DNA of 64,000 bases from Lysobacteraceae bacterium (GTDB lineage Bacteria > Pseudomonadota > Gammaproteobacteria > Xanthomonadales > Xanthomonadaceae), in NCBI GenBank assembly GCA_023954075.1, contig JAMLIV010000011.1:1-64000 (forward strand), written 5' to 3'. The notes under the pieces are model-generated. The model did not search any database, was not told where the DNA came from, and saw nothing but the letters and a program-made list of their open reading frames with translations. Made by a program: the position numbers and the translations under genes. Positions 1 through 64,000 of this stretch are shown here, in pieces (position 1 is the first letter of the stretch; each line of letters starts with the position of its first letter).

Positions 1-163
1 GAAGCCTGTTTCCTGCCCAGCGATGGAGCGCCACAGGATCCGAGACGCGAGCGTAATCAACGACGTTGAGTGGCTTTGAGACGCCGGCGAAGCGCACGGC
101 CAGAGCCACCGCTAGCAGGACCGGCACGAGAGCGAACTGGACGATTGCGAGGACGGATGCCAT
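1..163 (-). CDS. Cassette ORF, N-terminal part of a membrane or exported protein (runs off left edge)
   Basis: Start codon ATG at 163-161, immediately next to the attC core at 167. The frame stays open to base 1, giving 54 codons. The product begins MASVLAIVQFALVPVLLAVA, a hydrophobic segment that would be a membrane anchor or signal sequence, and then becomes polar. I see no family. The position directly after an attC site, in the same orientation as the two cassette genes to its right, is the main support for it being real. The C-terminus and stop lie outside the window. Confidence 0.5.
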   Translation of the reverse strand, partial: MASVLAIVQFALVPVLLAVALAVRFAGVSKPLNVVDYARVSDPVALHRWAGNRL

Positions 164-166
164 GCG

Positions 167-226
167 GCCTAACGTCTGACATGAGGGGCCGCCGATAGGC
201 GGTCCCTCTCGATGGATGGGTTAGGC
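167..226 (-). other. attC recombination site of the second cassette
   Basis: Outer cores GCCTAAC (167-173) and GTTAGGC (220-226) are perfect complements, and the match extends to TGCGGCCTAAC/GTTAGGCCGCA (163-230). Inner arms GAGGG-CCGCC (183-193) and GGCGG-CCCTC (198-208) pair around a 4-nt loop with one mismatched position. The 60-bp length and nested symmetry match chromosomal-integron attC sites. The stop codon of the upstream cassette gene (221-223) lies inside the site, as is common. Confidence 0.88.
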
Positions 227-706
227 CGCAGTAGCAAAGTATCTAACGACCTTGCAGTTCGTAGGTGCACCACTTTGAACCTTATGAAGAAGCCAGTAAC
301 CGTAGCCTTGAGACAGCCCGAAAGCAAATTCAAATGCGGCGAAAAACCAAACAATCGAAGCTCCATTCATGACCAGAAGATAATACAACTGCCAGATAAA
401 GAATAAGGTACGAGCTGCGGTATCAAAAAGCCCAAAGATAGGTTGCGGGTTCCAGATGCGCAGAAGAGACCAGACTATGACGATGCTGCCAAGAAGGTTG
501 GCAAAAAGGACGTGCAATGGCTCAAATGCCGGAAGGGGCGAGATCTGACCTAGCATTTGATGGACTATGTGAAATGTCCATGGTGTAGCGAATGCTGCAG
601 TTGCGACGAGATCGTAAATTGCACTTGAACGCACAAGCTGACGATATTTGACGGAGAGCATGGACGTGGGCATTCCTTTAGCAGAGTTGATGGGACGGTG
701 TGACAT
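221..706 (-). CDS. Cassette-encoded membrane protein of unknown function
   Basis: Minus-strand cassette gene between two attC sites. The longest cassette-internal start is ATG at 706 (161 aa). Other in-frame ATGs at 673 and 661 are possible, and no start has a convincing ribosome-binding site. An upstream ATG at 790 is rejected because it lies beyond the attC at 713-771. The protein has about four hydrophobic stretches (for example around AAFATPWTF, LFANLLGSIVIVWSLL, FFIWQLYYLLVM and WFFAAFEFAF) and a final basic, Cys-containing tail, so it is probably an inner-membrane protein. No family recognised. Confidence 0.65.
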   Translation of the reverse strand: MSHRPINSAKGMPTSMLSVKYRQLVRSSAIYDLVATAAFATPWTFHIVHQMLGQISPLPAFEPLHVLFANLLGSIVIVWSLLRIWNPQPIFGLFDTAARTLFFIWQLYYLLVMNGASIVWFFAAFEFAFGLSQGYGYWLLHKVQSGAPTNCKVVRYFATAA

Positions 707-712
707 ATTGCG

Positions 713-771
713 GCCTAACGCCCAATTAACCCGCCGCGCGAAGCGCGGTCGGGTTGAATTACTAGTTAGGT
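713..771 (-). other. attC recombination site of the first cassette
   Basis: Cores GCCTAAC (713-719) and GTTAGGT (765-771) flank nested arms AACCCG-CCGCGC (728-740) and GCGCGG-CGGGTT (744-755), with a GAA loop and one unpaired T on one side. The 59-bp size and extrahelical base are typical of attC. It follows the stop of the cassette gene at 780 and precedes the next cassette gene. Confidence 0.88.
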
Positions 772-779
772 TTGGGGCA

Positions 780-1313
780 TCAGTTGCCATTGGTTACTTC
801 AAGCAATGCCTGCACATAGTTTGCTGGAATTGAAATCATGAAGTGATTGGCATCTTGGCTGCGCAGTTGAATTTCCAGTTTTCCATCAGATGTGTACTTA
901 TCGATCTGTTCTTGCGTGACATGAATTATGTAATATTCGGACAACACACAAGGTCTCGAACTGCAGGTTACAACCTTTCTTTGCGTGTTTGAAAGTGTCG
1001 CTGTTTCGCCTCCGCGGAATATTGCAGTTGAATACCTGCGCCACTCACCTCTGTACATTATGAAGCCCTGAATTGTAACGGGAGTAAATGTGCCGGCGGA
1101 CTTTACTCTTGCTAGAAATATGGCGCCATTGTCTGCACTGATGGTTCCGAACTTAATGGCAGGAGCGGAATATTCGTAGCGATCAGCAAAATCATCTGAT
1201 TTGACAGATATTTCCACTCCGTTGCTTGCAGTCTGTATGGATTCAGATGCGTACAGCGGTAGGGAGCTAATGTATATAAGAGAAGCTGCGAGGATGGCAT
1301 TGATGTGCTTCAT
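780..1313 (-). CDS. First cassette: exported protein of unknown function
   Basis: 177 aa. Starts MKHINAILAASLIYISSLPL, a clear Sec signal peptide with probable cleavage after YA near residue 22. The mature part is polar and beta-rich in appearance, with two cysteines (TCSSRPC) that could form a disulfide in the periplasm. The ATG at 1313-1311 has a GGAG ribosome-binding site eight bases upstream. The gene sits between the attI-like region and the first attC, so it is the cassette closest to the integrase and the best placed for expression. No family recognised. Confidence 0.75.
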   Translation of the reverse strand: MKHINAILAASLIYISSLPLYASESIQTASNGVEISVKSDDFADRYEYSAPAIKFGTISADNGAIFLARVKSAGTFTPVTIQGFIMYRGEWRRYSTAIFRGGETATLSNTQRKVVTCSSRPCVLSEYYIIHVTQEQIDKYTSDGKLEIQLRSQDANHFMISIPANYVQALLEVTNGN

Positions 1314-1346
1314 GAGACTCTCTCCAGGTGTTGTTGTGCCGAGTAG

Positions 1347-1489
1347 AACCTAACTACAATTCGACCCCATGCGTCAGCCTAACTCTGCAGCCTAATCCCG
1401 CCGTTTACGGACGGCGCAAAGCAAAAGTCTTAGCCGAAACAAGGGGTTGTTCTGATCGTGCAGCCTATCCAGTCAGCCTAATCTTGCAG
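1347..1489 (-). other. attI-like region with repeated TTAGG cores
   Basis: Read on the minus strand, this stretch has a core GTTAGGTT (1354-1347) next to the first cassette and further cores at 1383-1377 (GTTAGGC), 1396-1390 (ATTAGGC) and around 1480-1474 (ATTAGGC). The 18-bp blocks 1373-1390 and 1472-1489 are near-identical direct repeats about 99 bp apart. Integrase-binding direct repeats beside the simple recombination core are the known architecture of attI. I infer the insertion point at the GTTAGGTT core. No clear cassette promoter was seen. Confidence 0.6.
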
Positions 1490-1517
1490 CGTTTCTTGGC
1501 GAACCGGGGGCTGGGCT

Positions 1518-1706
1518 ATGGGTGGATGGTCACACGAGAAGAAGGGTGGTGCAAGGCCGCTGCCAGCGGACGCGTCGCCGCGCCCGCGTCTGCTGGACGA
1601 GGTGCGCGGCAGGCTCCGCCGGCTCGGGTTGGCGCGACGCACCGAGGAGGCGTACGTCGGCTGGATTCGACGCTTCATTCTCGCCAATGGCAGGCGGCAT
1701 CCGCGA
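1518..1706 (+). pseudogene. intI: Integron integrase, N-terminal fragment (truncated)
   Basis: Translation from ATG 1518 gives 63 residues that match the N-terminal SAM-like domain of integron integrases, including LLDEVRGRLRRLGLARRTEE, AYVGWIRRFILANG and RRHPR. Full IntI proteins are about 320-340 aa. Here the homology stops at HPR, exactly where a REP-type palindrome begins, and the catalytic tyrosine-recombinase domain (R-H-R-Y) is absent downstream. The frame stays open as unrelated sequence to 1976. The gene is therefore a dead remnant. It is oriented away from the cassettes, as intI normally is. Confidence 0.88.
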
Positions 1707-1818
1707 CGGGGCGACCTGCGGCATGCCCCAGCTGCCGCCGTTCCAAAGCCCGTCGCCCGCGCAGGGGCGACCTACGACTGTGCTCCCGACTTGGGTCACC
1801 CGCGCAGGGGCGGCCTGC
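1699..1818 (-). repeat. Cluster of three REP-type palindromes
   Basis: Three related units read on the minus strand: 1719-1699 (partial, ending at the intI break), 1775-1752 (starts GTAGGTCGCCCC, ends GCGGGCGAC) and 1818-1795 (starts GCAGGCCGCCCC, ends GCGGGTGAC). Each has a GTCGCCC/GGGCGAC-type stem. They resemble the GTAG-headed REPs known in Stenotrophomonas and Xanthomonas. The rest of the 357-bp gene-free stretch 1707-2063 shows nothing recognisable apart from the palindrome at 1946. Confidence 0.7.
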
Positions 1819-1945
1819 GGCGATGCTCCCAGCCTGAGCCGGATTATCTGAAGAAAGGTCTGAACAAGTTTCTGCCGTCGTGCCTCGCCGAATTGCTGTT
1901 TCTGATGGACGAAGGTCTGTCCACCCCATTCCCTGGCAGCAGCAT

Positions 1946-1972
1946 GGATCCCGGCCTTCGCGGGGATGGCGG
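1946..1972. repeat. Dispersed palindrome of the ATCCCCGCGAAGGC type
   Basis: On the minus strand it reads as GCCATCCCCGCGAAGGCCGG followed by GATCC, a degenerate member of the widespread family whose stems are GTCATCCC/GGGATGAC. A better preserved copy lies at 8948-8973. Confidence 0.55.
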
Positions 1973-2063
1973 ATAACGCGGTGGGCATTGCGGCCTGCGG
2001 GGACCATTGATCCGCCTTGCCTGACGGCCTGCGAACGCTTCGACGCGGGGTGGTGCGCGCGGG

Positions 2064-3626
2064 CTAGCTGTCGGGGATGGCAGCGCCGCCGAGCCCGAAC
2101 TGCAGCAGCGCGGGGTTGCCGGTTTCCTCCGTGTACCAGTAGCCGAGTTTCTCCAGGTCTGCGGCGAAAGCGGCATCGTCGGATTCGGCCACTTCGAACC
2201 CGCACAGTACGCGGCCATCGGCGGCACCGTGGTTGCGATAGTGGAACAGGCTGATGTTCCAGCGGCTGCCGAGGGTTTCGAGGAAGTGGCGCAGGGCGCC
2301 GGGGCGCTCGGGAAACTCGAAACGGAAGATGCGCTCGCGCGCCAGCGGCGCGGGGCCGCCGACGAGGTAGCGCACGTGCTCGTGCGCGACTTCGCTGTCG
2401 GTGTAATCGGCCACGGGATATCCGGCACCTCGCAGGGTGTCGGCCAGGGCGGTGCGTTCGGCACCGCCGCCCTTGAGCGCGACGCCCAGATAAATCTGCG
2501 CGTTGCTGGAGCCGTGGTAGCGGTAGTTGAATTCGGTGATGGCGCGCTGGCCGATGGCGCGGATCAGGTCGAGATAGGCACCGCGCCGCTCCGGGATGGT
2601 CACGCCGAACAGCGCCTCGTGCTGTTCGCCCACGCCGGCGCGGTCGGAGACGTAGCCGAGGCGATCGAAGTTCATGTTGGCACCGCTCAGCACCGCAGCG
2701 AAGGTGCGCCCGGTGCCGGGGTTGTTCGCGCACCAGCGCTTGATGCCGGCCACGGCGAGCGCACCGGCCGGTTCGACGATGGAGCGGGTGTCTTCGAACA
2801 CGTCGCGGATCGCCGCGCATACCTGGTCCGAATCGACCGTGATGACTTCGTCGATGCGCCGCCGCAGAAGTTCGAACGGCAGCGCGCCGACCTGCCGCAC
2901 CGCGCAGCCGTCGACGAAGATGCCGACGTGCTCCAGCGGCACCGGCTCGCCCAGCAGCATGGCGGCCTTGAGGCAGGCGGCGTCATCGGGTTCCACCGCG
3001 ATCACGCGCACCGAGGGATCGAGCGCCTTGAGATAGGTGACCATGCCCGCCGCCAATCCGCCGCCGCCGACGGGAATGAACACCGCGTCGAGCCTGCCCG
3101 GATGCTGGGCCATCAGCTCCATCGCCACCGTGCCCTGCCCCGCGATCACGTCGGGGTCGTCGTAGGGATGGATCAGGATGCGGCCTTCGGCTTTTGCCAG
3201 CGCCATGCCGTGCGCCGCGGCATCATCGTAGGAATCGCCGTGCAGCACCGCGCGCGCGCCCAGCGCTTCGACCGTGTCGGACTTGATGCGCGGCGTGGTG
3301 GCCGGCATCACGATCACCGCGTCGATGCCGAGTTTGCGCGCGCCCAGCGCCACGCCCTGCGCATGGTTGCCGGCGGACACCGCCAGCACGCCGCGCGCGC
3401 GTTCCTCGGGCGTGAGCCGCGCCAGGCGGGTGTAGGCACCGCGCAGCTTGAAGGAGAACACCGGCTGTTCGTCCTCGCGCTTGAGCAGCACGGTGTTGTT
3501 GAGGCGCGCGGAAAGGCGGCGCGCGAGATCGAGCGGCGTGCGCTCGGCCACGTCGTACACCGGCGCGGTGAGGATGGCGCGCAGCCAGGCGGTATCGTCG
3601 TCGGAAGCGGGGTGCGGACGGTTCAT
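2064..3626 (-). CDS. ilvA: Threonine ammonia-lyase, biosynthetic
   Basis: 520 aa, the size of the long, allosteric IlvA. It deaminates threonine to 2-oxobutanoate, the first committed step to isoleucine, using PLP. The PLP lysine is K60 in FSFKLRGAY; SAGNHAQG and GGGGLAAG are the phosphate and substrate loops. The C-terminal 190 residues carry two ACT-like regulatory repeats (FPERPGALRHFL is the second), which in the family bind isoleucine and valine. The start is ATG 3626, 10 bp after leuB; the frame stays open upstream to 3905 inside leuB, but that extension has no homology. It is the last gene of the ilv/leu cluster. Confidence 0.95.
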   Translation of the reverse strand: MNRPHPASDDDTAWLRAILTAPVYDVAERTPLDLARRLSARLNNTVLLKREDEQPVFSFKLRGAYTRLARLTPEERARGVLAVSAGNHAQGVALGARKLGIDAVIVMPATTPRIKSDTVEALGARAVLHGDSYDDAAAHGMALAKAEGRILIHPYDDPDVIAGQGTVAMELMAQHPGRLDAVFIPVGGGGLAAGMVTYLKALDPSVRVIAVEPDDAACLKAAMLLGEPVPLEHVGIFVDGCAVRQVGALPFELLRRRIDEVITVDSDQVCAAIRDVFEDTRSIVEPAGALAVAGIKRWCANNPGTGRTFAAVLSGANMNFDRLGYVSDRAGVGEQHEALFGVTIPERRGAYLDLIRAIGQRAITEFNYRYHGSSNAQIYLGVALKGGGAERTALADTLRGAGYPVADYTDSEVAHEHVRYLVGGPAPLARERIFRFEFPERPGALRHFLETLGSRWNISLFHYRNHGAADGRVLCGFEVAESDDAAFAADLEKLGYWYTEETGNPALLQFGLGGAAIPDS

Positions 3627-3636
3627 GGGGTGGTGC

Positions 3637-4707
3637 TCATGCAGCTTCGCGCACGCGTGCTGCGACGTATTCGCCGGCCTGCGAGGTGGATACCGCGCCT
3701 TCGGCGGTGAGATCGCGCGTGAGCACACCGGCATCGAGCGCCTGCGACACCGCGCTTTCCACCGCGCGCGCTTCGGCGTCCAGTCCGAGCGAATGGCGCA
3801 GCAGCAGCGCGACCGAGAGCAGCGTGGCGTAGGGATTGGCGATGCCCTGGCCGGCGATGTCCGGGGCCGAGCCGTGGATCGGTTCGTACAGTCCCGCCCT
3901 GCCATCGCCGATCGAGGCGCTGGGCAAGAGGCCCATGGAACCGGCCAGCACCGAGGCTTCGTCGGTGAGGATGTCGCCGAACAGGTTTTCGGTGAGGATC
4001 ACGTCGAAGCTGGCGGGGCGGTGCAGCAGGTGCATGGTCATCGCATCGACCAGCACGTGCTCGAATTCGATGTCCGGGAACTCGTCGCCGAGCACGCGCG
4101 TGACCACGCTGCGCCACAGGCGCGAGGTTTCCAGCACGTTGGCCTTGTCGACGTGGGTGATCTTCTTGCGACGCCCGCGCGCGAGTTGTGCGGCGCGGCG
4201 GGTGACGCGCTCGATTTCCTCCACCGAATAGCGCGCCACGTCGAAGGCCACGCGGCCGTTGTCCTCGCGGCCCTTTTCGCCGAAGTAGGCGCCGCCCGTA
4301 AGCTCGCGCACGAACAGCAGGTCCACGCCCTCCAGCAGCTCCGGCTTGAGCGGCGCGAATTTGGCCGCCGCCGGATGCGGTGCGACCGGACGCAGGTTGG
4401 CATAGACGCCGAGGGTGGCGCGCAGTTTCAGCAAACCTTGTTCGGGACGCACGGGAGCGTTGGGATCGGACCACTTCGGCCCGCCGACCGCACCCAGCAG
4501 CACAGCATCAGCGCGCTCGCACAGCGCGACGGTTTCCGGCGGCAGCGGATCGCCGGTTTCATCGATGGCAATGCCGCCGATCAGGCCTTCCTCAATAGTG
4601 AAGGTGTGGCCGAAGCGGGCGGCGATGGCGTCGAGGAGGATGCGCGCCTGGGCAACGACTTCGGGGCCGATGCCGTCACCGGGGAGGAGGGCGATGGTTG
4701 CTTTCAT
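3637..4707 (-). CDS. leuB: 3-isopropylmalate dehydrogenase
   Basis: 356 aa. Oxidises and decarboxylates 3-isopropylmalate to 4-methyl-2-oxopentanoate with NAD. It starts [17 protein letters not shown], has the family signature [20 protein letters not shown], and has the arginines of the substrate site in the central half. ATG 4707 lies inside the stop of the preceding small gene (ATGA overlap, 4704-4707), so its translation is probably coupled to that gene rather than directly to leuD. The next gene, ilvA, follows after 10 bp. Confidence 0.95.
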
Positions 4708-5081
4708 GAGTGCGTCTTGTATGGAAGAAGGGTCAGTGGTTGGACGGCGGATCGACAAAATCCTGCAGCGACTTCGGCAATGGCCGGGCAATCGTCAACC
4801 GTCAGCTCCCATCGACAAGCGCGCGTGGGGCGTACCAGTTCGATGGTGGCGGTGCTGCGCTTTGCGATGGTGGCGACGAAGTTGCCGGGCGTGCGGGCGG
4901 AATCCGGCAGCACTTCCAGGCGGAATGCGCTGTAGGGCAGTTCGGCGTTGGTGTCTTCCCAGACAGGCCTGAACTCGGTGGTCTGGCACGCGGCATCCAC
5001 GACCGAATCCGCCTGCGCAGGCGTACTGGCCGCGAAGCCGGCAGCGAGAAGGATGCGCAGCGTGTTGGAGACGTTTTCCAT
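4704..5081 (-). CDS. Small exported Cys-containing protein inside the leu operon, unknown function
   Basis: 125 aa. Residues 1-24 form a signal peptide ([20 protein letters not shown], cleavage after AQA). The mature part of about 100 aa has four cysteines (C32, C89, C98, C109), which could make two disulfides in the periplasm. It lies 56 bp after leuD and overlaps leuB by ATGA. leuD and leuB are normally adjacent, so an exported protein here is unexpected. I recognise no domain. It may simply ride on leu transcription, or it may be misplaced by rearrangement. Confidence 0.7.
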
Positions 5082-5137
5082 GGGAAGCCCCGCAGGTCGT
5101 GGGAGAGCCATGCAACGCACCGCGCCGTGAGGCGGGG

Positions 5138-5716
5138 TTACGCCGCCCGTGCTTGCTCGAACGCGCTGATTGCACCCTCTTGCAGCAACAGATACCCGAG
5201 CTGGTCCACACCCTTGAGCAGGCACTCGCGGGCAAAGGCTTCGATTTCGAAGGCGATGGTGGAGCCATCGGGCAGTTCGATGCACGGGGCCTCCAGATCG
5301 ACAACGATCTTGCGGCCTTCGAAGCCGGCGATGCGCTGCCAGTCGGCGTCGGAGACGACGATGGGCAGCACGCCGTTTTTCAGCGCGTTGTTGCGGAAGA
5401 TGTCGGCGATGCGGGTGGAGATCACCGCGCGGATGCCGTAGTCGTGCAGGGCCCAGGGCGCGTGTTCGCGCGAGGAGCCGCAGCCGAAGTTGCGGCCGGC
5501 GGCGAGGATGCCGGCACCGCGCAGTTCGGGGCGATGCAGCGGGAAATCCGGGCGCTCGTTGCCTTGGGCATCGAAGCGCCAGTCGGCGAAGCAGCCCTGG
5601 CCGATGCCGGCACGCTGCGTGGTGGTGAGAAAGCGCGCCGGGATGATCTGGTCGGTGTCGATGTTTTCCTGCGGCAGCACGGCAACCACGGATTCGAAGC
5701 GGGTGAAGGGTTCCAT
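5138..5716 (-). CDS. leuD: 3-isopropylmalate dehydratase small subunit
   Basis: 192 aa; the swivelling domain of isopropylmalate isomerase, working with LeuC. It starts [20 protein letters not shown], contains the TDQIIPARFL motif, and has the GRNFGCGSSREHAPWAL signature that contacts the substrate. The start ATG 5716 shares one base with the leuC stop (TGATG), so the two subunits are translationally coupled, consistent with a one-to-one complex. The end (FEQARAA) is slightly shorter than E. coli LeuD. Confidence 0.95.
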   Translation of the reverse strand: MEPFTRFESVVAVLPQENIDTDQIIPARFLTTTQRAGIGQGCFADWRFDAQGNERPDFPLHRPELRGAGILAAGRNFGCGSSREHAPWALHDYGIRAVISTRIADIFRNNALKNGVLPIVVSDADWQRIAGFEGRKIVVDLEAPCIELPDGSTIAFEIEAFARECLLKGVDQLGYLLLQEGAISAFEQARAA

Positions 5717-7128
5717 CAGGCGGCCTCCTCGACAAGCGGCGGGTACTGGCGCGGATCGGCGATGACGCCGGCGACGGCGCAGGCGGCGGCGGTGGCGGGG
5801 CTCGCCAGCACGGTGCGCGCGCCCTTGCCCTGGCGGCCCTCGAAGTTGCGATTGGAGGTGGAGACGCAGAGTTCGCCTGCGCCGACCTCGTCGCCGTTCA
5901 TCGCCAGACACATCGAGCAGCCTGGCTCGCGCCACTGCGCGCCAGCGGCGAGGATGACCGTGTGGATGCCTTCGGCCTCGGCCTGGCGCTTGACCGCTTC
6001 GGAGCCGGGCACCACCAGCATGCGCACGTGGCTGGCGACCTTGCGACCGCGCAGCACGCCGGCGACGGCGCGCAGGTCTTCGATGCGGCCGTTGGTGCAG
6101 GAGCCCACGAACACCACGTCCACCTTGCGCCCGAGCAGCGGCGCGTCGCCGTCGAATCCCATGTAGGACAGGCTGCGCGCGGCGGCGGCGGTGCGCTGCG
6201 CGGGAACGTGCTGGTCCACCGCGATCACCTGGCCGGGATTGGTGCCCCAGGTGACGGTGGGGCGCACGTCGGCGGCGTCGATCACGACCTCGCGGTCATA
6301 GCGTGCGTCGGGATCGCTGACGAGCTGCTTCCAGCACGCCACCGCGGCGTCGAAATCGGCGCCCTGCGGCGCGTTCGGGCGGCCGCGCAGGTAGGCGAAG
6401 GTGACCTCGTCGGGCGCGATCAGGCCGGCGCGCGCGCCGGCTTCGATGCTCATGTTGCACACCGTCATGCGCCCTTCCATCGAGAGCGCACGGATTGCCT
6501 CGCCGCGATACTCGATGACGTGGCCGGTGCCGCCGTCCATGCCCAGCACGCCGATGATGTGCAGGATCAGATCCTTGGCCGTGGCCTCCGGCGGCAAGGT
6601 GCCGTTGACCGTGACCGCGAGGGTTTTCGGGCGGCGCTGCAGCAGGCATTGGGTCGCCAGCACGTGGCCCACTTCCGTGGTGCCGATGCCGAACGCGAGC
6701 GCGCCGAACGCGCCGTGGGTGGCGGTGTGCGAGTCGCCGCAGACAATCGTCATGCCCGGCTGGGTCGCGCCCAGCTCCGGCCCCATCACGTGCACGATGC
6801 CGCGCTGGCCCGAATCGAAGCCGTGCAGGGTGATGCCGAACTCGCGGCAGTTGGCCAGCATGGTGTCGACCTGGTTCCTCGTGGCCGCGTCCTTGTACGG
6901 CAGCGTGCCGTCCGGATTGGCCGGCAGGGTGGGCGTCGAATGATCGAGCGTGGCCAGGGTGCGCTCCGGGCGGCGCACCGCGAGCCCGCGCGCGCGCAGC
7001 TCATCGAAGGCCTGCGGCGTGGTGACCTCATGGACCAGGTGCAGGTCCACGTAGAGCACCGCCGGCGCGTCGTCGGATTCCGGGCGCACACAGTGCGCGT
7101 CCCAGATTTTGTCGATGATGGTTTTCAT
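5716..7128 (-). CDS. leuC: 3-isopropylmalate dehydratase large subunit
   Basis: 470 aa aconitase-type enzyme with a [4Fe-4S] cluster. The cluster cysteines lie in [11 protein letters not shown] and in [10 protein letters not shown] (CxxC). It starts at [12 protein letters not shown] (ATG 7128); the longer open frame to 7203 runs into GGGAATC-type tandem repeats and is not coding. It acts with LeuD to turn 2-isopropylmalate into 3-isopropylmalate in the cytoplasm. A 198-bp gap full of repeats separates it from leuA upstream. Confidence 0.95.
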
Positions 7129-7130
7129 TG

Positions 7131-7320
7131 GCGGGAATCGGAATCGGAATCGGGAATCGGGATTGAGGACCGGCGGCTGTGTGCTCCCTCTCTCCGATCC
7201 CATCGGGGGAGAGGGCTGGGGTGAGGGGGGCTTCCGGTCTGGAAAAGCAGAAGCACTCGCGCCTGCGGCGCTCGCCTCCTCACCCTGCCCCCTCTCCCCC
7301 GCAAGCGGGGGAGAGGGAAC
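7131..7320. repeat. leuA-leuC spacer: GGGAATC heptads and two inverted CCCTCTCC elements
   Basis: 7131-7168 holds irregular tandem units of the form GGGAATCG/GGAATC. 7184-7230 and 7275-7319 are two copies, in opposite orientation, of an element with the core CCCTCTCC...GGGGGAGAGGG followed by TGGGGTGAGG. Each can fold into a strong hairpin. A third copy is at 14582-14628. They are dispersed intergenic repeats; in a transcript they could stall RNases or act as weak terminators between leuA and leuC. Confidence 0.7.
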
Positions 7321-7326
7321 CGAAAA

Positions 7327-8871
7327 TCAGGCCGCCTCGCTCTGCGCGACCAGCGCGCGCCGCCGCTCGAAGCGGTTGACCACTTCCAGATAGGCCAGGG
7401 CGCTGGCTTCGAGCACGTCGGTGGAGACGGCGCGGCCGTGGTAGTCGCGGCCGTCGGCGTGGACGGTGACGCGCGCCTCGCCCTGGGCGTCCTCGCCCAC
7501 GGACAGCGAGCGCACCTGGTAGTCCTTGAGCCCGTAGTGGAAGCCGGTGGCGAATTCGATGGCCGAGAACATCGCATGCACCGGCCCATCGCCGAGCGCA
7601 GCCTGGCGCAGCTTGCGGCCATCGGCGTGCTCCAGCTCGATCAGCGCCTCGGGATTGCCACCCTGCCCGATGCGGCCGGCGATCTGCAGGCGCGTGAGGC
7701 ACCACGGGCCGGTCTCTTCGCCGCTGGAACCCAGCGCGATGGCTTCCAGATCCGCGTCGAACACTTCTTTCTTGCGGTCCGCCAGTGCCTTGAACGCGGC
7801 GAAGGCGCGGTTCAGCGCCTCTTCGTCCAGGCTATGGCCCAGCGCCTTGAAGCGGTCGGCCAGCGCGGCGCGACCCGAGTGCTTGCCCAGCACCAGCGAG
7901 GACCGCGGCACGCCGACGTCTTCGGGCGACATGATTTCGTAGGTGGCGCGGTTGCGCAGCATGCCATGCTGGTGGATGCCCGATTCGTGCGCGAAGGCGT
8001 TCTCGCCGACGATGGCCTTGTTGCGCGCGATCTGCGAGCCGGTGAGCGAAACCAGCTGGCGCGAAACCGCGTACAGGCGCGGCGTGTTGATGCGTGTTTC
8101 CAGGCCGTAATACGGCTTGCGGGTGCGCAGCGCCATCACGATCTCTTCCATCGCGGCATTGCCGGCGCGTTCGCCGATGCCGTTGATGGTGCACTCGATC
8201 TGGCGCGCGCCGTTCTCGACGGCGGCCAGCGAGTTGGCGACAGCCAGGCCGAGATCGTCGTGGCAGTGCGAGGAAAAGACGACCTGATCGGCACCGCGCA
8301 CGTTCGCCCGCAGCCAGGCGAACAGCTCGCCGTACTCCGCCGGCACCGCGTAGCCCACGGTGTCGGGAATGTTGAGCGTGGTGGCTCCCGCATCGATTGC
8401 CACCTCCAGCGCGCGGGCGAGGAACTGGCGATCCGAGCGCGAGCCGTCCTCGGCCGAAAACTCCACGTCCGCACAGTACGAGCGCGCCAGCGCGACGTGG
8501 GTGGCGATGGACTCGAGCACTTCCTCGCGGCGCATCCGCAGCTTGTGCTCCATGTGCAGGTCCGAGGTGGCGATGAAGACATGGATGCGTGACTTTTCCG
8601 CCGGCTCCACCGCCGCCGCCGCGCGCTCGATGTCCTCGCGCTGGCAGCGTGCCAGTGCGGCCACGGTGCTGCCTCTGACCAGCTTGGCGATGGACTTCAC
8701 CGCGTTGAAGTCATCCGGACTGGCCGCCGCGAAGCCGGCCTCGATGATGTCCACCCCGAGGTCCGCGAGCTGCTGCGCAAGGAGAAGTTTCTGAGGCGTG
8801 GTCATGGAGCAGCCGGGCGACTGCTCGCCATCGCGCAGGGTGGTATCGAAGATGCGTACGTGATCGCTCAT
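7327..8871 (-). CDS. leuA: 2-isopropylmalate synthase
   Basis: 514 aa. Condenses acetyl-CoA with 3-methyl-2-oxobutanoate, the first step to leucine. The TIM-barrel catalytic part begins [20 protein letters not shown] with the metal-binding Asp. SSHCHDDLG supplies the His pair. A C-terminal domain of about 130 residues is the leucine feedback domain. The start at 8871 is chosen because the open frame upstream to 8997 only translates a palindromic repeat (VIPAFAGMTD). It is downstream of ilvC and upstream of leuC on the same strand. Confidence 0.95.
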
Positions 8872-8947
8872 GGCGTGCCTCGTTGCGGTGGTTCGGGAAA
8901 CGCGGTGTTTCGGGGATTCCTGAAAAGCCCGGGAAACCCCTCGATCC

Positions 8948-8973
8948 GTCATCCCGGCGAAGGCTGGGATGAC
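8948..8973. repeat. Dispersed palindrome GTCATCCC...GGGATGAC
   Basis: Stem GTCATCCC (8948-8955) and GGGATGAC (8966-8973) with loop GGCGAAGGCT. This is a well-preserved copy of a palindrome common in proteobacterial intergenic DNA, placed in the 150-bp gap between ilvC and leuA. Confidence 0.75.
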
Positions 8974-9021
8974 GTGGTTTGGGGGCTTCGCAAACACAGG
9001 CGAAGCCTCCGGTTACCTGGA

Positions 9022-10038
9022 TCAGGCAGCAGCCTTCTTCGCCGATGCCGAATCCTTCAGCCAGCTCATCGAGGCGCGCAGCCGGCGGCCCACCTCCTCG
9101 ATCGGGTGGTCCAGATCCTTCTGCTTGAGGGCCTGGTAGTTGGCGCGGCCGGCCTTGTGCTCGGCGATCCACTCGCGTGCGAAGGTGCCGTCCCGGATTT
9201 CCTTGAGCACCTGGCGCATCTGCGTGCGCGCGTGCTCGTCGACCACGCGCGGGCCGCGCGTGAGGTCGCCGTACTGCGCGGTTTCGGAGATGAACTGGTG
9301 CATGCGCGCCAATCCGCCCTCGTTGAGCAGGTCGACGATCAGCTTCAACTCGTGCAGTACTTCGTAATAGGCGATCTCGGGCTGGTAGCCGGCTTCCACC
9401 AGGGTCTCGAAACCCATCACCACCAGCTCGGTCGCGCCACCGCACAGCACCGCCTGCTCGCCGAACAGATCGGTTTCGGTTTCCTCCGGGAAGGTCGTCT
9501 CGATGACGCCGCCGCGGGTGCCGCCGATGCCGTCGGCGTAGGCCAGCGAGAGCTCCCTGGCCTTGCCGGTGGCGTCCTGATGGATCGCGAACAGCGAGGG
9601 CACGCCGCGGCCTTCCTCGTACTGGCTGCGCACCAGCGCGCCGGGGCCCTTGGGCGCGACCAGGATCACGTCCAGATCCTGGCGCGGGGTGATGGCACCG
9701 AAATGCACGTTGAAGCCGTGCGCGAACAGCAGCGCCGCGCCCGGTTTGGCGAGCGGCGCAACGATCTGTTCATACAGTTCGGCCTGCACCATGTCGGGCG
9801 TCAGCAGCGCGATCAGGTCGGCCTTCGGAATCGCGTTCTCCGGCGTATCCACCGCCAGACCATCCTCCTGCGCCTGCTTGAAACTGGCACCATCGGGGCG
9901 TGCGGCCACCAGCACGTTGAACCCCGAATCACGCAGGTTGCGCGCATGCGCCCTGCCCTGGCTGCCGTAGCCGTAGATGACGGTGAGCTTGTCGCGCAGC
10001 GCGGCGGGATTGGCGTCGGCGGTGGTGTAGGTTTTCAT
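9022..10038 (-). CDS. ilvC: Ketol-acid reductoisomerase (class I)
   Basis: 338 aa, the short class I form. Converts acetolactate or acetohydroxybutyrate to the dihydroxy acid with NADPH and Mg. The Rossmann motif is [10 protein letters not shown]. The following loop ARPDGASF should set the cofactor preference and keeps an Arg and a Ser as in NADPH users. The metal ligands are in the C-terminal part ([14 protein letters not shown] and [14 protein letters not shown]). Start [10 protein letters not shown] at 10038. The spacer to ilvD (149 bp) contains tandem repeats. No acetolactate synthase (ilvG/B, ilvM/N) is in the cluster. Confidence 0.95.
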
Positions 10039-10060
10039 GAGGCAACTCCGTTGCGGGAAG

Positions 10061-10195
10061 GGTGAATGGAGAATGGAGAATGGTTAGAAGCGGGGATTCG
10101 TGGGCTGTGGGTTGGCGGTACAGGTGGGGATGGAGCGGAAGTTCGGGGTTGCGATGAACCTTCCCCCGATTCCCCGTTCCCCATTCCCTATTCCC
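10061..10195. repeat. ilvD-ilvC spacer: two heptad tandem-repeat tracts
   Basis: 10061-10083 has GAATGGA units (GGTGAATGGAGAATGGAGAA). 10159-10195 has the opposite-strand form (units such as TTCCCCGAT, TTCCCCA and TTCCCTA). Period-7 GGGAAT-type repeats also occur at 7131-7168 and 14666-14701. They are dispersed in spacers only and overlap the very end of ilvD. Confidence 0.6.
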
Positions 10196-11846
10196 GCCTG
10201 GGCGGAAACGCCGTCACGGCACCCTCCGACGCCGGAGAAACCAGCGCCGCAAACTTGGCCAGCGCGCCGGATTCTTCGACCCGGTGCGGCTGCCAGGACA
10301 CCGGGCGGGCATCGAGGTCGGCGTCGGTGGAGATGGTGCGGGCATCCACATCGATCACGATGCGGTCGCCGTCGACGAGCCTGCCGATGGGGCCGCCGAG
10401 CGCGGCTTCCGGGCAGATGTGGCCGACCATGAAGCCGTAGGTCGCGCCGGAGAACCGCCCGTCGGTGATGAGCGCGACTTCGCCGCCCAGGCCCTGGCCG
10501 ATCAGTGCGGCGGTGACGGCCAGCATCTCGCGCATGCCGGGGCCGCCGACCGGGCCTTCGCCGCGGATCACGACCACGTCGCCGGCGACGATCCGGCGGT
10601 GCTGCACGGCCCGGAAGGCGGCGTCTTCGCCGTCGAACACGCGCGCCGTGCCTTCGAAGCGCAGCGCCTCGTGTCCGGCGAGCTTCACCACGCAGCCGTC
10701 GGGCGCGATGTTGCCGTAAACGATGCCGTAGCCGCCGCGCGCCTTGACCGGCTTCTCGATGGTCAGCAGCACTTCCTGGCCCGGGGTTTCCTGCGCGCTG
10801 GCGAATTCCTCGAACAGGGTCTTGCCGCTGACCGTGGGCTGGTCGGTGATCAGGCCCGCTTCCATCAGACGCTGGCCCAGCAGGCGCGAGCCGCCCGCGG
10901 CGTGCATGTCGGGAGCCATGAAGCGACCGCCGGGTTTCAGATCGGCGATGACCGGGGTGCGGCGGGAGATTTCGTCGAAGGCGTCCAGCTCGAAGTGAAA
11001 CCCGGCCTCGCGCGCGATGGCCAGCATGTGCAGCACGGTGTTGGTCGAGCCTGCGGTGGCATTGGCGGCCACGGTGGCGTTGCGCACCGATTCGGGGGTG
11101 ACGAAAGAGCGCGCGGAAATACCTTGGCGCACCAGCTCCATCACCCGCAGGCCGCAGGCGTGGGCGGCGGCGTGCTTGGCCGGATCGGGCGCGGGGATGT
11201 CGTTGAAGCCCACCGGCGCGAGCCCCAGGAAGGTGGTCGCCAGCGCCATGGTATTGGCGGTGAACTGGCCGCCGCAGGCACCGGCACCGGGGCAGGCCTC
11301 GCCTTCGATTTCCTCCAGCTCCCTGTCGTCGATGGTGCCGGCCGCGTGCGCGCCGACCGCCTCGAACACGTCCTGGATGGTGATCGCCTGGTCCTTGTGG
11401 CAGCCGGGCATGATGCTGCCGCCGTAAAGCATCAGGCCGGGAAGATCGAGGCGCGCCAGCGCCATCGCCGCGGCCGGAATGGTCTTGTCGCAGCCGCACA
11501 GCACCACCACGCCGTCCAGGCAGTGGCCGCGCACCGCCAGCTCGATGGAATCGGCAATGACCTCGCGCGAAGGCAGGGACGCGCACATGCCCGGACTGCC
11601 CATCGCGATGCCGTCGGTGACGGCAATGGTGTTGAACTCGAACGGGGTGCCGCCGGCTTCGATCACCCCGCGCTTCACGTCCTGCGCCAGGTCGCGCAGG
11701 TTGAGGTTGCAGGGCGACACGTCCGTCCAAGTGTGAACCACCGCGATCAGCGGCTTTCTGATGTCCTCGCCGCTCAATCCGGTGGCGCGCAGCATGGCGC
11801 GCGCGGCGGCGTGGTCGGGTCCGGTCTTGATGGCGTCGCTGTGCAT
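10188..11846 (-). CDS. ilvD: Dihydroxy-acid dehydratase
   Basis: 552 aa; the short form, as in the [2Fe-2S] dihydroxy-acid dehydratases. Dehydrates the dihydroxy acids to the 2-oxo acids of valine and isoleucine. Probable cluster ligands are C46 (SPCNLNL), C119 ([17 protein letters not shown]) and C191 ([15 protein letters not shown]), with Asp78 as metal ligand. Start [12 protein letters not shown] at 11846. It is the first structural gene after the leader at 11942-12061, so it and the downstream ilv/leu genes are probably controlled by that attenuator. Confidence 0.95.
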
Positions 11847-11883
11847 GGCGGGTTCCGTTGCTTTTCGTCAGGCCCAGAAACAG

Positions 11884-11917
11884 GAAACCCCGCATCCGGC
11901 GGCCGGTGCGGGGTTTC
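11884..11917 (-). terminator. Attenuator hairpin upstream of ilvD
   Basis: Stem GAAACCCCGCA (11884-11894) with TGCGGGGTTTC (11907-11917), extended inside by CCGG/CCGG around a 3-nt loop. On the minus strand it is followed by CTGTTTCTG, only moderately U-rich. It lies between the leader-peptide stop (11942) and ilvD (11846). A 13-bp direct repeat, TTCGTCAGGCCCA, flanks it (11864-11876 and 11938-11950). In the Leu/Ile attenuators of gammaproteobacteria a hairpin in this place is the terminator. Confidence 0.75.
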
Positions 11918-11941
11918 GGTATCTTGGGAGGTTCTGCTTCG

Positions 11942-12061
11942 TCAGGCCCAAGCCGCCGTTCCGCACGGGTATCGGCTAATGAGTCCAAGACCAAGAAGGA
12001 GCGCACCGTGGGCGGGCTGCGGCTTCCGGGACGACTCGCGTTGGGACTGGCTGGAAGACAT
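11942..12061 (-). CDS. Leader peptide of the ilv/leu operon (attenuation)
   Basis: 39-codon ORF, ATG 12061 to TGA 11942. It contains the run LLLGLGLI at residues 21-28, written with three CTT and two CTC codons and one ATT. CTT is scarce in the neighbouring GC-rich genes, which favours selection for slow decoding when charged tRNA-Leu is low. The hairpin 25 bp downstream and ilvD beyond it complete the classical layout: ribosome stalling at the Leu/Ile codons would let an antiterminator form. Too short for a standard gene search. The peptide itself probably has no function. Confidence 0.72.
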   Translation of the reverse strand: MSSSQSQRESSRKPQPAHGALLLGLGLISRYPCGTAAWA

Positions 12062-12069
12062 GACCCGAT

Positions 12070-12097
12070 GCTGTACCGCAACATCCGGCCTTGTCAA
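12070..12097 (-). promoter_or_regulatory. Probable ilv/leu operon promoter
   Basis: On the minus strand TTGACA (12097-12092) is a consensus -35. After a 16-base spacer comes TACAGC (12075-12070) as a weak -10. The predicted transcript start is near 12063, only a base or two before the leader ATG, so the leader may be translated almost leaderless. Confidence 0.6.
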
Positions 12098-12419
12098 GCC
12101 CTGAACGAAAAATCAAGCTGCAGTGCAGCGAAAACCGCGCACCGATGCGCAAAACCGCACGACGATGCCGGTTCGGCCTCACGCCGGGGAACGGGCGGAG
12201 GCGAAAAAGTGAACCGGGGTTCAGAGCGAGGACGGCGGACAGGCCGGCTACAATGCACGTTTCCGGCGGCGACTTTCGGGGCTGGACACGAACTCGGCGC
12301 GCCGCAGCCCGCCGACCGGGTGCATCGGACCCGGGCCGGCTGCCGCGATCGGTTCCATGCCGCGCCGCCGGAAAGCCCACTGGCCGATGCCGTGCAATCG
12401 GCTTCACGAGGATGACACC
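12098..12419. promoter_or_regulatory. ilv-prp divergent intergenic region
   Basis: 322 bp with no convincing gene. The left end carries the minus-strand ilv promoter. A TACAAT at 12249-12254 could be a -10 for prpB on the plus strand, but no good -35 is seen. A good ribosome-binding site (GAGG, 12408-12411) precedes prpB. No prpR-type regulator gene lies here. Confidence 0.35.
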
Positions 12420-13307
12420 ATGACCCAACCACGCTCCGCCGGTGCTGCCTTCCGCGCCGCCCTTGCCGCCGAATCGCCGCTGCAGGTGATCGGTGCCATC
12501 AACGCCAACCACGCCCTGCTGGCCAGGCGCGCCGGCTTCAAGGCGATCTATCTCTCCGGCGGCGGCGTGGCCGCAGGCTCGCTGGGCCTGCCGGACCTGG
12601 GCATCAACACGCTGGAAGACGTGCTGATCGACGTGCGCCGCATCACCGACGTGTGCGACCTGCCGCTGCTGGTGGACATCGACACGGGCTTTGGCCCCAG
12701 CGCCTTCAACATCGCGCGCACGGTCAAGAGCCTGATCAAGGCCGGCGCCGCCGCCTGCCACATCGAGGACCAGGTCGGGGCCAAGCGCTGCGGCCATCGG
12801 CCCGGCAAGGAAATCGTCCCGCAGGGCGAGATGGCCGATCGCGTGAAGGCCGCCGCCGATGCCAGGACCGACCCGGATTTCTTCCTGATCGCGCGCACCG
12901 ATGCGATCCAGGTGGACGGCGTGGACGCCGCGATCGAGCGCGCCATCGCCTGCGTCGAGGCCGGTGCCGACGGCATCTTCGCCGAGGCGGCGTACGACCT
13001 TGCCACCTATCGCCGCTTCGTCGATGCGGTGAAGGTGCCGGTGCTGGCCAACATCACCGAGTTCGGTGCCACCCCGCTGTTCTCGCGTGACGAACTGGCG
13101 TCGGCGGGCGTGGCGATCCAGCTGTTCCCGCTGTCGGCCTTCCGCGCCATGAACAAGGCCGCGGAAAACGTCTACACCGCGGTGCGCCGCGACGGCCACC
13201 AGCGCAGCGTGGTCGACACCATGCAGACCCGCGAGGAACTGTACGACCGGATCGGCTACCACGCCTTCGAACAACAGCTCGACGCACTGTTTGCGGCGAA
13301 GAAATGA
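12420..13307 (+). CDS. prpB: Methylisocitrate lyase
   Basis: 295 aa of the isocitrate lyase/PEP mutase family. Cleaves 2-methylisocitrate to pyruvate and succinate in propionate breakdown. Motifs are [18 protein letters not shown] (metal site), the catalytic-loop KRCGHRPGK, and LIARTDA. The start is MTQPRSAG at 12420, preceded by GAGG; an upstream extension to 12357 is not conserved in character. It heads the prpB-prpC-acnD-prpD series. Confidence 0.95.
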
Positions 13308-13400
13308 TCCCGCAGGTCGAGGCTGCGCCTCCGACGTGCCGGGTTGAATCCGATCAGAAGCCGTCGGGGATGCAACCCCGACCCACCTTGGAGAAACCCC

Positions 13401-14558
13401 ATGAGCGAATCCACCACCGTCCCCGGCTTCAAGCCCAAGAAATCCGTCGCCCTGTCCGGCACAGCCGCCGGCAACACCGCGCTGTGCACCGTGGGCCGCT
13501 CCGGCAACGACCTGCACTACCGCGGCTATGACATCCTCGACCTGGCGCAGACCTGCGAATTCGAGGAAATCGCGCACCTGCTGGTGCACGGCAAGCTGCC
13601 CAACCGCGCCGAACTGGCCGCCTACAAGGCCAAGCTGCGCGCGCTGCGCGGCATTCCCGCCGCGGTGAAGTCGGCGCTGGAAGAACTGCCGCCCTCGGCG
13701 CATCCGATGGACGTGATGCGCACCGGCGTCTCGGTGCTCGGCTGCGTGCTGCCGGAGAAGGACGACCACAACCATCCCGGCGCGCGCGACATCGCCGACA
13801 AGCTGATGGCCAGTTTCGGCTCGATGCTGCTGTACTGGTACCACTACAGCCACAACGGCCGGATCATCGACGTGGAGACCGACGACGACTCCATCGGCGG
13901 CCACTTCCTGCACCTTTTGCACGGTGAGAAGCCGCGCGACTCCTGGGTGCGCGCCATGCACACCTCGCTGATCCTCTACGCCGAGCACGAGTTCAACGCC
14001 AGCACCTTCACCTGCCGCGTCATCGCCGGCACCGGAAGCGACATGCATTCGTGCATCACCGGCGGCATCGGCGCGCTGCGCGGGCCCAAGCACGGCGGTG
14101 CCAACGAGGTCGCGTTCGAGATCCAGAAGCGCTACGAGAATCCAGATGACGCCGAGGCCGACATCCGCGCCCGCGTGGAGAAGAAGGAAGTCATCATCGG
14201 CTTCGGGCATCCGGTCTATACCGTTTCCGATCCGCGCAACAAGGTCATCAAGGAGGTCGCGCGCGAGCTTTCCGCCGAGCAGGACAACATGAAGATGTAC
14301 GACATCGCCGAGCGGCTGGAATCGGTGATGTGGGACATCAAGAAGATGTTCCCCAACCTCGACTGGTTCAGCGCGGTGAGCTACCACATGATGGGCGTGC
14401 CCACGGCGATGTTCACCCCGCTGTTCGTGCTGGCACGCACCGCCGGCTGGAGCGCCCATGTGATCGAACAGCGCATCGACGGCAAGATCATCCGCCCCAG
14501 CGCCAATTACACCGGGCCGGAAGATCGCACGTTCGTGCCGCTGGCCGAGCGCAAGTAA
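13401..14558 (+). CDS. prpC: 2-methylcitrate synthase
   Basis: 385 aa of the type I citrate synthase family. Condenses propionyl-CoA with oxaloacetate. The signature GPKHGGANE and the catalytic [13 protein letters not shown] are present, as is the N-terminal GLSG-like loop [17 protein letters not shown] typical of PrpC. ATG 13401 follows GGAG at 13390. The 93-bp gap from prpB contains nothing striking. The length and the short N-terminus fit PrpC better than GltA (about 430 aa). Confidence 0.93.
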
Positions 14559-14581
14559 GCGGCGAATCTGCCTCACATGGA

Positions 14582-14701
14582 CTCCCTCTCCCCTGCCCCC
14601 GGCGGGGGAGAGGGTTGGGGTGAGGGGGCAAGCCCTCATCGCTACTGCACCGGTGCGGTGGGTTCACCAATCCCGATTCTCCATTCTCCACTCCCCATTC
14701 C
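14582..14701. repeat. prpC-acnD spacer: CCCTCTCC element and heptad tract
   Basis: 14582-14628 is a third copy of the hairpin element (CTCCCTCTCCCC, then GGGGGAGAGGG and TTGGGGTGAGGGGG) described at 7184-7319. 14666-14701 is a GGGAAT-type heptad tract in TTCTCCA/TTCCCGA orientation. Their joint presence here and at leuA-leuC suggests these repeat classes accumulate in the same kind of spacer. Confidence 0.65.
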
Positions 14702-14713
14702 CGACAGCCAGCC

Positions 14714-17341
14714 ATGAACTCCCAGCACCGCAAACCCCTTCCCGGCACTTCCCTCGACTACTTCGACGCCCGCGCGGCGGTGGACGCGATCCGGCCCGGG
14801 GCCTGGGCGGGGCTGCCGTACACGGCGCGGGTGCACGCCGAGAACCTCGTGCGCATGGCCGATCCGGCGCATGTTCCCGCGTATCTGGGCCAGCTGATCG
14901 AGCGCCGGCGCGATCTCGATTTCCCGTGGTTCCCCACCCGCGTGGTCACGCACGACATCCTCGGCCTCACCGCGCTGGTGGATCTCGCCGGCCTGCGCGA
15001 GGCGATCGCCAGGGAAGGCGGCGATCCGGCACAGGTGAACCCGGTGGTGCCGGTACAACTCATCGTGGACCACTCGCTGGCGGTGGAAGCGCCGGGTTTC
15101 GATCCGGACGCCTTCGCCAAAAACCGCGCCATCGAGGACCGCCGCAACGCCGACCGCTTCCACTTCATCGAGTGGTGCAAGGGCGCGTTCGACAACGTCG
15201 ACGTGATCCCGGCGGGCAACGGGATCATGCACCAGATCAACCTGGAGAAGATGTCGCCGGTGGTCTACGTGAAGGACGGCGTGGCCTTCCCCGACACCTG
15301 CGTGGGCACCGATTCGCACACCCCGCACGTCGATTCGCTGGGTGTGATCGCGGTGGGCGTCGGCGGGCTGGAGGCCGAAAGCGTGATGCTCGGGCGCGCT
15401 TCGATGATGCGCCTGCCCGACATCGTGGCGGTGGAGCTTGCCGGCCGCCCCGGCCCCGGCATCACCGCCACCGACGTGGTGCTGGCGCTGACCGAGTTCC
15501 TGCGCAAGGAGCGCGTGGTCGGTGCCTACCTGGAGTTCCGCGGCCCCGGTGCGGCGGCGTTGACCATCGGCGATCGCGCCACGATTTCCAACATGGCACC
15601 CGAGTACGGGGCCACGGCGGCGATGTTCTTCATCGACGACAACACCATCGATTACCTGAAGCTCACCGGCCGCAGCGACGCGCAGGTGGCGCTGGTGGAA
15701 ACCTATGCCAAGCACTGCGGCTTCTGGGCCGACGCGCTGGCCGAAGCGCAGTACGAGCGCAGCCTGCATTTCAATCTTTCCAACGTCACCCGCACCCTCG
15801 CCGGCCCCAGCAATCCGCACCGCCGCCTGCCGGTGAGCGATCTTTCCGAGCGCGGCATCGCGGACGAGTCCAAGCTCGCCGCGGCGCGCCGCGACGAAGC
15901 CGAGGGGCGGATCCCGGACGGCGCGGTGATCATCGCCGCCATCACCTCGTGCACCAACACCTCCAACCCGCGCAACGTGATCGCCGCGGGACTTCTGGCG
16001 CGCAACGCCAACGCCCGCGGCCTCAGCCGCAAACCCTGGGTCAAAAGTTCGCTCGCGCCCGGCTCGAAGGCGGTGCAGCTGTACCTGGAGGAATCCGGCC
16101 TCCTGCCCGAGCTGGAGCAGTTGGGCTTCGGCATCGTCGGCTTCGCCTGCACCACCTGCAACGGCATGAGCGGCGCGCTCGATCCCGCGATCCAGAAGGA
16201 AGTGCTGGAGCGCGACCTCTACGTGACCGCGGTGCTGTCGGGCAACCGCAACTTCGACGGGCGCATCCACCCCTACGCCAAGCAGGCCTTCCTCGCCTCG
16301 CCGCCGCTGGTGATCGCCTACGCATTGGCCGGCACGGTGCGCTTCGACATCGAAAAGGACGTGCTGGGCACCGATGCCGACGGCAGGCCCGTCACGCTCA
16401 AGGACCTCTGGCCTTCCGATGCGGAGATCGACGCGGTCGTGAAGGCGCACGTGAAGCCCGAGCAGTTCCGCCGCATCTACGAGCCGATGTTCGCGCGCCG
16501 CGCCGCCGGGACGGCGTCACACGATCCGCTCTACCCGTGGCGCGAGATGAGCACCTACGTGCGCTGCCCGCCCTACTGGGACGGCGCGCTGGCGGGTGCA
16601 CGCAGCCTCACCGGCATGCGCCCGCTCGCGGTGCTGCCCGACAACATCACGACCGACCACATTTCACCCTCCAACGCCATCCTCGCGTCCAGCGCGGCGG
16701 GCGAATACCTGGCGAAAATGGGCCTGCCGGAGGAGGACTTCAATTCCTACGCCACCCACCGCGGCGACCATCTCACCGCACAGCGCGCCACCTTCGCCAA
16801 CCCCAAGTTGATCAACGAAATGGCGGTGGTGGACGGCGAAGTGAAGCAGGGCTCGCTGGCCCGCGTTGAACCCGACGGCACGGTAATGCGCATGTGGGAG
16901 GCGATCGAAACCTACATGCAGCGCAAGCAGCCGCTGATCATCATCGCCGGCGCCGACTACGGCCAGGGTTCGAGCCGCGACTGGGCCGCCAAGGGCGTGC
17001 GCCTGGCCGGCGTGGAGGCCATCGCCGCCGAAGGCTTCGAGCGCATCCACCGCACCAATCTCGTCGGCATGGGCGTGCTGCCGCTGCAGTTCCAGCCCGG
17101 CACCACCCGCAAGACGCTCGCCATCGACGGTACCGAAACCTATGACGTGCGTGGCGACATCGCCCCCGGCGCAACGCTCACCCTCGTCATCCACCGCAGG
17201 CATGGCGAAACCGTGGACGTTCCCGTCACCTGCCGCCTGGATTCGGACGAGGATGTGCACATCTACCGCGCCGGCGGCGTCCTGCAGCGCTTCGCGCAGG
17301 ACTTCATCGAAGCCAACCGCGGAACGGCGTCGGCCACGTAG
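14714..17341 (+). CDS. acnD: 2-methylcitrate dehydratase, Fe/S-dependent
   Basis: 875 aa aconitase-superfamily enzyme. The [4Fe-4S] cysteines are C413 (TSCTNTSNP), C479 and C482 (CTTCNG). The swivel-domain signature is GADYGQGSSRDWAAKG. Sequence start MNSQHRKPLPG, length and its place after prpC fit AcnD rather than AcnA. The known AcnD reaction dehydrates 2-methylcitrate to the trans-type 2-methylaconitate, which needs the isomerase PrpF. No prpF follows here; prpD does instead. This is unusual because AcnD and PrpD normally replace each other. Confidence 0.9.
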   Translation: MNSQHRKPLPGTSLDYFDARAAVDAIRPGAWAGLPYTARVHAENLVRMADPAHVPAYLGQLIERRRDLDFPWFPTRVVTHDILGLTALVDLAGLREAIAREGGDPAQVNPVVPVQLIVDHSLAVEAPGFDPDAFAKNRAIEDRRNADRFHFIEWCKGAFDNVDVIPAGNGIMHQINLEKMSPVVYVKDGVAFPDTCVGTDSHTPHVDSLGVIAVGVGGLEAESVMLGRASMMRLPDIVAVELAGRPGPGITATDVVLALTEFLRKERVVGAYLEFRGPGAAALTIGDRATISNMAPEYGATAAMFFIDDNTIDYLKLTGRSDAQVALVETYAKHCGFWADALAEAQYERSLHFNLSNVTRTLAGPSNPHRRLPVSDLSERGIADESKLAAARRDEAEGRIPDGAVIIAAITSCTNTSNPRNVIAAGLLARNANARGLSRKPWVKSSLAPGSKAVQLYLEESGLLPELEQLGFGIVGFACTTCNGMSGALDPAIQKEVLERDLYVTAVLSGNRNFDGRIHPYAKQAFLASPPLVIAYALAGTVRFDIEKDVLGTDADGRPVTLKDLWPSDAEIDAVVKAHVKPEQFRRIYEPMFARRAAGTASHDPLYPWREMSTYVRCPPYWDGALAGARSLTGMRPLAVLPDNITTDHISPSNAILASSAAGEYLAKMGLPEEDFNSYATHRGDHLTAQRATFANPKLINEMAVVDGEVKQGSLARVEPDGTVMRMWEAIETYMQRKQPLIIIAGADYGQGSSRDWAAKGVRLAGVEAIAAEGFERIHRTNLVGMGVLPLQFQPGTTRKTLAIDGTETYDVRGDIAPGATLTLVIHRRHGETVDVPVTCRLDSDEDVHIYRAGGVLQRFAQDFIEANRGTASAT

Positions 17342-17576
17342 AGCCTGCCCCGGACATGATCCGGGGCCGGTCTGCGGCAGCGCGGCTCCGAACGGACCGC
17401 ACGGCGTTTTCCGGACCGATGCCGCACGGCAGGCGGACGCACCCGGGAACAACGCGCCGAGCCAGGCATCCGGAGACAAAAAGCACGCCGGGAGCAGCGT
17501 TTCGGCACCGGATGACCGGCGGGGCGAGGCGCGGGAGTAGAATTGCGGGACTGAACGCGAATAAGGATCAGTCGCA

Positions 17577-19016
17577 ATGAGCAGTTTCAACGACAACACC
17601 CGGCCGGACTGGGATGAGGTGCTGGTGCGCATCGCCGACTATGTGCGCGACTTCCGGCCCGAATCGGCGCTGGCCTGGACCACGGCGCGGCACATCCTGA
17701 TCGACTCGCTCGGCTGCGCCTTCGAGGCGCTCGACTATCCGGCCTGCACCAAGCTGCTGGGGCCGGTGGTGCCGGGCGCGACGCTGGCCAACGGGGCGCG
17801 GGTGCCGGGCACGGCGCACCAGCTCGATCCGGTGAAGGCAGCGTTCGACATCGGCGCGACGATCCGCTGGCTGGACTACAACGACACCTGGCTCGCGGCC
17901 GAGTGGGGGCACCCTTCCGACAACCTCGGCGCGATCCTGGCGCTGGCCGACTGGCGCAGCCGCAGCGGCGATCCGGTGACGATGCGCGAGGTGCTCGAGT
18001 GCGTAATCAAGGCGCATGAAGTCCAGGGCGTGATGGCGCTGAAGAACTCCTTCAACCAGGTCGGCCTCGACCACGTGGCGCTGGTGAAGCTGGCCTCGAC
18101 TGCGGTGGCGTGCCGGCTGCTGGGGCTGGATCGCGAGCAGTCGCTGGCCGCCCTGTCGCAGGTGTTCGTGGACGGGCAGAGCCTGCGCACCTACCGCCAC
18201 GCGCCCAATACCGGCTCGCGCAAGAGCTGGGCGGCGGGCGATGCGACCAGCCGCGCGGTGCGCCTGGCGCTGATTTCACAGCGCGGGGAAATGGGCTATC
18301 CGGGCGCGCTGACCGCGCCGGCCTGGGGGTTCTACGACGTCTCTTTCCAGGGCCGGGAATTCCGCTTCGAGCGCGATTTCGGCAGCTATGTGGCCGAGAA
18401 CGTGCTGTTCAAGATCAGCTATCCGGCCGAGTTCCACGCCCAGAGCGCGGTGGAGGCGGCGATGATCCTGCACCAGAAGCTGAAGGCGACCGGCCGCCGC
18501 GTCGAGGACATCGACAAGATCGTGATCCGGACCCAGGCCGCCTGCGTGCGCATCATCGACAAGCAGGGCCCGCTCGACAATCCCGCCGACCGCGACCACT
18601 GCATCCAGTACATGGTGGCGGTGCCGCTGATCTTCGGGCGGCTGACCGCGGCCGACTACGAGGATGCCGTCGCCGCCGATCCGCGCATCGACACGCTGCG
18701 CGCGAAGATCCGCTGCGTGGAAGACCCGCAGTTCACCGCCGACTACCACGATCCGGAGAAGCGCTCGATCGCCAACGGACTGTCCGTGAGCTTCACCGAC
18801 GGCACGGTGATGGACGAGGTGCTGGTCGAATACCCGATCGGCCATCGCCGCCGCCGCGCCGAGGGCATTCCCCTGCTGGAAGCCAAGTTCCGACGCAACC
18901 TGGCGCGACGCTTTTCGCCGGCGCGACAGGCGCAGATCCTGGCGGTGGCGCTGGATCAGGCGGCGCTGGAGAAGATGCCGGTGCGCGAGTTCATGGATCT
19001 ACTCGTGCCAGGCTGA
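17577..19016 (+). CDS. prpD: 2-methylcitrate dehydratase, MmgE/PrpD type
   Basis: 479 aa, cluster-free dehydratase of the MmgE/PrpD family. Typical stretches are LIDSLGCAFEAL, DYNDTWLAAEWGHPSDNLGA, GLDHVALVKLASTAVA and the SRKSWAAGDATSRAVRLAL segment. ATG 17577 has AAGGA at a good distance. 235 bp separate it from acnD, so it may have its own promoter, although orientation suggests the same regulon. It would produce the cis-type 2-methylaconitate, a route that does not need PrpF. Confidence 0.92.
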   Translation: MSSFNDNTRPDWDEVLVRIADYVRDFRPESALAWTTARHILIDSLGCAFEALDYPACTKLLGPVVPGATLANGARVPGTAHQLDPVKAAFDIGATIRWLDYNDTWLAAEWGHPSDNLGAILALADWRSRSGDPVTMREVLECVIKAHEVQGVMALKNSFNQVGLDHVALVKLASTAVACRLLGLDREQSLAALSQVFVDGQSLRTYRHAPNTGSRKSWAAGDATSRAVRLALISQRGEMGYPGALTAPAWGFYDVSFQGREFRFERDFGSYVAENVLFKISYPAEFHAQSAVEAAMILHQKLKATGRRVEDIDKIVIRTQAACVRIIDKQGPLDNPADRDHCIQYMVAVPLIFGRLTAADYEDAVAADPRIDTLRAKIRCVEDPQFTADYHDPEKRSIANGLSVSFTDGTVMDEVLVEYPIGHRRRRAEGIPLLEAKFRRNLARRFSPARQAQILAVALDQAALEKMPVREFMDLLVPG

Positions 19017-19018
19017 TC

Positions 19019-19043
19019 GCGGCAGCGCCGATCGCGCTGCCGC
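19019..19043. terminator. Hairpin between convergent prpD and the FMN protein gene
   Basis: Perfect 10-bp stem GCGGCAGCGC (19019-19028)/GCGCTGCCGC (19034-19043) with a 5-base loop CGATC, filling the 28-bp gap between two convergent genes. There is no T-tract on either side, so termination strength is uncertain. Confidence 0.55.
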
Positions 19044-19044
19044 T

Positions 19045-20682
19045 CTAGATCGCCCGGCTCGCGCGCCTCGCCAGAAGCTCCTCCGGCACCGCGAAGCGAT
19101 CGGGCGTGGCCTCGGTCCAGAAGCGCTGGAACACCGCGTGTCCGGGCGTGCCGGAAAGAAGTTCGCCGGGCTTGAGCCAGGCGTGCAGCGCGGCGAGCGA
19201 GCGCACTTCGCTGCCCGAAACGCGACGCATGATGTGCTCGGGTCCCAGCTGATCGGGATGGGTGAGGCCGGCCGCCGCCAGCAGATCGCCCAGCGCGCGC
19301 AGCGTGGCCTTGTGGAAGCGCGCCACGCGCTCGGACTTGTCGGGTACATCCAGCGCCCGCTGCCGCTTCGGGTCCTGGGTGGTGATCCCGGTCGGGCACT
19401 GGCCGGTGTGGCATTTGAGCGCCTGGATGCAGCCGAGCGCGAACATGAAGCCGCGCGCCGCATTGCCCCAGTCCGCGCCCAGCGCCAGCACGCAGGCCAG
19501 ATCGAACCCGGTGGTGATCTTGCCGGCCGCACCGATGCGGATCCGGTCGCGCAGGTCGAGGCCGACCAGGGTGTTGTGCACCAGCATGAGCCCCTCGCGC
19601 ATCGGCACGCCGACGTGGTCGATGAACTCCAGCGGCGCCGCGCCCGTGCCGCCTTCGCCGCCGTCCACCACGATGAAATCGGGCAGGATGCCGGTGGCAC
19701 GCATCGCCTTGGCGATCTCGAACCATTCCCAGGGATGGCCGATGGCGAGCTTGAATCCCACCGGCTTGCCGCCGCTGGCCTCGCGCAGGGTCTGGAGGAA
19801 TTCCAGCAGCCCGGTCGGCCCTTCGAACGCGCTGTGGCGCGCCGGCGACAGGCAGTCCTCACCCATCGGCACGCCGCGCGCCTCGGCGATCTCGGCTGAA
19901 ACCTTCGGCGCAGGCAGGATGCCGCCCTGCCCCGGCTTGGCCCCCTGGCTGAGCTTGATCTCGATCATCTTCACCTGCGGGTCGATCGCGTTGGCGCGGA
20001 AGCGTTCCAGGTCGAAGCGCCCCTGCGCATCGCGACAGCCGAAGTAGCCCGAGCCGATTTCCCAGACCAGATCCCCGCCGTTCTTGCGGTGCCAGCGCGA
20101 AATCGAACCTTCGCCGGTGTCGTGATAGAAGCCGCCGCGGCGGGCGCCCTCGTTGAGCGCGAGGATGGCGTTGGCGGAGAGCGCGCCGAAGCTCATCGCC
20201 GAGATGTTGAACACGCTGGCCGAGTACGGCTGCGCGCACTGCGGCCCGCCGATGTCGACGCGAAAATCATGCGAGGTGATTTCGGCCGGCTCCAGCGAGT
20301 GGTTCATCCACTCGTAGCCGGGCTTGTAAAAAGCGTTCTGGCTGCCAAAGGGGCGGGTTTCGAGCACGCCCTTGGCGCGCTGGTAGACGATGGAGCGCTG
20401 CACCCGCGAGAACGGCACCTCGTCGTCGTCGTCCTCGATCAGGTACTGGCGGATCTCCGGCCGGAACGACTCCACCAGGAACCGCACATAGGACGCCACC
20501 GGGTAGTTGCGCCGCAGCGTGCTGCGCCGCTGCAGCAGGTCGACGATGCCGGACAGGGTCAGCGCGCCCAGGATGCCCAGCGGCCAGTACCAGCCCGCGC
20601 CACCGCCGCGCCAGAGCATCAGCGCGCAAAGCACGCTGCCGACCAGGCAGCACCAGAACACCAGATAGCGCGAGGCGAACAT
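19045..20682 (-). CDS. Membrane-anchored glutamate-synthase-like FMN/[3Fe-4S] protein
   Basis: 545 aa. Residues 1-45 hold two hydrophobic helices (YLVFWCCLVGSVLCALML; WYWPLGILGALTLSGIVDLL). The rest is the FMN-binding barrel of glutamate synthase. The [3Fe-4S] cysteine motif is CIQALKCHTGQCPTG. The glycine-rich VVDGGEGGTGAAPLEF and QGAKPGQGGILPAPKV are the FMN and oxoglutarate-side loops. It lacks the N-terminal glutaminase and the C-terminal beta-helix, so it is not a classical GltB. Such stand-alone proteins are common in proteobacteria with no agreed role. ATG 20682 has a GGGAG site. It is a single gene, convergent with prpD. Confidence 0.85.
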   Translation of the reverse strand: MFASRYLVFWCCLVGSVLCALMLWRGGGAGWYWPLGILGALTLSGIVDLLQRRSTLRRNYPVASYVRFLVESFRPEIRQYLIEDDDDEVPFSRVQRSIVYQRAKGVLETRPFGSQNAFYKPGYEWMNHSLEPAEITSHDFRVDIGGPQCAQPYSASVFNISAMSFGALSANAILALNEGARRGGFYHDTGEGSISRWHRKNGGDLVWEIGSGYFGCRDAQGRFDLERFRANAIDPQVKMIEIKLSQGAKPGQGGILPAPKVSAEIAEARGVPMGEDCLSPARHSAFEGPTGLLEFLQTLREASGGKPVGFKLAIGHPWEWFEIAKAMRATGILPDFIVVDGGEGGTGAAPLEFIDHVGVPMREGLMLVHNTLVGLDLRDRIRIGAAGKITTGFDLACVLALGADWGNAARGFMFALGCIQALKCHTGQCPTGITTQDPKRQRALDVPDKSERVARFHKATLRALGDLLAAAGLTHPDQLGPEHIMRRVSGSEVRSLAALHAWLKPGELLSGTPGHAVFQRFWTEATPDRFAVPEELLARRASRAI

Positions 20683-20835
20683 GCGCAGGGTCTCCCAAAG
20701 CCAAGGTCCGCAGCATAGCGATGCGGCATCGCGCCCGCCCGCGCGGCGGTCGCGTCGCGGTACGCGGATCCGGGCCACCGGTCTTGCGCACGACGCGGCC
20801 GGGTGTATCGCGCCGGCGGGATCCGCAACATGGGG

Positions 20836-20871
20836 TTGCACAATGGTTCGATGATTGATGTATCATTGAAC
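20836..20871 (+). promoter_or_regulatory. Promoter and ArsR-type operator of the arsenic operon
   Basis: Arms GTTCGATGAT (20846-20855) and ATCATTGAAC (20862-20871) match at nine of ten positions around a 6-bp spacer. The palindrome covers TATCAT (20861-20866), a probable -10, with TTGCAC (20836-20841) as -35 (19-bp spacing, long). A dimeric ArsR bound here would block polymerase. The transcript would start at about 20872, so arsR (ATG 20873) may be leaderless; no ribosome-binding site is visible. Confidence 0.72.
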
Positions 20872-20872
20872 G

Positions 20873-21205
20873 ATGAACGAAGCCGACGCCGTTTCCGCCC
20901 TGAGCGCCCTGGCCCATGCCCAGCGGCTGCGCGTGTTCCGCACCCTGGTCGTGGCCGGCCCGGATGGGCTCATCCCCAGCGCGCTGTCCGACCGGCTCGA
21001 CGTGGCCCGCAACACCTTGTCTTTCCACCTCAAGGGGCTGGCCCACGCCGGTCTGGTCACGATCGAACCGCAGGGCCGCAACCTGATCTACCGCGCGAAC
21101 TTCGCGCAGATGAACACGCTGCTCGGCTACCTGACCGAGCATTGTTGCCAGGGCGGCACCTGCGAAGCCAACGACACCCTTGCACCGGCCTGTGCGTGCC
21201 CATGA
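20873..21205 (+). CDS. arsR: Arsenite-responsive repressor of the ArsR/SmtB family
   Basis: 110 aa winged-helix repressor. The recognition region is SALSDRLDVARNTLSFHLKG. It lacks the ELCVCDL cysteine motif of plasmid R773 ArsR. Instead it has C91, C92 and C97 near the C-terminus, the arrangement of the Acidithiobacillus-type ArsR (Cys95, 96, 102), plus an extra CACP tail (C107, C109). As(III) binding to these thiols would release the operator just upstream. Its stop overlaps the next gene by ATGA. Confidence 0.92.
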   Translation: MNEADAVSALSALAHAQRLRVFRTLVVAGPDGLIPSALSDRLDVARNTLSFHLKGLAHAGLVTIEPQGRNLIYRANFAQMNTLLGYLTEHCCQGGTCEANDTLAPACACP

Positions 21206-22293
21206 GCGTCGCCTCCGAACCCGTCACTCGCACCTCTTCGGCTTCCGCCATGAGCGTGTTCGAGCGTTATCTGACCGCGTGGGTGCTGCTTTGCATCGTC
21301 GCCGGCATCGCGCTGGGCCATTTCGCACCGGGCGTGTTCCAGGCCATCGGCCGCATGCAGGTCGCGCAGGTCAACCTGCCGGTGGGCCTGCTGATCTGGG
21401 TCATGGTGATCCCGATGCTGCTCAAGGTGGATTTCGGCGCGCTCGGCCAGGTGCGCCGGCACTGGCGCGGCATGAGCGTCACGCTGTTCGTCAACTGGGC
21501 GGTCAAGCCATTCTCGATGGCGCTGCTGGCGTGGCTCTTCGTTCGCCAGGTCTTCGCCCAGTGGCTGCCCGCCGAACAGCTCGACGGCTATGTGGCCGGC
21601 CTGATCCTGCTGGCTGCCGCACCCTGCACCGCGATGGTGTTCGTCTGGAGCCGGCTGACCGACGGCGATCCCATGTTCACCCTGTCGCAGGTGGCGTTGA
21701 ACGACACGATCATGGTATTTGCGTTTGCGCCCATCGTCGGGCTGCTGCTGGGCCTGTCGGCGATCACGGTGCCGTGGGACACCCTGCTGCTTTCGGTCGT
21801 GCTCTACATCGTCATTCCGGTCATTCTCGCGCAGGTGTGGCGCCGCGCCCTGCTGCGGCAAGGCCAGGCCGCGTTCGATGCCACGCTGGCACGCCTCGGT
21901 CCGCTGTCCATCGCGGCACTGCTGCTGACGCTCGTGCTGCTGTTTGCTTTCCAGGGCGAGGCGATCATGCGCCAGCCGCTGGTGATCGCCCTGCTGGCGG
22001 TGCCGATCCTGATCCAGGTGCTCTTCACCTCGAGCCTGGCCTACTGGCTCAATCGCAAGGTCGGCGAAAAGCACGGCATCGCCGGCCCTTCGGCCCTGAT
22101 CGGTGCCAGCAACTTCTTCGAACTGGCCGTGGCCGCGGCCATCAGCCTGTTCGGCTTCCAGTCCGGCGCGGCGCTGGCCACCGTGGTCGGCGTGCTGATC
22201 GAAGTGCCGGTGATGCTGCTGGTCGTGCGCGTGGTCAACCGCTCGCGCGACTGGTACGAGCGCCCGGCCCGCGACGCGGTGAGCCGCGCATGA
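21202..22293 (+). CDS. acr3: Arsenite efflux permease, ACR3 family
   Basis: 363 aa with about ten transmembrane helices, inner membrane. The hallmark APCTAMVFVWSRLTDGDP is present with the conserved Cys142 in the fourth helix, and the late-helix Glu lies in VGVLIEVPVML. It exports As(III) using the proton-motive force. The start ATGAGCGTCGCC at 21202 overlaps the arsR stop (ATGA); an in-frame Met at residue 17 (MSVFERYLTAW) could also be used. Its stop overlaps the next gene in the same way. Confidence 0.93.
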   Translation: MSVASEPVTRTSSASAMSVFERYLTAWVLLCIVAGIALGHFAPGVFQAIGRMQVAQVNLPVGLLIWVMVIPMLLKVDFGALGQVRRHWRGMSVTLFVNWAVKPFSMALLAWLFVRQVFAQWLPAEQLDGYVAGLILLAAAPCTAMVFVWSRLTDGDPMFTLSQVALNDTIMVFAFAPIVGLLLGLSAITVPWDTLLLSVVLYIVIPVILAQVWRRALLRQGQAAFDATLARLGPLSIAALLLTLVLLFAFQGEAIMRQPLVIALLAVPILIQVLFTSSLAYWLNRKVGEKHGIAGPSALIGASNFFELAVAAAISLFGFQSGAALATVVGVLIEVPVMLLVVRVVNRSRDWYERPARDAVSRA

Positions 22294-23573
22294 GCCTCGC
22301 CGAGCAGCTCAATCTCTCGTGCGCGTGCAGCACGCTCGATGCGCAGCGACTGTGGCAGGACCTGCCCGCATCGTTGGCCCGCAGCCATCCGCACCTGTTC
22401 TCGGAAACGACGGTATTCATCGACACGCCGACCTGCGATGCCATCACCCGCGCCGTGGCCGTGCTCGAGCGCGCAACTCGCCTTCCGGCATGGCAACAGG
22501 CGGTGGCCGAACGCACGCACGGCGCGCTGCCACCCGATTTCGGACCGTCGGGCGCGTTCATGGGGTATGACTTCCACCTGCGCGCCGACGGCCCGCGCCT
22601 GATCGAGATCAACACCAACGCGGGTGGCGCGCTGCTCAATGCCGCCCTGGCCCGGGCGCAGCATTCGTGCTGCGCGGCGATGGACGCACCGCTGGGCCAG
22701 GCCGATCTGGCGCACGGCTTCATCGAGATGTTCCGTACCGAGTGGCAGTCACAGCGCGGTGATCAACCGTGGCGCACGGCGGCGGTGGTCGATGATGATC
22801 CGGCGCACCAGTATCTGGCCGCCGAATTCGATCTGGCCCGATCCCTGTTCGAGCGGCACGGCATCCGCACCGTCGTGACCGATCCACGCGAGCTGCAATG
22901 GCGCGACGGCGCGCTGTGGCACCCGTCGCTGGCGTCGAACCAGCCGATCGACCTGGTCTACAACCGCCTCACCGATTTCGACCTGTCGGAGCCGCGGCAC
23001 GAGGCGCTGCGCCGCGCCTATCTGGCCGGCGCGGTGGTGCTGACGCCGCATCCCCGCGCCCATGCGATGCAGGCCGACAAGCGCAACCTGATCTGGCTTG
23101 GCGATGACGAACAGCTGGCCCGCTGGGACGTGGAGGCCGCTGATCGTGAGGTACTGCGCCGCGCGGTGCCGAGTACCCGGGCCGTATCGGCCGAGACCGC
23201 CGATACCCTCTGGCGCGAACGCAGCCAGTGGTTCTTCAAGCCCATCACCGGCCATGGGAGCCGGGCCGCCTACCGCGGCGACAAGCTGACCCGACGAACC
23301 TGGGAGCACATCACCGCCGGCGGATTCGTGGCCCAGTCGCTGGTGCCGCCGAGTGAGCGCACGGTCGCGGTCGATGGCGTGCCGACCCGACTCAAGGTCG
23401 ACCTGCGGGCCTATGCCTACCGCGGACGCGTGCTGCTGCTGGCAGCGCGCACCTACGCCGGCCAGACCACCAACATGCGCACACCCGGCGGCGGATTCGC
23501 CCCCGTGCTGGTCCTGCCGGTCAACCACATCGCAGGAACGAACGACATCTCCTTCCGTGCGGGCCTTGCATGA
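22290..23573 (+). CDS. ATP-grasp-like ligase in the arsenic operon, function unknown
   Basis: 427 aa, no signal peptide, cytoplasmic. An ATP-grasp-like pattern is visible: GYDFHLRADGPRLIEINTN then AGGALLN (92-117), DLVYNRLTDFDL (221-232), a probable nucleotide-binding WFFKPITGHGSRAAYRG (314-330) with Lys317, FVAQSLVPPSERTVA (346-360), LKVDLRAYAYRG (368-379) and TTNMRTPGGGFAPVLVLP (393-410). Members of this fold join a carboxylate to an amine or thiol via an acyl phosphate. Cysteines at CAC (11-13) and CC (127-128) are suggestive of As(III) contact, but this is inference. It overlaps acr3 before it and arsC after it by ATGA, so it is made with the resistance proteins. The substrate is unknown; I know of no assigned role for such a gene in arsenic resistance. 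Confidence 0.75.
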   Translation: MSLAEQLNLSCACSTLDAQRLWQDLPASLARSHPHLFSETTVFIDTPTCDAITRAVAVLERATRLPAWQQAVAERTHGALPPDFGPSGAFMGYDFHLRADGPRLIEINTNAGGALLNAALARAQHSCCAAMDAPLGQADLAHGFIEMFRTEWQSQRGDQPWRTAAVVDDDPAHQYLAAEFDLARSLFERHGIRTVVTDPRELQWRDGALWHPSLASNQPIDLVYNRLTDFDLSEPRHEALRRAYLAGAVVLTPHPRAHAMQADKRNLIWLGDDEQLARWDVEAADREVLRRAVPSTRAVSAETADTLWRERSQWFFKPITGHGSRAAYRGDKLTRRTWEHITAGGFVAQSLVPPSERTVAVDGVPTRLKVDLRAYAYRGRVLLLAARTYAGQTTNMRTPGGGFAPVLVLPVNHIAGTNDISFRAGLA

Positions 23574-24400
23574 GCGACATCTCGATCCTCCACAATCCCG
23601 CTTGCGGCACCTCACGCAACGTACTGGCGGCGATCCGCGCCAGCGGCAGCGAGCCGCGGGTCATCGAGTACCTCGAGCATCCGCCCGGGCGCGAATCCCT
23701 GAAGGCGCTCATCGCGCGCATGGGCATGACGGTGCGCGACGTGTTGCGCATCAAGGGCACGCCGTACGCGGAACTGGGGCTGGACGCCACGCATTGGAGC
23801 GATGACGAACTCATCGACCAGATGCTGGCGCATCCGATCCTCATCAATCGCCCCATCGTGGCGTCGCCCCTGGGCGTTTGCCTGTGCCGCCCGTCGGACC
23901 GGGTGATCGAACTGCTGCCGCAGCCGCCAACGCGCGATATGCACAAGGAAGACGGTACGCCATGGCTGGTGGACGCGCCCGTCGCAGGGGACGATGCCGA
24001 CCTCATCGAAGCGCTGCAAAACGCCGGTTTGCCCACGGACGATCTGTCGGAGACGGCGGGCCGCTTTTTCGCCTATGCCACGCTGGGCGGAGAGCATGTG
24101 GGCTATGGCGGCTTCGAACGTGCGGGCACGGCGATGCTGGTGCGCTCGCTGCTGGTTCGACCGAGCGCGCGCCATCGGGGCGTCGGCGGCGGCATGCTGG
24201 CGCTGCTGCTGCGTCGCGCCTTCGATGATGGCGGCCGCGAAGCCTGGGCGCTGACCACGACCGCCGTGTCGTTCTTCGAGCGATCCGGCTTCAAGCCCAC
24301 GCCGCGCGCCGCCGCACCGGCCGCCATCCTTGCCACGCGGCAAGCCGCGCGCCTGTGCCCGGCAAGCGCGGTCCTGCTGACGCGCTCGATTCGACCCTAG
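23570..24400 (+). CDS. arsC: Arsenate reductase fused to an ArsN2-type N-acetyltransferase
   Basis: 276 aa, two domains. Residues 1-118 are a glutaredoxin-linked ArsC: HNPACGTSRN with catalytic Cys12, and Arg60, Arg94 and Arg107 at the same positions as in the R773 enzyme. Residues from about 145 on are a GNAT domain: LVRSLLVRPSARHRGVGGGM is the acetyl-CoA loop, and TTTAVSFFERSGF the end of the fold, as in ArsN2. ArsC reduces As(V) to As(III) for Acr3. The acetyl acceptor of ArsN2 is not established. The start overlaps the ATP-grasp gene by ATGA. Confidence 0.9.
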   Translation: MSDISILHNPACGTSRNVLAAIRASGSEPRVIEYLEHPPGRESLKALIARMGMTVRDVLRIKGTPYAELGLDATHWSDDELIDQMLAHPILINRPIVASPLGVCLCRPSDRVIELLPQPPTRDMHKEDGTPWLVDAPVAGDDADLIEALQNAGLPTDDLSETAGRFFAYATLGGEHVGYGGFERAGTAMLVRSLLVRPSARHRGVGGGMLALLLRRAFDDGGREAWALTTTAVSFFERSGFKPTPRAAAPAAILATRQAARLCPASAVLLTRSIRP

Positions 24401-24565
24401 GCATCGGGCGAGCCCGCCGCCGTCCACCTGTCGCGCATTCCGGGACGGATCGCGCGCCCGGGCCCGCGGACGCTGCGTCGGCGTGCTGCCGGCGGAACCG
24501 TGCAAACGCAGGACGATGCCGGCGCGCGCGCCGCACGCAAGCCTCTATGCTATGCACCGCCCACC

Positions 24566-24652
24566 GCCCGGGTGGCGAAACCGGTAGACGCAAGGGACTT
24601 AAAATCCCTCGGCCGCAAGGCCATGCGGGTTCGACCCCCGCCCCGGGCACCA
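24566..24652 (+). tRNA. tRNA-Leu (anticodon UAA)
   Basis: Acceptor stem GCCCGGG (24566-24572)/CCCGGGC (24642-24648) with encoded ACCA. Anticodon stem AGGGA/TCCCT around loop CTTAAAA, anticodon TAA. A long variable arm (GGCCGCAAGGCC) marks a class II tRNA. T arm GCGGG-TTCGACC-CCCGC. It decodes UUA, a very rare codon in this GC-rich genome. Confidence 0.96.
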
Positions 24653-24683
24653 CCGTCCCGTTGCGCCCATCTCCGGAGCCGCC

Positions 24684-25586
24684 TTGATCTCGTCCCTGCG
24701 CATCGCCTTCGCCGCCACGCTGGTCGGCCTCAACACCCTGATCCACGCGCTGCCGCTGCTGGGGCTGGCGGTGGTGAAGCTCGCGCTGCCGGTGGCGCGC
24801 TGGCGCGACGCGATCTCGAGCCTGCTCACGCGCATGGCCGAGTCGTGGATCGGGGTGAACAGCGCGGCCATCCGCGCCTTCACGCCGACGCGGATCGTGC
24901 TGATCGGCGAATTCGCGCCCGATCCGCGCGGGCGCTACCTGGTGCTGTGCAACCACCGCAGCTGGTGCGACATCCCGATGCTGCAGGCCGCGTTCAACCG
25001 GCGGATTCCGCTGCTGCGGTTTTTTCTCAAGCAGGAGCTGATCTGGGTGCCGGTGCTGGGGCTGGCGTGGTGGGCGCTGGATTTTCCCTTCATGCGCCGT
25101 CATTCGCGCGCCAAGCTGCAGCGTGACCCGAATCTTCGCGGCAAGGATCTGGAAGCCACGCGCCGCGCCTGCGCCAAGTTCGCGGCGCGTCCGGTTTCGA
25201 TCATGAACTTCGTGGAAGGCACGCGCTTCACCGCGGCCAAGCACGCCGCGCGCGCTTCGCCCTATCGCCACCTGCTGCGCCCGCGCGCGGGCGGAACGGC
25301 GGCGGTGCTCGATGCCATGGCCGGCAAACTCGATGCGGTGCTGGACGTGACGCTGGTGTACAGCGACGCCGAGCCTTCGATAGCCGCACTGCTGGCCGGC
25401 CGCCTGGGTCGGGTGGAGGTACACCTGCGCGAACGGACGATCCCGGCGGATCTGGCGCAGGGCGGGGACTACGAGTCCGACGCCGGCTACCGCATCGCCT
25501 GTCAGCGCTGGCTCAACGCGCTCTGGGTGGAGAAGGACGCCCTGCTCGGCACGCGGCTCGCGGACACCGGCGCGGCCCCGGAGTGA
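24684..25586 (+). CDS. PlsC-family acyltransferase (YihG-like)
   Basis: 300 aa with one N-terminal membrane helix (LRIAFAATLVGLNTLIHALP). It has the acyltransferase motifs NHRSWCDI (HX4D) and FVEGTRFT (EGTR). The TLV-YSDAEPSIAALLAG end part is as in YihG/YihG-like 1-acylglycerol-3-phosphate acyltransferases rather than the short PlsC. It probably acylates lysophosphatidic acid at the inner membrane. The start is TTG 24684, with GGAG seven bases upstream; no better ATG exists nearby. It is a single gene behind tRNA-Leu. Confidence 0.85.
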   Translation: MISSLRIAFAATLVGLNTLIHALPLLGLAVVKLALPVARWRDAISSLLTRMAESWIGVNSAAIRAFTPTRIVLIGEFAPDPRGRYLVLCNHRSWCDIPMLQAAFNRRIPLLRFFLKQELIWVPVLGLAWWALDFPFMRRHSRAKLQRDPNLRGKDLEATRRACAKFAARPVSIMNFVEGTRFTAAKHAARASPYRHLLRPRAGGTAAVLDAMAGKLDAVLDVTLVYSDAEPSIAALLAGRLGRVEVHLRERTIPADLAQGGDYESDAGYRIACQRWLNALWVEKDALLGTRLADTGAAPE

Positions 25587-25794
25587 GCACGACGACGTGC
25601 GTGGCGACGAGGCGCGCCGGGGAATGCGCGCGTTGTCACCATGCACCGCAAACGCGTCGCCGCATTCGCGTGCGTCCCGGTTCGCGGACCGCGAACGCTT
25701 GCATCGCCGTGCCGGGTACGCGATCCTGAGCAAACGCTCTAGCCGGTGGTCGACAACCACGGGCCAAGGCCAAGGAAACCGTACAAGGATCGTC

Positions 25795-26286
25795 ATGGCA
25801 GACAAGCGCGTCATCAAGAAGTATCCGAACCGGCGCCTCTACGACACCGAGATTTCCAGCTACATCACGCTGGAGGATGTTCGGCAACTGATCTGCGATG
25901 GCGAGAGCTTCGAAGTCATCGATGCCAAGACCGGCGAAGACCTGACCCGCACGGTGCTGCTGCAGATCATCGCCGAGCACGAGGAGAAGGGTCAGCCGAT
26001 CTTTTCCACCGAGCTGCTCACCCAGATCATCCGTTTCTACGGCGACGCGCTGCAGGGCTTCATGGGCAACTACCTGGAGCGCTCGATGCAGCTGTTCCTC
26101 GATCAGCAGTCGCAGTTCCGCAGCCAGCTCACCGACCTCATGGGCCAGACGCCCTGGAGCATGTTGAACCAGCTCACCGAGCGCAATCTGGACATCTGGA
26201 AGAACTTCCAACAAGGGCTGATCGGTTCGATTCCGGCCGATGCCTCGCGCCGGCCCGCAGCGCGCGCATCGGACAAGAAATCCTGA
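25795..26286 (+). CDS. phaR: Polyhydroxyalkanoate synthesis repressor PhaR
   Basis: 163 aa. The N-terminal PHB/PHA accumulation DNA-binding domain is unmistakable: VIKKYPNRRLYDTEISSYIT followed by LEDVRQLI. A PHB-binding region follows (TQIIRFYGDALQGFMGNYL), ending in a basic tail. In other bacteria PhaR senses PHA granules and represses phasin genes. It is convergent with, and next to, the phaEC operon. ATG 25795 has AAGGA upstream; the frame is open back to 25597 but carries no conserved sequence. Confidence 0.93.
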   Translation: MADKRVIKKYPNRRLYDTEISSYITLEDVRQLICDGESFEVIDAKTGEDLTRTVLLQIIAEHEEKGQPIFSTELLTQIIRFYGDALQGFMGNYLERSMQLFLDQQSQFRSQLTDLMGQTPWSMLNQLTERNLDIWKNFQQGLIGSIPADASRRPAARASDKKS

Positions 26287-26308
26287 CGTCCGCGCTTTGC
26301 CGGCCAAT

Positions 26309-26337
26309 GGAAACGGGGCCTCGCGGCCCCGTTTTCC
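26309..26337. terminator. Bidirectional terminator between phaR and phaC
   Basis: GGAAACGGGGCC (26309-26320), loop TCGC, then GGCCCCGTTTTCC (26325-26337). It has a strong stem with A-tract and T-tract on opposite sides, in the 69-bp gap of two convergent genes. Confidence 0.85.
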
Positions 26338-26355
26338 GTTGCGGCCCGCTTCGGC

Positions 26356-27420
26356 TCAGCGCCGCGACAGCCAGTCGCAGATCGCCGTCGGCACCTCGTG
26401 CTGGGCGCGGCTGGAAACGTAAAGGCCGATGTGACCGCCGCGGAAGGCCAGTTCGCTGTAATCCTTGGTGCCCACCAGGCCCTTGAGCGCGCGCGAAGCA
26501 TCGGGCGGCACCAGGTGATCCTGCAGTGCGTAGATGTTGAGCACCGGCATCGTCACATCGGCAAGCGTTGGTGCCTGCGTGCCCACGCGGATGCCGCCGT
26601 TGATGAAACCGTTGCCCTTGTAGAACTGGTTGACGAACTGGCGCAGCATCTCGCCGGCCTGATCGGGCGAATCGAAGATCCATTTCTCCATGCGCAGGAA
26701 GTCCTCGACCTGATCGGCGTCCTCCAGCGTGTCGACGAATCCGACGTACTTCTGGAAGTTGAGCCGGAACGGCTTGAGCATGAGGTAGCTCACGTTCATC
26801 TGGTCGGCCGGCACGTTGCCCAGGGTGTCGATCATGAGGTCCATGTCGATGTCCCGGATCCAGCGCGAGAGCAGGTTGTCGGGAGTGTGGAAATCCACCG
26901 GCGTCACCGTGGTGACGAGGTTGCGGATCTTGTCCGGATGCAGGGCCGCATAGCACAGCGAGAGCACGCCGCCCTGGCAGATGCCCATGAGGTTGATCGC
27001 CTCGATGCCGTGGCTGGCGCGCAGGAAATCCACGCAGCCACCCAGGAAGCGCTCGACGTAATCCTCCATGTCGAGGTAGCGATCGGCCTGGTCGGGATAG
27101 CCCCAGTCGATGATGTAGACATCCTCGCCGCGTGAAAGGAGCCCGCGCACCAGCGAGCGGTTCTCCTGCAGGTCCACCATGTAGGGCCGGTTGACCAGGG
27201 CGTAGCTGATCAAGAGCGGCACCGCACCCTTGCGGCGGTTCGGGTTGGCGTAGCGGTAAAGGGTGAGCTTGTCGTCGCGGTACACCGCGTCCTTGGGCGA
27301 GCAGCCGAAATCCACATCGCCCACGGCGCGCAGGGTGCGCGGCCCTGCCGCCAGGCGGCGCTGCGCGTCGACCAGTTCGCGCGCCCAGCTGGCCGGATCG
27401 ATCATCATCGGTGAAATCAC
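26356..27420 (-). CDS. phaC: Class III poly(3-hydroxyalkanoate) synthase subunit PhaC
   Basis: 354 aa, the size of class III PhaC. Polymerises hydroxyacyl-CoA at the granule surface together with PhaE. The lipase-like box GICQGG contains Cys148; the triad is completed by Asp301 (ALQDHLVPP) and His330 (RGGHIGLYV), matching Cys149/Asp302/His331 of the Allochromatium enzyme. I start at GTG 27420, which overlaps the phaE stop as GTGA; ATG at 27408 is the alternative (four residues shorter). Confidence 0.94.
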   Translation of the reverse strand: MISPMMIDPASWARELVDAQRRLAAGPRTLRAVGDVDFGCSPKDAVYRDDKLTLYRYANPNRRKGAVPLLISYALVNRPYMVDLQENRSLVRGLLSRGEDVYIIDWGYPDQADRYLDMEDYVERFLGGCVDFLRASHGIEAINLMGICQGGVLSLCYAALHPDKIRNLVTTVTPVDFHTPDNLLSRWIRDIDMDLMIDTLGNVPADQMNVSYLMLKPFRLNFQKYVGFVDTLEDADQVEDFLRMEKWIFDSPDQAGEMLRQFVNQFYKGNGFINGGIRVGTQAPTLADVTMPVLNIYALQDHLVPPDASRALKGLVGTKDYSELAFRGGHIGLYVSSRAQHEVPTAICDWLSRR

Positions 27421-28700
27421 TTGCCGGCCCTCCGCCGCTGCGCGGCTTCATCGAGTTTCCTGCCGCGCGTGCCCAGCGCGCGCGGCGCATCCACCAGCGG
27501 CAGCATCGAGACCGACGCCTTGCTTCGCCGCGCGACGGCGGGCGGCGGCTTCACCGGGGCGTTCGATGACGCTTTGGCAGGTGCCCGAGCCGGCGACGAA
27601 CGCGCGGCCTTCCCCCTCGCCCGCGGCGTTTTTTTCGCGGCGGGCGCTTTCGCGGCGGCCTCCGGCGCAGGCGCAGACGCAGGTGCGGCTGCCGGCCGGG
27701 CCGGCGGCTGCGGCTTCTTCACCGCGGCGCGCGGTGCCGCGGCGGGCGGCACCGCAGGCGCGGCGGCCGCGGCGTCGCGCAGGCCGGCCACTTCGCCACG
27801 CAGGCGCCGCAGCTCGCGTTCGAGCTGGGCGATGCGGCGATGGTCGGCGTCCACTTCGCCGCGCGTGGGCAGGCCCAGGCTTTCGGCCAGGCGGTTGATC
27901 TGGTCGGCCTTCGCCGCGCGCACCTTCATCTCGGCATTGGTGAAACGCCCCAGCGCCGCGACGAAGGCGTCGCTGCCGGCGCGCTCGGCCCAGGCCTGTT
28001 CGCCGGCTTCCACCCACTCGTCGAACAGGGCGCGCGAGGTGGTCAGTGGCTCGTTCTTCGCCGCGCGCTCGGCCAGGCGCTCGCGCAGGTGGGCCTGCGC
28101 CAGCCGCATCGTTTCGCCAAGCTGCGCGGAGAACTCGCGCGCCGCCTCCTGGTAATCGAGCTGGGCCAGCATCGCACCCTGCCAGCGCTCGATGTGTTCT
28201 CGCATCGGGCCGACGGCGGGCGTGGAGAGGGCCTCGCGCAGCGCCGAGGTATCGAGCGCCGGCAGCGGCCCCAGCGCGAACGGACCGGCCGCGGAGGCCA
28301 GCTTGGCACCGACCGATTCCACCAGCGCGCGCCAGTTGGCCAGCGCACCCGATTCGCTGTCGATGCCGGTGCCGGCCTGCAAGGCGAGCTGCTGCCACTG
28401 CGCCTGCGCCAGTTCGGAAAGCTGCTGCAGGAAGCGGGTGAAGGCACCCGCCGCCGGTCCCGCGCCCGCACCCTGGGGCCAGCCGGGCATGGTTGGCGCA
28501 GCCTGGCCACCGAACCAGCCGGCCATGTTCGAAAAAGGCGCAGCGCCGCCCATGCCCGGGAAGGCACCGGGAAAGGATCCGGGGAACGCACCGGGAAAAC
28601 CGCCCGAGAACGCGGATCCCTGGAACGCCGTCATCGCCTCGCGAAATGGCTGCATCCAGGCCTCCAGCCCGAAGTCCTGCCCCGTCGTGGCCGTCGTCAT
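27417..28700 (-). CDS. phaE: Class III PHA synthase subunit PhaE, long form
   Basis: 427 aa, longer than typical PhaE (about 360). Residues 35-49 have four FPG repeats. Residues 85-310 are the PhaE body, ending in a leucine/arginine coiled coil (RIAQLERELRRLRGEVAGL). Residues 310-427 are an Ala/Pro/Lys/Arg-rich tail (for example AAKKTPRARGKAARSSPARA) that looks like the histone-H1-like tails of PhaF-type phasins. ATG 28700 has a strong GGAGG site. A TACTAT at 28732-28727 may be the -10. Translationally coupled to phaC. Confidence 0.88.
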   Translation of the reverse strand: MTTATTGQDFGLEAWMQPFREAMTAFQGSAFSGGFPGAFPGSFPGAFPGMGGAAPFSNMAGWFGGQAAPTMPGWPQGAGAGPAAGAFTRFLQQLSELAQAQWQQLALQAGTGIDSESGALANWRALVESVGAKLASAAGPFALGPLPALDTSALREALSTPAVGPMREHIERWQGAMLAQLDYQEAAREFSAQLGETMRLAQAHLRERLAERAAKNEPLTTSRALFDEWVEAGEQAWAERAGSDAFVAALGRFTNAEMKVRAAKADQINRLAESLGLPTRGEVDADHRRIAQLERELRRLRGEVAGLRDAAAAAPAVPPAAAPRAAVKKPQPPARPAAAPASAPAPEAAAKAPAAKKTPRARGKAARSSPARAPAKASSNAPVKPPPAVARRSKASVSMLPLVDAPRALGTRGRKLDEAAQRRRAGK

Positions 28701-28766
28701 GTGCCGTCCTCCGTGTGCAATTGACATAGTATGCCGCGCACCGCCGCGCATCTCACGAAACGCCCG

Positions 28767-30083
28767 ATGTCCGAGTCAGCCGATCCTCACCCGTCCGGTC
28801 GCGATCCACTGCCCGGCCGCACCACGCCGACCTGGGAAATGGAGCTGCTGATCTCCGGTGCCACGGTCTTCTCGCTGCTGCAGGCGCCCGGGCTCATGGA
28901 CGAGGTGTACTACGCGATCGCGCCGGGGCTTTCCTCCGAGTACCGCACGCTTGCGACGCTGCCCTACCTGTACCTGATGACGGCCTGTCTGGCGCTGATC
29001 GCGACCTTTCTGGCGCACCTGTGCGTGCGCGGCTACTGGGTGGCGCTGGTGGGGCTGGGCTCGGTCTACCCCAAGGGCGTGGACTGGGAGCGCCTGCGCT
29101 GGGGACCGGGCTTCGTCGCCGCGCTGCGCCGCCGCACGCCGGCGCTGGCGGACACCATCGAGCGCTACGACAACCGCGCCAGCCAGGTCTTCGGTTTCGG
29201 GGTCGGGCTGACTTTTCTCTCCATCGGCATCACGCTGGCCGTGGTCATCGCGGCGAGCGTGGCGGTGGCGATCCACGAACTCAGCGGGGACGCGGTGCAC
29301 GCCGACACGATCCTGCTCGCGCTGATCGGCCTCATCTTCGGCCCCTACCTGCTGCTCTACTTCGCGGACGCGCTGATGCGGAACCATCCCGAGCGCCATC
29401 CGCGCCTGCAGCGCTGGATCGAGGGCGCGTTGACCCGGCTGCTGCGCGTGCCCTTCATCAGCGGCTCGAACTATCCGCTGCTGCTGTTCGCGAGCCACGT
29501 CGGCGGGCGTCGCGGCAGCACCCTCATGACGATCGCGCTGATCGCGCTGATCGGCGTTTCCGCGCTGCGCATGGAATCCGGGCGCGACCCGTGGCAGCCG
29601 GACGGCTACGCCCTCCTGCCGCGCGATGACAAGGACGGCCACACGCTCGATCCGCGCCGCTATGCCGATCAGCGCGAACGCCTCGGCAGCCTGCTGCCCG
29701 CCGTGCACATTGCCTCCGAACGCATCGGGGGCGACTGGCTGCGCGTGTACATTCCGTTCCACCCATCCCCCGACAGCGAGGCGCTGCTGCGGCTGTGCCC
29801 GGCGCTGTCCGAGTCCGATCCGCCCGCGCCCGATGCCGTGCTCGCCTGCCTGCCGCAGCGCTTCCGGCTCACCCTCGACGGCCAGCCGCCCGCGACCGTG
29901 CCGGACTTCGTCTTCGCGCGCGATCCGGGAAGCCGGCTGCGCGGCGTCGTCGCGATGATCGACATCCGCGACCTGCCGCGCGGACGGCACGAGCTGGGAC
30001 TGTTCCATGGTGACGTGCGCGAAGCGCGCGAGGACGGCGGCGAACCGGCGTCGCCCCCGCTGCGGATTCCGTTCTGGCGCTGA
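28767..30083 (+). CDS. Multi-pass membrane protein of unknown function
   Basis: 438 aa from ATG 28767 (MSESADPHPSG); an in-frame ATG at 28731 is possible but overlaps the phaE promoter region. The first two thirds has about five membrane segments, for example LYLMTACLALIATFLAHL, VFGFGVGLTFLSIGITLAVV, ILLALIGLIFGPYLLLYF and LMTIALIALIGVSAL. The last 150 residues are soluble with a beta-rich look (PDFVFARDPGSRLRGVVAMI), probably periplasmic. It is divergent from phaE and 73 bp upstream of a response regulator. No family recognised. Confidence 0.75.
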   Translation: MSESADPHPSGRDPLPGRTTPTWEMELLISGATVFSLLQAPGLMDEVYYAIAPGLSSEYRTLATLPYLYLMTACLALIATFLAHLCVRGYWVALVGLGSVYPKGVDWERLRWGPGFVAALRRRTPALADTIERYDNRASQVFGFGVGLTFLSIGITLAVVIAASVAVAIHELSGDAVHADTILLALIGLIFGPYLLLYFADALMRNHPERHPRLQRWIEGALTRLLRVPFISGSNYPLLLFASHVGGRRGSTLMTIALIALIGVSALRMESGRDPWQPDGYALLPRDDKDGHTLDPRRYADQRERLGSLLPAVHIASERIGGDWLRVYIPFHPSPDSEALLRLCPALSESDPPAPDAVLACLPQRFRLTLDGQPPATVPDFVFARDPGSRLRGVVAMIDIRDLPRGRHELGLFHGDVREAREDGGEPASPPLRIPFWR

Positions 30084-30156
30084 CGCGCGCCGCACCGCGC
30101 ACGAGTTCGGCGCGCGATGCGCGACAAGCCGGGCGCGGCCCATGATAATCCGGCCC

Positions 30157-30828
30157 ATGCCGCTCATCCTGATCGCCGACGACCACCCGCTGTTCCGCGC
30201 CGCCCTCAGCCAGGCGGCGCGCGCCGCGGCGGTGAAGTGCGAGGTGCTGGAGGCCGAAGACCTCGACGCCGCGATCGCCACGCTGGAGCGCAACGAGGGC
30301 GTGGATCTGGTGCTGCTGGATCTGCACATGCCGGGAAACCACGGCCTCGCCGGCCTGGCGGCGCTGCGCGCGCAGTTCCCGCAGGTGGCGGTGGCCGTGT
30401 GTTCGGGCAACGACGATCCGCGCGTGGTGCAGCGCGCGCTGGCGCACGGCGCGGCGGGCTTCATTCCCAAGCGCGTGGGCATGGACGATATCCGTCGCGC
30501 CATCGCGGCCATGCTCGACTGCGACACCTGGCTGCCCGACGACCTGTACCGCGCGCTGGCCGACGTCGCGCCCAACCCGGAGGAGGACGCGCTCGCCGCG
30601 CGCCTGTCGCGCCTCACGCCGCAGCAGTTCCGCGTTCTCACCCTGCTGGCCGAGGGCCTGCTGAACAAGCAGATCGCGGACCGGCTCGACGTGCAGGAGC
30701 GCACCGTCAAGGCGCACATCACCGCGATCTTCGAAAAGCTCGGTGTACGCAACCGTACCCAGGCGAGCGTGCTGCTGCGCGAACTGGCGATCGCGGAGCC
30801 GGGCGCGCTCGACGCCGCGGGTTCCTAG
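30157..30828 (+). CDS. NarL/LuxR-type response regulator (no kinase nearby)
   Basis: 223 aa. The receiver domain starts LILIADDHPLFRAAL with phospho-acceptor Asp55 (LVLLDLHMPG) and Lys near 105 (FIPKRVG). The C-terminal LuxR helix-turn-helix is LTPQQFRVLTLLAEGLLNKQ followed by IADRLDVQERTVKAHI. ATG 30157 is chosen; ATG 30142 would add five residues. No histidine kinase is adjacent, so its partner must lie elsewhere. A REP array fills the space downstream. Confidence 0.88.
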   Translation: MPLILIADDHPLFRAALSQAARAAAVKCEVLEAEDLDAAIATLERNEGVDLVLLDLHMPGNHGLAGLAALRAQFPQVAVAVCSGNDDPRVVQRALAHGAAGFIPKRVGMDDIRRAIAAMLDCDTWLPDDLYRALADVAPNPEEDALAARLSRLTPQQFRVLTLLAEGLLNKQIADRLDVQERTVKAHITAIFEKLGVRNRTQASVLLRELAIAEPGALDAAGS

Positions 30829-30854
30829 CCCCCAGGTGTTTGACGCCCGGCAAC

Positions 30855-31045
30855 GTCGGCCACGTAGGGCCGACCTACGGCGGTGACGCACCACGCATGA
30901 CGGCTCGCCCGAACGCCGAGGCGGTTGTAGGTCGGGGCTACGTCCCCGACGCGGTGTTCCGCAGACGCCGCGAGCAACGTCGGCCACGCAGGGCCGACCT
31001 ACGGAAGCGGTGAGGGTGCCAGTAGGTCGGGGCTGCGTCCCCGCC
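30855..31045. repeat. Array of four GTAG-type REPs in alternating orientation
   Basis: Units at 30878-30855 (minus), 30927-30950 (plus), 31002-30979 (minus) and 31022-31045 (plus). Each is 24 bp, starts GTAGGTCGG and ends with the partial complement (for example GTCCCCGAC or GTGGCCGAC). The alternation gives REP-BIME-like pairs. The head GTAG matches the SMAG repeats of Stenotrophomonas, which are processed by RAYT transposases. The array fills the gap between the regulator gene and ybbP. Confidence 0.82.
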
Positions 31046-31053
31046 GCGGTGTT

Positions 31054-33549
31054 CTAGCCCGCCAGCGCGCGCAGGGTCTGCGCCGGCGGCATCCGCGCGA
31101 TGCGGCGGGTGGCCCAGAGCCCGGCGATGACGACGATCACCACGCCCAGGCCTGCGCCCATCGCGGCCAGATGCCAGTCCGGTGCCCAGGGCTGTTCGAA
31201 CACCTTGACCGCGATGGCGCCGGAAATCGCGCTGGCCGCGATCGCCGCCACCACGCCCGCGATCGCGCCGATGGCGATGAACTCCGAGGCGTGCGCCAGC
31301 CGCAGCTGCGTGGTGCGCGCACCCAGCACGCGCATCACGCCGCCCTCGAGCAGGCGCTCGTCCTGACTGGCGCTGATCGAAGCCAGCAGCACCAGCACGC
31401 CGGCCAGAAGGGTGAAGTAGAAGACGTATTCGACCGCCGCGGCGACCTGGTCGGCGGTGCTGCGCACCTGGTCGATCACCGCGTCGATGTCGATCACCGA
31501 GAGGTTCGGATAAGCCTCCACCAGCGCCCGCGTCAGCGCCGGATCGCCGCGCGCCACCCGCGCCGAGGTGATGTAGCTTGCGGTATGCGCATCGAGCGGC
31601 CCAAGCGGGGTTTCGACGAAGAAGTTGGGCCGGAAGCTCTCCCAATCGACCCGCCGCAGGCTGGTGATCGGTGCCTCGAACGCGCTGCCGGCGATGTCGA
31701 AGCCGACCACATCGCCGATCTGCCAGCCGAAGGATTCGGCCATGCCCTGCTCCACCGAGAGCTGCGGAGTGGCGTCCTCGGGCGACCAGAACGCGCCGGC
31801 GACGATGGCGTTGTCGCTTTCGCGCAGGCGCGCGACCGAGCTCAGGTTGAACTCGCGCTCGGCCAGGCGCCGCGCGCGCTCGCCGCGCGCGGCATAGGTT
31901 TCACCCGACACCGGCACGCCGTTCAGGCTGGCCAGGCGGGCGCGCACCATTGGATACAGCTCGGGCACCTGTTCGCCGTGCTGCTCCAGGATCGCGCGCA
32001 CGCCGTCGAGCTGGTCGGGCTGCACGTTGATGATGAAGCGGTTCGGCGCATCCTCGGGGAAGGATTCCTGCCAGCGCCCGAGCAGGTCGCTGCGCACCAG
32101 GGTCAGCAGCAGGATCGCCATCAATCCCAGACCCAGCGAGGCGATCTGCGCCACGCTGGCGGCGCGGCGGCGGCTGACGTTGGCCAGGCCATAGCGCCAC
32201 GGTCCGCGCATCCGCGTGCGCAGCCGGGTGAGCGCGGCGACCAGCCCCAGGGCCAGCACCGCCAGCACCGCGAAGGTGCCGGCGATGCCGCCGAGCATCG
32301 TCAGCGCCAGCGTCGGCGAGCCCGCCTTCCACCACAGCAGCGCCGAGACGCCCGCCAGCCCGGCCAGCGTCACCAGGATCGCGCCCGGCTCCACCGCGCC
32401 GATGTCGCGCCGCAATACGCGCAGCGCCGGCACCCGGCGCAGCGCCACCACCGGCGGCACCGCGAAGGCGAGCAGCACCACGAAGCCCACGACAAAGCCC
32501 TGCACCACCGGCAACCAGCCCGCTGCCGGCACCGCGATGTTCATCACCTGCGCCAGCCAGCCGCCGAGCAGCATCTGCGCCGCCCAGCCGCCGAGCACGC
32601 CCAGGCCGCAGCCGATCAGGCCGAGCATCAGCAATTCGCCGATGTGGATGATGGAAATCGTGCGCTGGCTCGCGCCCAGGCAGCGCAGCACGGCGCAGCC
32701 GTCCAGGTGCCGGGCGCTGTGGCGGCGCGCCGCCATCGCCACCGCGATCGCCGCCAGGATCACCGCAACCAGTGAAGCCAGCCCGAGGAAGCGGTCGGCG
32801 CGATCCAGCGCGCTGCGCATCTCCGGCCGCGCATCGGCGACGGTTTCAAGGCGCTGGCCGCGCTCCAGCCGATCCTGCATCGCATCCACGAAGCGCTGCG
32901 TCGCGCCGTCGTCGGAGGCGACGATGAAGCGGTGGGTGATGCGGCTGCCTTCCTGCACCAGGCCGGTGGCGTGGATTTCGTCCAGCCGCACGAACACGCG
33001 CGGCGCGACGTTGAAATAATCCATCGCCGCATCCGGCTCCTGCGCCACCAGTGCGGCGATACGCAGTTCGGACTGCCCCAGCCGTACCGTATCGCCGACC
33101 GCGACATCGAGAATCTGCGCACCGGCGCGGGTCAGCCAGGCGCTGCCCGGCGCAGGCAGGCCGGCGGCATCGTGCTCGCCATCGCCTGCGTCGATGCGGT
33201 AGCGCCCGCGCAGCGGAAAACCCTCGCCCAGCGCACGCACTTCCGACAGGCTCAGGCTGTCGCCGGCGCGCAGCATGCTGCGGAACGACCAGGTTTCGGT
33301 CTGGCGCAGGTCCAGCTCGCGCGCCAGTTTGCGCGGCAGCTCGCCGATGGCTTCATCGGCGCGCAGCACCGCGTCGCCGCCGAGCAGGCGGTTGGCTTCC
33401 AGCGCCAGCGCCCGTTCGGCACGCTCGGTGATGAAGGACACCGCGGTCACCGCCATCACCGCGAGCGCCAAGGCTGCCAGCAGCACCCGCACCTCGCCGG
33501 CACGCAGGTCGCGGCGCAGGAAGCGCCAGGCCAGGTGCCAGCCGATCAC
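31054..33549 (-). CDS. ybbP: ABC transporter permease, FtsX/YbbP family
   Basis: 831 aa inner-membrane protein with the YbbP layout: an N-terminal helix after MIGWHLAWRFLRRDLRAGE, a large periplasmic domain, then two FtsX-like permease domains (RFLGLASLVAVILAAIAVAM and FYFTLLAGVLVLLASISA). It acts with the ATPase YbbA; in E. coli the pair is mechanotransmission-type, with an unclear lipid or lipoprotein role. It starts at GTG 33549, overlapping the ybbA stop (GTGA). Confidence 0.9.
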   Translation of the reverse strand: MIGWHLAWRFLRRDLRAGEVRVLLAALALAVMAVTAVSFITERAERALALEANRLLGGDAVLRADEAIGELPRKLARELDLRQTETWSFRSMLRAGDSLSLSEVRALGEGFPLRGRYRIDAGDGEHDAAGLPAPGSAWLTRAGAQILDVAVGDTVRLGQSELRIAALVAQEPDAAMDYFNVAPRVFVRLDEIHATGLVQEGSRITHRFIVASDDGATQRFVDAMQDRLERGQRLETVADARPEMRSALDRADRFLGLASLVAVILAAIAVAMAARRHSARHLDGCAVLRCLGASQRTISIIHIGELLMLGLIGCGLGVLGGWAAQMLLGGWLAQVMNIAVPAAGWLPVVQGFVVGFVVLLAFAVPPVVALRRVPALRVLRRDIGAVEPGAILVTLAGLAGVSALLWWKAGSPTLALTMLGGIAGTFAVLAVLALGLVAALTRLRTRMRGPWRYGLANVSRRRAASVAQIASLGLGLMAILLLTLVRSDLLGRWQESFPEDAPNRFIINVQPDQLDGVRAILEQHGEQVPELYPMVRARLASLNGVPVSGETYAARGERARRLAEREFNLSSVARLRESDNAIVAGAFWSPEDATPQLSVEQGMAESFGWQIGDVVGFDIAGSAFEAPITSLRRVDWESFRPNFFVETPLGPLDAHTASYITSARVARGDPALTRALVEAYPNLSVIDIDAVIDQVRSTADQVAAAVEYVFYFTLLAGVLVLLASISASQDERLLEGGVMRVLGARTTQLRLAHASEFIAIGAIAGVVAAIAASAISGAIAVKVFEQPWAPDWHLAAMGAGLGVVIVVIAGLWATRRIARMPPAQTLRALAG

Positions 33550-34277
33550 GCCGCCACCAGCCGGCCGGCATCGATATGCAGCGTGCGATCGCAGCGCGCG
33601 GCCAGGGCCGGATCGTGGGTGACCAGCACCAGGGTGGTGCCCGATTCGGCGTTCATGCGGAACAGCAGGTCGATCACCGCCTCGCCGGTGTGGGTGTCGA
33701 GGTTGCCGGTCGGTTCATCGGCGAACAGTACCTGCGGCCGCGTCACGAAGGCGCGCGCCAGCGCCACGCGCTGCTGCTCGCCGCCGGAAAGCTGGCGCGG
33801 ATAGTGGTTCAGGCGCTCGCCCAGGCCGACGGCCTCCAGCACCGCCTTGGCCGGGGTGCGCGCGTCGCGCTCACCGCGCAGCTCCAGCGGCAGCATCGCG
33901 TTTTCCAGCGCGGTCAGCGAGGGCAGCAGCTGGAAGGCCTGGAACACGAAGCCGACGCACTCGCCGCGCAGCTTCGCGCGGCCATCCTCGTCCAGCCCGG
34001 CCAGCGAGGCACCAACCAGTTCGACATCGCCATCGCTGGGCGTATCCAGTCCTGCCAGCAGCGACAGCAGGGTGGACTTGCCCGAACCCGAGGCACCGAC
34101 AATGGCCACGCGCTCGCCAGCGCGGAGCGCGAAATCCACCCCTTCCAGTATCGTTAACGGGCCTGAGGGCAGACTCACGCGCTTGCCCAGTTGGCGGGCG
34201 CGCACCACGACGGCGTCGGTTTCTGCGGCGGTTTTCGCGGAGACGGGCGAACGGGTGGCGGCGGCGGGATCCGTCAT
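33546..34277 (-). CDS. ybbA: ABC transporter ATP-binding protein, LolD/YbbA family
   Basis: 243 aa. Walker A GASGSGKST, Q-loop VFQAFQLL, signature LSGGEQQRVALARAF, Walker B VLFADEPTGNLD, H-loop VTHD. It is the partner of the permease whose GTG start overlaps its stop. The start chosen is MTDPAAATRSPVS (34277); the frame is open further upstream but would run into tesA. The gene is divergent from tesA with only 35 bp between, the same arrangement as tesA-ybbA in E. coli. Confidence 0.93.
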   Translation of the reverse strand: MTDPAAATRSPVSAKTAAETDAVVVRARQLGKRVSLPSGPLTILEGVDFALRAGERVAIVGASGSGKSTLLSLLAGLDTPSDGDVELVGASLAGLDEDGRAKLRGECVGFVFQAFQLLPSLTALENAMLPLELRGERDARTPAKAVLEAVGLGERLNHYPRQLSGGEQQRVALARAFVTRPQVLFADEPTGNLDTHTGEAVIDLLFRMNAESGTTLVLVTHDPALAARCDRTLHIDAGRLVAA

Positions 34278-34312
34278 GGGCACTTCCACGTCAAACAAGG
34301 GAATATCCGACA

Positions 34313-34951
34313 ATGCGGCCTGGAACCTTCTGGCGCAAGGCGCGCGTGCTGCTGTTCGCACTCGGCTTCATCGCCCAGACATCCGCGCTGGCGGCGGCAC
34401 CGCAACGCACCGTGCTGGTGATGGGCGATTCGCTGTCGGCCGCCTACGGCCTTGCGCCCGAACAGGGCTGGGTGGCGCTGCTGGGCGAACGCCTGGCGCA
34501 GTCGCATCCGGGCTGGCGCGTGGTCAACGCCAGCGTCAGCGGCGAGACCACCGGCGGCGGCGCGGCGCGCTTTCCCCGTGCGCTGGAGGAACACTCGCCG
34601 GACGTCGTGATCCTGGAGCTGGGCGCCAACGACGCGCTGCGCGGCCTGCCGCTGGAACCTGCGCAGGCCAACCTGCAGCGCATCATCGACGCGGCCCGCG
34701 CCGCCGGCGCGCGGGTGCTGCTGACCGGCGTCGAGATCCCGCCCAACTACGGCCCGGAATACGCCGGCGCGTTCCGCGCGATGTTCGCCACCCTCGCGCG
34801 GGACAACGACCTGGCCTTCGTTCCCTTCCTGCTGGCACCCATCGCGACCGATCTTTCCCAGTTCCAGGCCGACACCATCCACCCCGTCGCCGAAGCGCAG
34901 CCGAAGGTGCTCGATCACGTGTGGCCGGCGCTGGTGCCGCTGCTGGACTGA
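34313..34951 (+). CDS. tesA: Periplasmic thioesterase I / arylesterase TesA
   Basis: 212 aa SGNH hydrolase. Residues 1-28 are a signal peptide (VLLFALGFIAQTSALAA). Catalytic blocks: GDSLSAAYG with Ser40, VSGETTGG with Gly77, GANDALRG with Asn106, and ADTIHP with Asp187 and His190. It hydrolyses acyl esters or thioesters in the periplasm. ATG 34313 has only a weak ribosome-binding site. Confidence 0.93.
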   Translation: MRPGTFWRKARVLLFALGFIAQTSALAAAPQRTVLVMGDSLSAAYGLAPEQGWVALLGERLAQSHPGWRVVNASVSGETTGGGAARFPRALEEHSPDVVILELGANDALRGLPLEPAQANLQRIIDAARAAGARVLLTGVEIPPNYGPEYAGAFRAMFATLARDNDLAFVPFLLAPIATDLSQFQADTIHPVAEAQPKVLDHVWPALVPLLD

Positions 34952-35029
34952 AGGCAGGGTGCCGCGAAAGCGCGTTCGCGCGAAGCCGCCGAGGGTGATT
35001 CCTGCGCGCGCTTGAAGGATCATCGCACC

Positions 35030-35749
35030 GTGAAGATGCAGACGCCGCCGGAGATTCCGATCCGCCTGTTCCTGACGCAGCCGCACGAGTGCGGCTACTA
35101 CCCGGAACGGCAGGCGCGCAGCCTGGTGCTCGATCCGGCGTCTCCGCATCTGGCGCACGCCTATCCGAACGCGATCAACCTGGGCTTTCGCCGCTCCAGC
35201 CACCAGATCTACCGCCCCCACTGCGCCGGCTGCAACGCCTGCACGCCAACGCGCATCGTGGTGGAGCGCTTCCGTCCCGACCGCAGCCAGCGGCGCTGCG
35301 CGGCGCGCAATGCCGACCTCGACGTTCACGTCGCGCCGGCCGCCTTCAGCGAGGAGCGCTTCGCGCTCTACGTGCGCTATCTCGCCGCGCGCCACGGTGA
35401 CAGCCCGATGGCCAACCCCGCGCGCGAGGACTTCGAGAGCTTCCTGGTGGGAAGCTGGAACCGGACGATCTTCATCGAGCTGCGCGAGGCCGCACGGCTG
35501 GTGGCGGTGGCGGTGACCGATGTGCTGCCGCAGGGCTGTTCGGCGATGTACACCTTCTTCGATCCCGAGCTGGCTGCCCGCGGCCTGGGCACCTGCGCCA
35601 TCCTGCAGCAGATCGCGTTTGCCGCGCGCAGCGGGCTGCCCTTCGTCTATCTCGGCTACTGGATCGACGGGCATCCGAAGATGGACTACAAGCGCCGCTT
35701 CGCCGCCATGCAGGTGCTGCGCAACGGAAGCTGGCAGGATCTTGCGTGA
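35030..35749 (+). CDS. bpt: Arginyl/leucyl-tRNA--protein transferase (Bpt/Ate)
   Basis: 239 aa. Transfers leucine (Bpt) or arginine (Ate) from tRNA to the N-terminus of proteins for ClpS/ClpAP degradation. Motifs are CGYYPERQARSLVLDP, the Cys-rich HCAGCNACTPTRI, and the C-terminal GYWIDGHPKMDYKRRF. I choose GTG 35030 (AAGGAT nine bases before); ATG 35036 is two codons in. The stop overlaps tilS as GTGA. Bpt is the likelier activity in gammaproteobacteria, but sequence alone does not decide. Confidence 0.88.
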   Translation: MKMQTPPEIPIRLFLTQPHECGYYPERQARSLVLDPASPHLAHAYPNAINLGFRRSSHQIYRPHCAGCNACTPTRIVVERFRPDRSQRRCAARNADLDVHVAPAAFSEERFALYVRYLAARHGDSPMANPAREDFESFLVGSWNRTIFIELREAARLVAVAVTDVLPQGCSAMYTFFDPELAARGLGTCAILQQIAFAARSGLPFVYLGYWIDGHPKMDYKRRFAAMQVLRNGSWQDLA

Positions 35750-37047
35750 GCGCGTTCGAGCACACCCTGGCGCTGCGGCTCGCCGCGCTGCCGGCAGGGA
35801 ACCTGTGGGTCGGCTTCAGCGGCGGGCTGGATTCCACCGTGCTGCTGCACGCCCTGGCGCGCATCCCCGCCGCGCGCGCGCGCGGCCTGACCGCGCTGCA
35901 CGTCGATCACGACAGCTCGGCGCTTTCGGCGCAGTGGGTCGCGCATTGCCGCGAAGCCGCCGCCCGGCTCGGCGTGGCGTTCGCCACCCGGCGTCCGGTG
36001 ATCGAAGGAATCGATGCGCTCGGACTGGAAGCGGCCTGGCGGCGCGCGCGCCACGCTGTGTTTTCAGAGCTGCTGCCTTCGCCCGGCGTGCTGGCGCTGG
36101 CGCATCACCGCGACGACCAGGCGGAAACCCTGCTGCTGCGCCTCCTGCACGGGGCCGGCAGCGAAGGGCTGGCCGGAATGCGCGCACTGCGACCGCTGCG
36201 CTCGGGTGAAAGCGTGCGCTGGCTGTGGCGGCCGCTGCTCGATATTCCGCGCGCGGTGCTGGAGGCATATGCCCGCGACCGCGGCCTGTCTTTCGTGGAC
36301 GATCCCGCCAACGCCGACCCGCGCCACGCGCGCACCCGCCTGCGCGCGGCGGTGCTGCCTGCGCTGCGCAGCGCGTTTCCCGATGTGGACGCCCGCATCG
36401 CGGATGCGGCGGCTCGGCTGCGCGCCGAATCCGATGCGCTTGACGACGCGGCGCGCGCCCTGCTCGATGAGGCGCTGGATACGCACGATGCCAGCCTCGC
36501 CTGCGCGCCGCTGCGCGCGGCCCCGGCCGCGACCCTGCGACGCGGCGTCGGGCGCTGGCTCGACGACCTCGGCCTGCCGCGCCCGCCGCCCGGCGTCTGG
36601 AGCACAGTGCGCGACGAGCTGATCGATGCGCGCCCGGACGCGGCTCCCGAACTGCGCTGGCGCGGTGCCCGCGTGCGCCGCCATCGCGATCGCCTGCACG
36701 CCGATCCGGGCAACGGCCAGCGCGTGCCGGAAGCGGTGGCCTGGCAGGGCACGGCACCGCTGGCCTGGGCGGGTCAAACACTCGCGTTCGATCCGCCGCT
36801 GCGCGAGCCGCACGCCTTTGTCGTGCGCCCGCGCGTCGGCGGAGAAACGATCCTGCAGCGCGGCCATCATCGAAGCGTCAAGAAACTGCTGCACGCTTGC
36901 GGCCTGCCGGGCTGGGAGCGCGCGCGGCTGCCGCTGGTGTTCGATGACGCGGGCGCGCTGTGCGCGGTGGGCGCAGGCTGGCTGTCCGACGATTTCGCGC
37001 ATTGGGCGCAGGCGCGCGGCGTGAGGCTTTGCCTTTCGCCCGGCTGA
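35746..37047 (+). CDS. tilS: tRNA(Ile)-lysidine synthetase
   Basis: 433 aa. Modifies C34 of the CAU-anticodon tRNA-Ile to lysidine so it reads AUA. The PP-loop ATPase motif SGGLDS is at 25-30, followed by LHVDHD. The conserved LAHHRDDQAETLLLRLLHGA is present, and the C-terminal TilS domain (RPRVGGETILQRGHHRSVKK) is complete. GTG start overlaps the bpt stop. Confidence 0.94.
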   Translation: MSAFEHTLALRLAALPAGNLWVGFSGGLDSTVLLHALARIPAARARGLTALHVDHDSSALSAQWVAHCREAAARLGVAFATRRPVIEGIDALGLEAAWRRARHAVFSELLPSPGVLALAHHRDDQAETLLLRLLHGAGSEGLAGMRALRPLRSGESVRWLWRPLLDIPRAVLEAYARDRGLSFVDDPANADPRHARTRLRAAVLPALRSAFPDVDARIADAAARLRAESDALDDAARALLDEALDTHDASLACAPLRAAPAATLRRGVGRWLDDLGLPRPPPGVWSTVRDELIDARPDAAPELRWRGARVRRHRDRLHADPGNGQRVPEAVAWQGTAPLAWAGQTLAFDPPLREPHAFVVRPRVGGETILQRGHHRSVKKLLHACGLPGWERARLPLVFDDAGALCAVGAGWLSDDFAHWAQARGVRLCLSPG

Positions 37048-37168
37048 GCGAGGCTGGCAGCGACCGTCCCTCGCACGCGGGGCCATGCGTCGGGCGATGT
37101 GAACCCGCACCCGGTACGATCCTGTCCGGATTGACCCTCCCGATACCCTGTCGCACACTTCCGCCGCC

Positions 37169-37432
37169 ATGCCGAAAACCCCAGAAAACCCGGAACCGAA
37201 CGCCCCCAACGCCGTGGCGCAGTTCGAACAGTCGCTCGACGAGCTGGAGTCGCTGGTGCAGCGCATGGAGAAGGGCGACCTCTCGCTCGACGAATCGCTC
37301 GCCGCCTACGAACGCGGCGTCGGCCTTTACCGCCGCTGCCAGACCGCGCTGGAACAGGCCGAACTGCGCGTGCGCCTGCTCACCGATCCGCTCGACCCGG
37401 ACAGCGCCGAGCCGTTCGATGTCCCCGAGTGA
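37169..37432 (+). CDS. xseB: Exodeoxyribonuclease VII small subunit
   Basis: 87 aa. The core [20 protein letters not shown] followed by [20 protein letters not shown] is the standard XseB helical region. Works with XseA (not in the window). An extra Pro/Asn/Glu-rich N-terminus precedes the core. It overlaps the start of ispA by 14 bp, the usual xseB-ispA pairing. Confidence 0.93.
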
Positions 37433-38306
37433 GTCGCCGGCGCGCTGGCACCGCTGGGCGCAACGCTGCGAGAATCTCCTTGCCGATGCGCTGCGGGCGC
37501 GCGGAAATGTCGATGCGCGCCTCGCGCAGGCCATGGCCTACGCCGCGCTTGGCGGCGGCAAGCGGATGCGCCCGCTGCTGGTGTACGCCACCGGCACCGC
37601 GCTGGGCGCGGACGAATCCGTGCTGGACGCTCCCGCTGCCGCGATCGAGTTGATCCACGCCTATTCGCTGGTGCACGACGACCTGCCGGCGATGGACGAC
37701 GACCGCCTGCGGCGCGGCAGACCCACCGTGCACGTCGCCTTCGACGAGGCCAGCGCGATCCTCGCCGGCGACGGCCTGCTGACGCTCGCCTTCGAGCTGC
37801 TCGCCGACGCGCCCACCGCTCCGACCACGGCGCTGGCGATGGTACGCACGCTGGCAAAAGCGGCGGGAATGCAGGGCATGGTCGCAGGCCAGGCCATCGA
37901 CCTGGCCTCGGTCGGAACCGCACTCGACGCCGACGCGCTGCGCCGCATGCACGGGGCCAAGACCGGCGCGCTGATCCGCGCGGCCGTCGCGCTGGGTGCG
38001 CTGGCCGCCGATGCCGATGCCGCCGCGCGCGCCGCGCTGGACGACTTCGCCGACGCGCTCGGCCTGGCCTTCCAGATCCGCGACGACATCCTCGATGTGG
38101 AAGGCGATCCGGCGCTGACCGGCAAGACCGCCGGCAAGGATGCCGCCAGCGACAAGCCGACCTATCCGGCCATCCTGGGTCTGGACGCCTCGCGCGCGCT
38201 GCTGGCGCAGCTGGCGCAGCGCATGGACGGCGCGCTGGCGACGCTGGCATGCGACACCGCGGAACTGGCGGCGCTGGCGCGGTTTGCGGCCGCGCGCGGG
38301 CACTGA
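37419..38306 (+). CDS. ispA: Farnesyl diphosphate synthase (polyprenyl synthetase)
   Basis: 295 aa. First aspartate-rich motif [11 protein letters not shown] with RRGRPT; second motif [17 protein letters not shown] binds diphosphate. Makes geranyl and farnesyl diphosphate. ATG 37419 lies inside xseB, so the two are coupled. The dxs gene that often follows is absent; the next gene is convergent. Confidence 0.94.
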
Positions 38307-38313
38307 CGACCGC

Positions 38314-38343
38314 CGCGGGGTCGCGGCCGCGAACGTCCCCGCG
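38314..38343. terminator. Hairpin between convergent ispA and the aminotransferase gene
   Basis: CGCGGGG (38314-38320) pairs with CCCCGCG (38337-38343); an inner CGCGGCCGCG can fold on itself. It sits in the 45-bp gap of two convergent genes. No clear T-tract. Confidence 0.5.
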
Positions 38344-38351
38344 TTCGACAG

Positions 38352-39677
38352 CTAGCCGACCGGCAGCGCGCCCAGTACCCCGTCCAGCTTCTCCAGGAAC
38401 TCCTCCGCGTTGGCGCGGCTGAAAACGATGGGCGGCTTGATCTTGAGCACGTTGTCATCCGGGCCATCGGTGGACAGGAGGACGTGACGGGCCTTCATCG
38501 CCTCCACCACGACGCGGGCGCGGGCCGGATCGGGGCTGCGTGCGGCGGCATCGGAAACAAACTCGGCACCGATGAAGAGCCCGCGCCCGCGCACGTCGCC
38601 GATGCCCGGGTGCCGCGCCTGGATTTCACGCAGGCCGGCCGTCAGGAACTCACCGACGCGGACGGCGTTGTCCATCAGGTTTTCCTCTTCGATCACGTCG
38701 AGCACGGCCAGGCCGATGGCGCAGGACACGGGATTTCCGCCGAAGGTGTTGAAGTACTCCATGCCGGTGACGAAGCTGGTGGCAACCTCGGGCGTGGTGA
38801 CCACCGCGCCCATCGGGTGGCCGTTGCCGATGGGTTTCCCCAAGGTGAGGATGTCGGGCACGACACCCTGTTGCTCGAAGGCCCACATCGCATCGCCGAC
38901 GCGGCCGAAGCCCACCTGCACCTCGTCGGAAAGGCACAGGCCGCCGGCGGCGCGCACCTGCGCGAAGGCTTGCCGTAGATAGCCGTCGGGCAGGATGACC
39001 TGACCGCCGCAGCCGAGCAGGGATTCGCAATAGAACGCGGCGGGCCGATGGCCGCGCGCGCGCAGCTCGTCGATGGCCCCCGCGAGCATCCGTCCGTAGC
39101 GCGGGCCGGCGTCGGCGGCATCGCGAACCGCGCCGCGGTACGCATCGGGCATCGGCACCACGGCGACGTGATCCGCCTGCCCTTCCCCGCCGCGGCCGTT
39201 GAACTTGTACGGGCTCAGTTCGACCATCGAGGGCGAATGGCCGTGGTAGGCGTGGTCCACCACGATCGTCCCGCGCGCGCCGGTGTGGGCGCGCGCGAGG
39301 CGCAGGGCAAGGTCGTTGGCCTCGGTGCCCGAGTTGGTGAGGAACACCACCGACAGCGGTGCCGGCAAGGTGGCCGTCAGGCGCAGCGCGTATTCCACCA
39401 GGGCGTCGTGCAGGTAGCGGGTGTTGGTATTGAGCTGCGCCATCTGCTCGGCCCCGGCGCGCACCACGCGCGGGTGGCAGTGGCCGACGTGGCAGACGTT
39501 GTTGACCATGTCGAGATAGCCCTGGCCCTGCGCGTCGTACAGCCAGACACCCTCGCCGCGCACGATCTTCAGCGGCTCGCGATAGGCCACGCTGAGCGTG
39601 GGATTCAGATGCGCACGGCGCAGGCGCAGAAGCTCCTCGCGGCTGCGTTCGGGAACGGCGTGGCGCGTGTCAGTCAC
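38352..39677 (-). CDS. Class III PLP enzyme, AGXT2L/phospho-lyase type
   Basis: 441 aa. PLP lysine K281 in LTLGKPIGNGHPMGAV and Asp251 in SDEVQVGFGR place it in class III aminotransferases. VNNVCHVGHCHPRVV and the YFNTFGGNPVSCAIGLAVL stretch are typical of the AGXT2L subgroup, whose human members are phospho-lyases acting on phosphoethanolamine and 5-phosphohydroxylysine. The start is GTG 39677, overlapping the kinase gene by 8 bp. Given its neighbour I infer a phospho-lyase rather than a transaminase, but a beta-alanine- or alanine:glyoxylate-type activity cannot be excluded. Confidence 0.8.
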   Translation of the reverse strand: MTDTRHAVPERSREELLRLRRAHLNPTLSVAYREPLKIVRGEGVWLYDAQGQGYLDMVNNVCHVGHCHPRVVRAGAEQMAQLNTNTRYLHDALVEYALRLTATLPAPLSVVFLTNSGTEANDLALRLARAHTGARGTIVVDHAYHGHSPSMVELSPYKFNGRGGEGQADHVAVVPMPDAYRGAVRDAADAGPRYGRMLAGAIDELRARGHRPAAFYCESLLGCGGQVILPDGYLRQAFAQVRAAGGLCLSDEVQVGFGRVGDAMWAFEQQGVVPDILTLGKPIGNGHPMGAVVTTPEVATSFVTGMEYFNTFGGNPVSCAIGLAVLDVIEEENLMDNAVRVGEFLTAGLREIQARHPGIGDVRGRGLFIGAEFVSDAAARSPDPARARVVVEAMKARHVLLSTDGPDDNVLKIKPPIVFSRANAEEFLEKLDGVLGALPVG

Positions 39678-40692
39678 GGGCGGATTCCAGGAAGGGTTCG
39701 ACCAGGGTGGTGCCGTCCACGTCGGACAGCCGCTGCAGCAGTCGGCGCACGCCGGCCTGCGAGACGAAGGCGAAGTCATTGCCGGGCTGCTCGCGCGCGG
39801 CGCGCGTGGCCATCAGGATGCTCTGGCACAGGCGCGCGAGGATGAACGCATGCAGCGCCGCCAGCTCGCGCCGCAGCAGCAGCTGTTCGGCCAGATAGCC
39901 AGCCACGATGCGCCGCGCGCAGGCGAGCGGGTCGTCCTCGTACTGCAGCGCATAGGCGCAGGCGATGGCGAGATCGGCGAGGCGGAAGCTGGTGCAGGTG
40001 TCGCCGAAGTCGATGATGGCGCTGACGCGCGGGGTGTCGCCGGCGGCATCGACGATCACGTTGCGGTCGTTGGCATCGTTGTGCAGCACCTGGATCGGGA
40101 GGCTCACACGCCACGCCGGGATCTGCGGGCAAAAGGCTTCGGCGTGCCGGCGTACAAGGGCGCGCAGTTCGGCGTCGGCGAGGTGTTCGAGCTCCCTCAG
40201 CGCCTCCGACAGGCGCATCAGATTCCAGTCGTGCTCGCGCGCGGCGGCCGGATGGGTGAATCCGGCCAGCCCGCGGGTGAGTCGGCCTACCGCCCGACCG
40301 AGGCTGTCGTGCAGCGCGGCGCGCCGACGGGAACCCAGCGTACCGATCACCTCGGCATAGGTTTCGCCCGGCACGAAATCGAGCAGGCGCACCAGGCGTG
40401 TTTCGCCCGCGACCGGCAGGGCCAGCAGGTACGCGCCGTCGCGCGCCGGATGCACCCGCGGACAACCAAGCGCCGGCTCGCGCGCCGCCAGCGCCAGCAT
40501 CGCCTGGTTTTCCAGATCGATGTCCGCGAACGACCATGACGGATGCGCAAGCTTGAGCACGAAGCGCGCTCCGTCCTCGCCGCGCAGCAGGAAGTTGCGG
40601 TCCGAGTGCGAGGGCAAGGCGCGCGCCCGCGCGCGCAGACCCCAGTGCTGCTGGGCGATTGCTTCGGCGGTGGCTTCGGTCAGCGCATCCAT
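39670..40692 (-). CDS. APH-family small-molecule kinase (hydroxylysine-kinase-like)
   Basis: 340 aa phosphotransferase of the aminoglycoside/choline kinase fold. Lys47 in FVLKLAHPSW, the catalytic loop LHNDANDRN (Asp206, Asn211) and metal-binding DFGDT (Asp228) are all present. The family includes the mammalian hydroxylysine kinase (AGPHD1). It starts at MDALTEATAEAIAQQ (ATG 40692). It is translationally coupled to the PLP enzyme, which would remove the phosphate it adds. The 286 bp upstream show nothing identifiable. Confidence 0.8.
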   Translation of the reverse strand: MDALTEATAEAIAQQHWGLRARARALPSHSDRNFLLRGEDGARFVLKLAHPSWSFADIDLENQAMLALAAREPALGCPRVHPARDGAYLLALPVAGETRLVRLLDFVPGETYAEVIGTLGSRRRAALHDSLGRAVGRLTRGLAGFTHPAAAREHDWNLMRLSEALRELEHLADAELRALVRRHAEAFCPQIPAWRVSLPIQVLHNDANDRNVIVDAAGDTPRVSAIIDFGDTCTSFRLADLAIACAYALQYEDDPLACARRIVAGYLAEQLLLRRELAALHAFILARLCQSILMATRAAREQPGNDFAFVSQAGVRRLLQRLSDVDGTTLVEPFLESARD

Positions 40693-40978
40693 CGCGGCCA
40701 GTCCAAGGGTGCGACAGGATAGCGCCACCGCCCGCGGATTCATCCACCCAGGGCAGCATCCACCACGCCGAATCCTCCCGTGCGCCCGCGCTCCCGATCT
40801 TTCCGGCCGCATCGCCCTGCGCCGCGCAATGCAGCGCGGCCAGCAGGATGAAACCGCCGTCAGCCACGCCCTGCACACGTGCAATCCACCGATCGAATCG
40901 CCCGTGACAGCGAGGCATCAGCGACGCCATATGTCGCATGGTTCCGGATACTGGCCTCGCCTGCCGAGGAGTGAAGCC

Positions 40979-41690
40979 ATGCAACACCGCATCCGTCGCC
41001 ACCAATGCCATCCCATCGAAAACGAACTCGATACCGTGCGCGAAGCGCCGGTGTTCCAGACCCTGCCGCTGAGCTCGGGCATCGAGCGCCTGGCCGCGCT
41101 GTACGCGCTGCGGATGATCGAAGGCGCGCGCCTGCAGTCGAAACTGTACGCCCAACGGGTACGGCACCACGACTTCGATGTGCTGAACCTGACCGGGCTG
41201 GCGCTGAAGGATCATCGCCCCGACGGCATGACCCTGGGCGAAGTGCCGGTGGAAGGGGAAAAGCGCGAACCGGTATCCGGACCGGAACGATTCCGCGCGT
41301 TTTCGCTGGCACAGGCGCTGCTGGCACGCGAACCCGGCCAGCTGCTGCTGTTTGACGAGGTCGAAGACGTGTTCGGCAACGGATTCTCTTCGTTCCTGCG
41401 CGAACTGTTCGGCCGCGGCCGCAATGCCCCGACCACCAAGGGCTGGATCAACGAAACCCTGGAAACCAACCCCGTGCCGACGCTCTGGGTCTGCAACGAC
41501 ATCACTGCGATGGACCCGGCCTATCTGCGCCGCTTCGGCCTGGTGGCCGAATTCCGCGCCCCGACCGAGCGCGTGCGCCGCCGCATCGTGCAGCGCTGCT
41601 TTCCCGAAGGCACGCTTTCACGCGATGGCATCCAGGCGCTGACCGCGATGGAATCGCTCCACTTGGCGGTGAAGTGGCTCAGATCAGGTC
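40979..41690 (+). pseudogene. AAA+ ATPase remnant
   Basis: ATG 40979 has a good GAGGAG site. Residues 1-80 look like a normal protein N-terminus. After GEKREPVSGPERFRAFSLAQ come Walker B (LLLFDEVEDVFG), an FLRELFGRGRNAP stretch, sensor 1 (PTLWVCNDITAMDPAYLRRF) and a short lid start (RVRRRIVQRCF). Walker A, which should precede Walker B by about 50-60 residues, is missing, so an internal piece is lost. Homology-like sequence fades at about 41640-41690 and the frame then runs out of phase over trmD sequence. I regard it as a decayed gene. Confidence 0.65.
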
Positions 41691-41732
41691 GCCTGAGCCT
41701 CCCCACAACCGGGTGTTGCGAATCAGAGTTGA

Positions 41733-42110
41733 ATCCGCCACCTCGGCGACTATGTGTTCTCCGGTGGCGAACTGGCGGCCGCCGTGGTCGTGGATGCGGT
41801 GGGCAGGGTGCAGCAGGGCGCGCTCAGCGAGGAGGCCAGCACGGCACAGGACTCCTTCGAGGACGGCCTGCTCGACCGCCCGCACTACACCTGCCCGGAA
41901 ATCGACGCGGAAGACGACGCGGTGCCGCCCGTCCTGCTGTCCGGCGACCACACCGCGATCGCACGTTGGCACCGCCAGAAGTCCCTTGCCCGGACCTGGT
42001 TGCGCCGCCCCGATCTACTGGCGCGGCGGATGGCGTTGTCGCGCGAGGATCGCCTCCTGCTGGAAGAGTTTCGGCGGGAATGGCTCGCCCAGCAGGTGCC
42101 AGCCGACTGA
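41733..42110 (+). pseudogene. trmD: 3' fragment of tRNA (guanine-N1)-methyltransferase trmD
   Basis: From 41733 the frame reads [20 protein letters not shown], then [19 protein letters not shown] and [20 protein letters not shown], ending in [15 protein letters not shown]: the C-terminal half of TrmD (about 250 aa in full). The SAM-binding N-terminal half is absent, and a stop codon (TGA, 41730-41732) directly precedes it in frame. A GTG at 41754 could start a 118-aa peptide, but it would lack the cofactor site. TrmD is essential, so an intact copy should exist elsewhere in the genome. Confidence 0.82.
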
Positions 42111-42152
42111 GCCGGTGCCCTCTATACTGGGGTTTCAAGACGGAGGGAGGTC

Positions 42153-42707
42153 ATGTCGTCGCATGACACGATCAGGCACGCCGAACCGATGGGCGACAAT
42201 GCCGGGTTGAACAATTTGTTCGAGACAACCTACGAACGGCTCAAGCGGCTTGCACACAGGCAACTGCTGTCCGGGCCCAATGCCACGCTGGATGCCACGG
42301 CGCTGGTACACGAGCTCTACCTGCGTATCGGACCGAGCGAGGGGTTGGAGTTCGAGCACGCCGCCCAGTTCTTTGCCTATGCGGCCCAGGCGATGCGACA
42401 CCTGCTCTGCGATCGCGCCCGTGCGCGCAAGAGCCAGCGTGCCGGAGGCGACTGGATACGGGTCACGCTGACCGCCAGCGATGATCGCCTGGTGCTGGAA
42501 AGCGCCGAACACATCCTGGCTCTGGATCGGGCCCTGCAGCGGCTTGCCGAAGAGGATGCGAGGGCAGCGCGCGTGGTCGAGCTGGCCTACTTCTGTGGTC
42601 TGACCCTGGAACAAGTTGCACGGGTCCTGCAGGTGACACGTCGTACGGTGGACCGCGATTGGCAATTTGCGCGGGCCTTCCTGCGGACGGAGGTGCCCGA
42701 AGGTTAA
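42153..42707 (+). CDS. ECF RNA polymerase sigma factor, TIGR02999-like
   Basis: 184 aa. Region 2 contains LVHELYLRIGPSEGLEFEHA and FFAYAAQAMRHLLCDRARAR; region 4 contains ELAYFCGLTLEQVARVLQVT followed by RRTVDRDWQFARAFL. This is the subfamily typical of Lysobacterales and Planctomycetes that is commonly next to Ser/Thr kinase genes and lacks a classical anti-sigma factor. ATG 42153 follows GGAGGGAGG. A TATACT at 42123-42128 may be a -10. The kinase gene follows after 113 bp. Confidence 0.9.
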   Translation: MSSHDTIRHAEPMGDNAGLNNLFETTYERLKRLAHRQLLSGPNATLDATALVHELYLRIGPSEGLEFEHAAQFFAYAAQAMRHLLCDRARARKSQRAGGDWIRVTLTASDDRLVLESAEHILALDRALQRLAEEDARAARVVELAYFCGLTLEQVARVLQVTRRTVDRDWQFARAFLRTEVPEG

Positions 42708-42820
42708 GGCGTTCGCAGCGTGATGTCGCAATTGGCCAGGTTCTGGCGTTGTTTCGGAAAGCGGGTCGCGCTCCATGCTGCCCGTATTCCAGCCCCTGCC
42801 CGTCCTGTGGAGCTCAGGCC

Positions 42821-45610
42821 ATGAGTTCGATCCGTGAGATGTATGAAGCCGCCAATGCGCAGCCGCCGGGCGAGCGGCAGGCCTGGTTGATGCGTCATTG
42901 TCCCGACGATTCCATGCGGGAGCGCGTCATCGCGATGCTCGACATTTCCGGGCGTACCCGTGGTGACGATACGCCCTCGTTCGAGGCGTTGCTGGAAGTG
43001 CTGTCCGAAGACGAGCTGCTGGTGGCGCTTCCAGGCGGCGGGCACATCGGCCCGTTCGAATTGACTGGCGTGCTGGGACACGGTGGTTTTTCCACCGTGT
43101 ATAGGGGCCGACGCGAATGCGATGGCGTGGTTCAGGACGTGGCGATCAAGCTGCTGCACCACAGCCTGCATGCACCAGATGCGCAGCGTCGCTTCCGGCG
43201 GGAGCAGCGTGCCTTGGCACAGCTTCGCCATCCGCACATCGCGCGCTTGATCGAAGGCGGGGTGACCGAGGCTGGACTGCCGTACATCGCGTTGGAACTG
43301 GTCGATGGAGAGCGCATCGATAGCTACGCCTGCCGCAGGCAGTTGGGATTGTGTGCGCGCCTGAAGCTGTTCCTTGTGGTTTGCACCGCGGTGGAGGCAG
43401 CACACCGCGCCCTGATCGTGCATCGGGACCTCAAGCCTGCAAACGTGTTGGTGACCTCCGAAGGTCACGTCAAACTGCTGGATTTCGGCATCGCCAAACT
43501 GCTGGAGGATGCCGATGGCGATGACATCACACGCACCGGGCACCAGGCGTTTACGCCTGCTTATGCCGCGCCCGAGCAGCGGGTCGGGGCGCCGGTCACC
43601 ACGGCCACCGACGTGTACGCGCTGGGCGTGTTGCTGGGCGAACTGCTCAGTGGCCAGCGCCTGGGGGTCGATACCGGTTCGGACCCGGACGCCTGCATCT
43701 CCGGCGACGAACCACCCGGCACCCTGCCCGAACCGGCGTCTGCGATGCGCCGCCATCTGCGCGGGGATCTTGGTGCCATCCTCCGCAAGGCGCTGGCGCA
43801 GGAGCCGGAGCAAAGATATGCCTCAGCCTCCGGGTTGGCCGACGACGTGCAACGCGTGCTCGATGGCCATCCGGTCTCGGCACGGCGCGCAACACGCTGG
43901 TACCGCACCCAACGCTTCGTGCAGCGGCATCGCGGTGCCGTCGTGATGGCGGTGGCCTTCGTGTTGTCGTTGACCACCGCCCTGGCTTTCTCGCTGTGGC
44001 AGGCGGATGTCGCCAGGAAGCAGGCGCTTCGCGCCGATGCAGAGGCCGCGCGTGCGATTGCGGTACGTGATTTCATCGTCGATCTGTTCGAGGCGGCTCA
44101 GGCGAATCTGCCGCCCGAGCAGAAGCCGACCGTGGATCAACTGGTTGACAGCGCCCGGACGCGCCTGGCGACGGACCACTCACAGCCACCGGGCCTGCGC
44201 GCTGACATGCTGAACCTGCTTGCGCAGGTGGCCATGACCTATGGTGATCTGGAAGGTGCCCTGGCCATGCTGGAGGAAGCCGCCGCGCTCAAGCGCGACT
44301 TGTTCGGCAGTGATGATCCCGAGCGTTGGGTGATCGACGTGCAGCGCGCCAACGCACTCGACCGCCTGGGACGGAGAGCGGAGGCGCTCGCCGTGCTTGA
44401 ACCGCGCCTGGCCGCCATCCGCCGGCATCCCGGCAAGGATGCGGTTGAGGGCTTGAAGATGCTCGCTGCGGTCCGCTCGCGCCACGGCGATGTCGCCGCG
44501 GTGGAACTGGCCGAGGAAGCCCTGGCCAAGGGCGAGGGGCTGTATCCACCGGATTCGCCCGAAGCGCTGCAGCTGGCGGCATTTCCGGCCCTGGTCGGTG
44601 GCACCATGGGCCGCACCGCAGAGATGCTGGAGAAGTTGCTGCCCATTGCGCAGCGTTGGCGGGAACTGGGTTTGCCGCGTAACGCCGGGCTGGCCGAACT
44701 GCTCAACAACATCGGAATTGCCCAGGTGATGCGAGGCGATACCGAGGCCGGCGAAGCGAGCTTGACCGAAGTGATCGACATCCGCCGCAGCATCGGTTCG
44801 ACCGGGCCAGGTCTGGCCCTGGATCTGAGAAACCTTGCCAACGTCCGGATGCGGCTGGGGCGCACCGGAGAAGCCGAGTCGGCCTTGGTCGAGGCAACGG
44901 AGATCGTGCGCAGGGTGTTTCCCGAAGGCAGCACCGGCAGGGTTTCCACGCTTGTCGCACTCGGCATGTTCCATCGGCAACAGGGTGCCTGGCACGACGC
45001 CGAAGCGCTGTTCGTCGAGGCGCTGCAGGCTTGTGGTGGCCCGGACGGGGAGCGTGAGCTGGGCTGTGCGCGAGCGCGTCTGGCTCTCGCTGGCATCTGG
45101 ACGGCAAGCGGGAAGCTGGTGCCGGCCCGCGAGCAACTGGAACGTGCATTGCTGCAGCTTGGCAGCCATCACGGTCCGGACCACGCGCGTGCGCTTGCCG
45201 CCCTGGCGCAGATCGATTTGGCGCAGGGACAGCCCGGGCAGGGGCGCGACCGGATCGGCGCGGCCCTGTCGCTGTTGCGCGAACAGTCCATGGATCGCGG
45301 CCCGGAATCCGCGCTGGTCAGGGTCATCGGCGCGCGCATCCATCTGGCAACAGGCGCTCCGCAGGCGGCACTGGAAGTGCTGGAGCCGCTGCGCGAACGG
45401 TGGGAACGGCAGGAGGCCGAACGGATCCCGTTGCGCTTCCATTTTCTCGCCGTGCTGGCCTTGACGCTCGAGCAGAGCGGCCATGATGCGCGCGCCCGGG
45501 AGGTCGCCGCACTGGCGCTGGGCATGGGGTTGCAGCCGCCTGTGCTGGAGCCGGAGTTTCTGGCCGCAGCGCAGCGTCTGGCCGCCGGTCGCGCGGCGAG
45601 CGTGCACTGA
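42821..45610 (+). CDS. Ser/Thr protein kinase with membrane anchor and TPR-like repeats
   Basis: 929 aa. The kinase domain (about 78-350) has all key residues: glycine loop LGHGGFSTVYRG, Lys110 (VAIKLL), HRDLKPAN (Asp203), DFGIAKLL (Asp221), YAAPEQ. A transmembrane helix follows at 372-393 (AVVMAVAFVLSLTTALAF). The remaining 530 residues are helical repeats of TPR type (for example DLEGALAMLEEAAALKRDLF), predicted periplasmic. This is the usual sigma-partner kinase of such loci, presumably phosphorylating the sigma factor. ATG 42821 has GGAG upstream. Confidence 0.92.
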   Translation: MSSIREMYEAANAQPPGERQAWLMRHCPDDSMRERVIAMLDISGRTRGDDTPSFEALLEVLSEDELLVALPGGGHIGPFELTGVLGHGGFSTVYRGRRECDGVVQDVAIKLLHHSLHAPDAQRRFRREQRALAQLRHPHIARLIEGGVTEAGLPYIALELVDGERIDSYACRRQLGLCARLKLFLVVCTAVEAAHRALIVHRDLKPANVLVTSEGHVKLLDFGIAKLLEDADGDDITRTGHQAFTPAYAAPEQRVGAPVTTATDVYALGVLLGELLSGQRLGVDTGSDPDACISGDEPPGTLPEPASAMRRHLRGDLGAILRKALAQEPEQRYASASGLADDVQRVLDGHPVSARRATRWYRTQRFVQRHRGAVVMAVAFVLSLTTALAFSLWQADVARKQALRADAEAARAIAVRDFIVDLFEAAQANLPPEQKPTVDQLVDSARTRLATDHSQPPGLRADMLNLLAQVAMTYGDLEGALAMLEEAAALKRDLFGSDDPERWVIDVQRANALDRLGRRAEALAVLEPRLAAIRRHPGKDAVEGLKMLAAVRSRHGDVAAVELAEEALAKGEGLYPPDSPEALQLAAFPALVGGTMGRTAEMLEKLLPIAQRWRELGLPRNAGLAELLNNIGIAQVMRGDTEAGEASLTEVIDIRRSIGSTGPGLALDLRNLANVRMRLGRTGEAESALVEATEIVRRVFPEGSTGRVSTLVALGMFHRQQGAWHDAEALFVEALQACGGPDGERELGCARARLALAGIWTASGKLVPAREQLERALLQLGSHHGPDHARALAALAQIDLAQGQPGQGRDRIGAALSLLREQSMDRGPESALVRVIGARIHLATGAPQAALEVLEPLRERWERQEAERIPLRFHFLAVLALTLEQSGHDARAREVAALALGMGLQPPVLEPEFLAAAQRLAAGRAASVH

Positions 45611-45709
45611 AGCGCGACAACGCGGGCATTGTGCCGGATGTCGCAATCCATCAGGTTCGGTCGTTCTCCGGTAGTGACGGCAACACGCCGTGACTGACGG
45701 AGCAATGAC

Positions 45710-48025
45710 ATGGCAAGGATCATCCGGCTGCGCGGCAGCCTTGCGGTATTTGTCGGGATACTGGTGCTGGGACCGCATGCCGATGCCGCGATCTTCACGG
45801 TCGGCAACGAACCCGGCTGCACCCACGGCACGGTGCAGGGCGCGGTCGACGCGCTGCCGCCTGGCGGCGTGCACGAAATCCGCATCAAGCAGGGCACCTA
45901 TTCAGCGCAGGCGATCAAGATCGCCGGTCGTGAGCTGACCCTGCGTGGTGGCTACGCCAATTGTGCTGCACCCACCGCCACCGGCTCGTCCACGCTCAGC
46001 GGCAGCGGCGGCGGCGCCGACAGCGTGATCACCATCACCGGCAGTGGCAGCAAGATCGCGCTGGAGCGCCTGATCATCACCGGCGGCGACGAGGTTTTCG
46101 ACGGTTACGGCGGCGGCATCGACGTGCGCGGTGCGGGCGAGCTCAGCACCCGCATGGTGACCATCTCCAACAACTACGCCGGCTACGGCGGCGGCATCAG
46201 CTTCACCGCCACCGGCCCCTCGCGCCTGGATCTGCTGGAGGAGACGATGATCCTGTGGAACCAGGCGCAATACTCTGGTGGCGGCATCCGTCTGGAAGGC
46301 GAAGTCACGCTGCGTGCGCACCAGGACCGCACGTGGATCAGCGGCAACGAGGCATTGGGCCATGATCCGGTCAACAACGTGGCCAGACACGGTTATGGTG
46401 GCGGCATCCTGGTGTTCGATGGTGCGTTCGCCCACATCAGTTCGCCAGGATACGGAGCCGCGGCGGTGATCGACGGCAATACGGCGCGTTACGGCGGCGG
46501 GGTGGCCGTGGTGGGCGGCGAGTCGGAGCTGTGGGGAAGCCGGCTGCTGTTGTTCAGCCTCCATGCGCAGCGCCCGGTGCGCATCGAGCGCAACCAGGCC
46601 AGCAACAACGGTGGCGGCGTCTACGTGGAGGCGGGAACCGACCTCAATAGGGGCGTGATGTGCGCGTGGGATTTCGGCATCAACCGCAATATCGCGCCGA
46701 ATGGCAGCGCCATCTATGTCGAGCCGGGTCGTGGCGTCTTATTCTCCCGTGCCAGCTGGGCCGAGCTGAATCCGTTTGACGATAGCGGTTGGTGTGGCGT
46801 TCGGCCATCGGTTGCCGTGGACTGCGCGGGGCCGGACTGCAACAGCATTGTCGGGAACCGCAACGAAACCATGAACGGCACCGCCACCGATGGCGCCACG
46901 ATCCTGGCGCAGGACGATACCGATGTGGTGATAAACCGGGTCTCGCTGCGCGACAACCGTGGGGGCAACATCATCCGCGCCTTCCCCAGTGAGGCATGGA
47001 TAAACTTCGAAATCTACAACTCGCTGCTCGCAGGCAACCAAAGCACCGGAGCGCTGGTGCGCAACAGCGGTTCGGAACTCCTGAAGATCGAAAACAGCAC
47101 CTTCGCCGGCAACAACATCGGCTCGCAGGTGTTCCTGAGCTCCGGCAACTTCACGCTGCACCGCTCCATTGTCTGGCAGCCGGGCGTGCCGGTGCTGTCG
47201 CAGAGCGGAGGTAACCGCAGTGTCGGGGATCTGCTCGTACACGATGCCTCCACCATCGGCGGTGAAACCGATACCGTGCGGGTGGTGACCGATCCGCTGT
47301 TCCTGGATCCTGCGCACGGCGACTTCCGCCCGCATGCGGCCTCGCTGGCGGTGGATTTTTCTTCCAGCGGCGGCGGCCTGGATCTGCTCGGCAATCCGCG
47401 TGGTACCGATCTGGCGCTGGTGCCCAACGTGTACGGCAGCGGTGATCTGGGCGCCTACGAGCGTGTCGACATCGATCCGTTGGTGCGCAACGGTGACTTC
47501 AACGGCGACCTGCGCTACTGGACCGGCGGCAGCGGCATCAGCTACGACACCAGCCACAATCCCTCCGGCCCGGCCAATGGCTCGGGTGTGCTGAAGATCA
47601 CGCGTGCAGTCTCGGTCGGTGGGCGCGTGGTCTCGACCCAATGCGTACCGTTGCCCGGGCCGGCGGTCTACCACCTCAGTGCCTGGGCGCGGACGGCCGG
47701 CACCGGCGTGGGTGCCGACCGGGCGCTGGTGGGCTGGAGTCTGGTGCCCGATGACGCCACCGGCACCTGCGTGGGGAGCATCACCCGCAACGGCGAGAAG
47801 TTTGTTGCCCAAGGCAACACCTGGCGGGAAATGCAGCCGCTGGCCATCGAGGTGAGCCCGGCGGAATGGAGTGGCCGCTCCAGCCTGGCCGTCCACCTGA
47901 TCGCGCAGGACAGCGGGATCGCGACCGGCGGCACGCCCACTGCGGTGGGCTATTTCGACGGCATCCGGTTGAGTGTGGCCGGCGCAGGCGGGGATAGCAT
48001 CTTCGCGGACGGATTCGAACCTTGA
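45710..48025 (+). CDS. Secreted right-handed beta-helix protein with C-terminal GFEP motif
   Basis: 771 aa. Signal peptide 1-27 (LAVFVGILVLGPHADAA). Residues 60-480 contain many GGG-bearing turns (YGGGIDVRG, YGGGISFTATG, YSGGGIRLEG, YGGGILVFDG, NNGGGVYVEAG), as in parallel beta-helix proteins of the polymorphic-outer-membrane or choice-of-anchor kind. A C-terminal jelly-roll-like module (VRNGDFNGDLRYWTGGSGIS) follows. The protein ends DSIFADGFEP, a short motif I associate with exported proteins of this order. It lies 99 bp after the kinase gene, same strand, so it may be an output of the sigma/kinase pair. Confidence 0.8.
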   Translation: MARIIRLRGSLAVFVGILVLGPHADAAIFTVGNEPGCTHGTVQGAVDALPPGGVHEIRIKQGTYSAQAIKIAGRELTLRGGYANCAAPTATGSSTLSGSGGGADSVITITGSGSKIALERLIITGGDEVFDGYGGGIDVRGAGELSTRMVTISNNYAGYGGGISFTATGPSRLDLLEETMILWNQAQYSGGGIRLEGEVTLRAHQDRTWISGNEALGHDPVNNVARHGYGGGILVFDGAFAHISSPGYGAAAVIDGNTARYGGGVAVVGGESELWGSRLLLFSLHAQRPVRIERNQASNNGGGVYVEAGTDLNRGVMCAWDFGINRNIAPNGSAIYVEPGRGVLFSRASWAELNPFDDSGWCGVRPSVAVDCAGPDCNSIVGNRNETMNGTATDGATILAQDDTDVVINRVSLRDNRGGNIIRAFPSEAWINFEIYNSLLAGNQSTGALVRNSGSELLKIENSTFAGNNIGSQVFLSSGNFTLHRSIVWQPGVPVLSQSGGNRSVGDLLVHDASTIGGETDTVRVVTDPLFLDPAHGDFRPHAASLAVDFSSSGGGLDLLGNPRGTDLALVPNVYGSGDLGAYERVDIDPLVRNGDFNGDLRYWTGGSGISYDTSHNPSGPANGSGVLKITRAVSVGGRVVSTQCVPLPGPAVYHLSAWARTAGTGVGADRALVGWSLVPDDATGTCVGSITRNGEKFVAQGNTWREMQPLAIEVSPAEWSGRSSLAVHLIAQDSGIATGGTPTAVGYFDGIRLSVAGAGGDSIFADGFEP

Positions 48026-48041
48026 GGCGTGGTCGGCAAGG

Positions 48042-48068
48042 AGTCTCCCCCGGAACACTGGGGGGACT
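48042..48068. terminator. Hairpin after the beta-helix gene
   Basis: AGTC-CCCCC (48042-48051, with one bulged T) pairs with GGGGG-GACT (48060-48068) around an 8-base loop, 16 bp after the stop codon. No T-tract follows, so it may protect the 3' end rather than terminate. Confidence 0.5.
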
Positions 48069-48102
48069 TCGAGAGGGGGTGGAAAGCCGGGAAGCTCGTG
48101 GT

Positions 48103-48165
48103 TAAAAGACGCGACTGCCTTCGGGCTTTGGCCGTTCCGGCCAGCCAAGGCGTGTCCGGTCTTTT
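48103..48165. terminator. Complex terminator-like hairpin between convergent genes
   Basis: Outer arms AAAAGAC (48104-48110) and GGTCTTTT (48158-48165) enclose an inner TGGCC/GGCCA stem-loop (about 48129-48143) and a GCC/GGC helix. TTTTGTGTGTG follows on the plus side and the A-run gives a T-tract on the minus side. It could end transcription from both the beta-helix gene and the two-component operon. Confidence 0.5.
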
Positions 48166-48178
48166 GTGTGTGAGCCTG

Positions 48179-48829
48179 CTACCCCACCAGCCCCCGCCGC
48201 GCGGCCTCCAGCGTGGCCTCGGCACGGCTGCCGACGTTCAGCTTGCGGTAGATGTCCTTGAGATAACCGGCCACGGTGTGGGCGGAAATCGCGAGGAGCT
48301 GGGCGACTTCCTGCCGGGTCATGCCCTTTGCGATGAGGCGCAGCACCTCGGTTTCACGCGGGGTCAGGGCGTTTTCCGCGGCGACGGCGGGCGCGCCGGC
48401 CGGACCATGCTGCGGGGCGAAATGACGCAGCAGACGACGTGCGATGGACGGCGAGAGCGGCGGTTGGCCGGCCGCGATCCCGCGCAGCATCTCGGCCAGC
48501 GATTCGTGGCCCTGATCCTTGAGCACATAGCCTTCGGCACCCGCGTGCAGGGCCGGGAACAGGTGCGCGTCATCGTCGAACACCGTGGCCACCACGCACA
48601 TCGAGCGCCCGCGCAGCCGTTCGATCAGGCTCACGCCCGGACCATCCGGCAGGCCCAGATCGACCAGCGCCAGCGGTGGCGGCGGATCAATACTGCGCAC
48701 GGCCTCGGCCAGGCTGCCCGCCTCGACGATGGCGATGCCGGGAAAGGCGAGCACCAGCGCCTGCGCCAGCCAGGCGCGGCTGGAGGCGAGGTCATCGACG
48801 ACCAGCGCACGATCGAACGGGCCGCTCAT
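48179..48829 (-). CDS. LuxR-type response regulator
   Basis: 216 aa. Receiver domain starting RALVVDDLASSRAWLAQAL; phospho-acceptor Asp57 (LALVDLGLPDG); Lys in GYVLKDQGHES. The LuxR domain LTPRETEVLRLIAKGMTRQE with VAQLLAISAHTVAGYLKDIY follows. The start ATG 48829 overlaps the kinase stop by ATGA. Target unknown. Confidence 0.9.
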   Translation of the reverse strand: MSGPFDRALVVDDLASSRAWLAQALVLAFPGIAIVEAGSLAEAVRSIDPPPPLALVDLGLPDGPGVSLIERLRGRSMCVVATVFDDDAHLFPALHAGAEGYVLKDQGHESLAEMLRGIAAGQPPLSPSIARRLLRHFAPQHGPAGAPAVAAENALTPRETEVLRLIAKGMTRQEVAQLLAISAHTVAGYLKDIYRKLNVGSRAEATLEAARRGLVG

Positions 48830-49557
48830 TGCCCCCCGTCGCTCTGCAGCGGCATCGACAAAAGCACCTTGGTGCCGCCCTCGGTGCCGGGCGTCCAGCG
48901 GATCTCGCCGGCCAGTTCGGCGGCGCGATCACGCATCGATCGCATGCCGCTGCCGGTGCGCGCCGCGGTCGCTTCCATGCCCTCGCCGTCGTCGGTCAAC
49001 TCCAGGCCAAGCTGGCCGCCGGAAAAACGCAGCCGCACGCGCAGACGGCGCGCCTGGGCGTGGCGAATGGTGTTGCTGATCGCTTCGCGCACGATGCGGT
49101 GCAGGTGCAGAGCGCGCTCGGTGTCGAGCGGCGGATCGGGCAGCACGTCGATTTCCTGCCAGACAAGGCCGATGTCGACTGCGGCAAGGCGCTGGACGGC
49201 CTCGCTGCGGATGTCGGCAAGCACATCGCCCAGCGTGCCGGGCGTCCCGCGCGAGCGCGTCACCACGTCGCGCAGGTCCTGCAGAATGGCGCGCGCCTGG
49301 TCGGCCTGCTGCGGCGTGGGCGCATCGTGGATCAAACCGAGCAGCCGCGCGCCCAGGTCATCGTGCAGGTCGCTGTAGATGCGTTCGCGCTCGAACGCGG
49401 TCGCCTCGGCGCGCAATGCGGCCTCGCGCGTGGCGCGTTCGTCTTCCGCATGCGCCTGCGCCCGGCGAACGCGCGCGCGCGTTCGCCAAAGCGCCACGGC
49501 CAGCGCCACGGCGACCAGTGACATCGCCAGGAATGCAGGAAATAGGAGGCGTTGCAT
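48826..49557 (-). CDS. Sensor histidine kinase, NarX/HisKA_3 type
   Basis: 243 aa. One N-terminal membrane helix (LFPAFLAMSLVAVALAVALW), an Arg/Ala/Glu-rich coiled linker, the HisKA_3 box ERIYSDLHDDLGARLLGLIH with His65, and an HATPase (VREAISNTIRHAQ; LTDDGEG; GSGMRSMRDRAAEL). There is no sizeable sensory domain, so it probably senses in the membrane or relies on a partner. Partner regulator is directly downstream. Confidence 0.9.
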   Translation of the reverse strand: MQRLLFPAFLAMSLVAVALAVALWRTRARVRRAQAHAEDERATREAALRAEATAFERERIYSDLHDDLGARLLGLIHDAPTPQQADQARAILQDLRDVVTRSRGTPGTLGDVLADIRSEAVQRLAAVDIGLVWQEIDVLPDPPLDTERALHLHRIVREAISNTIRHAQARRLRVRLRFSGGQLGLELTDDGEGMEATAARTGSGMRSMRDRAAELAGEIRWTPGTEGGTKVLLSMPLQSDGGQ

Positions 49558-49611
49558 CGCTTCGGCGTGCGACCGGGCTGCGAATCGGACAGCCGCGCGG
49601 GCCGCTGGTCC

Positions 49612-50088
49612 TCAGGCATCGCCCCCCAGCTTGCTCTGCTGGTACAGCGCCAGGCCCAGGCTGCGGATCAGGCGCAGCTGCTTTTCCAGCCAGTAGGCGT
49701 GGTCTTCCTCGGTGTCCTTGAGCTGGACCAGGAGCAGGTCGCGGGTGACGTAGTCGCCGTGGCGTTCGCACAGCGCGATGCCTTCGGCCAGATGCGCGCG
49801 CACCGCGTATTCGGTGGCGAGATCCTTGGCCAGCATCTCTTCCACCTCGCGCCCCGGCTCGAACGCCTCCGCGCGCATGTCCGGCGTGCCTTCCAGGAAC
49901 AGGATGCGCCGCACCAGCGCGTCGGCGTGCTGGGTTTCCTCTTCCATCTCGTGGTTCAGGCGTGCGTACAGGGCGTGCAGACCGAGATCCTCGTAGCGGC
50001 GCGAATGGATGAAGTACTGGTCACGCGCCGCCAGCTCACCGCGCAGCAGGAAGTTGAGGAAGGTGATGACTTCGGGATGACCTTGCAT
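49612..50088 (-). CDS. bfr: Bacterioferritin lacking the usual heme-ligand Met
   Basis: 158 aa, standard Bfr length. Stores iron in 24-mers. Ferroxidase residues are kept: E18, E51, H54, E93 (family E94), E127, H130. At the position of the heme-axial Met52, the local sequence is [11 protein letters not shown], giving Thr52. A Met at 48 is one helical turn away. The protein may thus be a non-heme or mixed-subunit Bfr. [12 protein letters not shown] is the normal start. No bfd-type ferredoxin gene is adjacent. Confidence 0.9.
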
Positions 50089-50163
50089 CGACAGGCTCCG
50101 GCCGGGAAAGACCGACAGTATGCCAAGTCCGCCGCGCGATCGCGTGCGTGCGCGACGGGCCGA

Positions 50164-51978
50164 TCAGGACGGTGCCGGCGCATCCGGCACCGGCACGACA
50201 GGGTGCAGCGACCGCAGCGCCCCGGGCACGTCGCCGGGAGCCAGCGCCGCCCGGAGGGCGCCGAGGATATGGACGACATAGCCCAGATCGTTCATCAGCG
50301 AACCCATCCGCAGCCCGTCCAGCTCGTCGCGCCGCGCCATGAGGAACAGGCGCTGCCGGAATCCGGTCTGGAACTGGTCGACCTCCGAGGCCAGCGCCGC
50401 CAGGCGTTCGGGCGTGGCCTGCGCCGGATGCTGCGACAGCGCGTACAGCGCGTGCAACTGCTCCAGCAGGTAGCGCCACAGGCTCAGGTAGCTGTCGCGC
50501 ATCGCCGAGGGCGGCTCGCGCAGCCGCGCCGTCATGTTCTTCTGCAGGTGCTTGGCGTCCTTGACCGCGTTCACGAAGCCCAGCGCGCGCAGCTGGCACT
50601 GGCTCCAGTAGTGCTGGTGCGGTTCGTCCAGCGCCACGTCGAGCCGGCCCATGAAGCTCAGCAGGTCGGCATAAACGCCCTTGACGTAATGCTGGTACAG
50701 CGCATCGGGGTTCTCGTCGGGCGTCTGCGGATCGAGTTCGAGGGTGGCGGCCTCCGGCTGCGGCCAGGTCAGCCGCTCGGGCGGCAGCAGCAGGGTGCGG
50801 CAGATCACCTCCATGCAGAGCTGGCCCAGGTGCTGCAGCTCGCGCGTCACCGCCGCCGCCGCCGCGTCGGGTGATTCCAGCGCCTGTGGCGAGAGGTAGT
50901 GCGCGCGGATCCGCTCCGGCGTCTGCGGCTCCATGGCGTGCGCGGGCGGCGGATCGGGCAGCCAGCGCTCCAGCGCGCGCGCCAGGCTCGCCTGCCACGG
51001 CCAGAACACCAGCACCCCGCCGGCGTTGAACAGGGTGTGGAACAGGGCCAGCTGCAGCAGCGGATTGTCGCCGAATCCCAGCGCCCGGGAAATCCATCCC
51101 ACCGCCCAGGCCAGCGGTACCAGCAGCACCAGCGCGAGCGTCGCGGTCGTGACGTTGAACGCGACGTGCGCCAGCGCCAGCCGCTGCCCGCTGCGGTTGC
51201 CGCCCAGCATGCCCACGACCGCAGTGCTGACGCTGCTGCCGACGTTCGCGCCGATCGCGATCGCCAGCGCCTGGCCGAGCGAGAGATAGCCGTTGGAAAG
51301 CGCGGTCAGCGTCAGGATCAGGGTGGCGTGGCTGGACTGCAGCACCACCGTGGCCGCGAGGCCGGCACCGACGAACAACAGGGTTCCGACAAGACCCGTG
51401 GCACGCACGCCGTTGAGGTCCAGGTTTCCGCCCAGGGCACCGAAGCCCTGCTGCAGCCCGTCGATACCCAGGAAGATCAGCGCCACGCCCAGCACCACGC
51501 GCCCCGCGGCCCGGCCGCGTGCGCCCAGGAAGCTGCCCAGGACGCCGAACACCAGCAGCGGCAGCGCCAGCGGCGAGAGGCTGAAGCCGTGTCCGGCCAG
51601 CGCCAGCAGCCAGATGCCGCTGGTGGCACCGAGGTTTGCGCCGAACACCACGGCGATACCGGCGGCCAGGTGGATCAGGCCGGAGCTGACGAAGGCGATG
51701 GTGAGCAGCGACACCAGGGTGCTCGACTGCAGCAGCATCGTGCCGCCGATGCCGAACAGCAGTCCCTTGCGCGGGGTCGCCGTGCTGCGCGCCAGCCACT
51801 GCTCCAGCCGGCCGCCGGCCAGCTGCCGCAGGCCTTCCTCCAGAAGCTGCATGCCGAGCAGGAACATCGCCAGACCGGCGCACAGCTGCAGCCAGCCGGC
51901 GCTGCGCCAGAACGACCACGCCAGCAGCGCCGCCAGCACGACCACGACGAGGCCGCGACCCTTCATTCCACGCTCCAT
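50164..51978 (-). CDS. Na/Pi-cotransporter family protein with PhoU-like tail
   Basis: 604 aa. The first ~350 residues hold about nine membrane segments, with the two inverted-repeat signature motifs MLLQSSTLVSLLTIAF and VVLQSSHATLILTLTA of the NptA/YjbB family (sodium-coupled phosphate transport, usually export). The C-terminal ~220 residues are helical and PhoU-like (LCMEVICRTLLLPPE, AVKDAKHLQKNMTARL). I choose ATG 51978 (GGAG five bases before); TTG 51981 and ATG 51966 are alternatives. Confidence 0.88.
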   Translation of the reverse strand: MERGMKGRGLVVVVLAALLAWSFWRSAGWLQLCAGLAMFLLGMQLLEEGLRQLAGGRLEQWLARSTATPRKGLLFGIGGTMLLQSSTLVSLLTIAFVSSGLIHLAAGIAVVFGANLGATSGIWLLALAGHGFSLSPLALPLLVFGVLGSFLGARGRAAGRVVLGVALIFLGIDGLQQGFGALGGNLDLNGVRATGLVGTLLFVGAGLAATVVLQSSHATLILTLTALSNGYLSLGQALAIAIGANVGSSVSTAVVGMLGGNRSGQRLALAHVAFNVTTATLALVLLVPLAWAVGWISRALGFGDNPLLQLALFHTLFNAGGVLVFWPWQASLARALERWLPDPPPAHAMEPQTPERIRAHYLSPQALESPDAAAAAVTRELQHLGQLCMEVICRTLLLPPERLTWPQPEAATLELDPQTPDENPDALYQHYVKGVYADLLSFMGRLDVALDEPHQHYWSQCQLRALGFVNAVKDAKHLQKNMTARLREPPSAMRDSYLSLWRYLLEQLHALYALSQHPAQATPERLAALASEVDQFQTGFRQRLFLMARRDELDGLRMGSLMNDLGYVVHILGALRAALAPGDVPGALRSLHPVVPVPDAPAPS

Positions 51979-52092
51979 CAACGCTCCAAACCGGGCATTA
52001 TCGGCTCAACGCCGGATCGCCTGTGAACCCGGCGCCCGTTTGCCGGGGCGGTCCCACGCCCCCACCATCCACCCACCTCACGGAGCACACCA

Positions 52093-52518
52093 ATGAACGC
52101 GTCGCCGAAGTGGTTCAAGGGGCTCGCCGTCGCCGGCCTGCTCTGGAATCTCCTGGGCTGCCTGGCCTTTGCGGCCGATCTTCGCCTCACGCCGGAAGAC
52201 GTGGCCAGGCTGCCCGAGGCGCACCAGGCGCTGTACGCCGCCCGCCCGACGTGGGCCCTTGCCGCCACCGCCATCGCGGTGATCGGCGGCGCGCTAGGCT
52301 GCACCGGCATGCTTTTCGGAAAGCGATGGGCCTTTCCGCTTCTCGTCCTGTCCCTGCTCGGCATTCTGGTGCAGGACTACGCCATGTTCATCATGGTGGA
52401 CGGGCTGGGTCTCGCAGGGAGCGTCGCCGCGCTGCTGCAGGGGATGGTGCTGCTCGTCGGGGTCGCGCTGGTGGCGCTGGCGCGCAAGGGCGTCACGCGC
52501 GGCTGGCTGACCCACTGA
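52093..52518 (+). CDS. Small membrane protein of unknown function
   Basis: 141 aa with four hydrophobic helices: GLAVAGLLWNLLGCLAF, WALAATAIAVIGGALGCTGM, WAFPLLVLSLLGILVQDYAM and VAALLQGMVLLVGVALVALA. CGGAG at 52081 gives the start at ATG 52093. Similar small four-helix proteins are common in proteobacteria and are described only as hypothetical. It is a single gene between two minus-strand operons. Confidence 0.75.
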   Translation: MNASPKWFKGLAVAGLLWNLLGCLAFAADLRLTPEDVARLPEAHQALYAARPTWALAATAIAVIGGALGCTGMLFGKRWAFPLLVLSLLGILVQDYAMFIMVDGLGLAGSVAALLQGMVLLVGVALVALARKGVTRGWLTH

Positions 52519-52589
52519 TCCGGCCCATGAATAGTCGAATGGCCACTGTGGGGTGGAACCCTGCGGAGCGCGACCATCTGCGGGCTGGA

Positions 52590-53468
52590 TCAATGGGAGC
52601 CGCCGTCCTGCATGCGGCCGAATCTGCCGCTGTTGAAGTCCTCGATGGCCTGGCGGATCTCGGCCTGCGAGTTCATCACGAAGGGACCATAGCCCACCAC
52701 CGGCTCGTTGATCGGTTCGCCGGCCAGCCACAGCACGACGGCCTCGTTGTTGGCCTCGATCACTGCACCTTCGCCCTCGCGCGAGAGCACCACGAGCTGC
52801 CCGGCGCGGGCGACCGCGTCACCGTTGACCTGCACCGTGCCGCGCAGCACCGCGAGCGCCAGGGTGTGGCCGGGCGGGGTTGCGAGCGTCGCGCTGCCGC
52901 CGGCGCTGAGGCGCAGGTCCCATACGTCCATCCGGGTGAAGGTGCGCGCCGGCCCGGTGTGTCCGTCCAGCGTGCCGGCGATCACGCGCGCCGTGCCTGC
53001 GCCCTCGGGAAGATCCAGCACCGGGATCTGCGCCGCCGTGATGTTCTGGTAACCGGGCGGATCGGCCTTGTGACGCGCCGGCAGATTGACCCAGAGCTGG
53101 GCCATTTCCACCGTGCCGCCGCTGCGGCTGAGGGCCGGCGAGTGGAACTCCTCGTGCAGGATGCCGCCGGCCGCAGTCATCCACTGCACGTCCCCCGGCC
53201 CGATCACCCCGCCCGCGCCGGTGGAGTCGCGATGCGCCACCTCGCCCTGGTAGACGATGGTGACGGTCTCGAAACCGCGGTGCGGGTGCCAGCCCACGCC
53301 GCGCGGGCGCGGCGACGGCGGGAAGTCCATCGGGGCGGCGTGGTCGAGCAGCAGGAAGGGACTGAGCCGCTGGCCCAGGCCGTCGTAGCTGAACATCGAA
53401 CGCACCGGGAAGCCGTCGCCGACCCAGTGCATGGGCGGGGCGTCGTGGACACCGAGAACCTTCTTCAT
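52590..53468 (-). CDS. Pirin-family protein (YhhW-like)
   Basis: 292 aa bicupin. The N-terminal cupin has the metal ligands His61 and His63 (GWHPHRGFETVT), His105 and Glu107 (GILHEEF). Characterised relatives are quercetin 2,3-dioxygenases in vitro; the true role is usually unclear. The start MKKVLGVHDAPPMHW has a perfect AGGAG site. The open frame continues upstream over the CDF gene region but is spurious. Confidence 0.9.
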   Translation of the reverse strand: MKKVLGVHDAPPMHWVGDGFPVRSMFSYDGLGQRLSPFLLLDHAAPMDFPPSPRPRGVGWHPHRGFETVTIVYQGEVAHRDSTGAGGVIGPGDVQWMTAAGGILHEEFHSPALSRSGGTVEMAQLWVNLPARHKADPPGYQNITAAQIPVLDLPEGAGTARVIAGTLDGHTGPARTFTRMDVWDLRLSAGGSATLATPPGHTLALAVLRGTVQVNGDAVARAGQLVVLSREGEGAVIEANNEAVVLWLAGEPINEPVVGYGPFVMNSQAEIRQAIEDFNSGRFGRMQDGGSH

Positions 53469-53602
53469 CACTGCTCCTGATTGGCCGCGGGCAGGATCAC
53501 CCGCCATGTGCCCATGATGGGTCCGCCGGGCGCTGTGGATAAGGCCGCTTCCGGCGATCCCGGCGTTGCCCCGGATGCAACGGTGCCCGGCGGCGCGGGC
53601 GA

Positions 53603-54562
53603 TCAGCGGTTCCGATGCGGCGTCGCTTCGAGCGCGCAGTCGGCCACATCCTCCCAGACCACCTCCACCGTGCTGTGGCCGATGCCCCAGGTCTCGGCCA
53701 GCGCCCGCTTGATGGCGGCCGTCACCGCGCGCGGGTCGCCGCCCGGCGCGAGGCGCGCTTCGAGGGTGGCGGACGGCCGACCCGAGGTGATCGACCAGAC
53801 GTGCACGTGCTCGACGCCGGCCAGGCCCTCCACGCGCGCCTTCAGATCGTCCGCCAGGCGCGCGATGTCGATGCCCGGCGGGGTGCCTTCCAGCAGGATG
53901 TGCAGGGTGTCGCCCAGGAGCCGCCAGGCGCTGCGCAGGATCAGGCCCAGGATCAGCACCGAGAGGATCGGGTCGATCGGCGTCCAGCCGGTGAAATGGA
54001 TCACCACCGCCGCCGCGATCGCCGCCACCGATCCCAGCAGATCGCCCAGCACGTGCAGCATCGCGCCATGGATGTTGACGTGGCCGGTGTCGGCGCGCCG
54101 CAGGATGAAGAACACCGCGATGTTCACGCCCAGCCCGGCGCAGGCCACCGCCAGCATCGGCCCGGCCAGCACCGGTGCCGGCGCGCGCAGGCGTCCGATC
54201 GCCTCCCATCCGATCCACAGCACCAGCGCCAACAGCGCCACCGCGTTGATGAAGCCGGCCAGCACCTCCAGCCGCTGGTAGCCGAAGGTCTTGCGCGCGT
54301 CGGCACCGCGCCGGCCGAAGTGGAATCCCGCCCAGGCCAGCATCAGGGCGGCGACATCGGTGAGCATGTGGCCGGCGTCGGCGATCAGCGCCAGCGAGCC
54401 GGAAAGCAGCCCGCCCACCGCTTCCACGCCCATGAACAGCGCGGTGAGCAGCAGCGCGAACAGCACCGCGCGGCGGTTGCCCCGCGTTACCGCCGGCGCA
54501 TGGTCGTGGTGCTCGTGCGGCGCGTGCGCGTGTCCGTCGCCGTGCTCGTGTGCCTGCGCCAT
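53603..54562 (-). CDS. Cation diffusion facilitator (zinc/cobalt exporter, CzcD/ZitB type)
   Basis: 319 aa with six membrane helices. The N-terminus is His-rich (eight His in the first 21 residues). Transport-site residues are His65 and Asp69 in IADAGHMLTD, and the second pair in HVLGDLLGS. The cytoplasmic C-terminal domain has HVHVWSITSG. Exports Zn(II), perhaps Co or Cd, in exchange for protons. No metal-responsive regulator is adjacent. Confidence 0.9.
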   Translation of the reverse strand: MAQAHEHGDGHAHAPHEHHDHAPAVTRGNRRAVLFALLLTALFMGVEAVGGLLSGSLALIADAGHMLTDVAALMLAWAGFHFGRRGADARKTFGYQRLEVLAGFINAVALLALVLWIGWEAIGRLRAPAPVLAGPMLAVACAGLGVNIAVFFILRRADTGHVNIHGAMLHVLGDLLGSVAAIAAAVVIHFTGWTPIDPILSVLILGLILRSAWRLLGDTLHILLEGTPPGIDIARLADDLKARVEGLAGVEHVHVWSITSGRPSATLEARLAPGGDPRAVTAAIKRALAETWGIGHSTVEVVWEDVADCALEATPHRNR

Positions 54563-54594
54563 CGCGCCCGATTCCCTTGCCGTGTGCCATCACT

Positions 54595-54622
54595 TTGCCA
54601 CGTTGCGCGCGCTGGCTATAGT
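54595..54622 (+). promoter_or_regulatory. Probable sigma-70 promoter of the lipoprotein gene
   Basis: TTGCCA (54595-54600), 16-bp spacer, TATAGT (54617-54622). It lies 61 bp before the ATG at 54684 and reads away from the CDF gene. Confidence 0.55.
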
Positions 54623-54683
54623 GCTGCCAGCTTCGCTGCCTGTCGGGATCGCGGTGACCCCGGCCAACCGAAGGAACCCCGAC

Positions 54684-55796
54684 ATGCCTGCGACTGCGTT
54701 CGCCCGCATCGCACCCGCCCGCCCCCGCCGCTGGCTGCTAGCCGCTGTCCTGACGCTGCTGGCCGCCTGCACCGGCCAACCGCAGCGCTCCGCCGTCCCG
54801 GACGTGCCCGCAGGCGATGGCCTGGCCGCGACCGTGATCGCCGAAGCCTTCGTCAGCGCCCTGATTCCCGACGTGGAGGTGGATTCGCTCGCCACCTGGC
54901 TCAGCCCCGAGGGCGAAATCCGCGTGATCGCCAGCGCCAAGCACGCCGGCGTCCTGCTGGCGTTCGACGGCGAGGACGGACGCCTCCTGCAGGAACTGGG
55001 CGAACGCGGCGGCCTGCAGTACCCCAACGGCGTGGCCAGCTTCGGCGACTGGCTGTTCGTGGTGGAACGCGACGCCGCACGCGTCAGCGTCTTCGAACTC
55101 CCCGATCTCGCGCCGCTCGGCCACTTCGGCGAAGGCGTGCTGAAAACGCCCTACGGGCTGTGGGTCCGGGAATCGGCTCCCGGCGAAGTCGAGGTGTTCG
55201 TCACCGACAGCTACCGGATCGACGACCTGCCGAATCCGCTCGCCCGGCTCGATGCGCGCGTCAAGCGCTTCCGGGTGCACCTGGACGAGGATCCGATCCA
55301 AAGCGATACGCTCGATGCGTTCGGCGGCACCGATGAGGACAGCGCGCTGCGCTGGGTCGAATCGATCGCCGGCGATCCGCTCTTCGACCGCCTCGCCATC
55401 GCCGAGGAGCATCCCGACTACCGCAACCGCGGTCCGCTGATCTACCGCCTCGACGGGCGCTACACCGGCAAGCACCTGGGCGAAGGCCTGTTTCGCGGCG
55501 ACCCGGAAGGCATCGCGCTGTACGAGTGCCAGAGCGGCAACGGCTACTGGATCGCGGCCGAGCAGGATCGCGAGGACAATCGCTTCCACGTCTTCGACCG
55601 CGCCAGCCTCGCGCATCTGGGCAGCTTCAGCGGCGCGGCCACGCGCTTCACCGACGGCATCGCGCTGCACCCGGGTGCCAGCCCGCGCTTCCCGCACGGC
55701 GCGCTTTACGTGGTCAATGACGACGCCGGCATTGCCGCCTTCGACTGGCGCGACATCGCCTCCGCGCTCAACCTCTGGCTCGATTGCCCCGAGTAG
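54684..55796 (+). CDS. Lipoprotein with a phytase-like beta-propeller
   Basis: 370 aa. Signal peptide with lipobox LLAACTG, so lipid-anchored on Cys29 or close to it. The rest repeats a propeller pattern: HAGVLLAFDGEDGRLLQEL, GLQYPNGVASFGDWLFVVER, YRLDGRYTGKHLGEGLFRGD, DPEGIALYECQSGNGYWIAA, and FHVFDRASLAHLGSF. EGIALYE and the GYWIAAEQ stretch resemble 3-phytases of the beta-propeller class, whose Ca-binding acidic residues seem at least partly present. Phytase activity is possible but unproven. Confidence 0.75.
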   Translation: MPATAFARIAPARPRRWLLAAVLTLLAACTGQPQRSAVPDVPAGDGLAATVIAEAFVSALIPDVEVDSLATWLSPEGEIRVIASAKHAGVLLAFDGEDGRLLQELGERGGLQYPNGVASFGDWLFVVERDAARVSVFELPDLAPLGHFGEGVLKTPYGLWVRESAPGEVEVFVTDSYRIDDLPNPLARLDARVKRFRVHLDEDPIQSDTLDAFGGTDEDSALRWVESIAGDPLFDRLAIAEEHPDYRNRGPLIYRLDGRYTGKHLGEGLFRGDPEGIALYECQSGNGYWIAAEQDREDNRFHVFDRASLAHLGSFSGAATRFTDGIALHPGASPRFPHGALYVVNDDAGIAAFDWRDIASALNLWLDCPE

Positions 55797-55841
55797 AGCG
55801 GAGCCTGCTCCGCCGGCCTGCCGCCTGCGTTGCCCGAGCCT

Positions 55842-56716
55842 TCAGCCGAGCAAGCCCGGCGCTACGGCGGCACCCTGCGCATCCAGACCGGCAAGGGCGT
55901 CCAGCTCGGCATCGTCGAAGCCGGCTGCGCGGCGCGCGGGGCGGTTGAAGGGGCCGCGCAGCACGTCGCGGGCGTGGCGGCGCAGGAGTTCGATGAAGGT
56001 CGGCTGCGGCGTCAGGCCGCGCTGCGCGCAGAGGTGGTGGAACCAGCGCGTGCCGGCGGCGACGTGCGCCACTTCCTCGCGCAGGATCACTTCGAGGATC
56101 GCCACCGTGGCACCGTCGCCGAGTTGGGTGAGCCTGCCGATCATCGCCGGCGTCACGTCCAGACCGCGCGCCTCCAGCACGCGCGGCACCAGGGCCATGC
56201 GTTCGAGGCAGTCGCCCGCCGTCTTTTCGGCCATTTCCCACAGCCCGTTGTGCGCATCGAAGTCGCCGTAGGCGTGGCCGAAATCCGCCAGGCGTGCGGC
56301 GAGCAGTTCGAAGTGGCGCGCCTCGTCGTCGGCGCAGGCGGCCCAGTCGGCATAGTACGCCGCGGGCATGCCGGGAAAGCGCAACACCGCATCCCAGGCC
56401 AGGTTGATGGCGTTGAACTCGATGTGGGCGATGGCGTGCAGGAAGGCGGCGCGGCCTTCCGGCGAGCCCAGCCCGCGCGACGCCAGCTGGCGCGGCGCGA
56501 CCAGGCGCGGGCACCCGGGCCGGCCCACGTCCGCGGCGTCCGGGATCGACGGCCAGTTAGACGCATCCGCCAGCGGCAGTGCACCGCGCGAGAACAGGGC
56601 GAAGGCCGCGTGCGTATCGCCCGCCTTGGCGACCGGATCGCGCAGCGCCCGGCAGTGTGCCGCCGCGTGCTGCAGCGTCGGCCAGTCGCGGTAGGGAGCA
56701 GCGTGCGTGGCGGGCA

Positions 56717-56717
<1 letters not shown>
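55842..56717 (-). CDS. DUF455 ferritin-like protein
   Basis: 291 aa. The di-iron-type helices are visible: FLHAIAHIEFNAINLAWDA, ADDEARHFELLAARL and EVILREEVAHVAAGTRWF, each with Glu and His in ferritin spacing. The family is uncharacterised but distantly like tRNA hydroxylase MiaE. Its ATG shares one base with the purF stop (TGATG), so it is co-translated with purF. Often found with unrelated housekeeping genes, so the context says little. Confidence 0.85.
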
Positions 56718-58186
<1,469 letters not shown>

Positions 58187-58201
58187 GTCCCAGGTTCCTC
58201 G

Positions 58202-58822
58202 TCAGGAATCGCGCGGCGGATCGGGCCGCGGGGTGGCATCGGCGGGGGCCGATGCGGCCGGCTCCGGCGCAGTGCCGGAAGCGTCATTTTCGCCCGGAAC
58301 GGGCAGTGCGGGCAGCCACGCGGCGGCGCGCTCGAAGGAAAGGTGCTCGGCCAGCGCCTCGGGCAGCCACTGGCCCATCCACGCCGCGCCGCGGGAAAAG
58401 CCCGGCAGCAGCGGCGAGGCGCGCCACGCCGCCTCCTGCGGCAGCGGCGTGAAGCCGGCCACCAGCACCAGCAGGCAGCCGATGAAGGCACCGCGCGCCA
58501 GCCCGAATCCCAGGCCGAGCAGCCGGTCCGTGCCCGACAGCCCGGTGCCCTTGACCAGCCGCTGGATCAGCCAGACCAGCAGCGCGCCGACCATCAGTGC
58601 AGCGAGGAACACGCTGGCGTAACCCAGCGCCCAGCGCGCGGTCGGTGAGCCGATGTGCGGTTCGAACATCGCCGCGGCCGCCGGACCGGCGACAAAAGCG
58701 AGCCAGCCGGCACCGATCCATACCGCCAGCGACATCACCTCGGTGACCAGGCCGCGCCACAGCCCCATGACGGCCGACAGGCCGAGGATCACCAGCAGCG
58801 TGATGTCGATCCAGGTGAACAC
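58202..58822 (-). CDS. cvpA: CvpA family membrane protein
   Basis: 206 aa. Four membrane helices starting MFTWIDITLLVILGLSAVMG, with the family feature GLWRGLVTEVMSLAVWIGA. A long Pro/Ala/Asp-rich C-terminal tail ends it. In E. coli it is needed for colicin V production and affects envelope integrity. It sits 15 bp upstream of purF, the conserved cvpA-purF order. Confidence 0.92.
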   Translation of the reverse strand: MFTWIDITLLVILGLSAVMGLWRGLVTEVMSLAVWIGAGWLAFVAGPAAAAMFEPHIGSPTARWALGYASVFLAALMVGALLVWLIQRLVKGTGLSGTDRLLGLGFGLARGAFIGCLLVLVAGFTPLPQEAAWRASPLLPGFSRGAAWMGQWLPEALAEHLSFERAAAWLPALPVPGENDASGTAPEPAASAPADATPRPDPPRDS

Positions 58823-58831
58823 GCGTCGCGA

Positions 58832-59758
58832 TCAGGGATGCGGCACGACGTTGCCATCCAGGCCGAGCCTGGTCTGGGCGTCGACCTTGAGCTTTTCGGC
58901 GCGCTCGCGCTGCAGCTCCGGCCCCAGGCGCACGCGCCAGAGCGTGCCGCTGGCGGTGCCGACGCGCTCGACGTAGCTGGAAAATCCCGCCGCGCGCGCG
59001 CGATCGCGCAGCGCGTTGGCGTCGGCTTCACCGCGGAACGCGCCGATCTGCACGGCAAAGCCCTCGGCCACGCCGGGACGTGCGGCTGCGGGCGGGTTTT
59101 CCTCACCGTCCAGCGACACGATCGCGGTCGGCACATCCGAGCGGATCTTCAGCACCGTCAGGCGCGCGGATTCCGCCTCCGAACGCTGCGCATAGGGCCC
59201 CACGCGCACCCGCTGCACCGGCTTGCCGTCGAGCGTGATCGACTCGCCATAGGCCGGCAGCCGCCGCCCGCGAAGCTGGGTCACCAGGCTCGACGCATTG
59301 GCGGTGTTGGCATAGCTGCCGAGGTTGACCGCCCAGCGGCCTGCGGTGGCGGCGGGCGCGGCTTCAGCCGGCACGGCCGCGGGCCGGCTCGCGGGGGCTG
59401 GCGCGGGCGCGACGGGCGTTGGCGCGACGGGCGGCGCGCTCGGTTGCGGCGTGGATTCGGGTGCCGGTGCCGCCGTACCCACGGGCGCGCCGGACACCGC
59501 ATCGAGACGCGTCGGCGCGTCGGTCGTGTCCACGGTGACGATGCGGTCCGGGTCGGCCGCCTCGGCCGGCACCGGCCGCTGCGGTGCGGGCGGCGCCAGG
59601 GTCAGGTCGCGCGTCTCGAAGCTGCGGCTGTCGCGCTCGGGCACGCCCAGCGGCACCGCGGTGGAGCCCGGCTCCGGCTCCGGCCCTCCGATCAGCATCG
59701 GCAGGAAGATCACGGCCAGCGCCACGAGCACCGCGGCACCGATGAGTCGCTGTTTCAC
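58832..59758 (-). CDS. dedD: SPOR-domain protein (DedD-like), two SPOR repeats
   Basis: 308 aa. One N-terminal membrane helix (LIGAAVLVALAVIFLPML) followed by a Pro/Ala-rich periplasmic linker. Then two SPOR-type repeats: WAVNLGSYANTANASSLVTQ and VQRVRVGPYAQRSEAES for the first, GFAVQIGAFRGEADANALRD and LWRVRLGPELQRERAEKL for the second. SPOR domains bind denuded septal peptidoglycan. The order folC-dedD-cvpA is conserved; two SPOR copies is more than E. coli DedD has. Confidence 0.88.
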   Translation of the reverse strand: MKQRLIGAAVLVALAVIFLPMLIGGPEPEPGSTAVPLGVPERDSRSFETRDLTLAPPAPQRPVPAEAADPDRIVTVDTTDAPTRLDAVSGAPVGTAAPAPESTPQPSAPPVAPTPVAPAPAPASRPAAVPAEAAPAATAGRWAVNLGSYANTANASSLVTQLRGRRLPAYGESITLDGKPVQRVRVGPYAQRSEAESARLTVLKIRSDVPTAIVSLDGEENPPAAARPGVAEGFAVQIGAFRGEADANALRDRARAAGFSSYVERVGTASGTLWRVRLGPELQRERAEKLKVDAQTRLGLDGNVVPHP

Positions 59759-59850
59759 GGCTGCGTCTCTGCAAGGAATCCGGACTGGATCGTTTGATTA
59801 TAGCGGCGGCGGCGCGGCGCTTCGGCGCGCGGCGAGGCGCCCGTACAGGT

Positions 59851-61116
59851 TCAGGCCGAGGACGGCAGCGCCGCGAGCGCCTCGCCCACGGTGTGAAAGG
59901 AACCGAACACCACGATGCGATCGCCAGGGCGTGCGGCCTTGCGCGCCGCCGCCAGGGCCTGCTCGACGGTGGCGTGGCGCGTCGCGAGCGAGCGCGAGAG
60001 CAGCGCCCCGACCTTCTGCCAGAGCCGCTCCACCGGCTGGCCGCGCCCACCCACGTCCGCCAGGCCTGCCAGGTACCACAGGTCGATGCTCGACATGAGC
60101 GCCGCGACTTCATTGGCCACGTCCTTGTCGGCCAGCGCGGCGAATACCGCCAGGGTCGCGCCGCGCGGGCGATTGGCCTGCAGCCAGGCGGCCAGCTGCT
60201 GCGCGGCCTGCGGGTTGTGGGCCACGTCCAGCACGATTTCCACCGCGCCGGGCAGCACCTGCATGCGCCCGGCCAGCCGCGCCGCCGAAACGCCCTGCGC
60301 GATGGCGGCGTCGGATACGGTCACGGCCGGCACCAGGGCGCGCAGCGCGGCGATGGCGGCGGCGGCGTTGCCCGGCTGCGCGGGCGCGCGCAGCCCCGGG
60401 CGCGGCAGCGCCAGCGCGCCGCGATCGTCCTCGAAGACCCAGCCGTCGCCCCTGGTGTGGAAACGGAAGCTGCGCCCGGCGCGCAGCACCGGCGCGCCGA
60501 GGCGATCGGCTTCGCGCAGGAGGCTGTCGGGCGGATCCAGTTCGGCCAGCACCGCGGGCTTGCCGGCGCGCATCACGCCGGCCTTCTCGCGCGCGATGGC
60601 CTCACGGTCCGGCCCCAGGTACTCGGTGTGGTCGAGCGCGATCGTGGTGATCACCGCGACGTCCGCATCGACCAGGTTCACCGCATCCAGCCGGCCGCCC
60701 AGGCCCACTTCCAGCACCGCCAGATCGAGCGGCTCGCGCGCGAACAGCCACAGCGCCGCCAGCGTGCCGAACTCGAACCAGGTCAGCGGGGTTTCGCCGC
60801 GCGCCGCTTCCACCGCCTCGAAGGCGACGATGAGCGCGGCATCTTCGGCCTCGCGCCCGTCGATGCGGACCCGCTCGTTGTAGCGGACCAGGTGTGGCGA
60901 GATGTAGGTGCCCACGCGCAGGCCCGCCGCGCGCGCGATCGCCTCGATGAAGGCCACGGTGGAACCCTTGCCGTTGGTGCCGGCGACGGTGATCACGCGG
61001 CGCGCCGGCCTGCCCGTGCCGAGCCGCGCGGCCACCTCGCGCACGCGGTCGAGTCCCAGCGCGATGGGCTGGGCATGGAGGCGTTGCTGGTGTTCCAGCC
61101 ACTGCGCAAGGTTCAT
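59851..61116 (-). CDS. folC: Dihydrofolate synthase / folylpolyglutamate synthase
   Basis: 421 aa Mur-ligase-type enzyme. P-loop VAGTNGKGST; PHLVRYNERVRIDG for dihydropteroate; EVGLGGRLDAVN; DHTEYLG. The C-terminal domain has VFAALADKDV. Adds glutamate to dihydropteroate and to folates. ATG 61116. It heads the folC-dedD-cvpA-purF-DUF455 series, 92 bp before dedD. Confidence 0.95.
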   Translation of the reverse strand: MNLAQWLEHQQRLHAQPIALGLDRVREVAARLGTGRPARRVITVAGTNGKGSTVAFIEAIARAAGLRVGTYISPHLVRYNERVRIDGREAEDAALIVAFEAVEAARGETPLTWFEFGTLAALWLFAREPLDLAVLEVGLGGRLDAVNLVDADVAVITTIALDHTEYLGPDREAIAREKAGVMRAGKPAVLAELDPPDSLLREADRLGAPVLRAGRSFRFHTRGDGWVFEDDRGALALPRPGLRAPAQPGNAAAAIAALRALVPAVTVSDAAIAQGVSAARLAGRMQVLPGAVEIVLDVAHNPQAAQQLAAWLQANRPRGATLAVFAALADKDVANEVAALMSSIDLWYLAGLADVGGRGQPVERLWQKVGALLSRSLATRHATVEQALAAARKAARPGDRIVVFGSFHTVGEALAALPSSA

Positions 61117-61231
61117 GGATCGTTCCGACGTGAAGAAGGGTTCACTGTACGCAGTCCGGCCGCCGAACCCCTCATCGGCACCCGGACCGCAGGCGTGGCG
61201 CTATGATCCGCCGCTTGCCGGAAATTATCCC

Positions 61232-61813
61232 ATGACCCCGCCCGTTTCCCCGCCGCCATCCGCACCCGCATCGACCGCTGACCAGACGGTGCCGTTCGCC
61301 AACGTGGTCGAGCGCTCCAGCGTCGATCACCTGTTCCGGCTGATGCAGCAGCACCACGTGCAGCTTTCGATGATGGCCGACACCAAGGCCAACATCATCA
61401 TCACCGTGTCTTCGATCGTGCTGACCCTCGTGCTCGGGCGCGTGGGCAGCCCGGATTACCGGTACTCCATGGCCGTCCTGGGCGTGTTCACCCTGGTCGC
61501 GCTGCTGCTGGCGATCCTCGCGGTGCTGCCCAAGTACCAGCGCGTGTCGCGGGTCGAGGATCCGCTGCCCGACACCTTCAACATCGCCTTCTTCGGCCAC
61601 TTCGCCGGCATGGACCAGGCGCGCTTCCTGCGCGAGCTGGCGGCGCGCCTGCAGCCGGGCCGGACCTACGAAACCATCGCGCGCGACGTGTACGGACTGG
61701 GCACCTATCTGGCCGTCCGCAAATACCCGTTCCTGCGCCTGAGCTACCTCTTCTTCCTCGCCGGATTCCTGCTCGCCTGCCTGATCCAGGCGGTGCGCGT
61801 GATCTTCTACTGA
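61232..61813 (+). CDS. Pycsar-effector-like transmembrane protein (DUF5706 type), orphan
   Basis: 193 aa. The diagnostic segment is SMMADTKANIIITVSSIVLT (47-66): a conserved D-T-K-A at the mouth of the first helix. Further helices are at about 80-99 and 168-190. In anti-phage Pycsar systems such PycTM effectors respond to cCMP or cUMP and disrupt the membrane. Here no pyrimidine cyclase gene is adjacent (folC to the left; membrane protein and prmC to the right). It may be a housekeeping relative or an effector whose cyclase lies elsewhere. No ribosome-binding site is clear at ATG 61232. Confidence 0.72.
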   Translation: MTPPVSPPPSAPASTADQTVPFANVVERSSVDHLFRLMQQHHVQLSMMADTKANIIITVSSIVLTLVLGRVGSPDYRYSMAVLGVFTLVALLLAILAVLPKYQRVSRVEDPLPDTFNIAFFGHFAGMDQARFLRELAARLQPGRTYETIARDVYGLGTYLAVRKYPFLRLSYLFFLAGFLLACLIQAVRVIFY

Positions 61814-62697
61814 GCGCGCCGGCGCAGACCCAGCTCTTCCCAGGCCACGAGATAGCCGGCGGTCGCCAGCGGCAGGGTCAGCGCCAGCAGCGGAGCCGAG
61901 GCCAGCTGTCCCCACACCAGCCAGCCCGGCCGCAGCAGGGCGTCGGGGCCATCGAGCCAGACCGCGATCATGCCGGCCCCGACCAGGGGAAACGCGCCCA
62001 CGGTGCTGAAGACGCCGAGGAAGGTCAGCAGCAGCAGCGAGACCAGCCCGGCGGCGAGCACCCAGCGTCCGCGCACGCGGCGGAAGCTCTCGCTCAGCGC
62101 GTCCATCGCGCCCCTGCCATCCAGCACGATCGCCGGATAGAAGAATCCCGCCGCCACCGACACCCAGGCCAGCGGCACCGCGGCCAGCAGCAGACCCATG
62201 AGCAGGGCCAGAAGCAGCGCGAGGGCATCGTCCTGCGCCACGCCCCAGAACCAGGCGACGACCACCGGTGCCAGCGCGAGCAGGTTGAGCGCGAGGTAGC
62301 CCAGCGTCGCCAGCAGCGCCGCCGGCAGCGCGCGCGCGGCGTTTCCCAACCCCGCGCCGGGCGCGAGGCCGCGCGCCATCCGGCCCTGGCGCTCCAGCAG
62401 CATCAGCAGGAACAAAAGGCTCGCGAGCGTGGCGACCACGCCGAACGCCAAGGTGAACGCATCGGGGCGGAACAGCCCCGGCGCGATCCACGCGCGCAGC
62501 GGCTCCTGCTCGAACCGCGCGCGCGTCGCCCACCACCACGGCAGCCACGGCAGCTGCGAGGCGATCGAATACGCCAGCGCCGGCCACAGCACCGGCCGCA
62601 GGCTGGCGAACCACAGCGCGAAGCTCGCCTGCACCAGCGCGCCGAAGCTGCGCGGTGAATCCGAGGGGTGATAGGCGAAGGCGGGGTTGGATACCAT
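61807..62697 (-). CDS. Multi-pass membrane protein of unknown function
   Basis: 296 aa from ATG 62697. About six membrane segments, with a GRVRGRW-like loop ([20 protein letters not shown]) in the middle that recalls DUF-type integral-membrane proteins with paired domains (glycerophosphoryl-diester-phosphodiesterase membrane-domain-like). Its start codon lies only 6 bp from prmC on the other strand, and its end overlaps that of the Pycsar-like gene by 7 bp. No family assigned. Confidence 0.75.
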
Positions 62698-62703
62698 CGG
62701 CGC

Positions 62704-63567
62704 ATGATGCCCGACTTTCGCAGCGATCCACCCACCGTTTCCGCGCTGGTGCGCGCCGGTGCCGCGCGCCTTTGCGGCGACGCGGCGCGCCGCGAAGCCG
62801 AACTGCTGGCCGAATTCGCGCTCGGCGTGGACCGCGCCTGGCTGTTCGCCCACGCCGACGATGCGGTGAAGCCCGAAGAATGTGCGCGCTACCTCGCCCT
62901 GCTCGCGCGCCGCGCCGGCGGCGAGCCGCTGGCCTACCTCCTCGGGCACGTCGGCTTCTGGACGCTGGACCTCGAAGTCACGCCCGACACCCTCATCCCG
63001 CGCCCGGAAACCGAGCTGCTGGTGGACGCCGCGCTCGCGCGCCTGCCCGAAGGCGCCGCGCCGCGCGTCGCGGACCTGGGCACCGGCAGCGGCGCCATCG
63101 CGCTGGCGCTGGCGAGCGAGCGCCCGCTGGCCCGCGTGCTGGCAACCGACGCCAGCGCGGCCGCGCTCGACGTCGCCCGCCGCAACGCCGCGCGCAACGA
63201 GGTCGGCAACGTCGCGTTCCGGCGGGGCGACTGGCTGGCGCCACTGGCCGGCGAGCGCTTCGATCTCATCGCCAGCAATCCGCCCTACGTCGCCCTGGGC
63301 GATCCGCACCTCGCCCAGGGCGACCTGCGCTTCGAGCCGGAGACGGCCCTGGCCAGCGGCGCCGACGGCCTCGACGCCCTCCGCACCCTTGCGCGCGGCG
63401 CGCCGGGCCACCTCGCGCCGGGCGGCTGGCTGCTGCTCGAACACGGGCTGGACCAGGGCGAAGCCGTGCGCGGCCTGCTGCGCGACGCCGGATTCCACCG
63501 GATCGAGACGCTGCGCGACCTGGAAGGCCGCGAGCGCGTCACGCTCGGCTGCCGCGCGCCGGCCTGA
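62704..63567 (+). CDS. prmC: Release factor glutamine methyltransferase
   Basis: 287 aa. Methylates the Gln of the GGQ motif in RF1/RF2. SAM motif [17 protein letters not shown]; catalytic SNPPY; N-terminal helical bundle with [32 protein letters not shown] is the family signature. Start ATG 62704 (or 62707). prfA, its frequent neighbour, is not in the window. Confidence 0.94.
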
Positions 63568-63591
63568 CGCGCGGCCCCGCGCCGCGATCGG

Positions 63592-64000
63592 CTACTGGAT
63601 CAGGTTGGCCTGGGTGACCGCGGTGCCGGTCAGGAGGCCGAAGTGGCCGGTGGCGAACGTGTAGCTGGCGTTCTCGCCCGGGATGGTCGAGGAGTGCACG
63701 CCGCCGACGGTGCACACGCCGGTCGAGCACACGATCTGGTCGATGTTGGACTTGATCGAATAGGCGCGTGCGCCCGGCTTCTTGCCCGCCAGCCCGTTGA
63801 GCAGCGGGCTGCCGATGGACAGCCCCTGCGCGCCGCAGGTCGAGGTCCACCCGTTCCACGGGTAGCTGCCGCACGACCACAGGCCGCGATAGGCCCCGGC
63901 GATGCCCACGAAGCTGTCGACGTAGGACTTCAGGCCCCAGACGTCGATCTGGCGCGCCGCCAGGGTCACGCCCATCGAATGCCCGATCACGTCGATCCTG
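63592..64000 (-). CDS. Secreted lipase/esterase, C-terminal part (runs off right edge)
   Basis: 136 codons visible. RIDVIGHSMGVTLA contains the nucleophile elbow GHSMG of alpha/beta hydrolases. The downstream part has several cysteines (LWSCGSY, TCGAQG, QIVCSTGVCTVGG), suggesting disulfides and therefore secretion, and a candidate catalytic Asp (SNIDQIVC) and His (ATGHFGLLTG). It resembles extracellular lipases of class 2. The N-terminus and signal peptide lie outside the window. Confidence 0.78.
   Translation of the reverse strand, partial: RIDVIGHSMGVTLAARQIDVWGLKSYVDSFVGIAGAYRGLWSCGSYPWNGWTSTCGAQGLSIGSPLLNGLAGKKPGARAYSIKSNIDQIVCSTGVCTVGGVHSSTIPGENASYTFATGHFGLLTGTAVTQANLIQ

Follow-up and report, generated by a model that had tools for sequence, protein, structure and literature searches.

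Organization of the locus

The window, by which we refer to the entire analysed stretch of 64,000 nucleotides, encompasses bases 1–64000 of the 90-kb contig C3 and begins with the first base of this contig, which is part of a 2.65-Mb draft genome of 31 contigs with a completeness of 86% and an estimated contamination of 0.02%. Its first 1706 bases contain what is close to certainly an integron array with an attI site and a remnant of the 5' end of the integrase gene intI (Table 1). The chromosomal integron array proposed in the preliminary description is thus borne out by the attI, two attC sites and cassettes of unassigned function. On the minus strand and in leftward direction, attI is followed by cassette 1, an attC, cassette 2, a second attC and the incomplete cassette 3, and matches of a covariance model of attC sites indicate that the cassettes are oriented away from attI. 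The array has ilvA as chromosomal neighbour, which shares 81% identity with its ortholog in a congener and precedes leuB and other leu genes. The GC-rich repeats located at the break of intI resemble GCGCAGGGGCGNCCTRCG, for which we found four matches in the 64-kb window compared to 0.44 expected, with related dispersed repeats residing further to the right. A search for sigma-70-like promoters in the window region 1–2100 did not identify any candidate, so that a cassette promoter is at most putative.

Table 1. Features at the left end of the window.
Feature	Position	Strand	Details
Cassette 3, incomplete at contig end (first 172 bp only)	1–172	-	Open frame 163–2, one N-terminal hydrophobic stretch
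attC of cassette 2	167–226	-	R'' 226–220, R' 173–167; 41.2 bits, E 2.4e-9
Cassette 2	173–718	-	ORF from ATG 706 (or 673) to 221; ends read from R' cores
attC of cassette 1	713–771	-	54.9 bits, E 2.6e-13
Cassette 1	719–1353	-	ORF 1313–780, 177 aa
attI	1354–1517	-	Crossover G^TTAG between 1354 and 1353; 1350–1483 identical in three loci
intI 5' remnant, 63 codons	1518–1706	+	Start of N-terminal SAM-like domain only
GC-rich interspersed repeats, GCGCAGGGGCGNCCTRCG-like	1703–1819	+	Copies at 1703, 1759 and 1802, at intI break
ilvA (threonine dehydratase)	2064–3626	-	Named from inspection of translation

attC sites and cassettes

For the detection of attC sites we used a covariance model trained on 20 sites, all originating from other genomes of the family. 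The model contains two helices with 97% of cells paired and both-sided changes at four pairs, and in slid controls the fraction of paired cells drops to 48% or less. Its application to the window, where a lack of hits at the two sites had been named as refuting the initial assignment, yielded exactly two matches (771–713 and 226–167, both on the minus strand; E-values in Table 1) and none elsewhere. Both sites display paired R''/R' and L''/L' boxes and an extrahelical base and are repeated between open reading frames, with the stop codon of the cassette 2 frame being located within its attC. The complementarity of the R'' and R' cores extends over seven of seven positions at 167–226 and six of seven at 713–771, and a search for the core pattern together with folding points to strong hairpins, which confirms the two attC sites with complementary cores described previously. 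A search of the whole genome with the same model detected about 18 sites distributed over the contigs C3, C6, C23, C1, C15 and C9. A scan of Rfam retrieved a single tRNA and no match to an attC family.

The GC content of the two complete cassettes amounts to 0.46 and 0.50, compared to 0.69 in the chromosome, and the AT-richer composition that was ascribed to the cassettes is thus confirmed; the truncated third cassette shows a value of 0.64. The claim that the cassettes code for membrane or exported proteins appears plausible from inspection of the sequence and hydropathy. By inspection, the cassette 1 protein carries a signal-peptide-like N-terminus, and the product of cassette 2, of about 160 residues, contains at least two hydrophobic helices. 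As stated before, all three open reading frames are unassigned, with no match to profiles of Pfam, NCBIfam and PADLOC, and a search of 246 other genomes of the family retrieved no relative of the proteins from cassettes 1 and 2. Orphan proteins of this kind are usual for integron cassettes. Structure predictions of the same two proteins by AlphaFold2, run without alignment, gave mean pLDDT values of 33.6 and 57.7, which are too poor for interpretation.

A truncated integrase gene and its intact counterpart

In the preliminary description, intI was sought to the left of the array. Contrary to this expectation, its start codon is found at 1518 on the plus strand, to the right of attI, from where the gene diverges from the array. 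The remnant matches residues 1–40 of the integrase profile TIGR02249 with 28.7 bits and the N-terminal SAM-like domain PF13495 with an E-value of 2e-6, and its reading frame is lost at about 1706 within the GC-rich interspersed repeats. No functional intI is thus present at this locus, where only codons 1–63 remain in the expected orientation, and the locus consequently makes no integrase of its own. Conversely, an intact IntI is encoded in the same genome at C23:163224–164165, whose first 63 residues are 98.4% identical to the remnant. This protein scores 470.6 bits against TIGR02249 (cut-off 265) and 309 bits against the solved structure of IntI4 (2a3v), to which it aligns over nearly its whole length, including the segments CHTLRHSFATH and GHSDVSTTQIY and those of the additional domain. 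A second 5' remnant of intI is located on contig C6, with a break point unlike that of C3.

Three attI sites in the same genome

When searched with the junction of the C3 locus, the genome was found to contain the same piece on C23 (98.6% identity over 356 bp) and at C6:41429 (88%). The crossover G^TTAG marks the precise point at which the similarity sets in; on its other side, each of the three loci carries a different first cassette. This position conforms to the G^TTRRRY crossover next to a first cassette, with the 7-mer GTTAGGT in the window. The first 134 bp of attI from the crossover are identical at C3, C6 and C23, establishing the attI-like region noted earlier as real, and between C3 and C23 the identity extends over 290 bp. 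Within attI, the region 1375–1483 holds four copies of AGGCTG arranged in two pairs, with a spacing of 13 bp within each pair, which are perhaps putative binding repeats of IntI.

The differences between the loci are unevenly distributed. Of the 36 positions that distinguish C6 from C23, 35 fall into 106 bp (matching 1484–1589 of the window) that span the start of intI and are flanked by stretches nearly identical to C23, thus characterizing the C6 locus as a recombination mosaic. Between C3 and C23 there are five differences, four of which lie in the last 18 bp of the C3 remnant, a pattern that argues against a simple assembly chimera. The tetranucleotide composition of core DNA from C3, C6 and C23 correlates with values of 0.87–0.89, as opposed to 0.55–0.80 in comparison with other genera.

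The first cassette at C23 encodes an efflux protein of the SMR family (PF00893, E 8e-33), and the first cassette at C6, at 15541–16422 of L017 (C6:25001–45000), a DEDDh exonuclease with BRCT domain (PADLOC PDC-S48, E 3.5e-29) that is possibly anti-phage. C6 carries a long array with IS110-family elements within its attC sites. Transposases of this family, about 1.6 kb in length, are repeatedly found inside attC sites, at 2890–15551 of L017 and at 9861–13478 of L016 (C23), and further ones near 6850 of L118 (C1) and near 6000 of L120 (C9). The copies on C6 and C23 are 90–96% alike and a different variant is present on C1 and C9; these elements fit the IS1111-attC group, on C1 and C9 as judged from their sequences. 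A fourth array of the genome, of the CALIN type, is located at about 6140–6820 of L118 (C1:214000–226000). It consists of two attC sites that are accompanied by neither intI nor attI and are flanked by mnmA and a gene resembling histidine ammonia-lyase.

Related loci in other genomes of the family

An intI gene scoring above cut-off was detected in 101 of 149 genomes of the family. In one genome from another genus (G101), attI together with the 5' part of intI is present in three copies, which are 92–97% identical and diverge at the crossover; their intI genes are cut at about profile codons 144, 145 and 110, and the assembly contains no intact intI. The 26 other genomes of the same genus each yielded one match or none, and outside G101 no match reaches the first 217 bp of the query, which correspond to its attI part. 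We conclude that the multiplication is recent and particular to the genome. In a further genome (G134), a 5' remnant of intI shares 91% identity with one of the full copies present there.

In the congener G001, whose assembly is incomplete, no match to intI rises above the XerC/D-like background. No integron is found at its rimK-like and ABC-transporter sites, which match C23 and C6, nor in the only 362 bp available past ilvA. Their absence from the matching sites indicates that the integrons are either lineage-specific or have been lost in G001. A literature search for genomes that harbour several nearly identical attI sites did not find any precedent, which does not prove its absence.

Discussion

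Integrons are usually described as the combination of one integrase with one attI. The array at the left end of the window is an ordinary integron locus minus its integrase, and what is unusual is the multiplication of the attI platform within the genome. We consider it likely that this region is one of three attI arrays of a Xanthomonadaceae-like chromosome, here without a complete intI, that is served in trans by the IntI encoded on C23. Since attI and attC are intact, the action of this enzyme in trans is the best inference from the sequence, and with an intact IntI next to a near-identical attI elsewhere in the genome, one enzyme probably serves the three platforms. IntI of C23 would then insert cassettes at the attI of C3 and excise them via folded bottom-strand attC sites, and we infer that the cassettes at C3 may be expressed. 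For the order of events, either the attI with the 5' piece of intI could have been copied to new loci, or formerly complete copies could have lost their intI, accompanied by gene conversion of the attI sites. A version in which the piece was copied to new sites, each gathering its own array under one shared integrase, is a tentative proposal that we regard as possible.

Alternatively, the loci on C3 and C6 could be dead relics of formerly complete integrons, whose intI was destroyed and whose arrays persist as stable passengers that are used by no integrase. Such relics would resemble the inactivated integrons of Xanthomonas, where intI is commonly inactivated by deletion, frameshift or stop (PMC12444791), and would be in line with the C6 array, whose attC sites contain numerous IS elements, and with G101, where three remnants exist next to no intact IntI and the extra attI copies may thus be mere relics. 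In our genome, however, an intact IntI exists, the attC sites of the window have retained their cores and hairpins, and attI is untouched over the 134 bp shared by all three loci, with nearly all C6–C23 differences confined to the adjacent 106 bp; we therefore regard this alternative as rather unlikely. Even less probable, in our view, is an artefact of assembly or binning, in which only one integron would exist and its attI repeat would have linked unrelated contigs or variants from different strains. Although the genome is a draft, the C3 array is located at a contig end and repeats of about 350 bp, such as the one of 356 bp, can confuse short-read assembly, the divergence of the C3 remnant from C23 and the position of the 88% alike C6 locus in the interior of an 82-kb contig are both difficult to reconcile with this view, as are the agreement in composition, the low estimated contamination and the recurrence of the same pattern in another genus. 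Some risk from the draft assembly remains for the three-locus picture.

If one IntI serves several attI sites, a cell could maintain several distinct banks of cassettes with a first-cassette position for each, some arrays filed as integrase-less would be live, and the origin of new platforms within a genome would become testable. CALINs are defined by the presence of at least two attC sites and the lack of a nearby intI, irrespective of attI. Integron surveys in which a complete intI is required and attI is not modelled would label arrays of the described kind as CALINs and miss them. Like a CALIN, the C3 locus is an array of attC sites without a functional integrase of its own and with an IntI elsewhere in the genome; unlike a CALIN, it has retained the 5' end of intI and a complete attI with the same sequence as the one next to the intact intI.

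Chromosomes with several integron platforms are also found in Shewanella (PMC9229058) and, within the family, in G094. In these cases several intI genes were counted as complete, in contrast to the near-identical attI sites with 5' remnants of intI described here, and the Shewanella survey left out partial IntI (PMC9229058). With respect to its type of IntI and attC and the frequent loss of intI, the locus is similar to the sedentary chromosomal integrons of the Xanthomonadaceae, such as the one at ilvD of Xanthomonas (PMC12444791), with which it also shares an intI divergent from attI and array, and small AT-rich orphan cassettes. It differs from the latter by adjoining ilvA, by the truncation of its intI at codon 63 and by the presence of two additional attI copies elsewhere in the genome, of which one adjoins an intact intI. 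Finally, the IS110-family transposases of the C6 and C23 arrays resemble the IS1111-attC insertion sequences (Tetu and Holmes 2008, cited in PMC12444791) in being inserted inside attC sites, whereas the part of the C3 array contained in the window carries no such insertion.
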